Shown here one piece after another: positions 1 through 64,000 of a DNA stretch of 64,000 nt. This stretch comes from Anaerocolumna cellulosilytica (GTDB lineage Bacteria; Bacillota; Clostridia; Lachnospirales; Lachnospiraceae). The stretch is taken from NCBI RefSeq assembly GCF_014218335.1, contig NZ_AP023367.1:5270001-5334000 (forward strand). The letters are read 5' to 3'. Each line of letters begins with the position of its first letter. The stretch's first letter is position 1. The notes under the pieces were generated by a model. The model did not search any database and was not told the DNA's origin. It was given only the letters and a program-made list of their open reading frames with translations. A program made the position numbers and the translations under genes.

Positions 1-975
1 TTCCTTTTTATCTGTAGAAGGCAAATCACCTAATATCGTATTCTTAACAGCACTGGCTGCATTACCGTATTCCAGAGCTTTCTGACAATCACCATATTCT
101 AACAGACCATATAGTACACCGGATACATATGCGTCACCGCTGCCGATGCGGTCTACTACTTCTATGTTCTCATAAGGTGCTTCTTTATAAAATTTGTCCT
201 CTGATTTACAGTAAATAGTAGAACCAAAGGTATGTTTTTTAGGGCTTATTATTTTTCGCTCTGTAGAAGCTAATACCTCAATATCATACTCTTTTGCAAA
301 TTCTTTTAGTATATCAGTTAAGCTGCCTTCTTTTCCAAACGTTCTTCTTGCCGTTTCTTCTGATACAAAGAGGATATCGACATATGGTAAGATGCTTTCA
401 ATCTTTGCTTTTGCTTCCTCTTCACTCCACAAATTTGCCCTGAAGTTAACATCAAACGAGATTAACGCACCGGCTGCTTTAAACTTCTTTATCATATTTT
501 CAGATGTGCTTCTAGTTTGTTCTGATAATGCCAGCGATATACCACTAGTATGGAACAGTCTGGTCGAACTGTAGATATCCTCCGGAATATCCTCCGGTTT
601 TATCGTATTAACAGAAGCGTTTTTTCTGTCATATACTACCGTTGGTTTTCTTGGATAAACACCATGCTCATAATAATAGATTCCAAGTCTGGCTTCTTTA
701 CTTTCATCATAGATTAGCCAGTCGTCACTGACACCACAGAAACGAATATTATTTTTTAAGTAAGTTCCCAATTCATTTTTTGGTAATTTTGAAATAATAC
801 CGGTGCGAAGTCCCATTAAGGAAATGCCGGATACCACATTTAGTTCTGCGCCACCTGCCCGCTTTTCAAATACCGCACCTGTTGTGATTCTCTCATTAAC
901 AGGTGATGATAGTCTTAATAGAATCTCGCCAAAGGCCAGGGCATCAAAATCTTTTTTTTCATTTGAAAATATCAT
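1..975 (-). CDS. kdgK: 2-keto-3-deoxygluconate kinase, PfkB family (partial, C-terminus beyond window)
   Basis: Phosphorylates 2-keto-3-deoxygluconate to KDPG in the cytoplasm, the step before the aldolase encoded immediately upstream. I translated 325 codons; the gene runs off the left edge, so the C-terminus is missing. The N-terminus reads FGEILLRLS and then AGGAELNV, typical of sugar-acid PfkB kinases. The PfkB signature DRIGSGDAY begins near residue 275, with the catalytic base expected at D281. The ATG at 975 has a strong TAGGAGG site 6 bases upstream. The pairing with KDPG aldolase favours KDG over ribose or fructose as substrate. A terminator lies between this gene and the aldolase, so it may also have its own promoter. 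Confidence 0.9.
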   Translation of the reverse strand, partial: MIFSNEKKDFDALAFGEILLRLSSPVNERITTGAVFEKRAGGAELNVVSGISLMGLRTGIISKLPKNELGTYLKNNIRFCGVSDDWLIYDESKEARLGIYYYEHGVYPRKPTVVYDRKNASVNTIKPEDIPEDIYSSTRLFHTSGISLALSEQTRSTSENMIKKFKAAGALISFDVNFRANLWSEEEAKAKIESILPYVDILFVSEETARRTFGKEGSLTDILKEFAKEYDIEVLASTERKIISPKKHTFGSTIYCKSEDKFYKEAPYENIEVVDRIGSGDAYVSGVLYGLLEYGDCQKALEYGNAASAVKNTILGDLPSTDKKE

Positions 976-1133
976 AAGTCCTCCTAGATTGCTAAATACT
1001 AAGTTGTAATGTATCCAAACCAATAGAAAAATACTTATTTGTACCCTTCCGTTACCCTGTGCAATGACTTTATATGCGTATACCTCTAAGAAGAGCCTTG
1101 CATAAGTAAAATGCAATTGTTTCATTTATATTT

Positions 1134-1191
1134 AAAAAGGCTGCTGCAAAACAAGACCGGTTATCCGTGAATTCCTTTGCAACAGCCTTTT
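1134..1191 (-). terminator. Rho-independent terminator after the KDPG aldolase gene
   Basis: Arms of 16 bases with one mismatch (AAAAGGCTG-TGCAAA and its complement) close a loop of about 25 bases. On the minus strand the second arm ends in a run of five T. It sits about 50 bases after the aldolase stop codon and before kdgK, so it should reduce readthrough between the two. Confidence 0.75.
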
Positions 1192-1241
1192 AAAGCCTTT
1201 TCCTTTAATCACAAAAAGGTGCCGACCTATAGCTGTGTCTA

Positions 1242-2204
1242 TTACTTCTGAACTAAATGAACAGCAAAGCCGCCGATTTCGCCTTTTAAGTACAGAGCAA
1301 CTAGCTTACCGTTCTTGTCTGTCTTCGCTGTGTCCATATCAAATTCAAAACCTTGCAGTTCAAGATGGAAAATTGCTCTTTCGATATAATTTGTCTGAAT
1401 AGCAATATGTCCGTTTTTGCCCAAGTATGGTGCTTTCATTACTTCAATACCAAGTCCTGCAAAGATAGAGGAATTTCCAACATTCTTTGTAAAACCAAAT
1501 AATTTTTCGAAAGAAGTTGCAACACTGTCTGCTTCTGTTTCATCAGATGCATTAATACCAACATGACGAAGTTCAAAGCCTAACATTTTGTTTACAGCTT
1601 CTCTTGTCAAGTCTTTTATTTTATCGAATTCTCCTGCTTTTACTAAAGCATCATTCACCATCCAGCTTCCGCCGCATGCAATAATTTTATTGAAATCTAA
1701 GTAAGAAGTTAAGTTCTTTTCATTGATACCGCCTGTAGGCATGAACTTCATATTAACATAAGGTGCTGCCATGGACTTAATCATATTTAAACCACCTGCC
1801 GCTTCTGCAGGGAAGAATTTTACAACATCAAGACCTAATTCAATTGCTTGTTCTACATCACTTGGATTTGCACATCCAGGTGTAACCGGAATACCTTTTT
1901 CTACACAGTATTTAACCACTTTAGGATTAAGTCCTGGACTTACGATAAAAGTAGCTCCTGCATTTACAGCTTTGTCAACCTGCTCAGTAGTAAGAACGGT
2001 ACCAGCTCCAACCAACATGTTTGGATACTCAGTGGTCATGATTCTGATAGACTCTTCCGCGGCATCTGTTCTAAAGGTTACTTCTGCACATGGCAAACCA
2101 CCTTCACAAAGAGCTTTTGCTAAAGGTGCGGCATCTTCCACACGATCCAGTTTTACTACTGGAACAATACCCATTTTTTGAATACTTTTTAATACTTCGT
2201 TCAT
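1242..2204 (-). CDS. eda: KDPG/KHG aldolase with C-terminal VOC (glyoxalase-like) domain
   Basis: Cleaves 2-keto-3-deoxy-6-phosphogluconate to pyruvate and glyceraldehyde-3-phosphate, following KdgK. Residues 1-207 are a complete class I aldolase: E41 and R45 in AEVTFRT, and the Schiff-base lysine K129 in VVKFFPAE. A further 110 residues (about 208-320, beginning FELRHVGINAS) read like a VOC/glyoxalase-fold module, so the protein is half again the length of a simple Eda (about 210 aa). I chose the ATG at 2204 because AGGAG lies 8 bases upstream; a GTG three codons earlier overlaps that site. A good promoter and a palindrome lie upstream. The role of the VOC part is not evident; it could be regulatory or structural. 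Confidence 0.9.
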   Translation of the reverse strand: MNEVLKSIQKMGIVPVVKLDRVEDAAPLAKALCEGGLPCAEVTFRTDAAEESIRIMTTEYPNMLVGAGTVLTTEQVDKAVNAGATFIVSPGLNPKVVKYCVEKGIPVTPGCANPSDVEQAIELGLDVVKFFPAEAAGGLNMIKSMAAPYVNMKFMPTGGINEKNLTSYLDFNKIIACGGSWMVNDALVKAGEFDKIKDLTREAVNKMLGFELRHVGINASDETEADSVATSFEKLFGFTKNVGNSSIFAGLGIEVMKAPYLGKNGHIAIQTNYIERAIFHLELQGFEFDMDTAKTDKNGKLVALYLKGEIGGFAVHLVQK

Positions 2205-2259
2205 TTCTTCCACTCCTGTTCCATATATGATTCCTGTATTTTATTTATTAGCTTAAATT

Positions 2260-2327
2260 GAAATCTTATTACATGATTTCGAATTTAATTTCATGTCCAG
2301 TATACTCTTTTGTAAAACAAAATTCAA
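2260..2327 (-). promoter_or_regulatory. eda promoter with palindromic operator candidate
   Basis: On the minus strand TTGAAT (2327-2322) and TATACT (2304-2299) are separated by 17 bases, a good vegetative promoter. Just downstream of the expected start, GAAATC and GATTTC (2260-2265 and 2275-2280) form an inverted repeat with a 9-base spacer, positioned where a repressor of sugar-acid genes could bind. The operator role is inference. The rest of the 2205-2580 interval holds no gene. Confidence 0.6.
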
Positions 2328-2580
2328 TCAATTGATAGCAGGCAATCTTATTTTTATGCCCAAAACGATACGATTTTGTAGTAATTACCCTGTATGAAAT
2401 ATTTTCACTAAAATTTTCGATAATTTTGCATATAATATTCTTAAGGAATACATATCATCCCTACATTATAACTAATAAAGTCAAAAAAACGTTCCCATTG
2501 TTTCATTGAAACTGCAATAAAAGCTATTACATACCACCTTTGAAATATAACTTGTCCTAATCTTATGCTTCAAAAAAGTA

Positions 2581-3276
2581 CTAGAATAATGCAGCTCCCA
2601 GATTGGTTATAAAGCGAAGCAACAAATTATTATTATAAATAAGGCTTAGAAAAGTGTTCTCATTAATTAATTTGAAAATATCCTGTCCAAAGGAGGTACT
2701 TCCAAACATTGTTATAATAATAAAACCAATCCACACTACAATAATACCATGGATTAATCCTGCCATTAAGCCTGCGGTTTTATTAAGTCCATTTATCAAA
2801 GGCAGTTTACTGATAATATTTAACGCTTCACAAAGTAAGGCCAGTGCAATCGTTACTATAATCATAATAATAACGAATACTGCGGCATTAATTATTATAC
2901 GCGATATTGAATTACTTATGTAGTCATTGAAACTTTTAACTCCCATGGCTTTATATACATCTGCTGTATTATTTTCCACCAAAGTATGTCTTAAGGAGCT
3001 TGGCAACGGCAGCTTATCGATAAAATTTACCTGATCCGTTATTTTATTTCCCAAATCAGAATAATTGATTACCTCTGAAACCCGTTCTGTAACCATTCCC
3101 ATTATTTTATCATTCTTCTGAATCTCTTTACTGATTGCAGGACATATGAATAGGGTAAGCATTAGGCTTAGTATTGTAGAGAACAGTGTGAATACGGTTC
3201 TGATAAATCCTCTCTGTCTTCCATAAATTGCATAGCCCGCTAATACGACTATAACCACTATTAATAACCAATTCAT
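2581..3276 (-). CDS. CvpA family membrane protein
   Basis: 231-residue integral membrane protein of the CvpA (colicin V production) family. It starts MNWLLIVVIVVLAGYAIYG, and the GRQRGFIRTVF segment after the first helix is the typical family N-terminus. Further hydrophobic segments lie near residues 28-48, 125-155 and 168-192. In Firmicutes these are cytoplasmic-membrane proteins of uncertain role. It ends a run with the DUF5711-like gene 55 bases upstream, probably one transcript. The ATG at 3276 is preceded by AAGGATGG. Confidence 0.85.
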   Translation of the reverse strand: MNWLLIVVIVVLAGYAIYGRQRGFIRTVFTLFSTILSLMLTLFICPAISKEIQKNDKIMGMVTERVSEVINYSDLGNKITDQVNFIDKLPLPSSLRHTLVENNTADVYKAMGVKSFNDYISNSISRIIINAAVFVIIMIIVTIALALLCEALNIISKLPLINGLNKTAGLMAGLIHGIIVVWIGFIIITMFGSTSFGQDIFKLINENTFLSLIYNNNLLLRFITNLGAALF

Positions 3277-3331
3277 CTATACACCATCCTTTTTAATATT
3301 TTCCTTTGTGGGCAGTATTCCTCTTCCTTCT

Positions 3332-4513
3332 TTATTTCGATTCGATTAATTTTACTTCGTCTATTTTTTGATTATCTATCACAATATATTTGTCTGTATT
3401 ATTAAGCGGCATTATATAAGAAATATTATTCGTAAATGTATATTTAAACTTTTCCTGTCCATTGGTTTTTATTATCCTCCAGTCAAGATTGGAGTGTAAA
3501 AGTATTTCATCCCCGGACAGTATTGCTGTGTCATATTCATAATTTATCCCTTTATTAAGGATTATCTTTCCTTGCAGGTCATAAAGGACTAACTGATATT
3601 TGTCGCTACCTTCAGAGTTATTAAAAATAAAGCCTATGTATTTTCCGTTATGAAGGACCGTCTTAATTTCCTTTGTAAAATTCTCTTCGTATATTAATTT
3701 TGCGGTTTGCTCTATGGAATAAAGACTGAATTTGTTATCCCCAAAGGCGGCAGCGATGTCATTTGTTATAAATTCAACATCCGGCACCAGAGTTGGTCCC
3801 AAACCAAATGCACCTACCATTCTATCTTGAGCATTTTGACCCACGTTGCCAAAGTTATAAAAAGTAACGTTGTTTAGCAGACTCCCTGTATTTAAAGTGG
3901 CATAGCTCGTAACCAGCCTTTTCCCATCCTTTGAAAGAGAGATATCAAGAGGGTAACCATTCTTTTCTGCAATGGTTCTAAATTCTACAATTGTTTCTCC
4001 TTCCTGCGTCAGCAATTTTAATTCATTCGTGCTGCCCCCATCCATTAATACGGCTACCACACCCTGACTTGCCACCTTAACTTTTATAATCGGAAGCAGT
4101 ACATTAATCGTATAATTTTTTCCGCTACCATCATATATTTGTATGGTCTTATAACCTCTGTCACTAATTGCTACATATTTATTACAAATGTCCACAATAG
4201 GCTCCCTCATCTGATAGGTGCCATTCCACAACTGCTTGCCATTACTATTAAGTGCCGCCACCCCATCTCTGCTATACCTGAGCAGTCCACCTTCATACGG
4301 TAAATATTTTGCTGCACTGCTGTCATTGCGCTCAGTACTTTGTACCACCTCAAAGTTGTTAAAATTTTTATTTATAATATTACGAACTATGAAAAAAGTA
4401 ACTACAATTAATACAACCGTTGATATGACTGCTGCAATCAGAATCGTTTGTTTGTATTTTTTCTTTCTGACATCATAGCTGCGTAATTCTCGTTTTTCCA
4501 ATTCTATAGCCAT
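3332..4513 (-). CDS. DUF5711-type membrane-anchored beta-propeller-like protein
   Basis: 393 residues: a short basic cytoplasmic N-terminus, one transmembrane helix (about 24-47), then an extracytoplasmic domain of repeated strand-turn units (for example GLLRYSRDGVAALNSNGKQLW and QIYDGSGKNY), as in beta-propellers. I recall this architecture as DUF5711, often beside CvpA in Lachnospiraceae; the family name is from memory. No catalytic motif is visible, so a scaffold or sensory role at the envelope is possible. Start ATG 4513 with AAAGGAG 7 bases upstream. Probably co-transcribed with the CvpA gene. Confidence 0.7.
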   Translation of the reverse strand: MAIELEKRELRSYDVRKKKYKQTILIAAVISTVVLIVVTFFIVRNIINKNFNNFEVVQSTERNDSSAAKYLPYEGGLLRYSRDGVAALNSNGKQLWNGTYQMREPIVDICNKYVAISDRGYKTIQIYDGSGKNYTINVLLPIIKVKVASQGVVAVLMDGGSTNELKLLTQEGETIVEFRTIAEKNGYPLDISLSKDGKRLVTSYATLNTGSLLNNVTFYNFGNVGQNAQDRMVGAFGLGPTLVPDVEFITNDIAAAFGDNKFSLYSIEQTAKLIYEENFTKEIKTVLHNGKYIGFIFNNSEGSDKYQLVLYDLQGKIILNKGINYEYDTAILSGDEILLHSNLDWRIIKTNGQEKFKYTFTNNISYIMPLNNTDKYIVIDNQKIDEVKLIESK

Positions 4514-4607
4514 AACTGCTCCTTTATTATTTAAATAGTATCCATAAATATTATACCTTATCTTACCTGTAATGGCACTATTTTTTTAAGGAATCATTTT
4601 ATATATT

Positions 4608-4652
4608 AAAAAGCTGCTCCATAAACCATGAGCCTGGTTCATAGAAGCAGCC
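4608..4652 (-). terminator. Terminator after the LysM protein gene
   Basis: GGCTGCTTCTATGAACC pairs with GGTTTATGGAGCAGC (small imperfections), followed on the minus strand by TTTTT. It lies 12 bases past the stop codon at 4664, so the LysM gene is a separate unit from the DUF5711 gene. Confidence 0.75.
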
Positions 4653-4663
4653 TGTGTGCCCGT

Positions 4664-5992
4664 TTAGGGAACAATTAATTTTTGCCCTGCTAAAATTTTA
4701 TTTTCATCCTCTATACCGTTTAGTTCTTTAATCTTTTCCATATAGGTATAGGTGTTATAAAGTTTAAAACTGATACCTGCCAGCGAATCTCCCTTCTTTA
4801 CGGTATAATATTTTACAGTAGCGCTAGCCTCCTGAGAAGGTGTTTCTTTTTCCTCCTTCTCTTCCTTTTGAGCGACCTGTGTTGGTACCTTTTTTGTATT
4901 ATCATCCCCTTTTGAATTACTGGCAGTCTCTTGCTTATCCCCTGCCTTGCTGTCCTTCTGGTTATCAACTTTTGCATTATCACCATCTTTTGGGGTATTT
5001 GTTATGTTACCGCTTACAGTCTCAATTTCTACGGAGTCTCCTTTTCCCTCTGCATTATCTTTATTCCCTGTGGTATCCTTTTCTGAATCACCATCCTTAT
5101 CCTTATTGTACTCTTTATCACTGCCACTATCTGCTACCTGCTGATTCTCCTCTTTTCCGGCATTGTTAAGGTTCTGGGATATATTATTTAAGGCTGTTTC
5201 CATACTTCTCATCTTATCATAATTATCAAGCATGGTAGCTGCAATCACCAGAACTATAATTGCTAATAGCGAACTGGCGGCATACAGAAGCCGAATCACA
5301 TTCCTGTCATCCTTTACTTCTTTTTTATCATGAATAATAGTTCTTATTTTCCTAGTTGCCTGATCGGTATAACTCTCCTCTATACGCATATCCTCGGATT
5401 TATTTTCTATCATATAATTTTGCATTTCTTCATTCTTTTCATAATATATGTAGTATCCGTTCTGCTTTACCATCTGGCTGCCTTCATGAAAATAAAATCC
5501 CTCTTCCTTTTCCATACTATCCATCTTAAGAAGGGTTTTGTCCGGCCCTGAAAAATTATCGGTATGTATCTTTCTGACTTTTTCGCTGCTTTCTAAGAAA
5601 AACTCCGGACCAATTAATGCCCAGCCAATAATTTCAACATCCGTAAAATATTTTTTTATGGCTTCATAGATGCTTGTCCAACCCTCATCTGTTAATGCGA
5701 TGCCATTGCCCAAATCTGCATCCTTCATTTCAATGGCGCCTTTTATAAATAATCTCTTATGTTCTTCCGTATGTACATAGTATCCTAACAGTATTGCTAC
5801 CCTGCAGCCGGCAGGCTCTTTATCCGATAATTGTTTTATGAAGGTCATTACATAGTCTTCTACATATATTATTTTATTGCGATTTCCGATACTTCCTACT
5901 TGTCTTATGTTCTTAGGTATTTTAATGGGTACGGCATTTGCACTCTCAGGCCCGTTCATTAAGTTTTGGCCTTTACCGTATGCATTGTCCAT
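4664..5992 (-). CDS. Single-pass membrane protein with MPN-like N-terminal domain and C-terminal LysM
   Basis: 442 residues. About 39-165 resembles a JAB/MPN fold (IYVEDYVMTFI, then CRVAILLGYYV, LFIKGAIEM and IIGWALIGPEF), but the zinc-binding HxH of active MPN proteases is not there. One helix follows (about 231-256), then a low-complexity K/E/D/N-rich linker and a LysM module in the last 50 residues (YTVKKGDSLAGIS ... LAGQKLIVP) that should bind peptidoglycan outside. I start at the ATG at 5992 because AGGAGGA is 9 bases upstream; a longer frame has no such site. A link between a cytoplasmic MPN-like domain and the cell wall is inferred; function is unknown. Confidence 0.75.
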   Translation of the reverse strand: MDNAYGKGQNLMNGPESANAVPIKIPKNIRQVGSIGNRNKIIYVEDYVMTFIKQLSDKEPAGCRVAILLGYYVHTEEHKRLFIKGAIEMKDADLGNGIALTDEGWTSIYEAIKKYFTDVEIIGWALIGPEFFLESSEKVRKIHTDNFSGPDKTLLKMDSMEKEEGFYFHEGSQMVKQNGYYIYYEKNEEMQNYMIENKSEDMRIEESYTDQATRKIRTIIHDKKEVKDDRNVIRLLYAASSLLAIIVLVIAATMLDNYDKMRSMETALNNISQNLNNAGKEENQQVADSGSDKEYNKDKDGDSEKDTTGNKDNAEGKGDSVEIETVSGNITNTPKDGDNAKVDNQKDSKAGDKQETASNSKGDDNTKKVPTQVAQKEEKEEKETPSQEASATVKYYTVKKGDSLAGISFKLYNTYTYMEKIKELNGIEDENKILAGQKLIVP

Positions 5993-6320
5993 AATTTGAT
6001 TTCCTCCTGACCTAGTTACTTTTAGACATTGATATGACTTTACTGTCATTAATCGTAACATATGAAAAGAGATTATTATGTCAAAACACTACCGAAAGGT
6101 TATATATCTTATTGGGTAAATATTTATTTTTTCCTTATTTTTCTTTATTTTTTGATAACACAACACCTCCTGTTATCCTGAACTGCCTGAAAACCTTTTA
6201 TTTTTGCAGAAATTTGACTTGTAAATTATTACTAACAACTGACTAATTTACATTTTTACGGTAATACTTTTGGTATTACAGAATAAGGTTGTATTGTACG
6301 AGTATAAATAGGAGGTTTTA
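5993..6320. other. AT-rich divergent intergenic region
   Basis: No gene seen. It must carry the promoters of the LysM gene (leftward) and yyaC (rightward), but I could not identify convincing sigma-A or forespore-sigma boxes. A strong AGGAGG site lies at its right end, just before yyaC. Confidence 0.4.
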
Positions 6321-6893
6321 ATGAGTAGAGAATTGGGGATAGAAAAGAAGCTATATTATTTTAATACAAAGGATCGATATTCCGTATACGATTTTAGCAG
6401 AACACTGCATGAATTAATACAAAGCAAGTTATATAAAAACAGACAACTGGTCTTTCTATGTATTGGTTCTGACCGGGCGACGGGTGATTGTTTAGGTCCT
6501 ATTGTCGGCTATAAATTGTCCAAACTAAAACAGCACAACATTGCATTGTACGGAACTTTAGAACAGCCTGTTCATGCTAAGAACTTAAGTGAGACAATCA
6601 GTTATATTAAGACGCATCATCGGAATGCTTTTGTTATTGCTATTGATGCTTCTCTAGGTAAATCCGGTCACATTGGATATATTACGCTGGGAGAAGGTCC
6701 TCTTCTACCCGGTGCCGGCGTAGATAAAGAACTTCCGCCAGTTGGCGATATTTTTATTACGGGTATTGTGAATTTTTCAGGAATGCTTGATCATATGCTC
6801 TTACAAACCACAAGGTTAAATATCGTAATGATACTTGCCGATTATATTTGTTCCGGTATTAACTACTGTTTTTATAAACTTGGTAATAAATAA
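6321..6893 (+). CDS. yyaC: Spore protease YyaC (DUF1256)
   Basis: 190 residues matching the sporulation-associated YyaC family, related in fold to the germination protease GPR. Recognisable blocks are VFLCIGSDRATGDCLGP (the G-T/S-D-R ... D-C-L-G-P signature), GTLEQPVHAKNL, IDASLG, GPLLPGAGVDKELPPVGD and ITGIVNF. Family knowledge links it to spore formation and late DNA or protein handling in the forespore; substrate unknown. ATAGGAGG lies 7 bases before the ATG. Monocistronic on the plus strand between minus-strand genes. Its presence argues for an endospore former. Confidence 0.85.
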   Translation: MSRELGIEKKLYYFNTKDRYSVYDFSRTLHELIQSKLYKNRQLVFLCIGSDRATGDCLGPIVGYKLSKLKQHNIALYGTLEQPVHAKNLSETISYIKTHHRNAFVIAIDASLGKSGHIGYITLGEGPLLPGAGVDKELPPVGDIFITGIVNFSGMLDHMLLQTTRLNIVMILADYICSGINYCFYKLGNK

Positions 6894-6916
6894 AGAGCTT
6901 ATATAGATTATCCAAT

Positions 6917-6970
6917 AAAAAAGGATTGCTCTGGCATAGGATAACCGTTCCCATTGTCTTTGCAATCCTT
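6917..6970. terminator. Bidirectional terminator between yyaC and the coiled-coil membrane gene
   Basis: AAGGATTGC (6921-6929) pairs with GCAATCCTT (6962-6970) around a loop of about 32 bases. The minus strand ends the stem in TTTTTT and the plus strand in a weaker T-rich tail, which suits these convergent genes. Confidence 0.65.
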
Positions 6971-6977
6971 CTGTTAT

Positions 6978-8072
6978 TTAACTTTCGCCTCTATAAAAAC
7001 TTATTGCTTCTGATACAGTAGAAAGCTGGTTTTCGTCTATAATCTGAGCCAGCTTTTCCAGTTTGTCAACAGACATAAATTCCTTTCCTAAAAATACCTC
7101 ATAGCGATTGGTAATCTCCATGGAAAGATTCTTTATATTTTCTTCTAAAGCTTTGATATCTGCATACATTCTAGCATATTCCTGCTTTAAGCTCATTAAC
7201 TCCTCTTGATAACGTAATGTAATCTCTTCTTTGATTACATATTTTGTAGTGTTTTCAAAGATTTTAAGTGCCTCTTTTTTGTGTTCCATAACTTCACTGA
7301 GCTCTCGGTCTAACTCTGCTAATTCCTGGTCAAAATTCTCAAGTCCATATATACTCTCATCCTTATCCTTTATGATACGATTACGAATATCATTTCTTCT
7401 CTTACGATTCAACATCATCTGGATTCGGAGCTGACCTACGTTACCTAGTACTTTGATATGCTTACTCTTAATATTACTGTCAAGGAGCATATACAGTCCG
7501 CCAAATACTACAACCAAAAACAGATAAACCAAAAACAGATATATCATTTTCCCTTCTGGCAGCCATAAAGTATATATTATATAGGGAGCTGCCAACAATA
7601 TCACCACCAGAGTAAGTATGATAATAAGAATATCTAATAGTCCCTTCGGTAAAAAGATAGCATAAAAAAGCCGGCTGTTACAAAGCAGGGGTATTTTGTT
7701 CAGCTTAAACTGCTCTTTGATATCCAATGCCATCTGCCTGTACTCTTCCTTTAATCCCGCCGTCTCCGCCTCAATACGTTCACTTACCTTTTCTGTCTTG
7801 GATCTCTCTTTTTTTGTTCTGATTTTTTTTATTCTATTACGAACCTTGTCCATCTGCTCATTATAGGCATATTCGATTTCCTCTTTCCGCTTTCTGTGCG
7901 TACTTGAAATCTCTTCCAAAATATCCTTTTCTTTGCCTTTAATATTTTTTTCCAGTCTGGCTTCTTCAGAAGTTAATGCATCACAATTATCCCTATAATT
8001 ATTTAATTCGGTTATCATGTCCTTGACTGTATTCAGTTCATTCAGACCACCGGATAGAATATTTCCTTCCAT
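6978..8072 (-). CDS. Conserved membrane protein with two coiled-coil regions
   Basis: 364 residues; no family recognised. A charged N-terminal coiled coil (about 10-120, rich in K/E/R) precedes two or three hydrophobic segments (about 140-160, 170-200), then a second long coiled coil (about 215-335). Both coiled coils probably face the cytoplasm, giving a hairpin-anchored scaffold. The ATG at 8072 has GGGAGGAAGG 5-6 bases upstream; a TTG five codons earlier lies within that site and is rejected. A structural or signalling scaffold role is only a guess. Confidence 0.6.
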   Translation of the reverse strand: MEGNILSGGLNELNTVKDMITELNNYRDNCDALTSEEARLEKNIKGKEKDILEEISSTHRKRKEEIEYAYNEQMDKVRNRIKKIRTKKERSKTEKVSERIEAETAGLKEEYRQMALDIKEQFKLNKIPLLCNSRLFYAIFLPKGLLDILIIILTLVVILLAAPYIIYTLWLPEGKMIYLFLVYLFLVVVFGGLYMLLDSNIKSKHIKVLGNVGQLRIQMMLNRKRRNDIRNRIIKDKDESIYGLENFDQELAELDRELSEVMEHKKEALKIFENTTKYVIKEEITLRYQEELMSLKQEYARMYADIKALEENIKNLSMEITNRYEVFLGKEFMSVDKLEKLAQIIDENQLSTVSEAISFYRGES

Positions 8073-8281
8073 GTACCTTCCTCCCAATTAATGCAGGATC
8101 TATTTCGTGCTTTCCTTAACTGTCTTATAATCTCTTTTCTTTCCTTTATCATACATAAAAACCACTCTATGAAGATTTATCTAGTTCCAGACATTGAATA
8201 AGACAATATATTTACTTAAGATTTTACTAAAAACAACAGGAAAGGTCAAGAAGGTGAGCAAGACTCTTTTTCGCCTTTTTC

Positions 8282-8404
8282 CTACGAATTTTTCTTTATA
8301 TAAATTTGTAATGCCCTGATAACGAGATAAAGGACATAAAATCCCAATACCACACCAGCAAGAACTATAATGAAATACAATATTGTAAATATATTTAGTG
8401 CCAT
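8282..8404 (-). CDS. 40-residue single-pass membrane microprotein
   Basis: Short frame reading MALNIFTILYFIIVLAGVV, continuing through a long hydrophobic stretch to a basic tail IYIKKNS. It has a strong GGGAGGGAAG site 5 bases before the ATG at 8404 and nothing else competes for this interval. The hydrophobic core with positive C-terminal end predicts an Nout-Cin bitopic protein. No family is recognised. It sits between the chemoreceptor and the coiled-coil membrane protein, both on the same strand. Coding is supported only by the ribosome site and composition. Confidence 0.6.
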   Translation of the reverse strand: MALNIFTILYFIIVLAGVVLGFYVLYLVIRALQIYIKKNS

Positions 8405-8624
8405 GTTCTTCCCTCCCATCTTTGATTTATTTTATCAATGATCCATAAGCCCGTCAAAAGTGCTGCTTCTTATACAATTCATTATTCATAAAACCTCTAT
8501 TACAGGCAGAATCTCTTAACCTCAATATTTACATAGCTTCTATAATAAAAGACTATATAAAGATACCCTGCCTGAATTTAGACCAGTATCCATATATAGT
8601 CATTATATAGTACTATTTAATGTA

Positions 8625-10613
8625 TTACAAAATAAATTTTCCTATTACAACCTGAAGATCACCTGCTAATTTTGCAAGGCTTTCGCTAGAACCAGCCATC
8701 TCTTCAATGGAAGCTGACTGTTCCTCTAAAGATGCAGTTACTTCCTGAGTAGAAGCAGAATTCTCCTCTGCGATGGCAGAGAGATTTTGTAAAGTGTCCA
8801 TAATCTGATTCTTCATCTCTTCCATTTCAATTCCTGATACATTTAGACGCTCCATTGCTTCCTTCGCCCCCTGAATTGCTTTCGCAATATCAAGATAGCT
8901 GTTCTTACTGGATTGTACACTCTGGGTCTGCTCTTGAATCAGTACCGTCATATGCTCGATTGTTTTTACTGCATCTTGAGAATTGTCTTGAAGTTCTCTA
9001 ACCATATCATCAATTTCGCTTGTTGAGACAGCAGATTGTTCTGCAAGCTTTCTGATTTCTTCTGCAACTACAGCAAAACCTTTACCGGCTTCCCCTGCTC
9101 TGGCAGCTTCAATGGCAGCATTTAAAGATAACAGATTGGTCTGCTCCGCAATAGAAGATATTACACTGCTGGCTTGACTTATTTTGTTGGAACTTTCATT
9201 GGTTTTTATTATTACTTCCCGGATTTGCTTGGAGGCTTCATTATTTTCCTTTGTTTTATCAGAAAGTTTTTCAATTTCTGTTAATCCTTCTTCTAGTACA
9301 TCTATTACTTTTTTTGTAGCAGTATTTAATCCACCCAAAAATTCCTGATCTTTTTCAATTGCTTCTCCCAGACTGCCAGCTTTTATGGAACCATCCTCGG
9401 TATGTCTTGCCTGGTCAGATGCACCCTTTGCAATTTCTCCAACCGTTAGTGCCACTTCCTCAGATACAGTGGCAGCTTGCTGTGAAGTTACTGATAATTC
9501 TTTAGAAGCTTCTGCTAGCTGTTCCGATGTATTGGTAATTTCACCTATAATGCTTCTTAAATTCACTGCAATATTTTGCAAAGCATTGGCAAGGGTTCCT
9601 GTTTCATCCCTACGCTTTAAATACTTACTATCTACATCCTGCCCAATGTTTAATTGGGAGATTTTCTCTGAGTGTTTTACCATATTAACAATCGGCATGG
9701 TTATTGACTTTCCTATTATGTATACAATAAATACACTTATAATTAATACAACTGCACCTAATAAAAGTAAGAGATATTGTAATCCAAGCAATGGATTTAA
9801 TAATTCCTGATAGTCTGCCGTATTGACAAATATCCAATCTGTACCATCCACGGCACTATAGCCTGCATACCAGGATTTCCCTTCTATCTTATAGCTTCTA
9901 ATGCCATGTTTTTCTTCAATTATATGGGAAAACAACTCTGAAATGGTAGCTTTCTCAGCATTCTCCTCCCCAACCTGAAAAGGGTTATAAAGGCTTAATA
10001 CCTTTTCTTTGTCCCGATGAGCGATTATATTGCCTTTACTGGTGATAATATAACCATACCCATTTTCGCCGTAACCGGTATCAGATACCATTTCACTAAG
10101 GGCATTTCCATCACTTCTTCCGACTAAGGCTCCAACAATCTGATTCCTATTATATATAGGTGTTGCCACCATAACAACAGGCTCATTTGTAATCGGGCTT
10201 ATGATAACTTCTGATACATTTGTCTCTCCCTTTAATGCTTTTTTTACATACTCCAAATCTCCTTCGGAGGCTTTACTGTTATCAGAATAGTAAGCCATTC
10301 CGTCTTTTCGTACGACACCGATATCCAAGAACTCCGAACCTTCTAGCATCTCCTCTATAGCAGGTTTTTGAGCATACCAGCTCATGGTTCTTATTTCTTC
10401 ATTCATTGCCAATACTTCCAACGCCCGCTTTAATACCTGCATTCTACTGGCAATCAGTTTGGAATCCTCTGCAGCCAAAGAGACAATGGAATCTTCTGCT
10501 TGTTCTGTAATGACTCTGCCGGAAAATATAATGGATATTCCGCCCAAGGTCACGGAAGAAGCCAATACCAGCAGGGAAAAATAAATTATCAATCTTGTTT
10601 TGATGCTTTTCAT
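8625..10613 (-). CDS. Methyl-accepting chemotaxis protein with dCache sensor
   Basis: 662-residue transmembrane chemoreceptor. A first helix (about 7-30) is followed by an extracellular double-Cache-like sensor (about 35-270), a second helix (about 275-300), a HAMP linker, and a long cytoplasmic four-helix signalling region with the hairpin core [42 protein letters not shown]. The ligand is unknown. The ATG at 10613 is chosen because GGAGGG precedes it; a TTG four codons earlier overlaps that site. Expression appears to be controlled by the c-di-GMP-I riboswitch and terminator in the roughly 325-base leader, linking motility or taxis to second-messenger level. Confidence 0.92.
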
Positions 10614-10703
10614 GTTACCCTCCAAAATTTGTACTGATTAACAAAATGCGCATGCCCGTCACAAGTATGTACGATATCTACTTAAATATGCTTATACGGC
10701 TTT

Positions 10704-10740
10704 AAAAGCCCCTCTTTTCCATCATTAGAAAAAAGGGGCC
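10704..10740 (-). terminator. Expression-platform terminator of the c-di-GMP riboswitch
   Basis: GCCCCTTTTTTC pairs with GAAAAGAGGGGC, followed by TTTTAAA on the minus strand. It lies between the GEMM aptamer and the chemoreceptor gene, the usual position for a transcription-attenuation platform. Confidence 0.8.
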
Positions 10741-10752
10741 TGCTCACGATGT

Positions 10753-10829
10753 ATGCAACCGGCTGCCTTGTAACTTGTACTTAGGCCCTTGGCTTTGCGT
10801 CCTTACTTTTCAATAAGTTTGCCTTTTCA
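10753..10829 (-). promoter_or_regulatory. c-di-GMP-I (GEMM) riboswitch aptamer
   Basis: The minus strand carries the family's conserved blocks in order: AGGCAAACTTATTGAAAAG, then GGACGCAAAGCC closing the first hairpin, then GGGCCTAAG, then GGCAGCCGGTTGC closing the second. The GNRA-like GAAA loop and the GGACGCAAAGCC strand are diagnostic of GEMM-I. It precedes a terminator and a chemoreceptor gene, a gene class commonly controlled by this riboswitch. Whether binding switches expression on or off depends on the antiterminator, which I did not resolve. Confidence 0.92.
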
Positions 10830-10945
10830 TTATGCTATTTTTTAAACACCTATAAACATCGGTTACAATACCGATTGGTATAATTATGGATTGGCTGAGA
10901 TATTATGCTCTTTTTACCAATTATTAAGCTTCATGCATAGTTAAT

Positions 10946-10974
10946 ATAATACATTACTTTTATTGGTTGTTCAA
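10946..10974 (-). promoter_or_regulatory. Promoter of the riboswitch-chemoreceptor transcript
   Basis: TTGAAC (10974-10969) and TATTAT (10951-10946) on the minus strand are 17 bases apart. The predicted start near 10939 gives a leader of about 325 bases that contains the GEMM aptamer and terminator. Confidence 0.7.
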
Positions 10975-11298
10975 CAATTTATTTTGACAAATTATCAGCA
11001 CTTTACATTATTATTTTGCACATTTTTGTCACTTTATAATATTAAGTGGAAGGGCAGCCATGGCTTAATTAAAAAGGAGTCGTAATACTTTTTAGTATTT
11101 ATACAACTTTGTTTTCACATCCCGTTTAAAGGATGAGCTGTTTTTTCAGATGAATTGCACTTAACTTTACTGCTCATTTACTTGCAGCTTCACATATTTT
11201 TCATACTTTTTACAAATGTTCTTCACAATAAACCTTTATAATATATTCATGAACCAAGGATTTCCCTCTCCTTGTTAATATAGAAAAACTTTTCATCT

Positions 11299-11358
11299 TG
11301 GGGCTATTGTTAAAAAAAGAGGTCACCCTCCCTCAGAACCCCTCTAACAATAGCCCCA
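11299..11358. terminator. Long perfect inverted repeat, terminator-like
   Basis: TGGGGCTATTGTTA (from 11299) pairs perfectly with TAACAATAGCCCCA (to 11358), with a further GAGG/CCTC pairing inside. The plus strand continues CTCTTTTGTTTT. No intact gene obviously feeds into it: it lies 24 bases past the stop of the remnant frame at 11382-11576. It may have terminated the ancestral gene represented by that remnant. Confidence 0.5.
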
Positions 11359-11381
11359 CTCTTTTGTTTTCAATTCAGAAC

Positions 11382-11576
11382 TTATGTACGGTTATTTTGT
11401 AACATCCGTATCGTGTTACTAAAGTGGCTTTCTTCTATTTTTGATATCCCTAATCCAAAATCATATTTTGTCCTAGACAAAGATAATAGTTTTGATAAAA
11501 TTAAAGGATAAGTGTCTGGTGAATTTTGTGTAATCATCCCCTCCCTGATAAAATCCTTAAAAATGCCTGTTACCAT
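11382..11576 (-). pseudogene. Possible C-terminal remnant of a TetR-like regulator
   Basis: A 64-codon frame (MVTGIFKDFIREGMITQ ... RMLQNNRT) resembles the last helices of TetR-family ligand domains, but it lacks a ribosome site and any DNA-binding domain. Its upstream end falls where the sequence changes to the GC-richer two-component cassette, as if the 5' part was lost when that cassette inserted. Low confidence; it may be fortuitous. Confidence 0.25.
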
Positions 11577-11648
11577 AACAGTAACAAATCAAAAAGAGAT
11601 ACAACCTTGTGGAAGGGACACTGTACAAACCCGCTGATATATATGAAA

Positions 11649-11760
11649 GGAGGAAAATACTCTGCTCCTGTATAGGCAGTCGCATTTTTCCTTCGGAAAA
11701 ACAAGGAGGAAAATCCTCTGCTCCTGTACAGGCAGTCGCATTTTTCCTTCGGAAAAACAA
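11649..11760 (+). repeat. Two tandem 56-bp leader units before the response regulator
   Basis: Units 11649-11704 and 11705-11760 are identical except for two or three bases. Each begins GGAGGA, includes a CCTGTACAGG-type palindrome, and contains the hairpin TTTTTCC-TTC-GGAAAAA. A third GGAGGA directly after unit 2 is the ribosome site of the response regulator, so the duplication probably arose across that site. It leaves three Shine-Dalgarno-like sequences in a row. Confidence 0.85.
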
Positions 11761-11772
11761 GGAGGATTAGAT

Positions 11773-12447
11773 ATGTCGAAACTGTTAGTGGTCGATGATG
11801 ACCTTGATATGCTGACCCTGGTTCGCACTGCCTTAGAAAAGGATGGTCACCAAGTAGATACCGAAGCTGCTGCCGTCAACGTGCATCCAGCACGATGCCG
11901 GCTGTACGATCTTCTGCTGCTTGATGTAATGATGCCTGGAGAGGATGGATTTTCCCTTTGCAGCCGCATTCGTACCGAGGTGGACTGCCCCATCCTATTC
12001 TTAACCGCCAAGGCGGAAGACACCGCCCTTGTACAGGGCTTTGGCTTGGGCGCTGATGATTACATCAAAAAACCATTCAGCATTGCAGAACTGCGTGCAC
12101 GGGTAAATGCCCACCTGCGGCGGGAGGTACGCCAGCCGACCCGCACTCTGAGCCGAGGCGGTGTTCGCTTTGATATACAGGCAAAAGTGGCCATCGTGGG
12201 CGAACGCACAATTCCCTTTACAAAGAGCGAATATGCTATCTGTGAGCATCTGGCCATGCACACCGGACAGGTGTTTACCAAAGAACAATTATACGAAGCG
12301 ATTTTCGGCTATGATGCCGCAGGTGATTCCTCAGCCGTTGCGGAGCACATTAAAAATATCCGTGCCAAGCTGAAAGTGGGCGACATCAGCCCCATAGAAA
12401 CTATTTGGGGGGTTGGCTATAAATGGAAAAAAAACAGCGTTCTGTAA
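11773..12447 (+). CDS. OmpR/PhoB-family response regulator
   Basis: 224 residues: receiver domain (1-118) with DDD acidic pocket at 9-11, phospho-acceptor Asp in LLLLDVMMPGEDGF, conserved T in FLTAKA and K in KKPF; then a winged-helix DNA-binding domain (about 125-220) ending ETIWGVGYKW. It resembles regulators paired with lantibiotic or bacitracin-sensing kinases (SpaR-like), but no transporter lies beside it. GC content and codon use (CTG, GCC, CGC) differ clearly from neighbours, suggesting horizontal acquisition. GGAGGA lies 7 bases upstream. The kinase frame overlaps its 3' end by 25 bases. Confidence 0.88.
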   Translation: MSKLLVVDDDLDMLTLVRTALEKDGHQVDTEAAAVNVHPARCRLYDLLLLDVMMPGEDGFSLCSRIRTEVDCPILFLTAKAEDTALVQGFGLGADDYIKKPFSIAELRARVNAHLRREVRQPTRTLSRGGVRFDIQAKVAIVGERTIPFTKSEYAICEHLAMHTGQVFTKEQLYEAIFGYDAAGDSSAVAEHIKNIRAKLKVGDISPIETIWGVGYKWKKNSVL

Positions 12448-13774
12448 GTCTTTCCTTTGTACTTTTGCGCTTTGCTATCGTTATGCTTGGGTGCATGCTA
12501 GTATGTTGCCTGATATGGTATATCGGTTTTGTACAGCTTCAAAACAAAGGTGTTATTTATCTGGGATACGTTTCCAACCAACAGGTGGAACAAATTTTGG
12601 CAGGAGAGCCAAAAACCTTTGTTTCTCCCGGTGACAATTTTTTGGCTGAATATGCATTGTTTGGCCAGAACGGTGCGGTAATGGAAAGCAACGTAGATGG
12701 AAAGAAGCTTGAAGGACTGACAAGATTTTACAGGAGGACATCTACAGTATACATGTCTCTCGGTACACCTACCCCGACGGAAGCACTGTAATCTTTCGCT
12801 GGCAATACAGGGCAGAGTTTGTCAATCCTGTGCTGCGCATTATGCTGCCCCCCTTTGAATACCTGTGGCTGGCCGCGCTTGGTGTGGCATGGGTGCTATG
12901 TCTGTTAATTAACACCCTGTGGCTCCGCCGGCACCTGGCCGTCAAGCTGAAACTGTTCACTGAGGTGAGCGAGAAAGTAGGTGCGCAGGAGTTAAATTTT
13001 GCAATTCCCCATGCAGGCATACTAGAGTACGACCAAGCGCTCGAGGCAATGGAGCACATGCGAAAAGCATTGTACAGTTCCCTCTCCTCCCAGTGGGCGG
13101 CACAACAAGAACGCGAGGCTGAAATTGAAGCACTCGCACATGATTTAAAAACCCCGCTCACTCTGGTGGGAGGCAATGCAGAGCTGCTAATGGATGAAGA
13201 ACTGCCTGAGAGCAGCTTAAAAATTGTGAAAACAATTGTGGCAAGCAACGACCGGGCCAAGCAATATGTTGCCAGCCTGCTGGAAGCCTCTGCCGGTGCG
13301 GATGAGACATTTGAAAACACCAGTCTACCCTCCATGTTTGGCGAGCTTTGCCAAAGCACAATGGCTATTGCAAAAGCCAGAGGGGTTTGCCTGCAAACTC
13401 AAAACAACCTAGAGGGTGATGCAGTCATTCAGAAAGCCCATTTACTTCGTGCCTTCGGTAACGTGGTTCAGAATGCCATTGAGCATACGCCGGCGGGTGG
13501 AAATGTGTATATGGAAGGCAGCATGGTAGATGGCGGCGGCTGGCAAGTTGTTGTGCGTGATGAGGGTTCCGGTTTTAGCAAGGAGGCATTGCACCATGCA
13601 ACCGAGCGCCTATGGCGAGGTGATGCAGCACGTGGTGCCAATGGACACAATGGCCTTGGCCTTTGGTTTGCAGCACAAGTAGCAAAAACCCATGCAGGAC
13701 AACTAAACTTATCAAACTGCGATTTTGGTGGGAAGGTTACAATCAGGTTCCACTATGCCTCCAAGGAATTATAG
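12423..13774 (+). pseudogene. Sensor histidine kinase, frameshifted
   Basis: Two frames together make one kinase of about 450 residues. The first (12423-12791) has two hydrophobic segments' worth of membrane sensor start (RFAIVMLGCMLVCCLIWYIGF) and an extracytoplasmic loop. The second (in frame through 12731 to 13774) continues EDIYS, YTYPDGSTVIFRW, a second helix (LWLAALGVAWVLCLLINTLWL), HAMP-like linker, H-box AHDLKTPLTL, N-box LRAFGNVVQNAIEHTP, and G-boxes DEGSGFS and NGLGLWFA. Loss of one A near 12724 (CTGACAAGATT instead of CTGACAAAGATT) restores continuity. It is either a true inactivation or a sequencing error. A GTG at 12830 could allow a soluble-ended remnant. Confidence 0.8.
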
Positions 13775-13804
13775 GGAAAGATATTAAATAGTTTAAAACA
13801 TAGC

Positions 13805-13837
13805 AATAGGGGTGGGATTCTTTAATCCCACCCCTAT
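13805..13837 (+). terminator. Terminator of the two-component cassette
   Basis: AATAGGGGTGGGATT pairs perfectly with AATCCCACCCCTATT around a CTT loop, 31 bases after the kinase stop, followed by ATTTAAAATAAA. The T tract is short but the stem is very strong. Confidence 0.8.
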
Positions 13838-13938
13838 TATTTAAAATAAAACCGAAATATTAAAAATAAATACGATGACGAGTGCCTTAACCCTTAAGAA
13901 GAAAGTCATAAATTGAATTGAATTTTCCAATTTTAGCT

Positions 13939-15165
13939 TTATTGAAACTGAGCAAGTATTTTGCCCTCAGAATCAGCAACATACCAGGTGATACTAACAT
14001 ACCTGCCTCTCCATCCATTGCTGGTATCATTATAATCCATACATGTCACAGGAATCAGCAGATAATCACCGTATTTTTTAACACATGCACTATAGTCAAA
14101 TTCCTTTTTTTGTTTATAGGAAATCTTAACAAATGATTTTTCCAAATTTTTTTTATTCGTTCCAGATGTAAAGCGGGATACCGTAATCAATTCTTTACCG
14201 TCTGACTTTGCGCAATACGTATCATTTCCTAGAATATTAAAGGAGTCTGTACCAGTGGTTTTGTATATATAAAAAGAAGTTTTACCAGTCTTTGTGTTGT
14301 ATTGATAATGCTTCTCCTCACTATCCGTTCCGTTATAGAAGATACTACTGTCATTATGATATATCTGCTCCTCATATAACTGTTCTGCGATAACAGATTT
14401 TGTATTTGTACTGGAATCTAATTTTTTAAGTGTTCCGTACCAATAGTTGCCGGAACCCTCATGTGTACCATATTGATAATAAATATCTCCGTTTATTTTA
14501 GCTACATCGGACACGGTTGGAATCGTCCGCTCCATTACAATCTTGTCTGTGGTCAAAACTGTCAGCTTTGTCTGCTCCGGCATCAGTGTGTATAATGTCA
14601 GCTTCGATGAGGCTTCATTATATTGAGTAAAATACAGTGCGTTATCCAGCTTTTTCACAAAACGAACGGTCATGTTACCCGTATAAAGCAGTGTAGCTTT
14701 CTTGCTGTCATAATCTCTTTTATATAGCTTACTTTTATTGCCTTTAATAACGGTATAGTAAATACCACTGTCATCAAGACATTGCAAATAGCCATTACAA
14801 ATAGTTTTTTTATCTTTGGCATCAATGGAAACGGAATACGTTTGATAAATATCTTTTTCTCCTATATAGCTGGTATAATACAGGGTATTATTATGTAGCA
14901 TCATGTCTAAAATATCTTTTTTTGAAGAAATCAGCCTGGTTTTATTACCCGTAGCAACCTGAAACCGGTAAATGTCATATGTACATTCCTCACCGTCTAC
15001 TCTCTGAATATAATAGATATTACCCTCATGTTCCAGCATAGGAGCATATTCATAGACCATTGCAGTAGTAGCTGCACTGGAAGCAGGGATATTCTGAGGT
15101 AGTAAAAAGCTAATTACTAAAAAGACTAAAATGAAACTAAGTATTTGTTTTGTTATTGTTTTCAT
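13939..15165 (-). CDS. Secreted beta-propeller-like protein (DUF5050-type repeats)
   Basis: 408 residues with a clear signal peptide (MKTITKQILSFILVFLVISFLLPQ...ASSAAT, cleavage near residue 31). The mature part is a series of about 45-residue units of the type NIYYIQRVD...YDIYRFQVATGNKTRLI, with recurring YY/YF strands and DIY/LYK strands. That pattern fits six-bladed TolB-like or DUF5050 propellers of Lachnospiraceae. No catalytic residues recognised; probably exported to the cell surface or medium for binding. AAGGAG lies 8 bases before the ATG. Monocistronic, convergent with the two-component cassette. Confidence 0.7.
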   Translation of the reverse strand: MKTITKQILSFILVFLVISFLLPQNIPASSAATTAMVYEYAPMLEHEGNIYYIQRVDGEECTYDIYRFQVATGNKTRLISSKKDILDMMLHNNTLYYTSYIGEKDIYQTYSVSIDAKDKKTICNGYLQCLDDSGIYYTVIKGNKSKLYKRDYDSKKATLLYTGNMTVRFVKKLDNALYFTQYNEASSKLTLYTLMPEQTKLTVLTTDKIVMERTIPTVSDVAKINGDIYYQYGTHEGSGNYWYGTLKKLDSSTNTKSVIAEQLYEEQIYHNDSSIFYNGTDSEEKHYQYNTKTGKTSFYIYKTTGTDSFNILGNDTYCAKSDGKELITVSRFTSGTNKKNLEKSFVKISYKQKKEFDYSACVKKYGDYLLIPVTCMDYNDTSNGWRGRYVSITWYVADSEGKILAQFQ

Positions 15166-15402
15166 TGCATTCTCCTTGTTCTAAATAGTTTATGTTATGT
15201 GTTATTTAAAAATATAGTCTAGGTTTATTCTATTTCTTGTTATGATTATTTTACATTGAGTATATATCATCCATATTTTAGTATATTATTACTTTCTTTT
15301 CAATTAGTATTTTGGGAGTATTAAACTTTTTCTAAGATATTCTTAATTTGTAGAAGCTTATGGGCAGTCTAATGACAATAAAAAGGAAAATACTTCCTGT
15401 AT
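15166..15402. other. AT-rich intergenic region upstream of the propeller gene
   Basis: No gene seen. It should hold the leftward promoter of the secreted propeller gene; several TATAAT-like strings occur but none has a convincing -35 partner. Confidence 0.3.
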
Positions 15403-15469
15403 AAAAAATAGACCTGAGACAGGGAGGTAAAGGCGAACCGGTTCTTGGTTCACCCGCCTATCTAGGTCT
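15403..15469 (-). terminator. Large nested terminator after recR
   Basis: An outer AGACCT/AGGTCT stem encloses GGCG...CGCC and GAACC/GGTTC stems, then TTTTTT on the minus strand. It lies about 115 bases after the recR stop. The nested stems could also represent a small structured RNA end. Confidence 0.7.
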
Positions 15470-15584
15470 GAATATTATTCTTCTGCGAGGTTTTCGCATG
15501 ATTTCTTTTACGCCTTGTCAACGAGAATAAATGGGATTGCCCCTTGGATAAATATAGTAGACTACGGCAACACCCTCTTATTAC

Positions 15585-16181
15585 TTATAATTCAACCCTG
15601 CCTTCTAATGCCCTTAACAGAGTGACCTCGTCAATATACTCTAAATCTCCTCCTACAGGCACTCCACTGGCAATGCGGCTTACCTTTATACCGCTTGGCT
15701 TTATCAGTTTACTGATATACATAGCCGTAGTTTCACCCTCTAGGCTTGAATTAGTGGCTATTATAACTTCATCTATCTCACCTTGCAGACGTAATATTAA
15801 TTCCTTTAACTTAATATCATCTGGGCCGATTCCAAGCATGGGGGAGATAGCTCCATGGAGGACATGATAAACCCCTTCGTATCTTCCGGTCTTTTCATAG
15901 GCGGCTAAATCCCTTGGGTTTTCAACTACCATTATTGTATTTTTATTTCTTTTCTGACTGGCACAAATAGGGCAAAGTTCACTATCTGTTAAGGTAAAAC
16001 AACTTGTACAATATCTGACATTTGCTTTCGCTGTGGTGATTGCCTGGGATAAATTGTTTACCTGATCCTGTGGCATATTTATTATATGAAAGGCAAGTCT
16101 CTGGGCAGTTTTTGCACCAATACCCGGAAGCCTTGACAATTCTTCTATTAACTTGCTTATCTGACTGCTATAGTAATCCAT
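15585..16181 (-). CDS. recR: Recombination protein RecR
   Basis: 198 residues, normal RecR length. Helix-hairpin-helix near the N-terminus ([19 protein letters not shown], 16-33), a four-cysteine zinc finger (C58, C61, C70, C73), then a Toprim domain ([14 protein letters not shown] ... and [18 protein letters not shown]). RecR forms the clamp that loads RecA at gaps with RecO/RecF. It is normally directly behind ybaB in a dnaX-ybaB-recR order; here a degenerate intron and an HTH pseudogene separate it from ybaB by 1.7 kb. ATAAGGAG precedes the ATG. Confidence 0.95.
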
Positions 16182-16347
16182 TGCTTCTTCTCCTTATCAG
16201 ATATATCATACTTGAAAGTTTAAAACAATTCAAGGCAAGTTTGAAATCTTTATTCTCACCTTCTTCTCAAACTTATTTTTTTGTTATAATCAAGAGTATT
16301 ATGTAATTCTACAATTACATTTTTAAGGCAGGGAAAGTTATGTCACA

Positions 16348-16578
16348 ATGGTTATATCAAGACTTACAATTGGTAGTGCCTTAAAGAATCTTAGAAAGAA
16401 AGCCTGATTATCACAAGAACAAGTGGCTTCCCAGCTCCAAGTTATGGGTTGTAATGTTTCAAGAGCTATGTATGCACAAATGGAAACCGATTCTTATGGT
16501 ATTCGTATCAGCGTTCTTGTGGCTCTTAAACAGATATTCAAGGCTGAATACAGCGATTTCTTCGCAGATTTACCATAA
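16348..16578 (+). pseudogene. XRE-type helix-turn-helix regulator with in-frame stop
   Basis: Reads MVISRLTIGSALKNLRKKA, then TGA (16405-16407), then LSQEQVASQLQVMGCNVSRAMYAQMET ... VLVALKQIFKAEYSDFF and a normal stop. Without the TGA it would be a typical 76-residue Cro/C1-type HTH protein; the stop stands where a Gly codon (GGA) is usual before LSQE. The rest is intact, so decay is recent. It is unlikely to be recoded, since UGA is a stop in Clostridia. Its stop codon abuts the intron's 3' end. Confidence 0.7.
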
Positions 16579-17718
16579 TCGAGTAGGAGGTAGCTGATTA
16601 ATTCAGCTACCGACCTCTCACACCACCGTACGTACGGTTCCGTATACGGCGGTTCTCTAGTTTACACAAACTTTCGAGTAATAATCAGAGAAATAAATAA
16701 ATCCTAGATTACTTAATGTTTGGTTGTCTAGGCTTTTGCTTAGAATAGGGCTATTGGATATTCTCCAGTAGCCTTTTCTTGTGTTTGCATACTCCCATGC
16801 TTTCCATTCATTAACTCCATACTGTTTTATCCCTAAAGGTCGTTGTTTACCATCTGGCTTTGGAATGTAGACTCGTTTAACTGGTAACGGTTTATATTTC
16901 CCATTGACCAAGTCTTGTTGAATATCAAACAGGTATTCTTCGACTCCATACTCCTCAATCATTTCAAAGGTTATGCCATCAATACCCGCACTTCCCTTGT
17001 TTATCCTTACTTCTTTCCATGCCCGCCACAATATATCCAGGCGATAGATACGGTCATACAACGCATGAAATCTGCGTTGTTTATTCTTATTGGCTGCTAG
17101 GTATAGATTACGTTGAAGTTGTCGTGATTTTTCTATTGAGTGTTGTTGTCCTTTATCAGGCATGCACTATCCCTTACCTTCCCGTTAATCATGATTAAAG
17201 CAGAGTCCCTTTTCTCCCACTGTTTATCTTATCAGTGGTTCGTAGATACTATGGACTCCTCCGACTCCTCATATCGCTTCTTCAAGAATTTCGTGTGTAC
17301 ACTTATATCCTGAATTACATGTTTATGGAGCATGACGATATGAGGTCTCTTCTGTTCCATCACCAACTGTCTTAACATTCCGCTTCCTCTACACCGAAGG
17401 GTTCTTCAACGCTGCTTTTCCAGTATCTTCACGTCTTCCATGGTCTTCGTCAGAAAGTCAATGACTCGACTCCCTTTTGCCCTCTTACGAGGTCTAAGGT
17501 AACGATGCTACAGTATTCACTTAATGTTACAGACTGTTAATTTGCACCTATTTCACATAGGCATACCTCGCTTCAGCACAGTCAGTCACCCAAGAGCACT
17601 GGAGGCTTGCTACAAGGCTCACTGGCAATTACCTTGACCGGACTTTCACCGGTAAGCTGATGACAGCTTTCAGAACACACGACTTTCACCCGTTAGATTG
17701 CGCCCATGCTGGGCGCAC
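16578..17718 (-). mobile_element. Degenerate group II intron, class C-like
   Basis: The minus-strand 5' end at 17718 is GTGCGCCCAGCATGGGCGC, a canonical group II start, followed by CTAACGGGTGAAAGTC and other domain I elements. Near the 3' end there is a domain V-like hairpin around 16610-16650 (CCGTACGTACGG) and a domain VI hairpin (GGTAGCTGA...TCAGCTACC) ending CCTACTCGAT. The 5' exon is the Rho-independent terminator of ybaB, the insertion preference known for bacterial class C introns. The encoded maturase is internally deleted, so the element should not move by itself. Boundaries are predicted from motifs. Confidence 0.85.
16657..17163 (-). pseudogene. ltrA: Group II intron reverse transcriptase/maturase with internal deletion
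   Basis: The first about 112 codons match the N-terminal RT region (RRFHALYDRIYRLDILWRAW, GSAGIDGITFE, VKRVYIPKPDGKQRPLGI), then the reading jumps to the far C-terminus (WKAWEYANTRKGYWRISNSP ... LGFIYFSDYYSKV). The catalytic YADD motif, thumb and most of the X domain are missing; a full protein would be about 420 residues or more. Frame is maintained across the deletion. Cannot act as a reverse transcriptase. Confidence 0.85.
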
Positions 17719-17720
17719 GC

Positions 17721-17757
17721 AAAAAAGGCAGCAATCCATATTTCTATGGCTGCTGCC
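17721..17757 (-). terminator. Terminator of the dnaX-ybaB unit, intron target site
   Basis: GGCAGCA pairs with TGCTGCC, with inner CCATA/TATGG pairing, followed by TTTTTT on the minus strand. The group II intron begins 3 bases beyond the T tract, consistent with terminator-directed insertion. Confidence 0.85.
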
Positions 17758-17852
17758 GTATTATCTGTACTGTATTCTTACCTTTATGTTTTATAGGCGA
17801 TTGGTTCCGACACACAAAACAACAGTTTGGCAATTGACTATTTATGTTCTAA

Positions 17853-18209
17853 TTAAAAAGGAAATCCACCGCCAAGTCCACCTAACCCTCCGGTTATCTG
17901 ACCCATAGCAGCCTGTGATTCATCTTCCATCTTACGGAACGCTTCATTAGCAGCCGCCATAATTAAATCCTGAAGCATTTCAATATCATCCGGATCAACT
18001 ACTTCTTTTGATAAAGTAACGGCTGTGATTTCTTTTTTACCGGATACTTTAATAGTAACCGCACCACCGCCAGCAGACGCTTCCCATTCTTTTTCTTCTA
18101 TTTCCTTTGTTTTTTCTTCCATTTGCTTCTGCATTCTCTGCGCTTGTTTCATCAAATTATTCATATTGCCGGGCATTGCTCCACCCGGAAATCCACCACG
18201 TTTTGCCAT
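17853..18209 (-). CDS. ybaB: Nucleoid-associated protein, YbaB/EbfC family
   Basis: 118 residues. Gly-rich N-terminus ([27 protein letters not shown]), central [31 protein letters not shown], and Gly-rich tail [11 protein letters not shown] are all family hallmarks. Forms DNA-binding homodimers that bridge or coat DNA. Follows dnaX with a 57-base gap made partly of a tandem 20-bp repeat; probably co-transcribed. AAAGGAG precedes the ATG. Confidence 0.95.
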
Positions 18210-18230
18210 AATAGTCTCCTTTAATTTTTA

Positions 18231-18280
18231 TCTTCATATTTCATTCTTAATCTTCATATTTCATTCTTAATCTTCATATT
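18231..18280. repeat. Tandem 20-bp repeat at the 3' end of dnaX
   Basis: TCTTCATATTTCATTCTTAA occurs at 18231-18250 and 18251-18270, with half a copy to 18280. The repeat includes the dnaX stop codon and last codons (EYED), so the 3' end of the gene has been duplicated into the dnaX-ybaB spacer. Confidence 0.85.
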
Positions 18281-19841
18281 CAATGGTTACATTCTTGATT
18301 ATCTTAGAGATATCGGGTATATCCTCTAAGTTTTCCTTTCCCTGGGTCAGAAGCTTTGTCTGTACCTCCACTTCTTTCTTAATAACACTGCGGATTACAT
18401 CCTTTAGCTCCTGCATATGCCCCTCTTGGGATATTAAATCCTTATCCATAGTATCCTGAAATACCAGTAATAAGGTATTGTTGTTTCCAACGGTTGGCCT
18501 TGCATTCATTAAAGAAACTTTGGTTAGCCTTGAAGTTCCGGCCACGATATTATGCCAGTTCCTGGCAACCTCCTGCAAATCCTCTGACACTGCCTGAGGC
18601 AGAATATCCGGAAGCTTTTCAACCGATTGTTTAGGCGGCGCCGTGATACCGGTATCGGACTTAGCCATAACTGCCTCTGCCGGTATACCATTTTCTATTC
18701 TGCTTTCTATGTTTTTCAGACGATTTAGTATATCTTCATAACTGTTGCCCATCTGAGGTCTGCAAAGTTTGATAATTGCAACTTCCACCATAACCCGCTT
18801 TTGTGTTGCATACTTTATCTGATTAGACAACTCAGAGAAGATACGTATATATCGAATCAGTGTATCTACATCCACTTTTTCGGCTTGTTCCCTTAATAAA
18901 ACCAGATTATCAGTAGAAACCTCTATTACCTCTGAAATATCTTCTGAGGTCTTAACTAAAAGCAAATTTCTTAAATACCAGGTAAAATCAACCGTGAATT
19001 GTGATAACTCCCTGCCGCCTACGATAAGCTCCTCTAATAGAATCATGCAAGCAGCCACATCATTTTTGAGTATATTAGCAAGCAACCTGGCAAATACCTC
19101 TATATCTACGGCCCCAAGTACTTCCAACACCTTATCATAGGTCAGTTTCTGACCAAAATAAAAGGCTATGCATTGATCTAAAAGGCTCAAGGCATCACGC
19201 AAAGAACCATCCCCCATCCTTGCCACATAACGTATGGCTTTATCCTCCGCTTCTACGCCCTCCTGGCTTAAAAGATTAGAAAGTCTTGCCGCTATGGTAT
19301 CAATGGTAATTCGTTTGAAATCATATCGCTGGCATCTGGAAAGTATGGTAATAGGTATCTTGTGTGCTTCTGTGGTTGCCAATATAAATACCACATAAGA
19401 AGGAGGTTCCTCCAGTGTCTTAAGCAGTGCATTAAACGCTCCTGCTGAAAGCATATGAACCTCGTCTATGATGTATACCTTGTATCTTCCCTCCGTGGGT
19501 GAATACCTTACTTCATCAACAATTTCACGAATATTATCTACACCGTTATTAGACGCCGCATCTATTTCAATCACATTCATAGATGTCTGGTTCTGTATGG
19601 ATTTGCACATAGCACATTCATTACAGGGATTCCCGTCTATGGGATGCTCACAGTTAACAACTTTGCCCAGAATTTTTGCTATGGTTGTCTTACCAGTACC
19701 TCTTGTACCGCAAAATAAATAGGCATGACCTATTCTGTCCGCTTTTATTTGATTCTGTAATGTAGTTACAATATGGTCCTGTCCTTTTACATCATTAAAA
19801 TCGCCAGGGCGGAATTTTCTATAAAGAGCAGTATACGACAT
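18267..19841 (-). CDS. dnaX: DNA polymerase III subunit gamma/tau
   Basis: 524 residues; ATPase of the clamp loader at the replication fork. Starts with the conserved SYTALYRKFRPGDFNDVKGQ; Walker A GTRGTGKT (45-52); zinc-binding cysteines C64, C73, C76, C79; Walker B IIDEVHML; sensor 1 LATTE and SRCQRYDF with the arginine finger. The C-terminal tau part (about 370-524) is short compared with E. coli. GAGGAAG lies upstream of the ATG. Unlike many Firmicutes, the SRP RNA gene and tadA are not adjacent but lie about 30 kb away in this window. Confidence 0.95.
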   Translation of the reverse strand: MSYTALYRKFRPGDFNDVKGQDHIVTTLQNQIKADRIGHAYLFCGTRGTGKTTIAKILGKVVNCEHPIDGNPCNECAMCKSIQNQTSMNVIEIDAASNNGVDNIREIVDEVRYSPTEGRYKVYIIDEVHMLSAGAFNALLKTLEEPPSYVVFILATTEAHKIPITILSRCQRYDFKRITIDTIAARLSNLLSQEGVEAEDKAIRYVARMGDGSLRDALSLLDQCIAFYFGQKLTYDKVLEVLGAVDIEVFARLLANILKNDVAACMILLEELIVGGRELSQFTVDFTWYLRNLLLVKTSEDISEVIEVSTDNLVLLREQAEKVDVDTLIRYIRIFSELSNQIKYATQKRVMVEVAIIKLCRPQMGNSYEDILNRLKNIESRIENGIPAEAVMAKSDTGITAPPKQSVEKLPDILPQAVSEDLQEVARNWHNIVAGTSRLTKVSLMNARPTVGNNNTLLLVFQDTMDKDLISQEGHMQELKDVIRSVIKKEVEVQTKLLTQGKENLEDIPDISKIIKNVTIEYED

Positions 19842-19949
19842 GCTTACACTTCCTCATTCATTTACGTTAACAACGTATTTTTCAATCTAAACTCGTTATT
19901 ATTTTACCAATATCAAGGCCTGTTGTCAAAAGTTTCTTAATTACTTCTT

Positions 19950-20465
19950 CTAAGGATTCACCAAATACTTTTTCATCTTAAGGGCTGCCTCAATTTTATC
20001 CAGTATTTCTTCCGAATCCGCCTCCACTGTATGTAGGTGAATACCATCTGTAAGTTCCTTTAAGGGAACGGTATTTTTTGATTTAACATGCTTTACAAAA
20101 TCATAGACATCCTGGCGGTTTTTTATGATTAAGTCGGCGGCTATTTCTCCGTACAAGTCATGGCTTACAATAACATTAAGAACCTTTCCTCCATTATCAA
20201 CAATGGCACATAACTCATCTTCGATTTCATCCGTTGTATGTTTCACTAAAAAAGCACGATTGACCTTTTGTTCCTCTTGTAAATAGATCATATACCCTTT
20301 TGTAGTAGATAATATGTTCTTATTAACAGCTCTCAGTAATGCAATATCCTGTACGATTACCTGTCTGCTGACTCCCAGCTTTTTTGCTAACTCCGTGCCG
20401 GATATAGGATCTCTTGATTCTGTCAATAATTTAATTAATAATTCACGGCGTTCCTTCCCTTCCAT
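19950..20465 (-). CDS. niaR: Niacin-responsive repressor NiaR (HTH plus 3H domain)
   Basis: 171 residues. N-terminal winged HTH (LIKLLTESRDPISGTELAKKLGVSRQVIVQDIALLRA) of the HTH_11 type, then the 3H domain named for three conserved histidines, visible in VKHTTDEIEDEL, VSHDLYGE and GIHLHTVEA. The family represses NAD synthesis and niacin uptake genes when niacin is present. No NAD gene adjoins it here, so targets are elsewhere. TAGGAG precedes the ATG. Upstream of dnaX, same strand, 108-base gap. Confidence 0.85.
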   Translation of the reverse strand: MEGKERRELLIKLLTESRDPISGTELAKKLGVSRQVIVQDIALLRAVNKNILSTTKGYMIYLQEEQKVNRAFLVKHTTDEIEDELCAIVDNGGKVLNVIVSHDLYGEIAADLIIKNRQDVYDFVKHVKSKNTVPLKELTDGIHLHTVEADSEEILDKIEAALKMKKYLVNP

Positions 20466-20565
20466 AATATACTCCTATCTGTATGCATCAGCGTAAGCTG
20501 TATGTCCATTGTGCTTTTATTCTATAATAACTGCAAAAGAAATGCAAGACAGTAGGGAAACTGTC

Positions 20566-20805
20566 TCACATTTCTGTTATATTCGTACTGCTTATTTCAG
20601 GGGACATACCTGGTGAACTGATTTCTACCGGTCTTGAAGGGATTTCCAGCTCCGGTTTGTTTTCAATTCGGTCTGGTGCAGGAGTAGGTACAACAGAGGG
20701 TTCCGAGGATGGAATCTCTATGCCGGGAACTGACTTTGTTTTCTCCTTGTCTGTACCATCTTTATTACTATCTGGCTCTGTATCTAATACTCTAAAACCT
20801 ATCAT
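20566..20805 (-). CDS. Small Pro/Ser/Glu-rich protein, unknown
   Basis: 79 codons, mostly low complexity (repeated P-E-I-P-S, PSSEPSVVPTPAP), with no membrane segment or signal. AAAGGAG lies 10 bases before the ATG, the main support for translation. Predicted disordered. No family recognised; it could be fortuitous but the ribosome site and consistent composition favour a real gene. Confidence 0.4.
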   Translation of the reverse strand: MIGFRVLDTEPDSNKDGTDKEKTKSVPGIEIPSSEPSVVPTPAPDRIENKPELEIPSRPVEISSPGMSPEISSTNITEM

Positions 20806-21396
20806 ACGTTACTAACTCCTTTATACTTTTTACCTATTCTGCCCCTAACTATCTGAAAATATGTAATACATGAAGAATATTCGTTTTTTACAAGAATGCA
20901 TTATAAATACTCTTCTATACTGTGTACTTTGATAAAGAGTGACTTATTAAGTAAGCCAGTAATGGACTAATACTATTGAATCTATATTATAGTCAGCCAC
21001 GACTGATAATCCACTCAAATATCCTTATGGATACAACGCCAGAGATGTGGTATAACACTCCAGCTGATATAACCTATAATGACGACCGTAATTCCTATCT
21101 AATACTACACCGGTTAGAAATGCCATCTGTAAGGTTACTCAGCAAGTCTAAAAATAAATTCTTGCAATGACAGGAAATAAATAGGAATTGTCAAGGAATA
21201 CCTGATTAAAATAAAATCCAAGGGTTTCAAAAACACCTCTTTAATGATATACTAAAAACCGTAACTTAGTTCACATAAATATGTAATGCATTCTTATAGG
21301 CGTTGGATTTTCGTAAACTATTAGTATTACAACGAAACTAAACGCTTAAATTAGATTTAGTACAACCCTATCTTAAATTTTGGAAGGAGAGCAACA
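20806..21396. other. Intergenic region without a recognised gene
   Basis: About 590 AT-rich bases. One 64-codon plus-strand frame (20976-21170) has no ribosome site or recognisable product and is not called. The right end carries GGAAGGAG for the following gene. No riboswitch, tRNA or strong hairpin was recognised. Confidence 0.35.
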
Positions 21397-21666
21397 ATGT
21401 TCCGATTATGGGCTAAAATATTTAAAGAGAACCGCTTGCTTAAGGATACAGTTATTTGCAATGACGATAGTAGCTTAACTAGAACAAAGAAAGTTTTTCA
21501 AGCCATTGATGAAATCTGCTATGAATTCGATTTATCAAAACCTATGTGGCTGGATGCAACCATTGCAGATTTCAAAAAACATGATAAAACACGCTTTACC
21601 CAGGATAACTTTATTGAGTCTATCGACTTTGATTTTCTGGAAATTCAAGTAATTGAGGAAGGTTAA
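21397..21666 (+). CDS. Small conserved hypothetical protein
   Basis: 89 residues, acidic, no transmembrane segment: MFRLWAKIFKENRLLKD ... FDLSKPMWLDATIADFKKHDKTRFTQDNFIESIDFDFLEIQVIEE. The LSKPMWLD and KTRFTQDNFIE stretches look conserved and remind me of small uncharacterised clostridial proteins; no function known. GGAAGGAGAG precedes the ATG. The peptidase gene starts 11 bases after its stop, so the two are probably one operon. Confidence 0.7.
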   Translation: MFRLWAKIFKENRLLKDTVICNDDSSLTRTKKVFQAIDEICYEFDLSKPMWLDATIADFKKHDKTRFTQDNFIESIDFDFLEIQVIEEG

Positions 21667-21676
21667 GGATTCCTGT

Positions 21677-22660
21677 ATGAAAAAGAAACGATTGCTTTGG
21701 CTAATGGGATGTATCCTCCTTTTAGGTTTCTATATTAATGATAACAATAACGGCTCCTCATATGACCCAGAACCGCCTACGATAAAGAATACTGCTTTTG
21801 AAAATTTCTCAGATATTATACAAAAAAATAGTAATGAGGTGGATGAATCTACCAAAGAATTATTACAACCGGATACCGCTTCTTACGCTGATACTACAAT
21901 TGAACAGAGTAAATCGTATCAAAATAATAGTAATTCTGATATACCGATAGCTACTAATACGGACAATGTTTATATGAAAGAAACCTCTGCTTTAACTCGG
22001 CTTACTAGAGAAAGCTTGCGGACACTTTCTGCTGGAACTGTCATTGATGCAGAACGTCTTGGTAATGATTTCTTTCAAGTTGGTTTCTATTCGGAGCCTA
22101 TTGATGAAGCGTTAACTAGCCGGATTATGGGCATATCTTATAAGGAAAATACCAATATAGCCTTAAAAGAGCTCCGGTATGTGAGACTACTTCACTATAG
22201 TTTTGATGGCCAGATACATATCGGAGAGTTAATCGTAAATGAATCTATTGCAGAGGATATAATAGACATCTTTATAGAATTATACGAAGCTGCATATCCC
22301 ATTGAGCGTATGCTTTTAGTAGATGAATATGACGGAGATGATAATACCTCCATGAGTGACAATAATACTTCCGCTTTTAATTATCGTACCATGACAAGTT
22401 CGGATAACTTGTCAAAGCATGCTCTTGGACTGGCGGTAGATATGAATCCTCTTTATAATCCCTATGTAAAGGGTACTAAAAAGGACAGGGAAGTGCTCCC
22501 ACCGAATGGAACTGCCTATACTGACAGGAGTCTTGACAATCCTTATTACATTAAAAAGGATGATATCTGTTATAAGGCCTTTATAAAACGAGGTTTTACT
22601 TGGGGCGGAGAATGGAAAAACAGTAAAGACTACCAACATTTTCAGAAAAGTAAACCTTAA
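21677..22660 (+). CDS. M15-family peptidoglycan peptidase (VanY/endolysin-like)
   Basis: 327 residues; cleaves peptidoglycan stem peptides outside the membrane. N-terminal anchor or signal (KKKRLLWLMGCILLLGFYI), a Ser/Asn/Thr-rich linker, then a zinc peptidase domain in the last about 150 residues: SKHALGLAVDMNPLYNP supplies the H and D ligands, and FTWGGEWKNSKDYQHFQ supplies the final H. The LMGC could be an imperfect lipobox. The motif set fits the Peptidase_M15_4 group (D-Ala-D-Ala or L-Ala-D-Glu peptidases). Starts 11 bases after the small gene; I prefer ATG 21677 over an upstream GTG. Confidence 0.8.
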   Translation: MKKKRLLWLMGCILLLGFYINDNNNGSSYDPEPPTIKNTAFENFSDIIQKNSNEVDESTKELLQPDTASYADTTIEQSKSYQNNSNSDIPIATNTDNVYMKETSALTRLTRESLRTLSAGTVIDAERLGNDFFQVGFYSEPIDEALTSRIMGISYKENTNIALKELRYVRLLHYSFDGQIHIGELIVNESIAEDIIDIFIELYEAAYPIERMLLVDEYDGDDNTSMSDNNTSAFNYRTMTSSDNLSKHALGLAVDMNPLYNPYVKGTKKDREVLPPNGTAYTDRSLDNPYYIKKDDICYKAFIKRGFTWGGEWKNSKDYQHFQKSKP

Positions 22661-22701
22661 TCCTATAAGAATTAAGAGTTAAAAATAAGGAGCGCATAAA
22701 A

Positions 22702-22776
22702 ACTCCTCAAGATTTCTATCATACAATATCACTATATTATATGAAAATGGAATCTTAAGGAGCTTCTTTTATTTTA
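22702..22776 (+). terminator. Probable terminator of the M15 peptidase unit
   Basis: ACTCCTCAAGATTT pairs with GGAATCTTAAGGAGCT with small imperfections around a 33-base loop, followed by TCTTTTATTTTA. It also lies downstream of pgi on the other strand and may serve both. Confidence 0.5.
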
Positions 22777-22814
22777 GAGGTATACTCTATATTACCTCTT
22801 ATTTATTCACTACA

Positions 22815-24164
22815 TTATAGACGTTTTAATAATTCTTCTCTTTGCTTTTCAAAGCCTGGCTTTCCAAGGAGAGCAAACATATTTTTCTTATAACTCTCAA
22901 CACCTGGTTGGTCAAAGGGATTTACTCCAAGCATATAACCGCTGATACCACAGGCAAATTCAAAGAAATAGAATAATTCGCCTAAATAGAATTCATTCTG
23001 TTCTGGAAGATTCACTAAGAGATTCGGAACATTCCCATCCGTATGAGCAAGTCTGGTACCATTCATAGCACTCTTATTAATAAAATCTACACTCTTTCCA
23101 GCCAAATAATTTAAGCCGTCCAAGTCAACTTCCTCTTCCTCAAGGATGATTTCATGCGTTACTTTATCCAGACTGATAACCGTTTCAAACATAGTTCTCT
23201 GTCCATCCTGAATAAACTGACCCATGGAATGAAGATCTGTGGTTAAATCCACTGATGCAGGGAAGATTCCTTTCTGATCTTTTCCCTCACTCTCACCAAA
23301 TAACTGCTTCCACCATTCTGATACAAAATGAAGGGATGGCTCATAGTTTGCCAATATTTCAATACTCTTACCTTTTCTTAGTAAGATATTACGAACAGCA
23401 GCATAAAGCATCGCATCATTTTCAGCAAAAGGAGCAGATAGACAACGTGCTCTCATGCTGGCTGCACCTTCCATTAATTTCGTTATATCCGCACCACTTA
23501 CCGCAATGGGCAGTAAACCTACCGCAGTCAATACCGAAAAACGTCCTCCTACATCATCAGGCACTACAAAACTTTCATAACCTTCCTCTGTTGCAAGATT
23601 CTTTAGGGCACCCTTTGCTTTGTCAGTTGTTGCATAGATTCTTTTTGCCGCTTCTGCTTTACCGTATTTCTCTATTAACAGCTTTTTAAAGACACGGAAA
23701 GCTATCGCAGGTTCCGTAGTTGTACCGGATTTACTAATCATGTTAATGGAAAAATCTCTCTCTCCAATGACATCTATTAAATGACTGATGTACGTACTGC
23801 TGATATTATTACCTACATAATAAATCTCAGGTGATTTCCGTATTTCTTTGGATACGGAATTATAAAAACTATGTCTTAAGAATTCAATGGCAGCACGGGC
23901 ACCTAAATAAGAACCTCCGATACCAATAACTAATAATACTTCTGAATCCTGTTGTATTTTCTTAGCTGCTGCTTGAATACGGTTAAATTCTTCCTTATCA
24001 TAATCAACAGGTAAATTAACCCATCCTAAAAAATCATTACCTGCTCCGGTTTTATTCAGAAGTTCTTCTTTAACACTCTCTGTAAGTTTTTCTATCATCT
24101 TTATTTCAGAATCGCTGATAAACCCTTTTGCTGCTGAATAATCAAACGTTACCTTATTGCTCAT
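22815..24164 (-). CDS. pgi: Glucose-6-phosphate isomerase
   Basis: 449 residues, the usual Gram-positive length. Interconverts glucose-6-phosphate and fructose-6-phosphate. Visible motifs: [47 protein letters not shown], the PGI signature region [17 protein letters not shown], and the C-terminal [22 protein letters not shown]. The ATG at 24164 has AAAGGAG 8 bases upstream; an ATG three codons earlier is too close to that site. Monocistronic. Confidence 0.95.
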
Positions 24165-24322
24165 TTCATGCACTCCTTTAATTGCTGTTATAGGGTTATA
24201 TTTCTGTAAAAATTCTTTGTTATTATTCTATCAAAGTGAGGCATGTTATTCAATATCTTTTTTTGTATAACCCATGTGTTAAATTATAGCAATAAGCAGT
24301 TTTTATTACCTTGGTACTATTC

Positions 24323-25909
24323 TCAGGCCAAAAATTCCTTTAAGATATCCTCAATTAACTTATCATCTTCTATTGAGGCTTGTCTGCCTTTTTTATGTAC
24401 GGACTTTGATTTATTTTTTTCAGAAGAGTGTTCTTCCTTACCTTTTACAGCAGCACCTTTAAGGATTGTTTCTTGTTTCTCTGTATCCACTTTTACAGGT
24501 CCAACTGTTTCGGTAATCTCTTTATCCGGCTGTCGCTTATTAATTTGAATTTTCTGTACTTTAGCTTTTTCCGGTTTAAAGGTTTCCGTATGTGCGGGTT
24601 CAGGTTTGTACATCTTAACCGCAGCCACCACTTCCTGCCTGCTCATTTCTTCACTCTCTGCTTTTTTTTCAGGTTTCTCAGGCTTGTCCTCAGTTTTAGC
24701 AACAGTAACTGCGATATTATCTTCTTTAATTGCTTCTTCTTCCTGTTCCTGGATTTCCAAATTTCTGCGCTCCTGCACCTCACGAAGAAGATTTTCTTTT
24801 CTCTCCTGAGCAACGGTCTTATGCTCCTCACCGGTTAACCGTTCTGCAACAGCTTTACGCTCTGCCATTGCTTTGGATTCAGAGGGTTTTCTCTTCTCAG
24901 CTTTTGCCGCTTGTTTTTCTAACTGTAACGCTTTCTTTATCTCTTCCTGTTTTCTCTTTTCTTCTTTCTTTATTTCTTCCTCTGCTCGTACCTCTGCACG
25001 AATACGTTCAATTTCTGCACGTTCTGCCTCTCTCTTTTTCTCAAGAGCAAGCTTTACTTCTCTTTTTTGCCTTTCCGCCTCTTCCTTTACTCTTGTTTTG
25101 GCATCCTGCTTTTCTTTTCTATTTAGTTCTTTGGCAAGCTTTTTATCTTCCACCTTTTTGGCAGCTGCATTTTTCGCCTGTTCTTTCTTTAATTGCTTGT
25201 CCAATCGTTTTTCTTCTTTTTGCTGTCTTTTTAACTTTACTTTTTCAAATCTACCACTGATTTCTTTTTTGCTTTTCTTCTTCCCGGTTTCTAAAGACGC
25301 TGCCAGGAGAGAAGAACTATCAAAAGCCTGGACAGCTTCCTCTTTTAGATATTCTTTTCTGTACTGCTCAAGGAAATCAGGTTGACTTTGTTCCTGCTCA
25401 AGGCGTACTTTTAAAATATTCTCCAGGTAATCCTTCATATTCAGGCGAATTAACTCCTTTTTACCGCCCAGATTCATAAGCCCTTCTAAAAATATCAACA
25501 TACCGCTTGTTAAGATACCCACAGAAAATGTACTTAATATTTGCTGTTTTCCACATTCATAAATTAACCCTAGAATAGTACTAATAGAGCCAAACAGTAG
25601 ACATAGCATTAGAATTTGTCCACAGATGTTCTCCCATGTTGATAAAAGAATTCCACAAAATCTATGGCGAAAAACATACTTATCCACAAAGATATCCACA
25701 TTATTCACACCTATTTTTAATTTATAACAGGTTTCGAACTTCTTTTTCATTGTCTGTGTCAGTTTATTTTTGGATGCAGCCATATTATCAGAGGCTTTAA
25801 TTAGCCTTGAATATAGAATCCCCAGTAACAATTTTAGTAAGATTCCTAATGCGCAAAGAGCTACCATTATGTATATAAATAAATTTTGATTAAATAACTC
25901 TTGTATCAC
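24323..25909 (-). CDS. Membrane protein with long charged (K/E/R/A) coiled-coil domain
   Basis: 528 residues; no family recognised. Hydrophobic segments near 10-30, 93-115 and 123-145, then from about 195 to 400 a region rich in Lys, Glu, Arg and Ala (EKRLDKQLKKEQAKNAAAKK and similar) that should form a long helix or coiled coil, then a Lys/Pro/Glu-rich tail. The layout (short loop, paired helices, cytoplasmic helix) is loosely like MotA/TolQ proteins, without their conserved residues. GTG start at 25909 with GAAAGGGGG upstream. A promoter is visible at 25948-25976. Confidence 0.6.
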   Translation of the reverse strand: MIQELFNQNLFIYIMVALCALGILLKLLLGILYSRLIKASDNMAASKNKLTQTMKKKFETCYKLKIGVNNVDIFVDKYVFRHRFCGILLSTWENICGQILMLCLLFGSISTILGLIYECGKQQILSTFSVGILTSGMLIFLEGLMNLGGKKELIRLNMKDYLENILKVRLEQEQSQPDFLEQYRKEYLKEEAVQAFDSSSLLAASLETGKKKSKKEISGRFEKVKLKRQQKEEKRLDKQLKKEQAKNAAAKKVEDKKLAKELNRKEKQDAKTRVKEEAERQKREVKLALEKKREAERAEIERIRAEVRAEEEIKKEEKRKQEEIKKALQLEKQAAKAEKRKPSESKAMAERKAVAERLTGEEHKTVAQERKENLLREVQERRNLEIQEQEEEAIKEDNIAVTVAKTEDKPEKPEKKAESEEMSRQEVVAAVKMYKPEPAHTETFKPEKAKVQKIQINKRQPDKEITETVGPVKVDTEKQETILKGAAVKGKEEHSSEKNKSKSVHKKGRQASIEDDKLIEDILKEFLA

Positions 25910-25947
25910 AAAATAATCCCCCTTTCTTTTCCCATTAATTTACAGTC

Positions 25948-25976
25948 ATTATACTCAATAACTATTCATTTGAAAA
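25948..25976 (-). promoter_or_regulatory. Promoter of the charged coiled-coil membrane protein gene
   Basis: TATAAT (25953-25948) with TTTTCA (25976-25971) 17 bases upstream, ending about 40 bases before the GTG start. The -10 is perfect, the -35 weak. Confidence 0.5.
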
Positions 25977-26129
25977 GAGAGGAGGACGGAGATTCGATTG
26001 ACAAATACATCCTTGGTTACACATGAACCTGTCTCGTTTTACATTTAGTTTCAGTAAAATTGTTTGTTTTTAGAGGTTGCGTGCTCTCCTTGTCGTGTAC
26101 TGTCAATGAAAAATGGACAAACTTTTATA

Positions 26130-26831
26130 TTATTTAAGTACCGGTACCAACGCTTCTATAAACTTTACTGTATGTTCAATGGCTTTTTCTTCGAATTTTC
26201 CATAATCCATGTGGGCACTATCGTCTGCTTTATCAGATATGGCTCGTATTACCAGATATGGGATATTGTTAAGATATGCTGCTTGTCCAATAGCAGCTCC
26301 CTCCATCTCTGTACAGTAGCCTTTGAACTGCTCTGCAATCCAGTTCTTTTTTTCCTTCTCACTGATGAACTGGTCACCACTTACAACTCTGCCACGGAAA
26401 ACCTGTATATCCGGATTGGCCTTTACACATACGTCATAGGCAAGCCGGTTTAACGTATCTTCTGTCTGAAAGATTGAGGTTTTCATTCTCGGTATAACCC
26501 CGCCTGCATAACCAAAGCCGGTCGCATCTACATCATGCTGTAATGTATCTGTAGCAATTACCATATCTCCAATGTTGATTTCTGCTTTTAAAGAACCTGC
26601 GATTCCAGTGTTAATTACTAGCTCTACACCAAAATCATCTATTAATATCTGGGTACAAACAGCCGCATTCACCTTACCAATTCCGGAACGAACTATTATG
26701 CATTTTCTCTCCTGAAACAACCCTTCATAAAAATCCATTCCAGCCTTGCTTCTCACCTTAACTTCTGTCATTTTGTCTTTAAGTTGGTTAACTTCCTCTT
26801 CCATTGCACCAATTATACCGATTACATTCAT
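26130..26831 (-). CDS. mtnN: 5'-methylthioadenosine/S-adenosylhomocysteine nucleosidase
   Basis: 233 residues. Hydrolyses MTA and SAH to adenine plus the thioribosyl product, recycling by-products of SAM use; metK lies 9 kb away. Motifs: IGIIGAMEEEV (with catalytic Glu), VRSGIGKVNAAVCTQ, INTGIAGSL, the purine-binding FRGRVVSGDQFI, MEGAAIGQAAY and the catalytic Asp in ISDKADD. ATG 26831 is favoured by AAGGAG at 8-base spacing. Confidence 0.95.
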   Translation of the reverse strand: MNVIGIIGAMEEEVNQLKDKMTEVKVRSKAGMDFYEGLFQERKCIIVRSGIGKVNAAVCTQILIDDFGVELVINTGIAGSLKAEINIGDMVIATDTLQHDVDATGFGYAGGVIPRMKTSIFQTEDTLNRLAYDVCVKANPDIQVFRGRVVSGDQFISEKEKKNWIAEQFKGYCTEMEGAAIGQAAYLNNIPYLVIRAISDKADDSAHMDYGKFEEKAIEHTVKFIEALVPVLK

Positions 26832-26954
26832 TCTCATTCTCCTTCTTTTTTTAGATTAATTTAAGGTAACTGCGAACCTCTATTTAAGTAAATTATAGTC
26901 GAAGAAGGAAAATACCGCAATGCTATTTTAGTACATTATCTTTTCTTACAATTT

Positions 26955-28013
26955 TTACATTTCTTTTGTAATCACTAATCTCTCTTTACATTCCTTTACT
27001 ATTGTGGTTACAATTACAAGTCCTATTGGCCCTAAAATAAAGCCTGCAAACCCGAATAAGTTAACCCCTGCATACATGGACATTAAAGTATACACCGGCT
27101 TTATACCAATTCGACTTCCTAAAAGTTTGGGTTCTAAAAACTGTCTGATAAGCTGACAACATAAATAAACTGTTAAAAGTATGGCGCCAGAATATAAATC
27201 CTTATTAATAATTTCAATAATCCCCCAGGGCACTAATATAAGACCGCTACCAAGGATGGGAAAAGCATCAAAAATTCCAATGGCAATACCGATTAATAGA
27301 GCGTATTTATTATGAATTAATAATAATCCTACCGTACATACTGCACCTATCAGCCCTAGCATAATAGCCTGAGTTTTTAGATACGCAATACCCATTTCTG
27401 ATAATTTTCCGGTTACTATATGAATCTCTTGATAAAAAAAGGAGTTCTTAAAGCTTTCTGAATATTGATCCTCATCTTTTACTAATAATAAAACAGAAAC
27501 CAAAACAATTAATATAATTCCCGCAAAACCTACGATACCAATTAGCAAGTTAATACTTCTGGTGGTAATAACGGGGATGATTTTATTTTTAACAATAACC
27601 AGTAGTCCATCAAAATTACTGTATATAAAACTTTGTACTGTACCAAGCTGAATACCAAAAAACTTATCACATCCTTCACTAAACCTATCCATGAAACTTC
27701 CTAACACTGATAAATAAATTGGGAGATTTCTTAGCAGGACGGTAAGTTGTTTTAAAAGCAAATCCACAAGATAACATAAAATCCATCCAAAACCCGTTCC
27801 TAAGATTCCTAGGGATATGATTCCTCCAAAGATTTTTGGCATACGAATTCTACGGTATAAGAACCGAACAACAGGAAGAATGGCTGCTGCAATAAGATAA
27901 GCCAGTATAAACGGTATAAAAAGTGGAAGAATATATTCAAACCCTATATAAACCCCTACAATAGATAAAATAAGTATCAGTAATAATTTTATTTTTTTAT
28001 TATTGATAACCAT
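26955..28013 (-). CDS. ytvI: AI-2E family transporter, YtvI-like
   Basis: 352 residues with about seven or eight transmembrane helices: paired N-terminal helices (LLLILILSIVGVYIGFEYI), a long amphipathic stretch, and a C-terminal helix cluster with the family's GIFDAFPILGSGLILVPWG and SRIGIKPVYTLMSMYAGVNLFGFAGFILGPI blocks. This is the AI-2E/PerM superfamily; the Firmicutes YtvI branch is associated with sporulation. Transported substrate unknown. GGGAGG precedes the ATG. Confidence 0.8.
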   Translation of the reverse strand: MVINNKKIKLLLILILSIVGVYIGFEYILPLFIPFILAYLIAAAILPVVRFLYRRIRMPKIFGGIISLGILGTGFGWILCYLVDLLLKQLTVLLRNLPIYLSVLGSFMDRFSEGCDKFFGIQLGTVQSFIYSNFDGLLVIVKNKIIPVITTRSINLLIGIVGFAGIILIVLVSVLLLVKDEDQYSESFKNSFFYQEIHIVTGKLSEMGIAYLKTQAIMLGLIGAVCTVGLLLIHNKYALLIGIAIGIFDAFPILGSGLILVPWGIIEIINKDLYSGAILLTVYLCCQLIRQFLEPKLLGSRIGIKPVYTLMSMYAGVNLFGFAGFILGPIGLVIVTTIVKECKERLVITKEM

Positions 28014-28107
28014 AAAATCCTCCCTTCTGTCCTGTAATAATAGTCTTATACTTTTAATCTTAGCTTAAAACGATAACAATTTTTATTGTTTTTATATATT
28101 TATATAG

Positions 28108-28142
28108 AAAAACAGAGAGAACTCTTATACGTATCTCTCTGT
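28108..28142 (-). terminator. Terminator after the kinase/ParB-like gene
   Basis: ACAGAGAGA pairs with TCTCTCTGT around a 13-base loop, followed by TTTTTCT on the minus strand, about 107 bases past the stop codon at 28249. Confidence 0.7.
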
Positions 28143-28248
28143 CTGTATTGTATCACAATTATTATATTGTATGTTAGGCGATTGCTTCAAGCTTTTCAAA
28201 AGATTGGGTTATTCCTGTTTTCATAAAAATTAATTTATAAAATTCTGG

Positions 28249-29055
28249 TTACTTAATTACTACAGGTACAAAGCAAACGTCTGCTAACAGTGCCGCCTTT
28301 ATGTCATTAAGTCCATCTATAACCATGTAATTATCTCCATCTCTCTTTACAGAGACAGGATTATCTAAGTAATAATTTATTTTTTTAAATTCTTCCACTT
28401 TGCCGGATAATTCTGATTTTTCCTCATTTGTAACAGTTCCTGAGTACAATCTTCTTGGTGACATCAAAATACGGGTACCTTCACTATACTTGCCGGTTTC
28501 CTGTTTTAATTTTTCCTGTTTCTTTGACTCTTCCATTATAATAGAGGCGGCAATCTCCGGAGAACAGTAAGTACTGTCTATTACTAAATCATAGTTGGCA
28601 AAATTAAAATATTCTAAATCATACATATCTTTGTAGCGTTGGTTTTCTGTCGCTGCTCTTGCGGCAAGCAATTCTCTTGCCTCTGTGACACTGGAATACT
28701 GCTCTTCTTTCCCTCTGTTATCATTCATGACACGTTCGGCAGCTACATTAAGACTTACGGATAAAAACACTTTAAATGATTCTTCTACAAAATTCCAGGC
28801 CAAACGGGAGTCAAATATAATATTCTTATGTTTATTTTCTCTAGATAGTCTGGCTGTTGCATCATCGATCATGTTATCATACTTCCGGTCACTGCACATA
28901 AGTTTATTCATCTCCAGAGTTGTCATATTCATCTCCCTGGCAAGTTCCCTCTGTACCTTCCCCGTTGAGTAAATCTCAAATCCATGCTTATCTTCTAAAA
29001 TCTTGCATATCGTAGATTTGCCGCTCCCCAGATTTCCCGTTATAGTAATATGCAT
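28249..29055 (-). CDS. Cytidylate kinase-like P-loop protein with C-terminal ParB/Srx-like module
   Basis: 268 residues. The N-terminal about 180 are a small nucleotide kinase fold: Walker A GNLGSGKST (7-15), STGKVQRELAREM, IIFDSRLAW, and VAERVMNDNRGKEEQYSS in the lid region, as in Cmk-like proteins. Residues about 190-268 add SPRRLYSGTVTNEEK and YMVIDGLNDIKAALLADVCFVPVVI, which closely resembles the ParB/sulfiredoxin N-terminal fold (Y-x-V-I-x-G-x-x-x-x-x-A-A). The combination is unusual; the true substrate is not clear. GGGAGG precedes the ATG. A canonical cmk would lack this tail. Confidence 0.7.
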   Translation of the reverse strand: MHITITGNLGSGKSTICKILEDKHGFEIYSTGKVQRELAREMNMTTLEMNKLMCSDRKYDNMIDDATARLSRENKHKNIIFDSRLAWNFVEESFKVFLSVSLNVAAERVMNDNRGKEEQYSSVTEARELLAARAATENQRYKDMYDLEYFNFANYDLVIDSTYCSPEIAASIIMEESKKQEKLKQETGKYSEGTRILMSPRRLYSGTVTNEEKSELSGKVEEFKKINYYLDNPVSVKRDGDNYMVIDGLNDIKAALLADVCFVPVVIK

Positions 29056-29076
29056 AATGGTCCTCCCTGATTATTC

Positions 29077-29110
29077 AAAAGGGGCCCCATTGTTATGCAA
29101 CAGCCCCTTC
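29077..29110 (-). terminator. Terminator of the ABC transporter-nitroreductase operon
   Basis: AAGGGGC pairs with GCCCCTT with extra GTTG/CAAT pairing inside, followed by TTTTGAAT on the minus strand, about 115 bases beyond the nitroreductase stop. Confidence 0.7.
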
Positions 29111-29223
29111 TGTCATATCATTTATTTTTGCTTATAATGTAAGACATTATACCACTACATGTCCGTCCAGTAAAGAGTTTATTACATACGTGTCTTTAAA
29201 AATAATTGGTAATGTGCTTACTA

Positions 29224-29742
29224 TTAGAATTTTTCAGAATGAATCTTATCAAGAGGTAATTTTTCTTCGCTATAAGGCTCTTTTTCTTCTGCCGGATACC
29301 CTAAAGCAATCACACATTCCACTCCATATTGTAAAGGAATTCCCAATACTTCCTTTACATAAGCTTCTGCTGTCTTATCCTCCGTCGTCATCCGTTCTCT
29401 TATCTGCACCCAGCAAGAGCCAAGGGTTAGGGAATGGGCTGTTAATTGAATGATTGTCCCAAGAATAGATGCATCTTCTATCCATACATCTGTCAGTTCC
29501 TTATCGGCTACTACTACAATACTTACAGCAGAACCAGCTATTAATTTAGAACTACCGCCTCTGCAATGACTTAATTCTAACAATGTTTCCTTATCTTCTA
29601 CCACAATCAGCTCCCAGGGTCTTTTCCCCTTTGAAGAAGGTGATGTTAGCGCTGCCTTAAGTATGGTATTAAGCTTTTCCTGTTCAATTGGTTTATCCTG
29701 ATATTTTCTAATACTTCTTCTTGTCTTTAATACGTCTAACAT
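29224..29742 (-). CDS. Nitroreductase family flavoprotein
   Basis: 172 residues with the FMN-binding signature RRSIRKYQDKPI near the N-terminus, SPSSKGKRPWELIVVED, a GTIIQLTAHSLTLGSCWVQIR core and ALGYPAEEKEP. An oxidoreductase likely using FMN and NAD(P)H; substrate unknown. Last gene of the operon that carries the NMT1-like ABC transporter, 15 bases after the ATPase gene, suggesting it may act on the imported compound. GAAGGAGAG precedes the ATG. Confidence 0.85.
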   Translation of the reverse strand: MLDVLKTRRSIRKYQDKPIEQEKLNTILKAALTSPSSKGKRPWELIVVEDKETLLELSHCRGGSSKLIAGSAVSIVVVADKELTDVWIEDASILGTIIQLTAHSLTLGSCWVQIRERMTTEDKTAEAYVKEVLGIPLQYGVECVIALGYPAEEKEPYSEEKLPLDKIHSEKF

Positions 29743-29757
29743 GATAGCTCTCCTTCA

Positions 29758-30336
29758 TTAACTAGTAAGATAAAAAAGCTCTGCTTCCAACTGTTCTGCT
29801 TCTTTTTTATCATGCGTTACTATTACTACAACTTTACCCTTTGATTTTCGTTTCACATATTCTATAACCTCATGCCTAAGCTGTTCATCCAGCCCTTTAA
29901 AAGGTTCATCCATCAAAATAATATCACTGTCAGCTAAAATTGCCCTTACTATGGCAACTCTTCGTTTCATTCCTCCGCTTAAAAGGGATACCTTTTTATT
30001 TTGTATATCTAATAAACCTACAGCTTCTAATTCCTTTTGTATCCGTTCAGTACCTATCTCTTTCCTGCATACTAGTTTTATATTTGTAATAGAATCCAGA
30101 TAGCCGCATAACCGGTCTTCCTGAAATACAGCCGTAATCCGCTTTTTATCAAGACCTTCTATTAACCCAGAATCAGCCTGTGTTAACCCCATTAGTATAC
30201 GCAAAAGGGTTGTTTTTCCACTGCCGGAAGGACCCATAATACAAGTGATTCTTTCTTTATTCAGCTGCATCGTACACGCTTTTAATACCGGTACTTTATT
30301 ATAGTATTTTGTAATGTCCTTTATTAATATACTCAT
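29758..30336 (-). CDS. ABC transporter ATP-binding protein (NitT/TauT type)
   Basis: 192 residues, short for a TauB/SsuB-like ATPase. Walker A MGPSGSGKTT, Q-loop AVFQEDRLCGY, signature VSLLSGGMKRRVAIVRA, Walker B DIILMDEPFKGLDEQ, H-loop IVTHDKKEA. I start at the ATG at 30336 (MSILIKDITKYY) because AGGAAG lies about 10 bases upstream and the domain begins there; a GTG 20 codons earlier would add a poorly conserved extension. Drives import through the adjacent permease. Confidence 0.85.
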   Translation of the reverse strand: MSILIKDITKYYNKVPVLKACTMQLNKERITCIMGPSGSGKTTLLRILMGLTQADSGLIEGLDKKRITAVFQEDRLCGYLDSITNIKLVCRKEIGTERIQKELEAVGLLDIQNKKVSLLSGGMKRRVAIVRAILADSDIILMDEPFKGLDEQLRHEVIEYVKRKSKGKVVVIVTHDKKEAEQLEAELFYLTS

Positions 30337-30432
30337 TGCTCTGCTTCCTATCCTGCTTCGGGTTGTCTTGCTTTTCGTAATAGTATTCCAGAGCACATAA
30401 AACGGTGCAATGGACTTTAAAGATACTCTAAA

Positions 30433-31197
30433 TCAGGTCACTGCTTTTAATACTCTTGCAAATGCAACTGTAAACAATTTCTCCGTTATTACACTAATTA
30501 CTATAATAACAAATGTCCAAGCAAATAATTCTCCAGTCATCAGATATAGCTTGGCAGTATAAAGCTGTTCTCCAATGGAGTTTTTTGGTATAGCGATTAC
30601 CTCAGCCGCTATACCCGCCTTCAAACATAGGCCAAGTCCCACTGTACTTGCTGTAAAAAAGTACGGTGCAACGGCAGGTATATACAGATATCTGATTTTT
30701 CTTAAGGGGTTTATGCGAAAAACCTTAGCCATTTCTAGCAACTTTTCATCTGTCGATCGGATTCCATGCAATACATTGGTGTATATGACTGGAACTGTCA
30801 TTAAAAACGAGGTTAGGATAGATAAATTTCTTGACGATATCCACAACAATGCAAGAATAATGAAGGACGCTACAGGTGTTGCCTGTACCACCTTCATAAA
30901 TGGATTAACCAATTCCTTAATCAATAAAAACTTCCATGCTAAAACAGCAAAAAGAATACCTACACCAACAGCCATACTAAAACCAGTCATTATCTTTGCA
31001 AAAGAAAAGAAAATTGACTTCCAAAAAACTGCCTTATACACTAAATCCACAAAGGCCATTACCGTAGTTGCCGGAGATGCTAATAATATGCTTTTATTAA
31101 CTGCCATACTTAGCAATTGCCAGAATAGAATCCAGAACACCGCCGCAAATATCTTATATCGGATAGCATGTAAAATGGAACTTATTTTTTTGCGCAT
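30433..31197 (-). CDS. ABC transporter permease (SsuC/TauC type)
   Basis: 254 residues with about six transmembrane helices. The EAA-like loop reads LEMAKVFRINPLRKIRYLYIPAVAPYFFTA and GLGLCLKAGIAAEVIAIPKNSIG, typical of NitT/TauT/SsuC permeases. The gene follows the solute-binding gene by 10 bases and precedes the ATPase, forming a complete importer. Confidence 0.85.
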   Translation of the reverse strand: MRKKISSILHAIRYKIFAAVFWILFWQLLSMAVNKSILLASPATTVMAFVDLVYKAVFWKSIFFSFAKIMTGFSMAVGVGILFAVLAWKFLLIKELVNPFMKVVQATPVASFIILALLWISSRNLSILTSFLMTVPVIYTNVLHGIRSTDEKLLEMAKVFRINPLRKIRYLYIPAVAPYFFTASTVGLGLCLKAGIAAEVIAIPKNSIGEQLYTAKLYLMTGELFAWTFVIIVISVITEKLFTVAFARVLKAVT

Positions 31198-31207
31198 AAG
31201 TAAATAC

Positions 31208-32281
31208 CTACTTCTTATAGTAAAAATCCTCCCCAGGCAGTTGTCCTCCTACCGTCTCAGGATTCTGACCATAAAGGGTTTCTAAGTATCCTTGTATTTT
31301 AGCCTGCATTTCCTCACCTTGCAAGAAAATTATATTGCAATACGGTATGGCTTTTTTGGCAACCTCAGCTTTAATGATATCAAATTTCTCAATGAGTTCA
31401 GCTGCCTCCTCTGTATTCGTAGTTACATACTCTGCGGAAGCCTCATATTCTGAAAGAAAAGTATCTACAGCCTCTTTGTTATTTTCCAAAAAATCTTTTC
31501 TAAAGACCAGAACACCTGTTACTACACTACTGCCATTGGTACTGATATCTTCCCATTCTTCTGTAATATCAAGAGCAATACGCAGTTTATCATTGTTTAG
31601 CATTGCAGTTGTTACAAAAGGCTGTGGAAGCATAGCTACCGCATCTTCCTTTTCACTAAGCAGAGCAGCAACCTCTGCCGCTTCGGCCTTATATTCAACT
31701 GTTACGTCCTTATCGCTTTCCAGCCCATAAGAGGATAATAAGTAATTAAGGGTATATTCCGGAGTAGTACCCTTTCCAGTGGTATAAATAGTTTTTCCTT
31801 TTAAGTCTTCTACCGAATGAATGGTATCGCCGGTTTCAACTATGTATAATACCCCCAAGGTATTAATACCGGCAGTTACAATCTGTCCCTGTGTTTTATT
31901 GTATAGGACAGCGGCAAGATTACAGGGTATCGCTGCTGCATCATAATCTCCTTTTATAATTCCCGCTGTTATTTCATCCGGTGTACCTGCTATTGTAAAT
32001 TCATAGGTATTCAAAACCCCGTCATTGGCGGAAGCTTCCATAACCTGAATCATACCCATAGAAGTAGGCCCCTTTAAAGCTGCTACTTTTATAGTAGTTT
32101 TCTCTAACTGTGGTGCATCCCCTGCTGTGGATGCCTGGCTTTTTTGCTCTGCCTGTTTCTCCTCTTTTGTAGTATCAATTAAAGTACCTTCTGATTTTGT
32201 CTCATCTGTTACGCTACTACAGCCTCCTAACAAAGCCAGACATAAAACTGCCAGAAGAAAGATCGTTTTTACATTTTTCAT
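31208..32281 (-). CDS. NMT1/TauA-type solute-binding lipoprotein
   Basis: 357 residues. Lipoprotein signal FLLAVLCLALLGGC with lipobox L-G-G-C, Ser/Glu-rich linker, then a periplasmic-binding type 2 fold: IKVAALKGPTSMGMIQVMEA, TPDEITAGIIKGDYDAAAIP, IVTAGINTLGVLYI, VEDLKGKTIYTTGKGTTPEYTLNYLL. The GPTSMGM and DAAAIP blocks are characteristic of NMT1-like proteins. Ligand unknown (aromatic sulfonate, pyrimidine precursor or similar are possible). ATG 32281 chosen because GGGAGGG precedes it. Confidence 0.88.
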   Translation of the reverse strand: MKNVKTIFLLAVLCLALLGGCSSVTDETKSEGTLIDTTKEEKQAEQKSQASTAGDAPQLEKTTIKVAALKGPTSMGMIQVMEASANDGVLNTYEFTIAGTPDEITAGIIKGDYDAAAIPCNLAAVLYNKTQGQIVTAGINTLGVLYIVETGDTIHSVEDLKGKTIYTTGKGTTPEYTLNYLLSSYGLESDKDVTVEYKAEAAEVAALLSEKEDAVAMLPQPFVTTAMLNNDKLRIALDITEEWEDISTNGSSVVTGVLVFRKDFLENNKEAVDTFLSEYEASAEYVTTNTEEAAELIEKFDIIKAEVAKKAIPYCNIIFLQGEEMQAKIQGYLETLYGQNPETVGGQLPGEDFYYKK

Positions 32282-32315
32282 ATGCCCTCCCATTACTTAC
32301 CGCTTACTTAATCTA

Positions 32316-32567
32316 TTATTTACCAGATTTTGAATATACTGTTTTAACACTGATTCCTTCTAACATACCTAACTTGCCTGAAAGGGAGCTGATGGTATTA
32401 TTATCTGCATCCATTACAATACTAATTATGTTTACGCCCTTTTGTTTATAGGGAATCCCCATTCTTCCTACTATATACTCTCCATATTCATGAAGAATCT
32501 GATTGATATTCTCTACCTCTCCCATATTCTCAACTATAATACCAATTAGTGCAATTCTTGTTTCCAT
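32316..32567 (-). CDS. TM1266-family (iron-only hydrogenase system) putative regulator
   Basis: 82 residues: METRIALIGIIVENMGEVENINQILHEYGEYIVGRMGIPYKQKGVNIISIVMDADNNTISSLSGKLGMLEGISVKTVYSK. The HEYGEYIVGRMGIPY block and ACT-like alternating strand/helix pattern are diagnostic of TM1266, which usually neighbours HydEFG or [FeFe]-hydrogenase genes. Here it heads an ABC transporter-nitroreductase operon instead. ATG 32567 follows GGGAG; an upstream frame extension has no site. Confidence 0.85.
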   Translation of the reverse strand: METRIALIGIIVENMGEVENINQILHEYGEYIVGRMGIPYKQKGVNIISIVMDADNNTISSLSGKLGMLEGISVKTVYSKSGK

Positions 32568-32906
32568 CTTTAACTCCCATCTACGATCTTTTTGCCGTGT
32601 ACAAAGCAAGGGGTTGAATATTATTTATTCACCCTCCACCTGTGATAATTTCTGCTGTTATTTAAATAATCGGATTCGCGTGAAAAAAGCCCTCTCATCA
32701 AATATATCCGTGTTATGCACGAATGAATAGAATGGATGCGCTCACTTCTTTTACCCTATTTTACCAACTTTCTACTAAAAATAAAAGAGCTACTTTTCAT
32801 TTCTCATGCATTCTAACTACTGTAGTTTCTGGAATTAGTACTGTTGAAATTAAAATAAGGTTGCAAATACACTATTTGCTTCCATATTTTCTTCTTTAAA
32901 AGATAA
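32568..32906. other. Leader region of the TM1266-ABC operon
   Basis: About 340 bases with no gene. Presumably holds the minus-strand promoter of the transporter operon; a TAAAAT near 32755 has a plausible but weak -35. No known riboswitch was recognised. Confidence 0.3.
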
Positions 32907-32968
32907 TGCCAGCTTTGTGGGCACCTACTCGTACATTCGCTGTACGAGTAGGCATACAAAAACTGGCA
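32907..32968 (-). terminator. Very stable nested hairpin after the two-component operon
   Basis: An inner perfect 12-bp stem CCTACTCGTACA/TGTACGAGTAGG (loop TTCGC on the plus strand) lies inside an outer TGCCAG/CTGGCA stem. On the minus strand it is followed by ATTATCTTTT and lies 27 bases beyond the response-regulator stop. Probably a terminator, although the T tract is weak. Confidence 0.6.
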
Positions 32969-32994
32969 ATGTATCTATAAACCTGTATTTAGAA

Positions 32995-33684
32995 TCAGAC
33001 CTTAAACCGATAACCTACACCCCAGATGGTTTCTATATATTGCGGTTTTGAGGTATTAAATTCAATCTTTTCCCTGATTTTCTTAATGTGTACTGTAACA
33101 GTTGCAATATCACCAATAGATTCCAAATCCCAGATTTCCTGAAACAGTTCTTCCTTGGTGTATACATGGTTGGGGTTTTCAGCCAAAAAGGTAAGCAAGT
33201 CAAATTCTTTGGTCGTAAAACTTTTTTCTTCCTCATTTACGTATACTCTTCTTGCTGTCTTATCAATTTTAATTCCACGGATTTCTATGACCTCATTTTC
33301 CTTGGAACCAGAGCCTATCAACCTTTCATACCTGGCAAGATGTGCCTTTACTCTGGCAACCAGCTCACTGGGGCTAAAAGGTTTTGTAATATAATCATCC
33401 GCTCCCAGACCCAGTCCACGAATCTTATCAATATCATCTCGTTTGGCTGAAACCATTAGAATAGGAATGTTCTTCGTGGCACGGATTTTTTTGCATATTT
33501 CAAAACCATCAACTCCCGGCAGCATTAAATCAAGAATTACCAAATCAAAGTTTTCTGACAAAGCTCTTTTCTCACCTTCATCACCGGTGGTTTCCATTTC
33601 CACTTCAAAACCGCTTAATTCCAGATAATCCTTCTCCAGTTCTGCAATTGCAACCTCATCTTCAACAATTAATATCCTACTCAT
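32995..33684 (-). CDS. OmpR/PhoB-family response regulator
   Basis: 229 residues: receiver with acidic DE pair (EDEVAIAE), phospho-acceptor in LVILDLMLPGVDGF, SAKRDD and KPFSPSEL; then winged helix ending VHIKKIREKIEFNTSKPQYIETIWGVGYRF. A conventional DNA-binding regulator of the cell-envelope type. Its start overlaps the kinase stop by 8 bases, with kinase first in neither direction: the regulator is downstream of the kinase on this strand. AAGGAGGG precedes the ATG. Codon usage matches the chromosome, unlike the 11.7-kb system. Confidence 0.92.
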   Translation of the reverse strand: MSRILIVEDEVAIAELEKDYLELSGFEVEMETTGDEGEKRALSENFDLVILDLMLPGVDGFEICKKIRATKNIPILMVSAKRDDIDKIRGLGLGADDYITKPFSPSELVARVKAHLARYERLIGSGSKENEVIEIRGIKIDKTARRVYVNEEEKSFTTKEFDLLTFLAENPNHVYTKEELFQEIWDLESIGDIATVTVHIKKIREKIEFNTSKPQYIETIWGVGYRFKV

Positions 33685-35170
33685 GTTCCATTCCCTCCTT
33701 GCACTTCTTTAATGTAAATAATATAGTAGTCCCTTTTCCTTCTTCACTTTCCGCCCATATGTTACCGCCATGATCTTCAATTATCTTCTTTGCTATAGCC
33801 AGACCTAAACCGGAACCGCCTTTTGCTAAATTTCTTGATGCATCTGCCCGGTAAAACCGATCGAAGACAAATGGTAAATCTTTAGGAGCTATTCCAGATC
33901 CATTATCTTCAAAGGATAGGCGGATAAATTCTCCGCTGTCACTTACTCTTATCTTGATTCTGCCGTGTTTTATACCAATGTATTTCACTGAGTTACCTAC
34001 TATATTGTTAATTACTCTTTTTAACTGCTCGGCATCCGCCTCTACTTTTGTATCCGGATTCGTTTCATTCACATAATCTATTTCAATGTTCTTAACTTCC
34101 AAATCCAGCGCAATTTCACTAATACAATCGTTAAAATAATCCTTTATATTAATATAGCTGAAGGTATAGGGCATGGTATTACAGTCGATTTTAGAATAAA
34201 GGGATAATTCATCTACTAGGGCAGATAAATCACTTGCCTTTGTATAAATCGTTTTTACATATTTCTCCTGCTTCTCTTTCGTATCGGCAACACCATCTAA
34301 AATCCCTTCCGCATATCCTTTTATAGCGGTAATTGGCGTACGCAGGTCATGCGATATGTTACTGATTAATTCCTTCATATCTTTTTCATATTTTAACCGA
34401 ACATCAATCAGTTCCTTTAGGCGAACCCGCATTTCCTCAAAATCCACACACAACTGTCCAACTTCGTCTTCTGGGTCACCTTCTATGGAGTAATCCAGAT
34501 TCCCTTCCTTCATAGCGTCTGTAGCTGCATGAAGCGTATTTAGAGGCCTTAAAATACTTTTGTATATCCATATTATAAGCACTGCTGCTGTTATAATCAC
34601 AATAAATACCAGGGAGCAGACCACTTGAATTGCAGAGGATTTAATCTGAGGCACCAAAGTATTAACATCCGTAATAACAAAGATACTTCCTTCCGTACCG
34701 TCCGAGTAATAAAAATCCTGCTGCTTTAGCAGAAAGGGTCTGTTTTCATCAATATAGATTCCCCCTTCTCTATCTGTGGTATACTCACCAAACAAAGGAA
34801 AGCTATTTTTAATGGTGTGAAGATTGGTTGCATTACCGCTATATATGAATTCTTCTCCTTTTCGTACCGCAAGATATGAATACTTTCCTTTTAATTCACT
34901 GTTTAAATACTCCAAATAATCCGTGTCTTCAAACTTTTTGGGCTCCTGCAACGCCGTTAATACAATTTCGTTATATACGCCCCTTGTCAGCCGGTTTAGT
35001 ACCTGCAGGGGATTGGATAGAATCTTTAAGGTATTCGTACTTACATCATAGGTTTGCTGTATTGCATTGTCTTGATAATTAATAATTGTCCCAACGGCAA
35101 GAGTAATTAAAAATACCGGCAGGGCGGTTATAATTAAAAAGGCTGTTAAAAGCCTGCTTTTCAGTTTCAA
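33677..35170 (-). CDS. Transmembrane sensor histidine kinase
   Basis: About 497 residues. First helix near 5-30, an extracytoplasmic sensor of about 140 residues, second helix (about 178-200), HAMP (IYKSILRPLNTL ... DPEDEVGQLCVDFEEMR), dimerisation/phosphoacceptor H-box ISNISHDLRTPITAIKGYAEGI, N-box LKRVINNIVGNSVKYIG, G1 FEDNGSGIAPKDL, F-box FDRFYRADASR, G2 GGSGLGLAIAKKII. The TTG at 35170 has AGGTG 7-8 bases upstream; a GTG at 35179 overlaps that site. Stimulus unknown. Translationally coupled to the response regulator. Confidence 0.9.
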   Translation of the reverse strand: MKLKSRLLTAFLIITALPVFLITLAVGTIINYQDNAIQQTYDVSTNTLKILSNPLQVLNRLTRGVYNEIVLTALQEPKKFEDTDYLEYLNSELKGKYSYLAVRKGEEFIYSGNATNLHTIKNSFPLFGEYTTDREGGIYIDENRPFLLKQQDFYYSDGTEGSIFVITDVNTLVPQIKSSAIQVVCSLVFIVIITAAVLIIWIYKSILRPLNTLHAATDAMKEGNLDYSIEGDPEDEVGQLCVDFEEMRVRLKELIDVRLKYEKDMKELISNISHDLRTPITAIKGYAEGILDGVADTKEKQEKYVKTIYTKASDLSALVDELSLYSKIDCNTMPYTFSYINIKDYFNDCISEIALDLEVKNIEIDYVNETNPDTKVEADAEQLKRVINNIVGNSVKYIGIKHGRIKIRVSDSGEFIRLSFEDNGSGIAPKDLPFVFDRFYRADASRNLAKGGSGLGLAIAKKIIEDHGGNIWAESEEGKGTTILFTLKKCKEGMEHE

Positions 35171-35293
35171 ATGTATCACCTGCTTTACTTATATTAGCTC
35201 CCATTGCATGCCACCACTAGTTTATTTTATCATTATAGCATAATGATTCCATAAATACACCTAAACTAACCATTACCTTTCTTAATTATTTAT

Positions 35294-35343
35294 AAAAAAA
35301 GCTTGCTGCAAAAAAGGAGTATAAATCCTTCTTTGCAACAAGC
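35294..35343 (-). terminator. metK terminator
   Basis: GCTTGTTGCAAA pairs with TTTGCAGCAAGC (one G-U) around about 19 bases, followed by TTTTTTT on the minus strand, 27 bases past the metK stop. Confidence 0.85.
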
Positions 35344-35369
35344 CGTCTTACAACCTTGCTATCAATTTC

Positions 35370-36557
35370 TTATAAATACTTCTTTAAAGCTTCTGCTTTG
35401 TCAAGCCTTTCCCAAGGCAAGTCAAGCTCGTTACGTCCAAAATGTCCGTAAGCAGCAGTCTTTTTATAGATAGGGCGTCTTAAATCCAGCATTTTAATAA
35501 TTCCTGCCGGGCGTAAGTCAAAGTGTTCTCTGACTATTTCAATTAATTTATCATTAGCAAGCTTACCGGTATTAAATGTTTCAATCATAATGGAGGTAGG
35601 CTGAGCCACACCAATTGCATAGGAAAGCTGAATCTCACACTTGTCCGCTAAACCGGCCGCAACGATATTCTTAGCCACATAACGAGCTGCATAAGATGCT
35701 GAACGATCTACTTTTGTACAGTCTTTTCCGGAAAAAGCACCGCCGCCGTGACGAGCATATCCGCCGTAGGTATCAACGATAATTTTACGTCCGGTAAGAC
35801 CGCTGTCTCCATTCGGTCCACCGATGACAAAACGTCCGGTAGGATTAATAAAGAACTTTGTATTTTCATCAATTAAATCTTTCGGAAGAATTTCATCAAA
35901 CACATACTTCTTAATATCCTTATGTATCTGCTCCTGCGTAACGTCTGGACCATGTTGTGTGGATAATACCACTGCATTTAAGTGGATTGGTTTGCCGGCT
36001 TCATCGTATTCTACTGTTACCTGTGATTTGCCATCAGGACGCAGATATGGCAATACTCCCTCTTTTCTAACCTTCGTTAATTGTTTGGTTAACTTGTGTG
36101 CCAGATAGATTGGATATGGAAGATATTCTTCTGTTTCGTTGCTGGCAAAACCAAACATCATACCCTGGTCTCCTGCACCGATAGCTTCTAATTCATCCTC
36201 TGACATAGTATTTTCTCTGGCTTCCAAAGCCTTATTAACGCCCATTGCTATATCTGTGGACTGCTCATCAAGTGCTACAATAACACCGCAGGTATTGGCA
36301 TCAAAACCATAATCTGACCGGTCATAACCAATCTCTCTTATCGTCTCGCGTACAATTTTTTGGATATCTACATATCCGCTGGTTGTAATTTCACCCATTA
36401 CTAATACTAAACCGGTTGTAATAGAGGTCTCACAAGCTACACGGCTCATAGGGTCTTGCTCTAATAAAGCATCTAACACGGAGTCAGATACCTGATCACA
36501 GATTTTATCAGGATGTCCTTCTGTAACTGATTCTGATGTAAATAATAATTTGTTCAT
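35370..36557 (-). CDS. metK: S-adenosylmethionine synthetase
   Basis: 395 residues, full length. Makes SAM from methionine and ATP. Motifs: [20 protein letters not shown] at the N-terminus, [15 protein letters not shown], signature [12 protein letters not shown], and glycine-rich [28 protein letters not shown] precedes the ATG. The leader carries a SAM-I riboswitch followed by an intrinsic terminator, so high SAM should shut off transcription of the gene. Confidence 0.97.
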
Positions 36558-36741
36558 GTAATCTCCTTCCTTAAAGACGGCAACAGCAGTTTATTCCTGC
36601 CAATTGCCATAGAAAGCGTCTATTTCTCTTTGAATATGCATGTATAAATCCGTCAGTCTATGAAGAGAACGATTCTGCAATGCAGCACCCCAATGTGATG
36701 TACACTCTCTCCGAGACACTTTTATTCCAAATTTTGGGGAA

Positions 36742-36768
36742 TAAAAAAAGCCCGGCTAAGACGGACTT
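36742..36768 (-). terminator. Expression-platform terminator of the SAM riboswitch
   Basis: AAGTCCG pairs perfectly with CGGGCTT (one G-U) around a 7-base loop, followed by seven T on the minus strand. It lies 20 bases 3' of the S-box aptamer and 185 bases before metK. Confidence 0.88.
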
Positions 36769-36788
36769 GATTAAAACAATATCAAATC

Positions 36789-36886
36789 CTCTTATTGTTC
36801 GATTACTCGCTCAGGTTGGCACCTTCCACTTTCGGGGGTTGCCGTGACTTCATAGAGCCTTTACTCTCCGTCACTCTGAATAAGAG
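36789..36886 (-). promoter_or_regulatory. SAM-I (S-box) riboswitch aptamer
   Basis: P1 is perfect: CTCTTATT (36886-36879) with AATAAGAG (36796-36789). Between them the S-box core is present in order: CAGAGTGACGGAGAG, GGCTCTATGAAGTCACGGCAACC, AAAGTGGAAGGTGCCAACCTGAGCGAG. The ATGAA, GGCAACC and AGGTGCCAA blocks are diagnostic. Controls metK by transcription attenuation with the terminator that follows. Confidence 0.96.
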
Positions 36887-37199
36887 AAATATGCTTTTCA
36901 ATTTTTGTGTTATGATTTGAGCATATACTGTTTTTAATACTTTGTCAAGGGTTTTTTGATAAATTGTAATATTTTGTAATAGTATTATAAAAACCTTATT
37001 ACATTCATCGTTTTTACATATGCTAATCAGCTTTTGATTGACAATACATGGCAATTTTCATATACTAATCTTAAGTTTTAAGCTGATTTTTGTCACTTTC
37101 TTTTTTACTTAACTCAATGAAGTTAATACTCCTACAAGGAAGTAAATCTCCACGGAGGGAGTAATGTATGCAGGATGCGGATAGGAGAGTATAAATACT
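36887..37199. other. Divergent intergenic region between metK leader and HD-GYP gene
   Basis: No full gene. Near the right end GGAGGGA is followed by a six-codon frame, ATG at 37164 to TAG at 37184, whose stop overlaps the TAGGAGAG ribosome site of the HD-GYP gene. No firm promoter boxes were recognised. Confidence 0.4.
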
Positions 37200-38282
37200 A
37201 TGAGAACAAGGCGAATATCAATAAGACAAGCTGCACCGGGGATGGTTGCCGCAGATGATGTCTATAACAGCAGTAACCAAATGGTTATCTCAAGAGGTAC
37301 TTTGTTAACAGATAAGATTATAACCAGACTTAAATTTTATTGTATCAGTGACTTAAATATTGTGATTCCTGATAAGAACAAACCACAGCCAACAGTCAAC
37401 CAAGCATCAAGCCAATCTCAGCGGCTGCGGGAAACCGTTGAATTCAAACAATTCAGTAATACCTTTAACGAATCGGTTCAAGACTTTAAGGGGGAATTAA
37501 CAAAGATATCTTCAGAGGATACAGAGATTAATGTAAATGGTTTATTAGAACAGACCAGTAAAATCCTATCAAACAGCAGAAATGGAATTCATGTATTTGA
37601 TATGCTTCATTGCATGAGAGAATATGATGACATTACTTATGTCCATTCCGTAAATGTATCTTTGTTATGTAATGTCTTCGGACAATGGTTAAAACTTCCT
37701 GAAAAAGACATCGAAGTGCTTACTTTAAGCGGTCTGCTTCATGATATTGGAAAACTCACTCTTCCCTCCCACATTATTAACAAACAAGAACGACTAACTC
37801 CTTCTGAATATGCAATCATAAAGACCCATACTCTTCAAGGTTTTAATGCCCTAAATAATAAAAACATTGACCCGAGAGTAAAACAGGTTACCTTAATGCA
37901 TCACGAACGCTGTGACGGAAGTGGTTATCCCAATGGTTTAAAAGGAAATGAAATAGATACTTTTGCCAGAATTGTTGGAATTGTTGATGTATATGATGCT
38001 ATGACTTCCGCAAGAGTATACCGACCGGCTTTAAGTCCCTTTGATGCCATCCGATTATTTGAAACAGAGGGCTTGCAAAAATATGATCCTCAATTTATTA
38101 TGATATTCCTAAATGAGATTGTACAGGCTTATGTTGGAAACCGTGTCCGCTTAAACAATAAATTAGAAGGCGAAATACGTATGATTAACAAACACGCCTT
38201 GTCAAGGCCGGTTATTCAACTAAGCACCGGCTTTTTAGATTTATCCCGAGAAAAGGATATATACATAGAAGCTGTTTTATAA
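37200..38282 (+). CDS. HD-GYP domain phosphodiesterase
   Basis: 360 residues; likely hydrolyses c-di-GMP in the cytoplasm. The N-terminal about 115 residues resemble the DUF3391-like segment often fused to HD-GYP (RRISIRQAAPGMVAADDVYNSSNQMVI). The catalytic domain (about 130-310) shows HSVNVSLL, H181-D182 in GLLHDIGKLTLP, KTHTLQGF, H234-H235 in MHHERCDGSGYPNG (GYP at 242-244), and DVYDAMTSARVYRP. All metal ligands appear present. AGGAGAG precedes the ATG. Functionally it connects with the c-di-GMP riboswitch at 10.8 kb. Monocistronic. Confidence 0.92.
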   Translation: MRTRRISIRQAAPGMVAADDVYNSSNQMVISRGTLLTDKIITRLKFYCISDLNIVIPDKNKPQPTVNQASSQSQRLRETVEFKQFSNTFNESVQDFKGELTKISSEDTEINVNGLLEQTSKILSNSRNGIHVFDMLHCMREYDDITYVHSVNVSLLCNVFGQWLKLPEKDIEVLTLSGLLHDIGKLTLPSHIINKQERLTPSEYAIIKTHTLQGFNALNNKNIDPRVKQVTLMHHERCDGSGYPNGLKGNEIDTFARIVGIVDVYDAMTSARVYRPALSPFDAIRLFETEGLQKYDPQFIMIFLNEIVQAYVGNRVRLNNKLEGEIRMINKHALSRPVIQLSTGFLDLSREKDIYIEAVL

Positions 38283-38365
38283 TTATTTTATAATTATGAA
38301 CAATCAATCGTATTAAAAATACAATTGATGAGGGATAACTATTAGGTTCCGGAATAAGAAAAATC

Positions 38366-38390
38366 AGGGTGTTGATTACTCAACACCCTT
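38366..38390. terminator. Bidirectional terminator between HD-GYP gene and murA
   Basis: AGGGTGTTGA pairs perfectly with TCAACACCCT around a 4-5-base loop. The minus strand continues GATTTTTC, giving murA a good terminator; the plus strand tail is weaker. Confidence 0.8.
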
Positions 38391-38395
38391 ACTTA

Positions 38396-39694
38396 TCAAC
38401 CAACTTTTAACTTAAATTTCTGTACTGCTTTTTCATCTTCAATATCAATTTTAGCCATCACAGCCCCAAGACATTGCATCTTGCTTTCAAAGTTCTCATA
38501 GCCTCTTTCAATATATTCTACCTGTTCAACAATCGTAAAGCCTTCTGCAACCAGACCCGCAATTACTAAAGCAGCTCCTGCTCTTAAATCCGGAGCACTC
38601 ACTATAGCACCGGTCAGACCCTTAACACCTACAATAATAGCAGTGTTACCTTCTACTTTTATATTGGCACCCATTCTTGCCAGTTCATCAACATAACGTA
38701 ATCTGTTTTCAAATACGGTTTCTGTTACTATACTTGTCCCTTCAGAGGTAACAAGAGTTGCAGAAATCTGTGGCTGCATATCTGTTGGAAAGCCAGGATA
38801 TGGCAGTGTTTTAACGTGTGTGTGGCCAAGAGTTCCATTAGCACTAACTCTTACTGCATCATCATATTCTTCTACAGTCGCACCGATTTCAATTAACTTA
38901 GCAGTAATTGCTTCTAAATGCTTGGGAATAACATTTTTTATTAAAACATTACCTTTTGTAGCTGCTGCTGCAAACATAAAAGTTCCAGCTTCTATCTGAT
39001 CTGGTATAATAGAGTATTCAGTTCCCTTTAAAGCCTCTACACCTTTGATACGGATTACATCTGTACCCGCACCTTTGATATTAGCACCCATACTGTTTAA
39101 AAAGTTAGCAACATCAACCACATGAGGTTCCTTCGCAGAATTTTCAATAATGGTGACTCCCTCTGCAAGAGTGGCTGCAAGCATAATGTTAATGGTTGCA
39201 CCTACACTGATACAGTCCATGTATATATGATTGCCCTTTAATTCCTTAGCTTCTGCCTTAATCATTCCATGCTCAATTTTAACAATTGCCCCTAATGCCT
39301 CAAAACCTTTTAGATGCTGATCTATTGGTCTGCTTCCAATATTACAGCCTCCAGGTAAAGCTACCTGAGCTCTTTTGAATTTGCCAAGCAAAGCTCCTAA
39401 TAAGTAGTAAGAAGCTCTGATTTTACGGATAAATTCGTAATCAATGCACATAGAATCTATCTTACTTCCATTAATTCTCACAGAATGTTTATCTACTCTT
39501 TCAACTTTAGCACCAATTTCTTCAATTGCTTGTAATAGGACATTAATATCCCCGATATCCGGCAGATTTTCTACCAAAACTGTATCATTTGTCATGATAG
39601 CCGCAGAAAGGATTCCAAGCGCCGCATTTTTCGCTCCGCTAATGGTAATTTCACCCTGCAAAGCATTGCCGCCTTTAATAATATACTGCTCCAT
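38396..39694 (-). CDS. murA: UDP-N-acetylglucosamine 1-carboxyvinyltransferase
   Basis: 432 residues; first committed step of peptidoglycan synthesis, adding enolpyruvate to UDP-GlcNAc. IIKGGNALQGEITISGAKNAALGI at the N-terminus, catalytic Cys117 in LPGGCNIGSRPIDQHL (the fosfomycin-reactive residue, present here), and DMQPQISATLVTSEGTS near residue 300. ATG 39694 selected because GAGGTG lies 6 bases upstream. Many Firmicutes have two MurA paralogues; which one this is cannot be told. Confidence 0.95.
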   Translation of the reverse strand: MEQYIIKGGNALQGEITISGAKNAALGILSAAIMTNDTVLVENLPDIGDINVLLQAIEEIGAKVERVDKHSVRINGSKIDSMCIDYEFIRKIRASYYLLGALLGKFKRAQVALPGGCNIGSRPIDQHLKGFEALGAIVKIEHGMIKAEAKELKGNHIYMDCISVGATINIMLAATLAEGVTIIENSAKEPHVVDVANFLNSMGANIKGAGTDVIRIKGVEALKGTEYSIIPDQIEAGTFMFAAAATKGNVLIKNVIPKHLEAITAKLIEIGATVEEYDDAVRVSANGTLGHTHVKTLPYPGFPTDMQPQISATLVTSEGTSIVTETVFENRLRYVDELARMGANIKVEGNTAIIVGVKGLTGAIVSAPDLRAGAALVIAGLVAEGFTIVEQVEYIERGYENFESKMQCLGAVMAKIDIEDEKAVQKFKLKVG

Positions 39695-39946
39695 TGCACA
39701 CCTCATAATTTTAGTCCGTTCATTTATGTAAATCCTGTTTTACACTTCTATTATTTGTAAAAACTGCTAGAACAACATGATTATACCATAAATCAACGGG
39801 TTGTAAAATATTTTTTAATAATAAATCTATTTGCTGTAAATTTTATAGCTAAAAAGTATTACTTCTAGTTATAGTATATTCCAGCATTCGAATTTCTTAC
39901 CTTGTATTTTTTTCTTCTTTTGTTTTTAAAAATGTTTATGTAAAAA

Positions 39947-40447
39947 TCACCGGCATTGGATGGCTGAAGCAATTTTTTCCATAAGCTCTTCCTGGTCTAA
40001 GTTTTCACCATCTATTATAATATGGGCATACTCTTCATAAAGAGGACAACGCTCATTATAGAGGGATTTTAAAGTTTGTCCATCCTGAAATACAACACCT
40101 CTTTGTTTAATGTTACCCAGCCGGTTTTTAATCGTTTCGTATTTTAACTTTATATAGACTATAATACCTGTATCACGAAATTTTTCCATTGCATCTAAAC
40201 AGTAGATAATACTTCCGCCTGTAGCAATTACCGTACTTTCTGTTTGTATGTCCCGGTTAACCTGATTTTCAATTGCAAGAAAACCTTCCAGACCTTTTTC
40301 TTCTATGATGTCTTTTAATAATGCTTGTTCCTGCTCTTGTATCACCAAATCCGAGTCCAGGAACTTATAGCCCAGAACTTTTGCAAGAATAATACCTATT
40401 GTACTTTTTCCAGCAGATGGCATTCCAATCAGCACTATGTTTTTCAT
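39947..40447 (-). CDS. aroK: Shikimate kinase
   Basis: 166 residues. Walker A GMPSAGKST (8-16), DSDLVIQEQE with the shikimate-binding DxD-like Asp, EGFLAIENQV (E-x-x-x-R variant, Arg replaced), ATGGSIIYC (the GG motif), and lid GNIKQRGVVF. Phosphorylates shikimate in aromatic amino-acid synthesis; some substitutions in the FRxxE region make a divergent member. ATG 40447 at correct spacing from AAAGGA; ATGs upstream are too close to it. No other aro gene adjoins. Confidence 0.8.
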   Translation of the reverse strand: MKNIVLIGMPSAGKSTIGIILAKVLGYKFLDSDLVIQEQEQALLKDIIEEKGLEGFLAIENQVNRDIQTESTVIATGGSIIYCLDAMEKFRDTGIIVYIKLKYETIKNRLGNIKQRGVVFQDGQTLKSLYNERCPLYEEYAHIIIDGENLDQEELMEKIASAIQCR

Positions 40448-40641
40448 GTACAGCATGTCCTTTCGCACATAATGAACAGATTATATCATTTTTCTGTCCT
40501 CTCGCCAAGTACTTTTTACTTTTTCCTATATATGTTGAATTTAGTTTTTACTTTCCAGAACACCAAAATATTTATATTATATAGTGTTTTATGACTCAAA
40601 TACGCAAAAGCTAAATTTGTCTTCTCCTATATAAAACTAAT

Positions 40642-41232
40642 TTAAGATTTTCTTGTGGCGCTTTTCCCTGATTTTTTCTTTACACTATAACCAAAGTTGC
40701 CAAGGATATCTGAAAGCCCATAATACTCTCCATGGGAATATACAATAGGCTTCGCTTTGCTTAACTCAAATTTTCCTTTTTCGTTCATATATGCTTTATC
40801 AGCATGTACACCTAAAACCTCAGCAATGAACATATCATGGGAGCCTAATTTTAGTATTTGGCTAACTCTGCACTCAATATTCACTGGTGACTCTTTAATA
40901 AGAGGGGCTGATACAAAATCTGCCGGCATGGGTGTCAGGTTCATATCTTTAAATTTATCCACTTGCCTGCCGGATCTGACTCCACAGTAGTCCACCGCAC
41001 GAGTTAACGCCTCTGTTGATAAATTAATGACGAATTCTTTTGTTTCTTCAATAATTTCGTAGGACAAGCGGGAAGGTCTTAAGGATATATAAACCATGGC
41101 CGGATTGGTACAGATTGTTCCTGTCCAAGCTACTGTTACGATATTATTCTTTCCTTCCTTACTCTGGCAGCTGATTAAAACAGCCGGCAGAGGATATAGC
41201 ATGTTACCCGGTTTCCACAATTCCTTATCCAT
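40642..41232 (-). CDS. Flavin reductase-like domain protein (FMN-binding split barrel)
   Basis: 196 residues. PGNMLYPLPAVLISCQSKEGKNNIVTVAWTGTICTNPAMVYISLRPSRLSYEII is the typical flavoredoxin/flavin reductase N-terminus; FVINLSTE, DYCGVRSGRQVDKFK and HDMFIAEVLGVHADKAYMNEKGKFELSKAKPIVYSHGEYYGL follow. Likely an FMN-dependent electron carrier or reductase in anaerobic metabolism. TGGAGT precedes the ATG. Monocistronic. Confidence 0.85.
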   Translation of the reverse strand: MDKELWKPGNMLYPLPAVLISCQSKEGKNNIVTVAWTGTICTNPAMVYISLRPSRLSYEIIEETKEFVINLSTEALTRAVDYCGVRSGRQVDKFKDMNLTPMPADFVSAPLIKESPVNIECRVSQILKLGSHDMFIAEVLGVHADKAYMNEKGKFELSKAKPIVYSHGEYYGLSDILGNFGYSVKKKSGKSATRKS

Positions 41233-41376
41233 GAAATCTACTCCAATCCATATAGGTCTAAATATTACTACCCTTTTTTAGAATTATATTATATAATGTA
41301 TGTATTATAAAAACTAATCAGAAGTCAGGTTTAAATACCTGGTTTACCACAGATAGCAAACCTTGAGGTGATACGA

Positions 41377-41715
41377 ATGAATAATTTAATAAACATCGAA
41401 TCTGTATCGGAAGAGGTCCAAAATAAAGTAAGACAGACTTTAAAATTCCGTACGGGAAAATTTGTATGGCGTGTTAAATTCACCGCGCCGCTTAACCCTG
41501 CAACAGTTAATAACAGGAACCTGTATGTGACCACCTTAGCCCAGATACCTTTAAAAACCCATATCCGCTACGATTCCATTAATAATTATATTGAAATTGA
41601 GCCCCTGGAACCCTATGCGGAAAAAGAATCTTACATACTTGTCATTACACAAAAGGTTAAATCCCGGGGCGGCAAAAACCTCAAAAAAGAAGTACAGCTG
41701 CAATTTAGCCTTTAA
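41377..41715 (+). CDS. Small Ig-like (SbsA/Big_5-type) domain protein
   Basis: 112 residues: a single all-beta Ig-like domain, FVWRVKFTAPLNPATVNNRNLYVTTLAQIPLKTHIRYDSINNYIEIEPLEPYAEKESYILVITQKVKSRGGKNLKKEVQLQF, very like the SbsA Ig-like repeats of surface proteins. No signal peptide is visible, so it would be intracellular or exported by another route. ATG 41377 has GAGGTG 6 bases upstream. Its last 4 bases overlap the convergent pyrophosphatase gene. Confidence 0.75.
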   Translation: MNNLINIESVSEEVQNKVRQTLKFRTGKFVWRVKFTAPLNPATVNNRNLYVTTLAQIPLKTHIRYDSINNYIEIEPLEPYAEKESYILVITQKVKSRGGKNLKKEVQLQFSL

Positions 41716-43361
41716 TTATTATCCTGTACCAGGGTCTGCATCAGTGCAGGGATAATCTGCTTTTTCCTTGATACAACACCACTAAGATATACCTCATCGG
41801 TGTCTTTACCCAGACTGAAAGCATTTAATAATAATTCTCTTGCCCCATTACCCTGGTACAAAAGTTCTGTAGAGCTGTCCATAATATTCGTAAGCATGAA
41901 AAACAACATGGCTACGCCATGGTCATGGTATGCTTTCTGCATATATGGAACCAGCTTTTCTTTTATTGCCTCCAATTCATCCTGGGTCATGGAGTTAATT
42001 TGTCCAACTCCAAAGGTTACATCCCCGGCTATAAACTTTTTAAAATCCTGATAGAAAATTTCTTCCGGAGACTTTGACGTTAAATTACTTCCTGCCGCAA
42101 ACATTTCCTTTGCGTACTGCTCCACTTCAATACCTGCAATATTGGCCAGAGCCTCAGCAGAAGCCCTGTCAATTTCGGTGCAGGTTGGTGAACGATACAC
42201 TAAAGTATCCGATAGTATTGCCGAACACAAAAGACCTGCAATAGGTGGCTCAACTTCTATTCCATTTTCCAAATACATCTGATAGATTATAGTTGCCGTA
42301 CAACCCAAAGGCTGATTTCGAAAAAATACCGGATTCATTGTTTCTAAGCTTCCAAGTCTATGATGGTCAATGATTTCAAGGATTTCTGCATCCTCTAAGC
42401 CGTCTACTGCCTGGGATTTTTCGTTATGATCTACTAAAATCATCTGTTTTCTCTTTGCTCCCAGTAAGTTTCTGCGGGATATCATACCACAATAATAGCC
42501 GTCCTTCGTTAAAATAGGGAAATCCCTATGTCTTTTTTTTGCCATGATTCCCCTGATATCTTCAATAAAGTCGTCGTTGGTAAAATATAAAAGCTCCTGG
42601 TCTGTCATAAAGTAACGGATTGGTATGCTCTGGTTAATTAATCTGGTAGCTGTAAATGTATCATAGGGAGTCTTTATAATTTTACAGTTATTATTTTGAG
42701 CTAACTTGGTAATTGTCTTAGATACATTCGCGCCATCACATACAACAATACAACTTGCATTCATCTCAATGGCACACAACTGGGATTCGTATCTGTTTCC
42801 AAGGATTACTATATCTCCTTGTTCAATATAATTCTCCATAAGATCAGGATTTGCCGCCGCAATTAAAACCTTCCCCTCTGCAAATACATCCTCTTCATTC
42901 CCGACAACAAGTTCACCCTCTAAGGTCTCCACAATATTAATACATGGTGTCTGCGCCTTTGTTAATATACGGTTATCGTATACATCCATATAGGATTTCG
43001 CAATATCTCCGACCGTAATAAGACCTTCTAGATGGTTTTTGTTATCCACAATCGGAAGGGTTACCACATTATTTTCTTTCATATATGCCCAGGCAATCTT
43101 TAAGGAAATTCCTTGGTTGACTCCTTTTGTGCGGCGTATTTCGATATCCCTAACCTGTGTTCGTACATCTGATAAGTAACTTGGAGTTTTCACTCCAAAA
43201 CGTTCTAAAACAAATTTAGTTTCAGAATTGATCTGGCCTGCTCTTTTTGCTTTATATTCTCCACCCGTTATCTTTTGCTTTAATCTAGCATAGGCAATAG
43301 CAGAGCAGATAGAATCTGTGTCTGGATTAACATGTCCTATTACATAAATTTCGTTGTTCAT
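41712..43361 (-). CDS. ppaC: Manganese-dependent inorganic pyrophosphatase, family II, with CBS-DRTGG insert
   Basis: 549 residues. Splits pyrophosphate; family II DHH enzyme. GHVNPDTDSICSAIAYARLK (H10, D14, D16 metal ligands), then a regulatory insert of a CBS domain (about 72-120), a DRTGG domain (about 125-240) and a second CBS (about 250-305), then the DHH core continuing LVDHNEKSQAV and IIDHHRLGSLETMNP, with DHHA2 from about 430. CBS-PPases of clostridia are adenine-nucleotide regulated. GAGGTG precedes the ATG. Confidence 0.93.
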   Translation of the reverse strand: MNNEIYVIGHVNPDTDSICSAIAYARLKQKITGGEYKAKRAGQINSETKFVLERFGVKTPSYLSDVRTQVRDIEIRRTKGVNQGISLKIAWAYMKENNVVTLPIVDNKNHLEGLITVGDIAKSYMDVYDNRILTKAQTPCINIVETLEGELVVGNEEDVFAEGKVLIAAANPDLMENYIEQGDIVILGNRYESQLCAIEMNASCIVVCDGANVSKTITKLAQNNNCKIIKTPYDTFTATRLINQSIPIRYFMTDQELLYFTNDDFIEDIRGIMAKKRHRDFPILTKDGYYCGMISRRNLLGAKRKQMILVDHNEKSQAVDGLEDAEILEIIDHHRLGSLETMNPVFFRNQPLGCTATIIYQMYLENGIEVEPPIAGLLCSAILSDTLVYRSPTCTEIDRASAEALANIAGIEVEQYAKEMFAAGSNLTSKSPEEIFYQDFKKFIAGDVTFGVGQINSMTQDELEAIKEKLVPYMQKAYHDHGVAMLFFMLTNIMDSSTELLYQGNGARELLLNAFSLGKDTDEVYLSGVVSRKKQIIPALMQTLVQDNN

Positions 43362-43571
43362 TATTACACCTCATAGAGGCCTATTATATGCCGTCTTCCT
43401 TAAGAAACCGGCTAATATACCTCCTGCCACTCTGACTTATATTGAAGGAAGTTTCCTGTGGCACCCTTTCTTCGTTATTTTCCTTCAATCTTCGGGTCAA
43501 ATACATAATTAATCTTTGTTAATTAATGTTTATTGCTTTTGCTGTGTTTTCACTCTACTTCACAGTAAATT

Positions 43572-45539
43572 CTACCTGCCAGCAAAATCTTCCTCTATAA
43601 TATATAATAAGTCTTCGGAATCAAGGCTTCTGTTGCCTAGTATCTCAGACAGCATTTGTCTATAACGATTATCTGCTGACTGTATTATCTCCTTGGCAAA
43701 TTCTATAACTGCCCCAAGACGCTCCTCAGGCTTTAAATCAGCCATTCTTAATTTTACTTTTTCAAAAAAAGCCTCTTCCACACTTTCGGTAAACAAATAA
43801 TCCTTTCCATTTATATAGGCAACTGCAAAACCAGTCAAATCCCTGTCGGAATATTCCGGAAGATGGATACTGTTTTTAAAATATTCTGCCAGATGTTTAT
43901 CCCCATTTAAAAAGGATTGAAACGCCTCCTCTTTATCCTCCAAAATAACAAGAATATTTTCTTTCATTTCCGATAATAAATCAAGTAATTTTTTTTTACC
44001 TGTCGAGTCCAGGCTACCAGCCTCTTCAATCACTAAAGACCCATTATATAGCTTATTCTTTTTTGACAGTATATCCAAGGCATTAAACCTATCACCGCTT
44101 ATTATTGCTATTTTGTTGCTTTTAATCCAATTGAGGCAATGAAGACCTTTGCATATCTTTTTTGCAAGCGTTGTCTTCCCTGTTTTTTCACCGCCAGTTA
44201 TAAACATATGGTTAATGGTAGTATAATCGGACAGAATGGTTTCTAAGCAGTTTTTTATCTGCTCTCTAGTATAATCCCAGCGATAAAAATATCCTAGTTC
44301 TTTTTCCGTTTCATAGCCTGCTTCTGAAAAAACACTGTAAATAGTATTCTTAGCGGCTGGATAGACTACTTCTGATTGAGCATCAATCCATTCTTTTTTT
44401 GTCTGCTCATAATTCTGCGTATTATTATCCTCCGGGTTTTTAACACCTGTCATGGGATTTAAGTCATTAAAAGGTTCTTCTTCCGGCTGTATAGACGTAT
44501 CTTCTACCTGTACTTCCTGATTTTCAGCTTTTATGTCGTCTGTCGCTTCTTCATACTGGCTATAGACCTGGGCATTGGATTCTTCCTGAGGAATTACTGT
44601 ATTCTCCTCCGGTTGGTAGTAAGAATCTTCTTCGGACTGCACTCTTAGTTCTTCTTTAGACTCTGAGACTAAAGATTCCTCTGTCCTTTCATCCTCTGTC
44701 CATTGTACTTGTTGTTCCCCTGAAGACCATACATCTGTCAACAGCTGCCATTCCTCTCCAGTATACTCTCCCTTCCATTCCTGTACATCTGCTTCAGTGT
44801 AAGTCTCCTCCTGTTTTAAGATTGCAGTGGCTGCCGCTGCTGTCTCCTCCCTAGCTAAAAACTGGTCTATTTGACTGCGAATGGAACTATAATCTTTGGT
44901 TTTATCAAGCCCCAGCCGCATTTCTGCTTCTTTTTTCTCTTTCGCTTTTAACATGTGAACCGGATTAATTTCCCCTACATAGTATGCCTTTAATAATCTG
45001 GCTTTTTCTACATAGATACCATCACCAAACCACAATATAATGTCACTGCATTCTCTGACGCACTTATCCTTTAATCCTGCTTTATGATATAACTTTGCAA
45101 GCTCATACGCCCACATTTCAATATATTCATGCTCTTTTAACTTTTCCAGAGAGGATATTAATATCTCATAAGGCTCTTTGTTTAACTTGTCAATGCAGTA
45201 GCGGAATACAAAACGATAAGAATCCTGAGGTGCTATTTTTATGTACTTTTCTAAGTACTCCTCGGCCTCTCTGGCATTTCTACGTTTAATCGAAGTCTCT
45301 ACCAGCTGGTATAATACTCTTCTGGTTTTCGTTTTTGAATATATTTTTAAAAGAACTTCCACTGCTTCCCCGTAACGCTCATTCTGGGAGTAGACATCAG
45401 CGATAATACTTAAATCCGTCAGGGTTTTTATTCTGCTTATATCCATGGTATCCAGTACCTTAGCTGCCTTTACATACTGGTTTTGCTCCATTAAACGCCT
45501 GATTTCTTCTATTTTAACTATATTCTCGTAACGTTCCAT
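43572..45539 (-). CDS. TPR-repeat protein with C-terminal AAA-type P-loop domain
   Basis: 655 residues; no named family. The N-terminal about 220 residues are TPR-like helical repeats (QYVKAAKVLDTMD, RYGEAVEVLLKIYSKT, REAEEYLEKYIKIAP). A Glu/Gln-rich low-complexity linker (about 235-385) follows. The C-terminal about 230 residues have P-loop GGEKTGKTTLAK and a Walker B-like NGSLVIEEAGSLD, and look like the CbxX/AAA-ATPase module. No transmembrane segment. Lies downstream of the cNMP-domain gene, same strand, with a terminator between. Probably a cytoplasmic scaffold/ATPase. Confidence 0.65.
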   Translation of the reverse strand: MERYENIVKIEEIRRLMEQNQYVKAAKVLDTMDISRIKTLTDLSIIADVYSQNERYGEAVEVLLKIYSKTKTRRVLYQLVETSIKRRNAREAEEYLEKYIKIAPQDSYRFVFRYCIDKLNKEPYEILISSLEKLKEHEYIEMWAYELAKLYHKAGLKDKCVRECSDIILWFGDGIYVEKARLLKAYYVGEINPVHMLKAKEKKEAEMRLGLDKTKDYSSIRSQIDQFLAREETAAAATAILKQEETYTEADVQEWKGEYTGEEWQLLTDVWSSGEQQVQWTEDERTEESLVSESKEELRVQSEEDSYYQPEENTVIPQEESNAQVYSQYEEATDDIKAENQEVQVEDTSIQPEEEPFNDLNPMTGVKNPEDNNTQNYEQTKKEWIDAQSEVVYPAAKNTIYSVFSEAGYETEKELGYFYRWDYTREQIKNCLETILSDYTTINHMFITGGEKTGKTTLAKKICKGLHCLNWIKSNKIAIISGDRFNALDILSKKNKLYNGSLVIEEAGSLDSTGKKKLLDLLSEMKENILVILEDKEEAFQSFLNGDKHLAEYFKNSIHLPEYSDRDLTGFAVAYINGKDYLFTESVEEAFFEKVKLRMADLKPEERLGAVIEFAKEIIQSADNRYRQMLSEILGNRSLDSEDLLYIIEEDFAGR

Positions 45540-45736
45540 CTTTCACTCCATGCCTTTCCGTTTATTATACAGCCAGTGCTGTTTTGCTCATGCGTTTTTA
45601 CGGGTATTTCTGTATTCCTTCCCCATCTTATAGTACATTGTTTATCTTACCATTCTCAGGAGATTTGTACAAGGTCTGGGTAATTTAAAGTTATAAAATA
45701 AGCTGTTTGGCAGCATTAACAAGGTTCATTGATTAC

Positions 45737-45786
45737 AAAAAGCAACAAGATCTGCCCTGGAATAAAAAACGGCAGGCCTTGTTGCT
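45737..45786 (-). terminator. Terminator after the cNMP-domain gene
   Basis: AGCAACAAGGCCTGCC pairs with GGCAGATCTTGTTGCT (two mismatches), followed by TTTTTG on the minus strand, 14 bases beyond the stop codon at 45800. Confidence 0.85.
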
Positions 45787-45799
45787 GTCTCATTGTATA

Positions 45800-48136
45800 T
45801 TATAATTCCTTATAAAACACATAGGTTTCTTTGAGTTCTTCCGTAATTTCTACCCCCTCTTTTTCCAGAGCACGATATCTTAAATCCAATTCTTTCACTT
45901 TTTTTAAATTATTTCTGTTAAAACGATCCATAGCATCGGCAAATAAAGGCTGTCCCTTTATTCTTTCCCTTATGGACCGGGCAAACGGACAATAGGTTGC
46001 TAATATTCCCCTGGCAACTCGATTCAAGCGCAGACCACCATTTGCTTCGCTTTTAACCCATGCCTCATAGTCTATTACAAAAACTTCTCTATAGTTATTT
46101 CTCCCCTTTTGAATCTGCGCTTTCAGCTTCTCTTTCATTTCTTCTGATAAATCACGATTTTTGCGGTAAAATTGTATGTAATCCGCATATTCTGAGGTTA
46201 AAGATTTTTCTTTTATATTGTTCCAGGCAGTTCCTTGAATCGATCTGCATAATTCCCAGCGGAATTTTCCGAAGATTTTTACCAATATATCCTTTAAAGA
46301 ACCCTCAATAAATATAGGCAACATAAATCTACCTTCATTGCTCTTTCTCTTGCCTGTTATTTCCTGCCACATAACTCCATTACAACCCACGGTCGGGAAT
46401 AAGATTATATCAGGGAATACCTGCTTCATAATATATTCTTTAACTATTTTTTTCTCGGGATTCACATACAAAATCTCCCTATGAAAAATAGAATAGTCAA
46501 TCTCAAGAAGCTCATTGACAACCTCGTTCACTTTCCTTTTAGTTGCCAACAAAGTCTTAAAACCTTTTACAACGTTATCGCCAAACAAAAAGGGGACAAA
46601 GGTACTGATTTGCCCGTTTACAAGCCTGTGGTTATACCGGAACATGTTCCGCATTTCATATAACACTTTTTGTACCGGATTTTCAAGAGCCTGCTTTTCT
46701 TCTTCAATTGTAATCTCGCCGCGTTTTTTCTTCTCTCTTAACATATCCACGTAATCCTGATCAAATTCATTTTTGGAAGGCTCTTTTTCACCCTTTAGGA
46801 TACAGGTCAACCAGGATTTTATATTATATACCGGACAGGAACCAAAGTCTTCTTCCTCTTCTTCCAAATAATAAAGTTCCCTTAATTGCTCACCCGACAA
46901 CATACGCTCATCCATATAGGCATATTTTAAGAACAAATCGATAACCTTAGGAATGGTTCTATCTGTACAGGATTTTAGAAAGACTAACTCGTATACCTCA
47001 TAAAAGTGTACCATTAACTTTTTACGGAGCACTCTTGTAGTATCGTCGGTAGACATTTTATCTTTTAAATTAATATAATCTACAATTGCCTGTTTAAAAT
47101 CATCAGCCTTTTCTTTTGTCTGCCCGGAATAGTTAAGAATTTGTACGAGAGAATCCTTTAATTCCTCCGTAACTTCCTTAACCTCACTCTCGGTATACAT
47201 AAAGTTGTTTTCCATCTGTTCTTTTCTATTACTGCTCTTAGATAATAGAAAATAGTAGATTTCTTCCATACGTTTCCGCTCGACCTCTAAGTCATAACCC
47301 ACTTTTTCTTCGAAGATTTTCTCAACCATATTTATCTGGTCAATGATGCTGTCAATAATCTTAATGACATCTCCACTATAGCCACCCTTTTCGTCAATAG
47401 ATATGGCTAGGGTGGCAAAGCATTTGAATAAGCAGTCTTCTGAATTGTTCATAAGACAGAAAAACAGCTCTTTAATATATTCCGTCAACTCTCCACATTC
47501 AGATATCAACTGTGATGCAAGCTCCGCAGTTTCTTCCACAAGATATAGGGTTACCGTATCTCCCGAAGAACAAAAAGATTTCCAGGTATCTACTGGAATT
47601 TTAGCACACTCCTTATAATAATCAAGCTTCCGTTCGTCTATGGTATAGTCACTGTCATATAACTCCATATCTTTAATGGATGGGATTACAGTCACCGGAT
47701 ACCCCAGCCTATTGCCTGTATCTGTATATATCCGGTTATTTTTATCTATAAAATGATATAATTGTTCTGCGGTTGTTTTTAGGGCATGGTAGGCTTTTTC
47801 AAGCTCACTTACATACCTTGTTAAGGATGCAGCCATTAATCCTTTGTAATCTTTATTAGATGTAAAGACTTCTGCCAGTTCATCCGTTGTCTGAACAGGA
47901 AAACAATAAAACAACACTTCATCATATGCGGTATAGTTATTGATGTATTGTCCGGAAAACAGGTCTGCTACACCTATAAAATTACCAGAACCTAACAATA
48001 CCTTAGAACCATTATTAACAGCCTGCACTCGCCCTTTTATAATTATGCTTACGCTTTTTATCTGTTCACCGGCATCATAAATTATGGTGCCTTTGTCAGC
48101 CTGATTTACTGCATAATTGTTAACTTTCATTCCCAT
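45800..48136 (-). CDS. Large protein with N-terminal cyclic nucleotide-binding-type domain
   Basis: 778 residues. Residues about 15-125 resemble a Crp-type cNMP-binding beta-roll (GTIIYDAGEQIKSVSIIIKGRVQAVNNGSKVLLGSGNFIGVADLFSGQYINNYTAYDEVLFYCFPV), but no HTH follows. The remaining about 650 residues are helical, with acidic YYLEEEEEDFG near 435 and no recognised catalytic motif. No signal or membrane helix. I recall such proteins in Lachnospiraceae without known role. GAGGTGAGC precedes the ATG. The 5' leader carries a structured RNA and terminator, so expression is probably regulated by attenuation. Confidence 0.65.
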   Translation of the reverse strand: MGMKVNNYAVNQADKGTIIYDAGEQIKSVSIIIKGRVQAVNNGSKVLLGSGNFIGVADLFSGQYINNYTAYDEVLFYCFPVQTTDELAEVFTSNKDYKGLMAASLTRYVSELEKAYHALKTTAEQLYHFIDKNNRIYTDTGNRLGYPVTVIPSIKDMELYDSDYTIDERKLDYYKECAKIPVDTWKSFCSSGDTVTLYLVEETAELASQLISECGELTEYIKELFFCLMNNSEDCLFKCFATLAISIDEKGGYSGDVIKIIDSIIDQINMVEKIFEEKVGYDLEVERKRMEEIYYFLLSKSSNRKEQMENNFMYTESEVKEVTEELKDSLVQILNYSGQTKEKADDFKQAIVDYINLKDKMSTDDTTRVLRKKLMVHFYEVYELVFLKSCTDRTIPKVIDLFLKYAYMDERMLSGEQLRELYYLEEEEEDFGSCPVYNIKSWLTCILKGEKEPSKNEFDQDYVDMLREKKKRGEITIEEEKQALENPVQKVLYEMRNMFRYNHRLVNGQISTFVPFLFGDNVVKGFKTLLATKRKVNEVVNELLEIDYSIFHREILYVNPEKKIVKEYIMKQVFPDIILFPTVGCNGVMWQEITGKRKSNEGRFMLPIFIEGSLKDILVKIFGKFRWELCRSIQGTAWNNIKEKSLTSEYADYIQFYRKNRDLSEEMKEKLKAQIQKGRNNYREVFVIDYEAWVKSEANGGLRLNRVARGILATYCPFARSIRERIKGQPLFADAMDRFNRNNLKKVKELDLRYRALEKEGVEITEELKETYVFYKEL

Positions 48137-48241
48137 AGCTCACCTCAATCATCTTTTGCAAATTTAAACATAATAGTATTATAATCTATATTTCGACATT
48201 CTGAAAGCAGAAAATGTAATTTTAGGTATCACATGTATAGT

Positions 48242-48275
48242 AAAAAAGCACCAATATATATTTTATTGGTACTCC
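48242..48275 (-). terminator. Attenuator-like terminator in the leader of the cNMP-domain gene
   Basis: GAGTACCAAT pairs with ATTGGTGCTT around an A/T-rich loop, followed by TTTTTT on the minus strand. It lies 106 bases upstream of the ATG at 48136, and 21 bases 3' of the multi-stem element, the arrangement of a riboswitch expression platform. Confidence 0.8.
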
Positions 48276-48296
48276 TTTTACTTATAAATCATTTTA

Positions 48297-48362
48297 GGGG
48301 CCGGACCACCGTTACCGGTGGATTTGAGCAAAGGCCTATCCCCATTGATAGTTACCGGCCCC
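48297..48362 (-). promoter_or_regulatory. Unassigned multi-stem structured leader (candidate riboswitch)
   Basis: On the minus strand, P1 GGGGCCGG (48362-48355) pairs with CCGGCCCC (48304-48297). Inside are a hairpin CTATC/GATAG with loop AATGGG (48351-48336), a 14-base unpaired segment GCCTTTGCTCAAAT, and a hairpin CCACCG/CGGTGG capped by a GTAA (GNRA) tetraloop (48321-48306). The GNRA loop exists only on this strand, fixing orientation. A TATTGG just before P1 can pair with CCAATA of the terminator, giving an antiterminator. I do not recognise it as a known riboswitch class. Confidence 0.6.
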
Positions 48363-48534
48363 AATATATTGTATATAGAAAACTACCCCCTTTGGCAGAT
48401 TCTACCATGGGAAGAAAAATAAATACCTGCTTATTACTTAAACTACCAATATTTTTCCTAAGAACTAAAAAAATGCCGTTCACATAATGTGACGACACCG
48501 TTGTCTTATCAGACCACTTATTTTATATATATTA

Positions 48535-48803
48535 ATCCGTGCGCCTTGCTTCGAATGTATATCATAGGCGTTACCTTTACAGTTAACTCGGCCCAGGCTA
48601 CCCTACGGCACACAGGAGCTTTCGCTTAGTGCTGCTCCATTCCTGACCTGACACGGTTCACGAATTCCTGTTGCGTAAGACCCAGACGTCAACATCACTT
48701 ATAAAGGGCAGCCCTACAATACAAGCACCCTAGGCAAGACATCACCCCTGCTGTAGCGGATTGCAGGTACAGGGCACCGCTATCTCCCCGGCTGCACGGA
48801 AAT
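48535..48803 (-). ncRNA. ffs: Signal recognition particle RNA, large (Alu-containing) type
   Basis: About 269 nt, close to B. subtilis scRNA. The 5' Alu part reads GCCGGGGAGATAGCGGTGCCCTGTACC and AATCCGCTACAGCAGGG; the S-domain core GTGTCAGGTCAGGAATGGAGCAGC is the Ffh-binding hairpin with GGAA loop; the 3' half has GTAGGGTAGCCTGGGCCGAG and GTAACGCC, and the ends CCGTGC/GCACGG pair. The tip pairs A-U instead of the usual C-G, a compensatory change. With Ffh it targets nascent membrane and secreted proteins. tadA lies upstream but separated by two other genes. Confidence 0.95.
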
Positions 48804-48855
48804 TTTATGACAAATTAAAATATTCAATAGGTTAGTTTTAAAACCTGTATGAATC

Positions 48856-48884
48856 AGTATACTGCTTTTTAGGTAAAAAGTCAA
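48856..48884 (-). promoter_or_regulatory. SRP RNA promoter
   Basis: TTGACT (48884-48879) and TATACT (48861-48856) on the minus strand, 17 bases apart. Transcription would start near 48849, about 45 bases before the mature 5' end, consistent with a processed precursor as known for the Bacillus RNA. Confidence 0.8.
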
Positions 48885-49203
48885 GTATTGTTCGACTTGC
48901 GTTTTTGTTGTTATTTCTGACAAGTTCCGTTCTTTGTCTTCTAGTTACCCTTAAACCCTAAGACCCTTCTGCATGAATTACAGTTCAAAAAAGAGTGCAC
49001 TTTTTAAATTCGCAAAAACCAATGTTTATACCAAAATGATACTTTTACATTCCGAAAAATTACTATATCTTCCAAGGATGTTACTCACACTCTAGTTAGA
49101 TAATTCGTTCACCTTTCATTTTATATATAGATGTTTTACTTTTTTCTCATTAATTCATCTACAGATATTATCCTCATGTTAGCTGAATTACTTTAATTCG
49201 TGA
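48885..49203. other. AT-rich region between SRP RNA promoter and the YD-like gene
   Basis: About 320 bases with no gene, tRNA or convincing hairpin. It marks the left border of the AT-rich two-gene insert between ffs and tadA; I could not find target-site repeats. Confidence 0.3.
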
Positions 49204-50064
49204 CTATGGAATTAAGCTTATTTTTACATTATGAACATCTTGATATTCGCTTAATTTCTTTTGAATTAATTCGTTGTACGTATAGTCCTCGGCATCATTT
49301 AGGGATACAATAAATTCTCTAACCATAGGGTACGTTGTCAATATATATGTTATAATATCCTCCATTAGCTCTATTATACAACATTTTTCCTTAAATGATA
49401 TCACACAGGTATCATCATTTAAAGAATCAATCTTCCAACCATGATGTGTTCTCGAAGGGCCTATAATAGTTTTACAATATCTATTATTATCAATATATTT
49501 ATATAACACATAATGGGATAATACACCATTCTCCAAACATACTTGTTCTTCAGTTATCTTATTGGTATTACCATACTTAAAGGTACTAATATATACTGGT
49601 TTACGATTCATCTGATTATCAATATGTTCTTTTTTTACAAGAAGATTGTTATGGTAATAAAATTTTTCTTTATATGAAACTATTTTATCCAACTGATTGC
49701 TGGTTTTTTTCAAATCATCATGAACTACAGGCGAAAGGTAGCTACTAGTGACTTCAATTAGTAATCGATTATCATCATAAATATTATCATAAACATACTC
49801 ACTTACATGAGTCCGAATTATATTTTTAGAAATTCCATCATATATTAAGAATGTATCTTTTTTGTACGATAGATTACCTACATTATCATACTCATTATAG
49901 ATAGTATTACTATCTAGCAAGACTCCATCCTCATTATAAGTCTCTCTACTTGTCATATCACCTTGACAGTTATATTTGTAAATTGTTTCTCTTATGTAAT
50001 CTATATCCTGTACAAGATGGCGAAGAACATCTCCATATTTATCTTTTTCAATTGTAATTTTCAT
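49204..50064 (-). CDS. YD-repeat-like protein of unknown function
   Basis: 286 residues, cytoplasmic (no signal or helix). Much of it is made of beta repeats resembling YD/RHS or wall-associated units: YKYNCQGDMTSRETYNEDGVLLDSNTIYNEYDNVGNLSYKKDT, KFYYHNNLLVKKEHIDN, FKYGNTNKITEEQV. The last about 70 residues lose the pattern. Very AT-rich, unlike ffs and tadA around it. It lies downstream of the secreted toxin-like gene on the same strand, so an immunity or partner role is conceivable but not shown. GGAGGAG precedes the ATG. Confidence 0.55.
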   Translation of the reverse strand: MKITIEKDKYGDVLRHLVQDIDYIRETIYKYNCQGDMTSRETYNEDGVLLDSNTIYNEYDNVGNLSYKKDTFLIYDGISKNIIRTHVSEYVYDNIYDDNRLLIEVTSSYLSPVVHDDLKKTSNQLDKIVSYKEKFYYHNNLLVKKEHIDNQMNRKPVYISTFKYGNTNKITEEQVCLENGVLSHYVLYKYIDNNRYCKTIIGPSRTHHGWKIDSLNDDTCVISFKEKCCIIELMEDIITYILTTYPMVREFIVSLNDAEDYTYNELIQKKLSEYQDVHNVKISLIP

Positions 50065-50213
50065 AACTCCTCCATGCTAAATGTATACATTTTTTTGCTT
50101 CTGCTACATTTCCACGTCTTGAATAAATCAGTATTTCCTTACAAGATACTAACACTATAATATTATAGATAGAATAGTTAATGCATAGTGCAACAAGTTT
50201 TAGATTCTGTAAA

Positions 50214-50242
50214 TTGGGGTGTCAAGCAAATCGACACCCCAA
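50214..50242 (-). terminator. Hairpin terminator after the secreted protein gene
   Basis: TTGGGGTGTC pairs perfectly with GACACCCCAA around a 9-base loop, about 78 bases past the stop at 50320. The T tract is short (AATTTAC), so termination may be inefficient. Confidence 0.6.
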
Positions 50243-50319
50243 CCACATATTTAGTTTATTATTGATAATATTCTATTAATCGGCTCTTCATTGAAGTCTT
50301 TGAAACTATATATATTATA

Positions 50320-51432
50320 TCATTGATATATGTTTCCTTGTAGATAAGTGGGACCTCCTACTTCATATTTTACATCATAAGACATAACTTGGTATATTTG
50401 CCAGGACATTTGGTTTCCATAACGCATAAATTCTGTATCATCCCTTAGTAGTCTAATATGGGCATGGAAATATGACTTATTGCTAGGATTAAAAAGAACA
50501 TATAATTTACCACCTGATACGTCAAAGTTAGGTAGCTGCCATGTTGAATGTGAATTAAAATCTTGATTCACATTTGCTCTTTGATTTACTCCTAAATTAT
50601 AGACCATTAATACCTTATTTTGAATATGCGAATAATATATTGCTAATGGATTTCTAGATCGAACTACTGGTAACGCATATGCAGAATCGATATGTTTTGA
50701 AAAGCTAGCGGTTGGATTTCCATTTCTATATGTACCTAATGCTTTATTAATATTTTCTCTAACTGTAGTATACGATGGCTTTGCTGTAGTAAAACTATCT
50801 TCAATATTAGCAGAAGCCATCAATGATTTAAATGTTGTTTTAAAAGCACTAACAATAGCAGTCCAGTGAGTGTTAACATTGTCCCAATTTGCAACTAGCA
50901 CCGCTAAGCAACCTGCTGCTACTAACAGTCCCACCAATTGAGCTACTGTTATATTAGAGCCAATGGCAACAATTGAACTTCCCACTCCAACTAAGGCATA
51001 CTTTACAGCTACTGATAAGCCATTAATTAAATCCAAATTATTACTTAAGGTTTGTGTTAAATTTAAAGCAGTATATGACTGCATTAATACGCTATCCATA
51101 GATAACAATTTAAGTTCATCATTAACATTTGTTCCAACATACATAGTATGATATTCATACATATCAGGATTGTTTATTAGATATTCAAGAAAAATTACTT
51201 TTGCTTCATCTGTAAGCCCATTGTATACATCTTTTGCGCCAACTTCCGAATTTGACACATCAAAAAATGGCTCTTCAGATAATTCTGTGTATTGATCCAA
51301 CGTAATATCAAATTCCTCAGAACTTTTAATCGTTTGAGCCGCATTAACAATATATGAATCTGTTAAAAACAGTAAAGTACAAATAAGTATTGCTATTGTA
51401 CGAGCTATAGATTTCTTTAAAAAAATTTTCAC
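50320..51432 (-). CDS. Secreted protein of unknown function, toxin-like layout
   Basis: 370 residues. Signal peptide MKIFLKKSIARTIAILICTLLFLTDSYIVNAAQT, cleavage near 33; a central Gly/Ala/Val-rich hydrophobic segment (about 140-195, VAVKYALVGVGSSIVAIGSNITVAQLVGLLVAAGCLAVLVANW) that could insert into a membrane; and an Asn/Tyr/His-rich C-terminal domain (about 245-370) with YFHAHIRLLRDDTEFM. No family recognised. I start at GTG 51432 because GGAGGAA directly precedes it and the signal begins there; an upstream in-frame ATG lacks a site. The layout resembles secreted toxins with a hydrophobic translocation or pore segment; function unproven. Confidence 0.6.
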   Translation of the reverse strand: MKIFLKKSIARTIAILICTLLFLTDSYIVNAAQTIKSSEEFDITLDQYTELSEEPFFDVSNSEVGAKDVYNGLTDEAKVIFLEYLINNPDMYEYHTMYVGTNVNDELKLLSMDSVLMQSYTALNLTQTLSNNLDLINGLSVAVKYALVGVGSSIVAIGSNITVAQLVGLLVAAGCLAVLVANWDNVNTHWTAIVSAFKTTFKSLMASANIEDSFTTAKPSYTTVRENINKALGTYRNGNPTASFSKHIDSAYALPVVRSRNPLAIYYSHIQNKVLMVYNLGVNQRANVNQDFNSHSTWQLPNFDVSGGKLYVLFNPSNKSYFHAHIRLLRDDTEFMRYGNQMSWQIYQVMSYDVKYEVGGPTYLQGNIYQ

Positions 51433-51697
51433 ATTTCCTCCATTTATACTTGCAAGTACTAATATTTTTTTCAAGCCTGTTGGTAATATTTTACATTTGT
51501 TTTATTGTTTTGTCAATACGAAATAACTTTCAATTTTTCTAGCTTTATACACAGGTTATCCAAATAACCTAAAATTTTAATGATTACTTACATAGCTAAA
51601 AGGGTGTCTGTTCTCCTTCTATTACCAAAATGGAATGAATTATAATTTTACAGAATCTATTTTTCTTTCAATTTATTAAAATACTTCTGCTAAACTG

Positions 51698-52174
51698 CTA
51701 CTCCTGTACCTGTTTTTCCTGCTTATTCCGTTCCCTCAGACCTACAAAAAACTCTTTTAAGACCTGACTGCATTCTTCTTCCATTACACCGGTTTCCAGT
51801 TCAACCTGATGGTTAAATTCCTTCATCTGCAAAATATTTAGTATGGAGCCTGCACAGCCTGCCTTGGGATTCATGGCTCCTACAATAACTTCTTTTATTC
51901 TTGCCTGCACAATGGCACCGGAGCACATCTGACAAGGCTCTAGGGTTATATACATGGTACAATCCTCAAGCCGCCAGTCCCCCATGGTCTTACTTGCCTT
52001 TTGAATTGCAAGCAGTTCGGCATGCGCCAGAGTGGTTTTATTGGTATTCCTTTTATTATGTCCTCTTCCTATAATTTTATCATCATAGACAATAACACAG
52101 CCAATGGGTACCTCTCCTTTTTTTGCAGCTTTCTTTGCTTCTTTAATTGCTTCTTTCATATATTTTAAATTCAT
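51698..52174 (-). CDS. tadA: tRNA-specific adenosine deaminase
   Basis: 158 residues. Deaminates A34 to inosine in tRNA-Arg(ACG). Zinc site H51-A-E53 in LAHAELLAIQ and C81-C84 in LEPCQMCSGAIVQARI; catalytic Glu is E53. EVPIGCVIVYDDKIIGRGHNKRNTNKTT is the usual substrate-binding region. GAAGGAAC lies 8 bases before the ATG. In many Firmicutes tadA directly precedes ffs and dnaX; here two AT-rich genes lie between tadA and ffs. Confidence 0.95.
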   Translation of the reverse strand: MNLKYMKEAIKEAKKAAKKGEVPIGCVIVYDDKIIGRGHNKRNTNKTTLAHAELLAIQKASKTMGDWRLEDCTMYITLEPCQMCSGAIVQARIKEVIVGAMNPKAGCAGSILNILQMKEFNHQVELETGVMEEECSQVLKEFFVGLRERNKQEKQVQE

Positions 52175-52353
52175 TTCATGTTCCTTCTATGTTCATCATA
52201 AATTAAGATGAGTAGTAATATACTATGGACGAATCCTCTGCTTTTATGCTATATTTATCTTACCACGCTGTTGCTTTTGTGGCAATGTAATTTTGATATC
52301 AGGCGGCTCTGGTCACGGAACATCCAGTGCCGTAAGAAAGGCATGCACTTCCT

Positions 52354-53049
52354 ATGCAAATACATGGTTTTAACAAAACAACCCTGCTCGATTATCCAGG
52401 GCATTTAGCGTCAACCATCTTTTTAGGCGGCTGTAATTTTCGCTGTCCCTATTGCCACAATGCATCTCTGGTTCTGTCTCCATTTAATCAGCCGGCAATC
52501 TCTAAAGATGAAATTTTTAAAATATTAAATAAGCGAAAGAGAATACTAGAAGGAGTTTGCATAACCGGCGGGGAGCCTACCCTCTACCCAGAGCTTATCG
52601 ATTTTATCCGTGAAATTAAATCTATGGGCTTTAAAGTAAAGCTGGATACGAACGGCAGCAACCCAAAGCTATTATCGACCCTTGTATCCAATGGCGATAT
52701 TGATTATGTAGCAATGGATATCAAACATTCCAGAGAAAAATATAATCTAGGAACAGGTATCTCATCTTTAACTGTTCGTTCAATCGCAGAAAGTATTGAT
52801 TATTTATTAACTGCTCCTATCACCTACGAATTTAGAACTACTATAGTCAAAGAGCTCCATTCCCCGGAAGATTTGTTAGCAATGGGAGAATGGATTAAGG
52901 GTGCAAAAGCTTATTATCTGCAGGCATATAAAGATTCAGGCGATGTTATATCACCTGTCTATAGCAGTTACTCTAAACAGGAGTTAATGACTTTTCGTGA
53001 CTTATTGCTGCCATATGCAGAAACTGTGGAGATTCGTGGTATCGACTGA
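52354..53049 (+). CDS. nrdG: Anaerobic ribonucleoside-triphosphate reductase activating protein (radical SAM)
   Basis: 231 residues. Radical SAM activase with the 4Fe-4S motif C27-x3-C31-x2-C34 in GGCNFRCPYCHN, SAM-binding ITGGEPTLYPE, and KLDTNGSNPKLL. IHGFNKTTLLDYPG at the start is typical of the NrdG-like family (longer form, about 230 aa). Generates the glycyl radical of the class III reductase NrdD; no nrdD lies adjacent. The ribosome site is weak (AGAAAGG 12 bases upstream). Divergent from tadA. Confidence 0.88.
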   Translation: MQIHGFNKTTLLDYPGHLASTIFLGGCNFRCPYCHNASLVLSPFNQPAISKDEIFKILNKRKRILEGVCITGGEPTLYPELIDFIREIKSMGFKVKLDTNGSNPKLLSTLVSNGDIDYVAMDIKHSREKYNLGTGISSLTVRSIAESIDYLLTAPITYEFRTTIVKELHSPEDLLAMGEWIKGAKAYYLQAYKDSGDVISPVYSSYSKQELMTFRDLLLPYAETVEIRGID

Positions 53050-53100
53050 AAAAGACCGCCAGAACTATTCCGCCTCATGACGGCAGCTAGGAGTTAACTT

Positions 53101-53658
53101 ATGCAGATGACTTATAATACAGAACGCTTATTATTAAATGTATTGCATCCTAATGATGCTGATAAGGTTCTTACATTTTATGAAAATAACAGAGAGCATT
53201 TTGAGCCTTGGGAACCGGAACGGGATGTAAACTTTTATACTCTTCCGTATCAGAGACTCTCTTTGTCGATTGAGTATAATTTGATGCAGCAATCTAAGCT
53301 TTTAAGATATTGGATATTTCTAAGAGACGATCCTCACACCATCATTGGCTCGGTTAATTTTTATAACATTGTCAGGGGCTCTTATTATACTTGTCAGCTG
53401 GGCTATAAATTCGACCAGGATTACTTAGGACACGGCTATGCATATGAGAGCACAAAAACTGCCATGGAGCTTTTATTTAGTGATTATCAGATACATCGCA
53501 TCGAGGCTAATATTATGCCCTCTAATGCCCGCTCCATCCATTTGATTCAAAAGCTGAACTTTTTTTACGAAGGACTGGCAAAGGAAAGTATAAACATTAA
53601 TAATAGCTGGGAAGATCACTTCCGCTACGCCTTTATTAATACTGATTTTAGAAATTAA
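53101..53658 (+). CDS. GNAT-family N-acetyltransferase (RimJ/RimL type)
   Basis: 185 residues. TERLLLNVLHPNDADKVLTFYENNREHFEPWEP is the typical RimJ/RimL opening; GSVNFYNIV, the acetyl-CoA-binding QDYLGHGYAYEST, RIEANIMPSNARSIHLIQKLNFFYEGLAKESINI follow. Probably acetylates an N-terminal or amino-acid amine; substrate unknown. AGGAG lies 7 bases before the ATG. 51 bases after nrdG, same strand, likely co-transcribed. Confidence 0.88.
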   Translation: MQMTYNTERLLLNVLHPNDADKVLTFYENNREHFEPWEPERDVNFYTLPYQRLSLSIEYNLMQQSKLLRYWIFLRDDPHTIIGSVNFYNIVRGSYYTCQLGYKFDQDYLGHGYAYESTKTAMELLFSDYQIHRIEANIMPSNARSIHLIQKLNFFYEGLAKESININNSWEDHFRYAFINTDFRN

Positions 53659-53710
53659 AGACCAATTATTTTTATTGAGTTTTAAAGAACTTTCCCGTTG
53701 TATCAAAATA

Positions 53711-53735
53711 GAAGGGGCTGTAAAACAACCCCTTC
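53711..53735. terminator. Bidirectional terminator between GNAT gene and the minus-strand neighbour
   Basis: GAAGGGG pairs with CCCCTTC plus TGT/ACA around a small loop. The minus strand continues TATTTTG, the plus strand CAAGGAAC, so it better serves the minus-strand gene ending at 53746. Confidence 0.75.
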
Positions 53736-53745
53736 AAGGAACGAA

Positions 53746-55122
53746 TTAATTTAATAATACGGGTACAAACCAATAGCCGAATTCACCTGTTCTCTGTGCT
53801 TTTCTCTTGGCACATTTAAAATTCTCGAATCCAAACATCTTCGCCATAAACTTCTCTCTGTTATGATATATCCCAGGTACTCCAAGGATATAATTCATTC
53901 CGTTCTTATCATTTATCCTAGCAAAAATCAAATGTCTATAACTATAATAACCATGAAGCAAAAAGCTATTGTTTCCTAGAATCCAAGATTCCATAGGCAA
54001 CAAACCAATATCTTTTGGCTCTATTCTCACACACCAGGCTACCTCGTTATCTTCAAAAGGATACATTCTTGGGAAAGTGCGGTAAATCTGTTTTGCAAGA
54101 GGATGATCGTCAAAGAAAGGTTTTGACTCCTGCCCTAAATCCCCCTCAACCTGTGGCGCAGATTCTTCCAATTCCGTATCTTTATGCACCGAAGTGTTCT
54201 CCTGCACGTTATCTTCTTGTACCGCTTCCTTTTCCTGTGTCAGCTTCTCTTGTGCTTCCTCTTTCTTCTTATCCACTGGCGTCTGGGGCTTCTCTAAGGA
54301 CGGTTCCTTTGCATCCGAGGGCATAACTGACGGCGTTTCTGGCGTCACCTTTGACTGTTCCCTGTTCTGAGCAGGCGTTTCTTTTCTCAATTTATAATCA
54401 TTGATATTTCCTACTTTAGAAACGTTTGAAGAGGGCGGTTCTTTCTGCTTATCTTTTATAACCGGGTCTATTGTACCTAACACATTATCCTCTGGCCGTC
54501 TATCTAATAAATGCTCAAAACTCGGATTTAACAAATCCTTTAGATTATCTTTTAGATTAGCCTCTGTTTTATTTTCTGCTGTCTCGTCCGGTACAAGACT
54601 TTTATCTGCTGTTACTTGCTGGCTTTCTGTTTCCTGTTCAAGACTTTTCTCCTCCGTAACAGGCGGTTCTTCCAGTACTGCCGCTACATTGGCTGCCTTC
54701 ATGCTCTTTTCCTCTGATACAGGTTTAGCTTCCACCATTCCGGTAACCATGGACATGGTAACAGGAACATCATCCCACTCCGTTGCAAAATACTTTCGCT
54801 CATTTAAGTAGAGGACTATACCTCCCATATCCTGTAATCCGTGTGGTGAATTCATAATATGTAAGGAGTCGGTAATTGTTTTAAAATCTCCGACTCCGTT
54901 TCTCACCTGGAATACACCAAGTAATACACCTTCCATGCCGTCAGCTTTTCTCTTAAAAACATAGACCTTTAGTTGTTTTTCATTTAAGCTGGGAGCGGTT
55001 ATGTGCAGGGTAAATTTACACTGTCCGTTCCTAGCTTCTACTCTAGCATATCCGACATTATTTCTTTTCACACCGTCTTCATAATTATACATGTAAGAAA
55101 CTAATCTCTTATACTCAGGCAT
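53746..55122 (-). CDS. Conserved protein with N- and C-terminal domains joined by a low-complexity linker
   Basis: 458 residues. N-terminal about 115 residues are a beta-rich domain (RLVSYMYNYEDGVKRNNVGYARVEARNGQCKFTLHI). A Glu/Lys/Pro/Thr-rich disordered linker (about 125-330) follows. The C-terminal about 120 residues form a second domain (RTFPRMYPFEDNEVAWCVRIEPKDIGLLPMESWILGNNSFLLHGYYSYRHLIFARI ... REKFMAKMFGFENF). I recall this as a Lachnospiraceae-restricted family (DUF6128-like), from memory only. No signal or helix: cytoplasmic. GGGAG precedes the ATG. Confidence 0.6.
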   Translation of the reverse strand: MPEYKRLVSYMYNYEDGVKRNNVGYARVEARNGQCKFTLHITAPSLNEKQLKVYVFKRKADGMEGVLLGVFQVRNGVGDFKTITDSLHIMNSPHGLQDMGGIVLYLNERKYFATEWDDVPVTMSMVTGMVEAKPVSEEKSMKAANVAAVLEEPPVTEEKSLEQETESQQVTADKSLVPDETAENKTEANLKDNLKDLLNPSFEHLLDRRPEDNVLGTIDPVIKDKQKEPPSSNVSKVGNINDYKLRKETPAQNREQSKVTPETPSVMPSDAKEPSLEKPQTPVDKKKEEAQEKLTQEKEAVQEDNVQENTSVHKDTELEESAPQVEGDLGQESKPFFDDHPLAKQIYRTFPRMYPFEDNEVAWCVRIEPKDIGLLPMESWILGNNSFLLHGYYSYRHLIFARINDKNGMNYILGVPGIYHNREKFMAKMFGFENFKCAKRKAQRTGEFGYWFVPVLLN

Positions 55123-55264
55123 AATGAACTCCCTTTTCTATTCTTGTGCACCGACCGCCACAAAAGCTTCTCCTTTTGTACAATCTATACACTATTATAC
55201 TTATAATAATTATATTCAGGGATATAAAATATATGATAACGGTATGATAAGTACATAACTTTCC

Positions 55265-57478
55265 TTATCCAATATAAATAAAATCTTCTCTGTTTTGGGT
55301 CTGGCTGTCATTGCCTATATATATAGAAAAGTCACCTATTTCACTTACAAAATCCATATTAATATTATAAAATCTCAGCATATCTTCTGTAATAGAAAAA
55401 GTTACGGTTTTTTCTTCACCGGGTTTTAGCTGGATTTTTTCAAAGCCCTTTAATTGTCTTACAGGTCTTGCCACACTAGCCTTCTTATCCTGTAGATATA
55501 ACTGCACCACTTCTTTACCAGTATAGTTTCCTATATTTTTCACAACAACTGATGCTGTAAGGTTACCTTCCTTGGTTAATTCCTTCTGACTTAAGCTGAT
55601 ACTTGATATGGAAAAGCTTGTATAAGATAAACCATAGCCAAAAGGATACAAAGGAGCATTGGGAATGTCCAGATATTTGGAAAGGTATTTTACATCTTTA
55701 AGGTTGTCAACAAAAGGCCTTCCGGTATGAAATTCACTATAATACACTGGCACCTGTCCTACACTGTAAGGAAAACTCATGGACAATTTACCGGATGGAT
55801 TGGCACGCCCAAACAAAACATCGGTTATTGCATTACCGCCTTCTGAACCCGGCAGCCAAACCTCTAATACAGCTCTTGCTTTATCTGCAAGCGCTTTTAT
55901 AGTCAGTGGTCTTCCATTGAATAAAACCACCACGATATTTGGGTTTACCTTATAGATTTTTTCAAATAGATCCATCTGCACCTTAGGTAAATCAATGCTT
56001 GCACGACTTGATGCTTCCCCAGACTGGATCGCAATTTCTCCAAGGGGCATAACTACCACATCCGCTGCCTTTGCCTGCTTAAGAGCCTCTAACAGCAAAG
56101 CTTCTGCTTGACGACTGTCTTCCTCAAAATTCTGTTTGTCATGATATTCCTTAATCCCACTGTCTGCATCAATAAAACCACAGCCTTTTGCAAAGGTTAC
56201 ATTCCTTAGGTTTAGATTCTTAATACCTTCCTCTAACGTTACATTTTCGTTAATTTTAGCAAAGATGGACCACACCCCGGAAATCCATTTATTGTCAACA
56301 TGAGGTCCTATGAAAGCAATCTTTTTATCATTTTCAGAAAGAGGCAGTATCCCATCATTTTTTAGAAGTACCATAGATTCAATTGCCAGTTCTCTCGCTG
56401 TCTTCCTGTGCTTCTCACAAAGAAACAATTCCTTTTCTTCCGCTTCACTAGCATCCTTATAGGGATTTTCAAATAAGCCTAATTTGTTTTTTAACTCCAG
56501 AATACGTAGAACAGATTCATCAAGTAAACTGACCTCTATTTTATTTTCTTCTACCAGCTTCTTTAAGTTACCGCAATAGCAGGTAGTCATCATATCAATA
56601 TCCACACCAGCTTCTATTGCAAGTCTTGCAGCTTCTTCTTTATCTTGTGCCACTCCGTGGTTTATCAATTCCTCAATAGCAGCCCAGTCAGAGATTAAGA
56701 CGCCGTCAAAGCTCATTTCTTCCCGTAAAATTTGTCTTAATAGCTTCTTATTGCCCGTGGAAGGGATACGATCTAAGGTATTAAAGGAAGTCATAGCCGC
56801 AGCACTACCCGCATCCACTGCTGCCTTATACGCCGGTAGATACTCTTCTCTTAAAGTACGTTCTGACAATTCTACCGTATTGTAGTCCCTTCCCCCCATA
56901 GGGGCACCATAGCCTGCAAAATGCTTTAAGCAGGAGGCTATTTTTCCCTTCTCCTTTAATTCTCCCGTACCCTGATATCCTTCTACCATCGCTTTGGCAA
57001 AACAACTGTTAAGGTAGGGATCCTCTCCGGTGGATTCCATAACCCTACCCCATCTGGCATCCCTTACTAAGTCCACCATGGGGGAAAAGGTCAGATGAAG
57101 CCCGGCTGCGGCTGATTCCCTTGCAGAGATAGAAGCCGCAAGTTCCACCAGTTCAGGATTAAAGGTTGCGCCTTGAGCCAAAGGAATAGGGAATATGGTG
57201 CGGAATCCATTTATGATATCCGCCATAAATAACAGGGGAATCTTGTGAGGCTGGGTTTTCATATAATTCTCCTGAATTTTTCGAAGAAGGGCGGCACCGC
57301 CTCCTCCAAGGACAGAGCCTGCATTCTTGATTTCTTCTTCCTTAAAGCCTGCCTGGTTTTCCGGTCCGGTCAACACGCCCTCTTTTTCATAATAATAACT
57401 ACATACCTGTAAAAGCTGATCTATTTTTTCTTCCAAAGACATATCGCTTAGTAATTCCAATAACTTTTCTTTTTCCAT
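55265..57478 (-). CDS. bglX: Glycoside hydrolase family 3 beta-glycosidase
   Basis: 737 residues, no signal peptide, so cytoplasmic. GH3 (alpha/beta)8 domain with FMADIINGFRTIFPIPLAQ, MVDLVRDARWGRVMESTGEDPY, KHFAGYGAPMGGRDYN and nucleophile Asp264 in GVLISDWAAIEEL. Then the alpha/beta sandwich (GEIAIQSGEASSRASIDLP) and a fibronectin-like C-terminal domain (VVVKNIGNYTGKEVVQLYLQDKKASVARPVRQLKGFEKI). Hydrolyses beta-glucosides or xylosides imported by the nearby ABC system. ATG 57478 follows AAAGGAAC; an earlier ATG is rejected. Downstream of the esterase in the same cluster. Confidence 0.93.
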   Translation of the reverse strand: MEKEKLLELLSDMSLEEKIDQLLQVCSYYYEKEGVLTGPENQAGFKEEEIKNAGSVLGGGGAALLRKIQENYMKTQPHKIPLLFMADIINGFRTIFPIPLAQGATFNPELVELAASISARESAAAGLHLTFSPMVDLVRDARWGRVMESTGEDPYLNSCFAKAMVEGYQGTGELKEKGKIASCLKHFAGYGAPMGGRDYNTVELSERTLREEYLPAYKAAVDAGSAAAMTSFNTLDRIPSTGNKKLLRQILREEMSFDGVLISDWAAIEELINHGVAQDKEEAARLAIEAGVDIDMMTTCYCGNLKKLVEENKIEVSLLDESVLRILELKNKLGLFENPYKDASEAEEKELFLCEKHRKTARELAIESMVLLKNDGILPLSENDKKIAFIGPHVDNKWISGVWSIFAKINENVTLEEGIKNLNLRNVTFAKGCGFIDADSGIKEYHDKQNFEEDSRQAEALLLEALKQAKAADVVVMPLGEIAIQSGEASSRASIDLPKVQMDLFEKIYKVNPNIVVVLFNGRPLTIKALADKARAVLEVWLPGSEGGNAITDVLFGRANPSGKLSMSFPYSVGQVPVYYSEFHTGRPFVDNLKDVKYLSKYLDIPNAPLYPFGYGLSYTSFSISSISLSQKELTKEGNLTASVVVKNIGNYTGKEVVQLYLQDKKASVARPVRQLKGFEKIQLKPGEEKTVTFSITEDMLRFYNINMDFVSEIGDFSIYIGNDSQTQNREDFIYIG

Positions 57479-57610
57479 CGTTGTTCCTTTCACAGATTAC
57501 CGCAACTCATCTGCGGCAATCCTATTCTGCATGCTTTTTCAGTCATATCTTTTTATTAAATTATATTTTTAACAAACACTAGCTCATATGCTTAAATTTC
57601 ACACGTGAAT

Positions 57611-58579
57611 TTATTCCATACCAGCGTCCATATGATATCTTTTTAAAAAGTCCAGCTTATATTCCAGGTGTACATTACCACAGCCATCATGACCATTAAA
57701 GGGATAGACTTTTATCTCTTTATATGATTTGATACGGTTATAGGTTGCATAATAACATTTAGCCGGACATACCATGTCCTTTAGGGCTACCGAAGCCAAT
57801 ACAGGACAATTGATTTTATCTGCCATATTCATGGTATCAAAATAGCTAATTGTTTCATAGATTCTTTCCTGCCGTTCCGGATATCTGCGGATATACTCTG
57901 CTAGACATGCAAAGGAACCATGCTCGCCTTCTATTCTTGCTTCTATATTACTGTTGCTGGGTACATCTGCCATGGCAAGTGCAGGCCTGTCATCCAAAGC
58001 AGCCACCGCCATAACCAACGCTCCTCCCTGACTTCCCCCATGCAATACAATCTGCGAACTATCCACTTCTTCTCTGGACACCGCAACATCTATGGCTCTT
58101 AAACTGTCCATGTATACCGTCCGATAATAATATGTGTCCTTATTAAGAACCCCCAATGAATTTACATTTTGAAATAAACCGCCCTCATAAACGGCATTGC
58201 TTCCTGTCTCACCGCCTTGCAGCCTGCATTCTACAGAAATCACAGCCATGCCCATAAGTACCCAGTGCATAAAATTGTGAGGTCTTCCCCTGTCCCCCGA
58301 AAAACCATGATAATGAATCAAGCAAGGGAACTGTTTCTTTTTAAGAAAAGAAGGAAGCAGATACCAGCCTCTAATCTCTGTTCCATCATAACCTTCATAG
58401 GTTAATTCATATACTTTCACATAAGGGGACGGATATGGATATTCCTTTAACACAGCGTTTAATTTTGCTGCTTTTGACAAGTTAAGAGTCTTTCCCCAGA
58501 AAGAATCAAAATCTTCCCTTTTTGTTAGTTCCGGCAGGTATGCTTCATATTCTTTTATCCTGTCATCCATATATTTCAT
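57611..58579 (-). CDS. axeA: Acetylxylan esterase / cephalosporin-C deacetylase, CE7
   Basis: 322 residues; removes acetyl groups from xylo-oligosaccharides. Nucleophile Ser183 in HGGSQGGAL, oxyanion region HYHGFSGDRGRPHNFM, Asp in VALKDMVCPAKCYYATYNRI and His in FNGHDGCGN complete the triad. No signal peptide: cytoplasmic, which fits acetylated oligomers imported whole. TAGGAG precedes the ATG. Belongs to the operon with the LacI regulator upstream and GH3 downstream. Confidence 0.92.
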   Translation of the reverse strand: MKYMDDRIKEYEAYLPELTKREDFDSFWGKTLNLSKAAKLNAVLKEYPYPSPYVKVYELTYEGYDGTEIRGWYLLPSFLKKKQFPCLIHYHGFSGDRGRPHNFMHWVLMGMAVISVECRLQGGETGSNAVYEGGLFQNVNSLGVLNKDTYYYRTVYMDSLRAIDVAVSREEVDSSQIVLHGGSQGGALVMAVAALDDRPALAMADVPSNSNIEARIEGEHGSFACLAEYIRRYPERQERIYETISYFDTMNMADKINCPVLASVALKDMVCPAKCYYATYNRIKSYKEIKVYPFNGHDGCGNVHLEYKLDFLKRYHMDAGME

Positions 58580-58697
58580 ATACTAACTCCTATTGATACC
58601 GGATTAATTCGATAATTCGGTACTACTACAAAAGGATGTGAATGATGCAATTCAATACTTCGCATTACTCCCAACCTCAATTAAACACGTGCATATA

Positions 58698-59720
58698 CTA
58701 TTTCACACTGGTACAAGAGCCTCTTTTTAAAAGGGATGCACCATATACCAGATGACTGGTTTTTTCATTTTGCAGCATACCAAACAACGCATCTATTGCA
58801 CCTAAAGACATCTGCTCCGCAGGCTGACAGATGGTATCCAAGGACGGATTATAATATTCTGCTACCTCAATACCGTCAAACCCTATGATTGAAATATCTT
58901 CCGGTATACGAAGTCCAGCAGATATTGCTGCTTTCGCCGCACCAATAGCCATAGTGTCTGCCATTGTTACTACCGCTGTCATATCTTTATTTCGAACCAT
59001 CAGATTCTTCATCATATTAAAACCAAATTCATAGCCGGACTCTGATACGTTGATGGCAGATACCAACACCGGATCATAAGCGATACCATTAGCTTCCAGT
59101 GCTTTTTGATATCCCCTAAAACGCAGTTTATTCGGGGTTGTTACTTCTCCCTGATTACTGTATATACAGCCAATTCTTCTGTGCCCTAGCTGTATCAGGT
59201 ACTCTGTTGCTTTAAAACTCTCTGCCTCGTCATCTATAATTACGCTAGAGTATAATTCTTTATCCACATCTTTTCCGGCGGATACGGTAAGTAATACACA
59301 AGGGACTCCCAACCGCTTAAAATCTTCATTGGTATATTCAAAATTTCCTCCCATAAGAATAATGCCATTTAAATTACGGTCCTGAACTTCTTTAATAGCC
59401 ATGGACATCTCATGTTCAGAATAATTTACATTTCGTATTTCCAGATGATACCCACGCATAAAAACCTTTTGTTCAATGGTATGAATCATCTTTTGAAAAA
59501 ATGGATTTGTAATACTCTTAGCTAATAGAGCTATTGTCCTGGACTGTCCCATTTTGAGGCTTCTGGCATTATTATTGGGCACATAATTAAGTTCCCTCAC
59601 CGCAGCCATTACTTTTTCTTTTGTTTCATTGCTTGTAATACCGCTGTTATTTAATACCCTGGAAACTGTTGCAATTCCAACTCCAGACAATCTAGCGACA
59701 TCCTTAATAGTTACACTCAT
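58698..59720 (-). CDS. LacI-family transcriptional regulator
   Basis: 340 residues. N-terminal HTH VTIKDVARLSGVGIATVSRVLNNSG, hinge YVPNNNARSLKMGQSRTIALL, then a periplasmic-binding-like effector domain (SITNPFFQKMIHTIEQ, GIILMGGNFEY, RGYQKALEANGI, DISIIGFDGIEVAEYYNPSL). Embedded between transport and enzyme genes, it is the likely local regulator, binding the paired operators near 63.7-63.96 kb (inference). ATG 59720 has GGAGGAT 10-11 bases upstream; the longer frame adds an unlikely hydrophobic start. Confidence 0.92.
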   Translation of the reverse strand: MSVTIKDVARLSGVGIATVSRVLNNSGITSNETKEKVMAAVRELNYVPNNNARSLKMGQSRTIALLAKSITNPFFQKMIHTIEQKVFMRGYHLEIRNVNYSEHEMSMAIKEVQDRNLNGIILMGGNFEYTNEDFKRLGVPCVLLTVSAGKDVDKELYSSVIIDDEAESFKATEYLIQLGHRRIGCIYSNQGEVTTPNKLRFRGYQKALEANGIAYDPVLVSAINVSESGYEFGFNMMKNLMVRNKDMTAVVTMADTMAIGAAKAAISAGLRIPEDISIIGFDGIEVAEYYNPSLDTICQPAEQMSLGAIDALFGMLQNEKTSHLVYGASLLKRGSCTSVK

Positions 59721-59942
59721 AACTAATCGTATCCTCCATATAACAGTAAAGAAAATATACCTCATTTTTCTATCTATACTGTAATTTTATCATTTATCCT
59801 GTTTTATTTCTATAATTTTCTAACGTTGGTCTTATAACGGATAACAGAGGAGCGCCAGTTACCATAAGTTACTTCTATGAAATGCAAGTGCCTTTGATAA
59901 ACGCAGCTGCTCCTAAATTACCCTTTGCATAGCCTGATTTAA

Positions 59943-61502
59943 TTATTGTGCTTTAAATTCCTTAAGCTGTGTATTCACTTCTGTAATTATAGCATCAATA
60001 CCGGCAGCCTGTAACTGTTTTCTGTATTCTTCCACTGCTTCTTTTGGATCTTGCGAAGTCTTGCCTAAGAGTATTTGTGTGCCCAGCTGAGAATCTACAT
60101 TTGCAATAGCAGACAGTTCTGCGGTTACTTTTGAAGAGTCAAAGCTAAATCCTACATAAGGATTGTCAATAGCCACAGTTGCCCATTTTTCATTTAATTC
60201 ATAACGTCTTGAGTCTTCCGTAACAGCAGGAATGTTTAATTTGTCTGTACGAAGTGCCCAACCGGAGAATCCGCCTCCATCCACCTCTGCATTAAAGCCT
60301 TCCGGTTTTGTAATCTTTCCGTCTACGACTTCATATTGCTTTCCTAGTATGCCATATTGGAATAAATTATAGCACTCTTCATCTGTCATTAATTTTTCAA
60401 TTAACATAAGGGATCTTTCAACGTTTTTGGAATCTTTATTAATTGCTGTTGCATTTTCCACACCCATCTTCTTAACGATTTTGTTTCCTGCTTCTGCAAA
60501 AGTATAGAATTCTGAATCAACCCCCGGTAACTTTTCTAGCTGGGTACCGTAATTTCCTGTCCAATCCGGCTGATGACTGATATAACCTGCGGAGAGTCCG
60601 TTATAAAAATTATCCTTATCATCCTGCGAAGCGGATAATACATCCTTTGCCCAATAGCCCTTATCTGCCCATTCACGCATTTTTACAGCAAACGCTTCAT
60701 AGTCTTCTGTAAATGCCGGATGAAGAACTTCATAAGGGGAATCTTTATCGCCTACCAGATACATTTCAGAAGTAGGAACGCCGGGAGCATCTATATATCC
60801 TTTTGTGGTGGCCACAAACATCCGGTATAAGTCCATTGCCAGATTAACACTTCCGTTTAAAGGTGTCATGCCGTCTTGTACTGCTGCGTCCATGTAAGCT
60901 TCCATATCAGCAATGGAGGATATGGTTGTTACATTATATTTCTCCATCAGGTCCGAACGGGATATAAAACCGTACGCGGTGTATTCACTATAAGTACTTG
61001 GTATACCATAAATCTTTCCATTTACTTTCATACTGTCCCATGCACCCGAATCCAATTCTTTCTTTAAGGTTGGTGCATACGTATCCAGCAAATCCGTAAT
61101 ATCTGCCAAGGCATCCTGCTTTGCCAATGTTGCATATGGTACTGTTGAATTAGATGCTACATAAGCCATATCAAAAGCTTCTCCCGATGCCCATAGTAAC
61201 GGGTATTTGGTGGCAATATCGCCCCAGTCAATATATTTGATTTCTAATGTTGCATTGATACTTGCTTTTAATTTTTCATTCAAAGCCTCCAGAATAGCTT
61301 TGTTGGCTACTCCCTCGCCTCCATATAAGTACATAATAAGATTTACTTCTTTTTCCGTTCCGACTGAGGCTTCGTTACCAGTGGTAGTGCCTCCTTCCTC
61401 TGTAGTAGTCTGCGGGGCTTTATTCCCGCATCCAGCCAGCAAGCTTATAGACATGACCGTTACTACGAATGCTGCAATTAATTTTTTCATCGCTTTCCTC
61501 AT
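59943..61502 (-). CDS. Extracellular solute-binding lipoprotein (oligosaccharide ABC transporter)
   Basis: 519 residues. Lipoprotein signal KKLIAAFVVTVMSISLLAGC, then a Thr/Gly linker, then a family 1 binding protein (VNLIMYLYGGEGVANKAILEALNEKLKASINATLEIKYIDWGDIATKYPLLWASGEAFDMAYVAS). The DUF3502-like C-terminal part (LNIPAVTEDSRRYELNEKWATVAIDNPYVGFSFDSSKVTAELSAI) is typical of Lachnospiraceae LipO-type proteins. Captures oligosaccharides for the LplB/LplC permeases just upstream. GAGAGG precedes the ATG within the hairpin-RBS element; a second ATG four codons in is also possible. Confidence 0.9.
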   Translation of the reverse strand: MRKAMKKLIAAFVVTVMSISLLAGCGNKAPQTTTEEGGTTTGNEASVGTEKEVNLIMYLYGGEGVANKAILEALNEKLKASINATLEIKYIDWGDIATKYPLLWASGEAFDMAYVASNSTVPYATLAKQDALADITDLLDTYAPTLKKELDSGAWDSMKVNGKIYGIPSTYSEYTAYGFISRSDLMEKYNVTTISSIADMEAYMDAAVQDGMTPLNGSVNLAMDLYRMFVATTKGYIDAPGVPTSEMYLVGDKDSPYEVLHPAFTEDYEAFAVKMREWADKGYWAKDVLSASQDDKDNFYNGLSAGYISHQPDWTGNYGTQLEKLPGVDSEFYTFAEAGNKIVKKMGVENATAINKDSKNVERSLMLIEKLMTDEECYNLFQYGILGKQYEVVDGKITKPEGFNAEVDGGGFSGWALRTDKLNIPAVTEDSRRYELNEKWATVAIDNPYVGFSFDSSKVTAELSAIANVDSQLGTQILLGKTSQDPKEAVEEYRKQLQAAGIDAIITEVNTQLKEFKAQ

Positions 61503-61505
61503 ATT

Positions 61506-61532
61506 TACCTCTCATTCCGCTGCTATGGCAGC
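61506..61532 (-). promoter_or_regulatory. Hairpin plus ribosome binding site before the solute-binding gene
   Basis: On the minus strand GCTGC-CATA-GCAGC forms a hairpin directly followed by GGAATGAGAGGTAAATATG. The same arrangement, hairpin then GGAATGAGAGGTAA, precedes the next gene upstream in the operon. Confidence 0.7.
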
Positions 61533-61662
61533 ATAAAATCTGATGTGAAAGAGTATTTCTTTCAATCTGTGGCTCCAAAGCAAAATCTGCCTCCGCCTTT
61601 TGTCACTGTCACCTGAAAATCTCCCCCATAAATATATAATAAGCTGTTTTACCAGCGTATTA

Positions 61663-62583
61663 TCAACCTTTAACAGCTCCTACCGTTAAGCCGCTTACAA
61701 AATACTTTTGCACAAACGGATAAACTAGTATAATAGGCCCGATGGCTACTACAGCGGTTGCCATCTTAATCGACTCGGAAGGTAAGTCCGCTGTACTCAC
61801 TGTTATTCCCTGCTGAATTAAAAGCTGAACATTTGCCTGTGTTACAATTCTTTGCAAAAAATACTGTAACGGATATTTTTTAGAAGATTGGATATAAAGC
61901 ATGGCATTATACCACTCATTCCAGTAACCCAAGGTTAAAAACAATCCAATGGTTGCAAGAGAAGGCTTGGCTAATGGCACGAATACTTTCCAGTAAATAT
62001 AAAAATCTCCCGCACCGTCTATAGCTCCTGATTCATAAAGGGAATCCGGTATGGCCTTCATAAAATTCCTCATAAGAAAGATAGACCAGGGACTCATAAG
62101 ACCCGGCAGTATCATCGACCAGATACTGTCCTTTAACCCTAATCCATTCACCATAAGAATGTAACTTGGAATCAATCCCCCGCTAAAAAGTGTTGTAAAA
62201 TAGATAAAAAAGGCTATTTGATTCCTGTATTTAAAATCTTTTCTGCACAATACATAACCTGCCATTGACATAAAAAACAAGCCAAGTAAAGTACCCACCA
62301 CTGCAATAGTAATTGTCACGCCATAAGAGGAGATAAGATTTTTAGAATTATTAAACAAAAACTTGTATGCACTAAAATTTATCTCTTTCGGAAACAACTT
62401 ATATCCTTCGGTGATGATTTCTTTTTCATTCATAAAGGACGATGTTATCATTAATAGAAAGGGAAATAAACAAATCAGGGCGAATGCTGTGATAATAATA
62501 TAGAAGAAAGCCTTCATAACTTTTTCTTCTCTTCCCATAATTTTCTTAACTTTTATCCTTGCAACATTTTTTTCTGCTGCCAT
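61663..62583 (-). CDS. Sugar ABC transporter permease, LplC/AraQ type
   Basis: 306 residues, six helices. N-terminal helix FFYIIITAFALICLFPFLLMI, NEKEIITEGYKLFPKEINFSAYKFLF, and EAA loop YESGAIDGAGDFYIYWKVFVPLAKPSLATIGLF. Partner of the LplB-type permease upstream; together they import oligosaccharides with the solute-binding lipoprotein. The ATPase is not in the window, as is common for these systems, which share MsmK-like ATPases. GAGAGG lies within the hairpin-RBS element before the ATG. Confidence 0.92.
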   Translation of the reverse strand: MAAEKNVARIKVKKIMGREEKVMKAFFYIIITAFALICLFPFLLMITSSFMNEKEIITEGYKLFPKEINFSAYKFLFNNSKNLISSYGVTITIAVVGTLLGLFFMSMAGYVLCRKDFKYRNQIAFFIYFTTLFSGGLIPSYILMVNGLGLKDSIWSMILPGLMSPWSIFLMRNFMKAIPDSLYESGAIDGAGDFYIYWKVFVPLAKPSLATIGLFLTLGYWNEWYNAMLYIQSSKKYPLQYFLQRIVTQANVQLLIQQGITVSTADLPSESIKMATAVVAIGPIILVYPFVQKYFVSGLTVGAVKG

Positions 62584-62586
62584 AAT

Positions 62587-62614
62587 TACCTCTCATTCCG
62601 CCGCCTCAGGCGGC
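62587..62614 (-). promoter_or_regulatory. Hairpin plus ribosome binding site before the LplC-type gene
   Basis: On the minus strand GCCGCC-TGA-GGCGGC is followed directly by GGAATGAGAGGTAATTATG. It is the same design as the element at 61506-61532, with a stem of different sequence but the same position relative to the GAGAGG site. Confidence 0.75.
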
Positions 62615-62686
62615 ACAACTGTTTTCTTATTGTTTCTATTTTTCTTCCACACATCATACTTTACTTATTCAAAGCCATGTAACTAC

Positions 62687-63622
62687 TTAGAACAACGCAC
62701 TGTCCGGCTCAATCTTTTTCACAATTGCATTAACCGTTAATACCAGAATCAGTCCGAATATGGATTGATAGAAACCAACTGCTGCACCCTGAGAGAAGTT
62801 AAACGACCCCACAAGGCTTCTGAATACAAAGGTATCGATAATATCTGTCTGTTTAAATAAAACAGAATTGTTCCCTATTAAGTTAAAAAACAAATCAAAA
62901 GAACCTTTTAATATTCCCCCAAGTCCGAATAAAAATAAAAGAATAATAGTTGGCTTTAACAACGGTATTATAATGCGGCTGATTTTTTGTATTGGCGATG
63001 CTCCGTCCAAAGCTGCGGCTTCGTATATATCGGTACTGATACCTGTAATAGCTGCAAGATATATAATCATTCCATAACCGGTACTTGCCCAAATCTTAAA
63101 AAATACGATAATGTATTTCCATATGCCCTGATCTGAATAAAAATCATGTTTCTCAAAGCCAAGACTTGTTAAGATTGTATTGACAAAACCATGGTCATAA
63201 TTAAAAAAGTTGTAAGCAAAAAACCCGACGATTACCATAGATATAAAATAAGGCAATAATATAACAGACTGAGATATCTTTTTAAACCATTTGCTGCTGA
63301 TTTCCGAAATCATAATAGCAAAGGCTACCTGAAACAGATTTGTAAATGCCAGAAACGCCATATTGTACAACAGGGTGTTCTTTGTGATTCGCCACAGGTC
63401 TCCCGTTCTGGCAAGAAACTCAAAGTTTTTTAGTCCCACAAAGTTACTGCCAAATATCCCTTTTCCAATGTTGTAATCCACAAAAGCAATGTAAGCACCT
63501 GGCATGGGTATGTATGCGAAAATTATAAAATACAGCAATACCGGTGATATCATTAAGAATAAGACCTTTTTACGTTTGCATTCGCGAAAGAAACTTTTAA
63601 GATGGAACCTCACTTTTTCCAT
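62687..63622 (-). CDS. Sugar ABC transporter permease, LplB/AraP type
   Basis: 311 residues, six helices. KKVLFLMISPVLLYFIIFAYIPMPGAYIAFVDYNIGKGIFGSNFVGLKNFEFL is the usual LplB opening; EAA loop YEAAALDGASPIQKISRIIIPLLKPTIILLFLFG. First gene of the polysaccharide cluster on this strand. AAAGGCAGG precedes the ATG. Transcribed from the promoter at 63773-63801, with two palindromic operators between promoter and start. Confidence 0.93.
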   Translation of the reverse strand: MEKVRFHLKSFFRECKRKKVLFLMISPVLLYFIIFAYIPMPGAYIAFVDYNIGKGIFGSNFVGLKNFEFLARTGDLWRITKNTLLYNMAFLAFTNLFQVAFAIMISEISSKWFKKISQSVILLPYFISMVIVGFFAYNFFNYDHGFVNTILTSLGFEKHDFYSDQGIWKYIIVFFKIWASTGYGMIIYLAAITGISTDIYEAAALDGASPIQKISRIIIPLLKPTIILLFLFGLGGILKGSFDLFFNLIGNNSVLFKQTDIIDTFVFRSLVGSFNFSQGAAVGFYQSIFGLILVLTVNAIVKKIEPDSALF

Positions 63623-63695
63623 AGATTTAACCTGCCTTTCCTGTTAATAAAATGGTTTATTTTACGGAAACTCACTTTCTCATCCACATTTTTTT

Positions 63696-63742
63696 GTGGA
63701 AATGTTTTCACTTTATACATTTTTACTATGGAAACATTTCCA
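63696..63742. promoter_or_regulatory. Two palindromic operators downstream of the lplB promoter
   Basis: GTGGAAATGTTTTCAC (63696-63711) and TGGAAACATTTCCA (63729-63742) are near-perfect dyads with 33-base centre spacing (about three helical turns). They lie 25-70 bases downstream of the predicted transcription start, where a bound LacI-type repressor would block elongation or initiation. Confidence 0.6.
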
Positions 63743-63772
63743 TTCAATTCATTTTTTGTGTCTTATGTGATT

Positions 63773-63801
63773 ATTGTATTCCCTATTTTTACTTTTGTCA
63801 A
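63773..63801 (-). promoter_or_regulatory. Promoter of the polysaccharide-utilisation operon
   Basis: TTGACA (63801-63796) and TACAAT (63778-63773) on the minus strand with 17-base spacing; transcript start near 63766. A consensus -35 with a good -10. Confidence 0.8.
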
Positions 63802-63872
63802 TTAATTTTTGTACTAATTAGCATTTTTATATAATTGTTCTTTTATAAATTGTTAATTATCACTTAGGCTTA

Positions 63873-63901
63873 TTGACAAAATTACTGTTTTCTTTTATAC
63901 T
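63873..63901 (+). promoter_or_regulatory. Divergent plus-strand promoter
   Basis: TTGACA (63873-63878) and TATACT (63896-63901) with 17-base spacing; transcript start near 63908. It must drive a gene beyond the right edge, divergent from the lplB operon. Confidence 0.75.
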
Positions 63902-63912
63902 TAGCTTAGTTT

Positions 63913-63958
63913 TAGAAATATTTCCACAATGTTTTCTTTATTTATGAAAACGTTTCCT
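63913..63958. promoter_or_regulatory. Operator pair downstream of the divergent promoter, one cre-like
   Basis: TAGAAATATTTCCA (63913-63926) and TGAAAACGTTTCCT (63945-63958) have 32-base centre spacing and lie just after the plus-strand start near 63908, mirroring the pair on the lplB side. The second has a central CG and closely resembles a CcpA cre site. Confidence 0.55.
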
Positions 63959-64000
63959 AAACAAAAATAATCCATTAGGTACTTGCGAAACTCTTTGCCA

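Follow-up and report, generated by a model that had tools for sequence, protein, structure and literature searches.

Does the structured RNA encoded ahead of a cNMP-domain protein gene in Anaerocolumna cellulosilytica control that gene, or is it something else? A sequence-only reading of the 64,000-nucleotide stretch of contig NZ_AP023367.1 that we analysed (positions 5,270,001 to 5,334,000; hereafter the window) had proposed the former, as a riboswitch with a terminator. The parts that it named are all found on the minus strand: the closing stem P1 around two hairpins, one with a GUAA loop, at 48362-48297, a 14-base unpaired segment at 48335-48322 and, seen in the fold, a hairpin with a U-run behind the structure. 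Its limits were drawn too narrowly, since they left out a covarying 5' hairpin, P0 (48404-48376), which we recognised from leaders of orthologues and nine aligned copies, and it overlooked the large SRP RNA gene just upstream (48799-48537). The element is a four-helix RNA, P0 to P3 (minus strand, 48404-48297), followed by a terminator-like hairpin (48281-48240) and flanked by the SRP RNA gene upstream and the gene for a 778-residue protein downstream (Table 1). Loci and genomes are given below by L and G numbers.

Table 1. The element and its surroundings in the window (feature; positions; strand; evidence or remark).
Large SRP RNA gene, RF01854	48537..48799	-	cmscan 200.4 bits, E 9.6e-34
Terminator-like hairpin and T-run after SRP RNA, UGUCGU...ACGGCA then 7 T	48467..48497	-	by eye
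P0 hairpin: UAGAA/UUCUA and CUGCC/GGUAG, loop AAAGGG	48376..48404	-	
P1 5' strand GGGGCCGG	48355..48362	-	pairs with CCGGCCCC
P2 hairpin CUAUC-AAUGGG-GAUAG	48336..48351	-	
Single-stranded linker, 14 unpaired bases GCCUUUGCUCAAAU, holds CCUUUG; candidate seed	48322..48335	-	
P3 hairpin CCACCG-GUAA-CGGUGG	48306..48321	-	GUAA loop in window, loop not conserved
P1 3' strand CCGGCCCC	48297..48304	-	
Terminator-like hairpin and U-run, 3' end of element	48240..48281	-	fold and leader comparison
Promoter-like site of downstream gene, TTCAGA-16-TATAAT	48178..48205	-	10/12 consensus matches
778-aa protein, N-terminal cNMP-binding domain; neighbour, outside RNA gene	45800..48136	-	PF00027, E 9e-07

The stretch 48230-48380, which takes in the terminator, folds at -51.2 kcal/mol compared with -33.0 (sd 3.4) for shuffled sequences (z = -5.3), and none of 200 shuffles folds as well, bearing out the earlier statement that the stems are unlikely by chance. 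The reading had also placed the element outside the known riboswitch classes, and a cmscan of the window against Rfam at the gathering score indeed returns no family for it. At E-values up to 10 the element draws only three Rfam matches, all far under their cut-offs, the best being tsr31 (25.2 bits against a cut-off of 50, E 0.054). A permissive cmscan of the stretches from the window, L036 and L037 reveals no known aptamer family; among riboswitches NiCo comes closest, with a match in L037 on the opposite strand (17.7 bits against 37). Elsewhere in the window, also on the minus strand, lie matches to SAM and c-di-GMP-I-GGC riboswitches (36789-36886 and 10750-10832) and two to group II introns (17522-17655 and 16578-16654).

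We aligned 14 copies of the element, 11 of the Anaerocolumna type and three from other Lachnospiraceae genera (L036, L037 and L038). The first nine were chosen by an exact core, and a core pattern supplied two more, L044 and L056, so the sameness of the core is partly a product of choice, 11 of the 14 copies having been selected on it. Between alignments A2 and A3 a stricter cut-off removed two antisense matches, one in L009 and one in L044, and A3 was fitted to the covariance model and is hence biased towards it. The earlier reading had suggested looking for covariation in homologous leaders, and it is present: in the model-fitted alignment of 14 copies, 14 of the 30 base pairs vary at both positions with pairing kept, and 97.4% of 416 cells are paired, compared with 30-48% in slid controls. 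Of five covariation measures on this alignment, four lie beyond every one of 500 shuffles, while for the remaining one, further pair types, 200 of these shuffles do as well, so that it does not stand out. Both-side changes occur in three of the 10 pairs of P0 (99.3% of cells paired), four of the eight of P1 (100%), one of the five of P2 (A-U to G-C in three copies) and six of the seven modelled pairs of P3 (89.5%), one of which is unformed in the window. The inner stem of P0, for example, appears as CUGCC/GGUAG, CUUGCACC/GGUGCAAG, CCGG/CCGG or CUGG/CCAG, always with pairing kept. An unfitted MAFFT alignment of nine copies has both-side changes in four of 35 pairs, and from the fitted alignment RNAalifold recovers all four helices, P0 to P3. 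Changes of loop length, such as that of the P0 loop of L011, which is one base shorter, speak against a conserved frame. Comparison of the copies thus confirms the element as a real, covarying structured RNA, and adds a structure with good support that Rfam 15 does not match.

We then asked what accompanies this RNA. Every one of the 14 copies follows closely on a large SRP RNA gene in the same orientation; in 13 the assignment is by covariance model (cmscan), and in L056 by reading the SRP 3' end at the start of the contig. For L009 and L017 it was made through the overlapping loci L035 and L074, and the SRP RNA gene of L018 is cut by the contig end. The genes behind the element differ, with four kinds of downstream setting, two of them convergent. 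In L037 the next gene presumably encodes a phosphofructokinase, in the L036 locus (L054) it is a convergent histidine kinase gene, and in the L038 locus (L046) a convergent gene for a tadA-like deaminase. Comparison across the copies shows four covarying helices in a fixed place after ffs, the SRP RNA gene, with no fixed downstream gene, and this raises a testable question, namely why the element stays by the SRP RNA gene while the genes behind it differ.

These observations bear directly on the proposed riboswitch. The order of structured domain, terminator and gene in Anaerocolumna is what a riboswitch controlling the cNMP-domain gene would require. However, all 12 same-genus leaders of the gene (L009-L020) have a TATAAT block downstream of the terminator position and ahead of the ATG, so that the gene has a promoter block of its own. 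The element is present in nine of these leaders and absent from L014, L019 and L020, and six more distant orthologue leaders (L022-L027) show no core. In L014 the element is gone, with a terminator remnant still readable, yet the gene and its promoter block are kept. The strand TATTGG, to which the earlier reading assigned an antiterminator role, does lie beside P1 in the window, but only two of the 11 Anaerocolumna-type copies have it (L009 and L010), and it is not conserved. Given the promoter block, the varied downstream genes of the other three genera, the constant SRP RNA gene upstream and the unconserved TATTGG, we reject a riboswitch acting by antitermination and regard control of the cNMP-domain gene by a riboswitch with a terminator as very improbable indeed.

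The terminator itself also belongs with the element. The motif GGTGCTTTTTT is found in all nine same-genus leaders that carry the element and in none of the three that lack it, and in Anaerocolumna comparison of the leaders shows a terminator-like hairpin behind the four helices. A simple terminator scan of the window listed neither this hairpin nor that at 48467-48497; it did list the counterpart of the former in L044. The terminator is degenerate in L056 and not clear-cut in L036 (no scan match) or L038 (by eye).

The distribution of the element is patchy. Its own genome holds one copy, and the covariance model found it in three further Lachnospiraceae genera, in a single genome of each, L036 being that of Candidatus Galacturonibacter soehngenii. 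Under strict filters, model R1 gave seven matches in 397 genomes of the family, four of them strong (own, L036, L037 and L038); the weak ones, L039-L041, bear no likeness to the element by eye. Model R2 gave 11 matches in 392 genomes of the order, of which two are strong, namely its own and that in G597, where L061 coincides with L044, the eleventh Anaerocolumna-type copy, in a genome that is placed in another family. The nine weak matches comprise L063 and L068 with a REP-like motif, L069 with a hairpin and T-run, L062, which reads as coding, L064, L065 and L070, which we take to be IS200 left ends, and L066 and L067, for which we have no explanation. Searches among relatives of G181, G063 and G173 gave strong matches only in those three genomes and weak ones in L062 and L083, and the weak matches within the genus are L080-L082.

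Within Anaerocolumna, 10 of 15 genomes have a strong match. The assemblies of G001 and G005 show no SRP RNA, so that the element is carried by 10 of 13 genomes with a readable SRP RNA gene and absent from three. In the genus of L036, the SRP RNA gene of G728 is followed by other sequence and that of G727 by a group II intron, at a contig end (RF02003, L138:1856-1954); in the genus of L038, tadA comes directly after the SRP RNA gene of G732, without the element, and no SRP RNA was found in G733. Among SRP loci of other genera, 27 searched without filters (27 of the 30 retrieved from the 290 genomes that have a match) gave nothing convincing (best E 0.24). With filters off, nine elementless loci gave at best a short match in L139 at E 0.00076, on the strand opposite the SRP RNA gene, which we take for chance. 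That locus also has a Clostridiales-1 RNA (RF01699, L139:2491-2644) about 0.7 kb upstream of its SRP RNA. A strict core had no matches in viral contigs and a looser core 11, none a model match, and the core scan of genome contigs gave 18 stretches, of which 12 are element loci, mostly of Anaerocolumna, and six are without the element (L049, L052, L055, L057, L058 and L060). In a tree of the short TadA protein from 23 loci, L054, L059 and L046, from the three other element-bearing genera, stand apart from Anaerocolumna, and the elementless L086 and L103 are nearer to it than they are; the tree does not favour simple vertical descent, in a protein that is too short to decide.

Two parts of the element do not change. 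The P2 loop, AAUGGG, and the CCUUUG of the linker are identical in all 14 copies, 11 of which were chosen by core. The linker is complementary over 5-7 bases to the P0 loop region in 12 of 14 copies, in raw complementarity without shuffle comparison and counting G-U pairs and, in some copies, stem bases. This pairing is absent from L037 and L038, where the linker could instead pair with an AAAGGA located at the base of P1; L036 has both options. A search of the own genome for linker targets with at most one mismatch gave 10 places and the gene itself, compared with eight for a reversed control, and hence no enrichment. Pairing of the P2 loop and linker with SRP RNA was tried for 12 of the 14 copies and tested in 11, L036 having no SRP start by the pattern used. 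One SRP site is common to six of the 11 (L009, L013, L015, L016, L017 and L044), the sites of the others lying elsewhere. The energies differ from those of shuffles by no more than about 1.1 sd, no copy doing better than the best shuffle, and we rejected this pairing.

A constant neighbour could mean that the element is a cis-acting 3' module of the SRP transcript, made by read-through only, which helps in processing, protecting or terminating the SRP precursor. Besides the constant SRP RNA gene directly upstream, this explanation has in its favour that tadA precedes both in the same orientation in the window and in L059, and that in L046 the SRP RNA gene and the element face tadA, from which we conclude that the pair stayed together through rearrangement. 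Likewise, a consensus promoter scan between the SRP RNA gene and P0, on the right strand, found none in the window, L044 and L036, so read-through from ffs is possible, and in L044 the T-run of the SRP RNA gene is separated from the modelled element by only 22 nt, mainly a GC-rich palindrome. However, terminator-like hairpins are seen by eye between the SRP RNA gene and the element at other loci as well as in the window, one in L036 being listed by the scan; the gaps range from about 62 to 282 nt and vary in sequence, with unrelated inserts; and the SRP RNA genes of other genera manage without the element, as the four strong matches in the family and the 27 loci attest. We think a cis module unlikely. 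As for the inserts, a palindromic cassette, ATGCGCA...GTCACT...GTGAC, directly follows the terminator-like hairpin of the SRP RNA gene in L013 and L056 (before the element) and in L139, and by eye L012 has a similar insert. In the window, two minus-strand ORFs between tadA and the SRP RNA gene (49204-50064 and 50320-51474) have no Pfam match to E 1.

The patchy presence, and the separation of the three other genera from Anaerocolumna in the TadA tree, would also fit an origin from a REP- or IS200-like mobile element, the RNA being a remnant or satellite of it that settled beside ffs. Some weak matches point the same way, including the presumed IS200 left ends and palindromes with GGGGAC.GG..CTTT (L063 and L083) or a similar motif (L068). 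The E-values of these weak matches, however, are expected by chance at this search size, the own genome has a single copy, no transposase domain occurs in the four neighbouring proteins scanned, and the covariation is found at one locus across genera, and we give this origin little credence. The REP-like L063, L068 and L083 share GGGGAC and GG..CTTT with P2 and the linker, which may be chance. Protein binding, with the RNA serving for instance as decoy for a regulator of the kind that binds G-rich hairpin loops, would account for the identical P2 loop and for the G-rich, AAAGGG-type P0 loop of the Anaerocolumna-type copies, but not for the AUUA or UUAU that replaces the latter in L037 and L038, and it seems to us quite unlikely.

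The reading that we prefer, and that we rate at about even chances, is that the element is an independent gene for a small non-coding RNA, placed directly behind ffs, so that its reading changes from riboswitch to candidate small RNA gene. The empty promoter scan, the fifth covariation measure, the unenriched linker targets and the patchy distribution count against it. Transcription of such an RNA would start at a promoter of its own or come about by read-through from ffs. Our guess, and in our view the most likely mode of action, is that its exposed linker, (G/U)CCUUUG(C/U)UC, would base-pair in trans. The linker could pair with AAAGGA-type ribosome-binding sites, and its pairing with the P0 loop region might represent a masked state. 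That an RNA made together with SRP RNA tunes protein targeting or the translation of a set of mRNAs, its level following secretion capacity, is a long shot.

A search of the literature at the level of abstracts gave no RNA recognisable as the element; a listing in surveys (PMC8040213, PMC8632094) is possible. Like riboswitches with a terminator platform, the element is a compact multi-helix RNA followed by a terminator; unlike them, it is not tied to one downstream gene, and the gene that follows it carries a separate promoter block. The bacterial large SRP RNA (RF01854) adjoins the element in all 14 copies, and the element is a separate structure that does not match that family. Nor does it match Clostridiales-1 RNA (RF01699), which is also an orphan structured RNA of Clostridia and has one copy near an SRP RNA gene, in L139. 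Compared with the small RNAs of Firmicutes that carry C-rich regions, RoxS/RsaE, FsrA and CsfG, the element has another fold, no Rfam match and candidate targets only, and its linker has CC rather than the CCCC-type stretches of RoxS-like RNAs. The linker nevertheless resembles the C-rich pairing stretches of the RoxS type in kind, as far as excerpts of two papers describe them (PMC5419742, PMC8216469), and the element would work like these small RNAs should its linker pair with G-rich sites in mRNAs.
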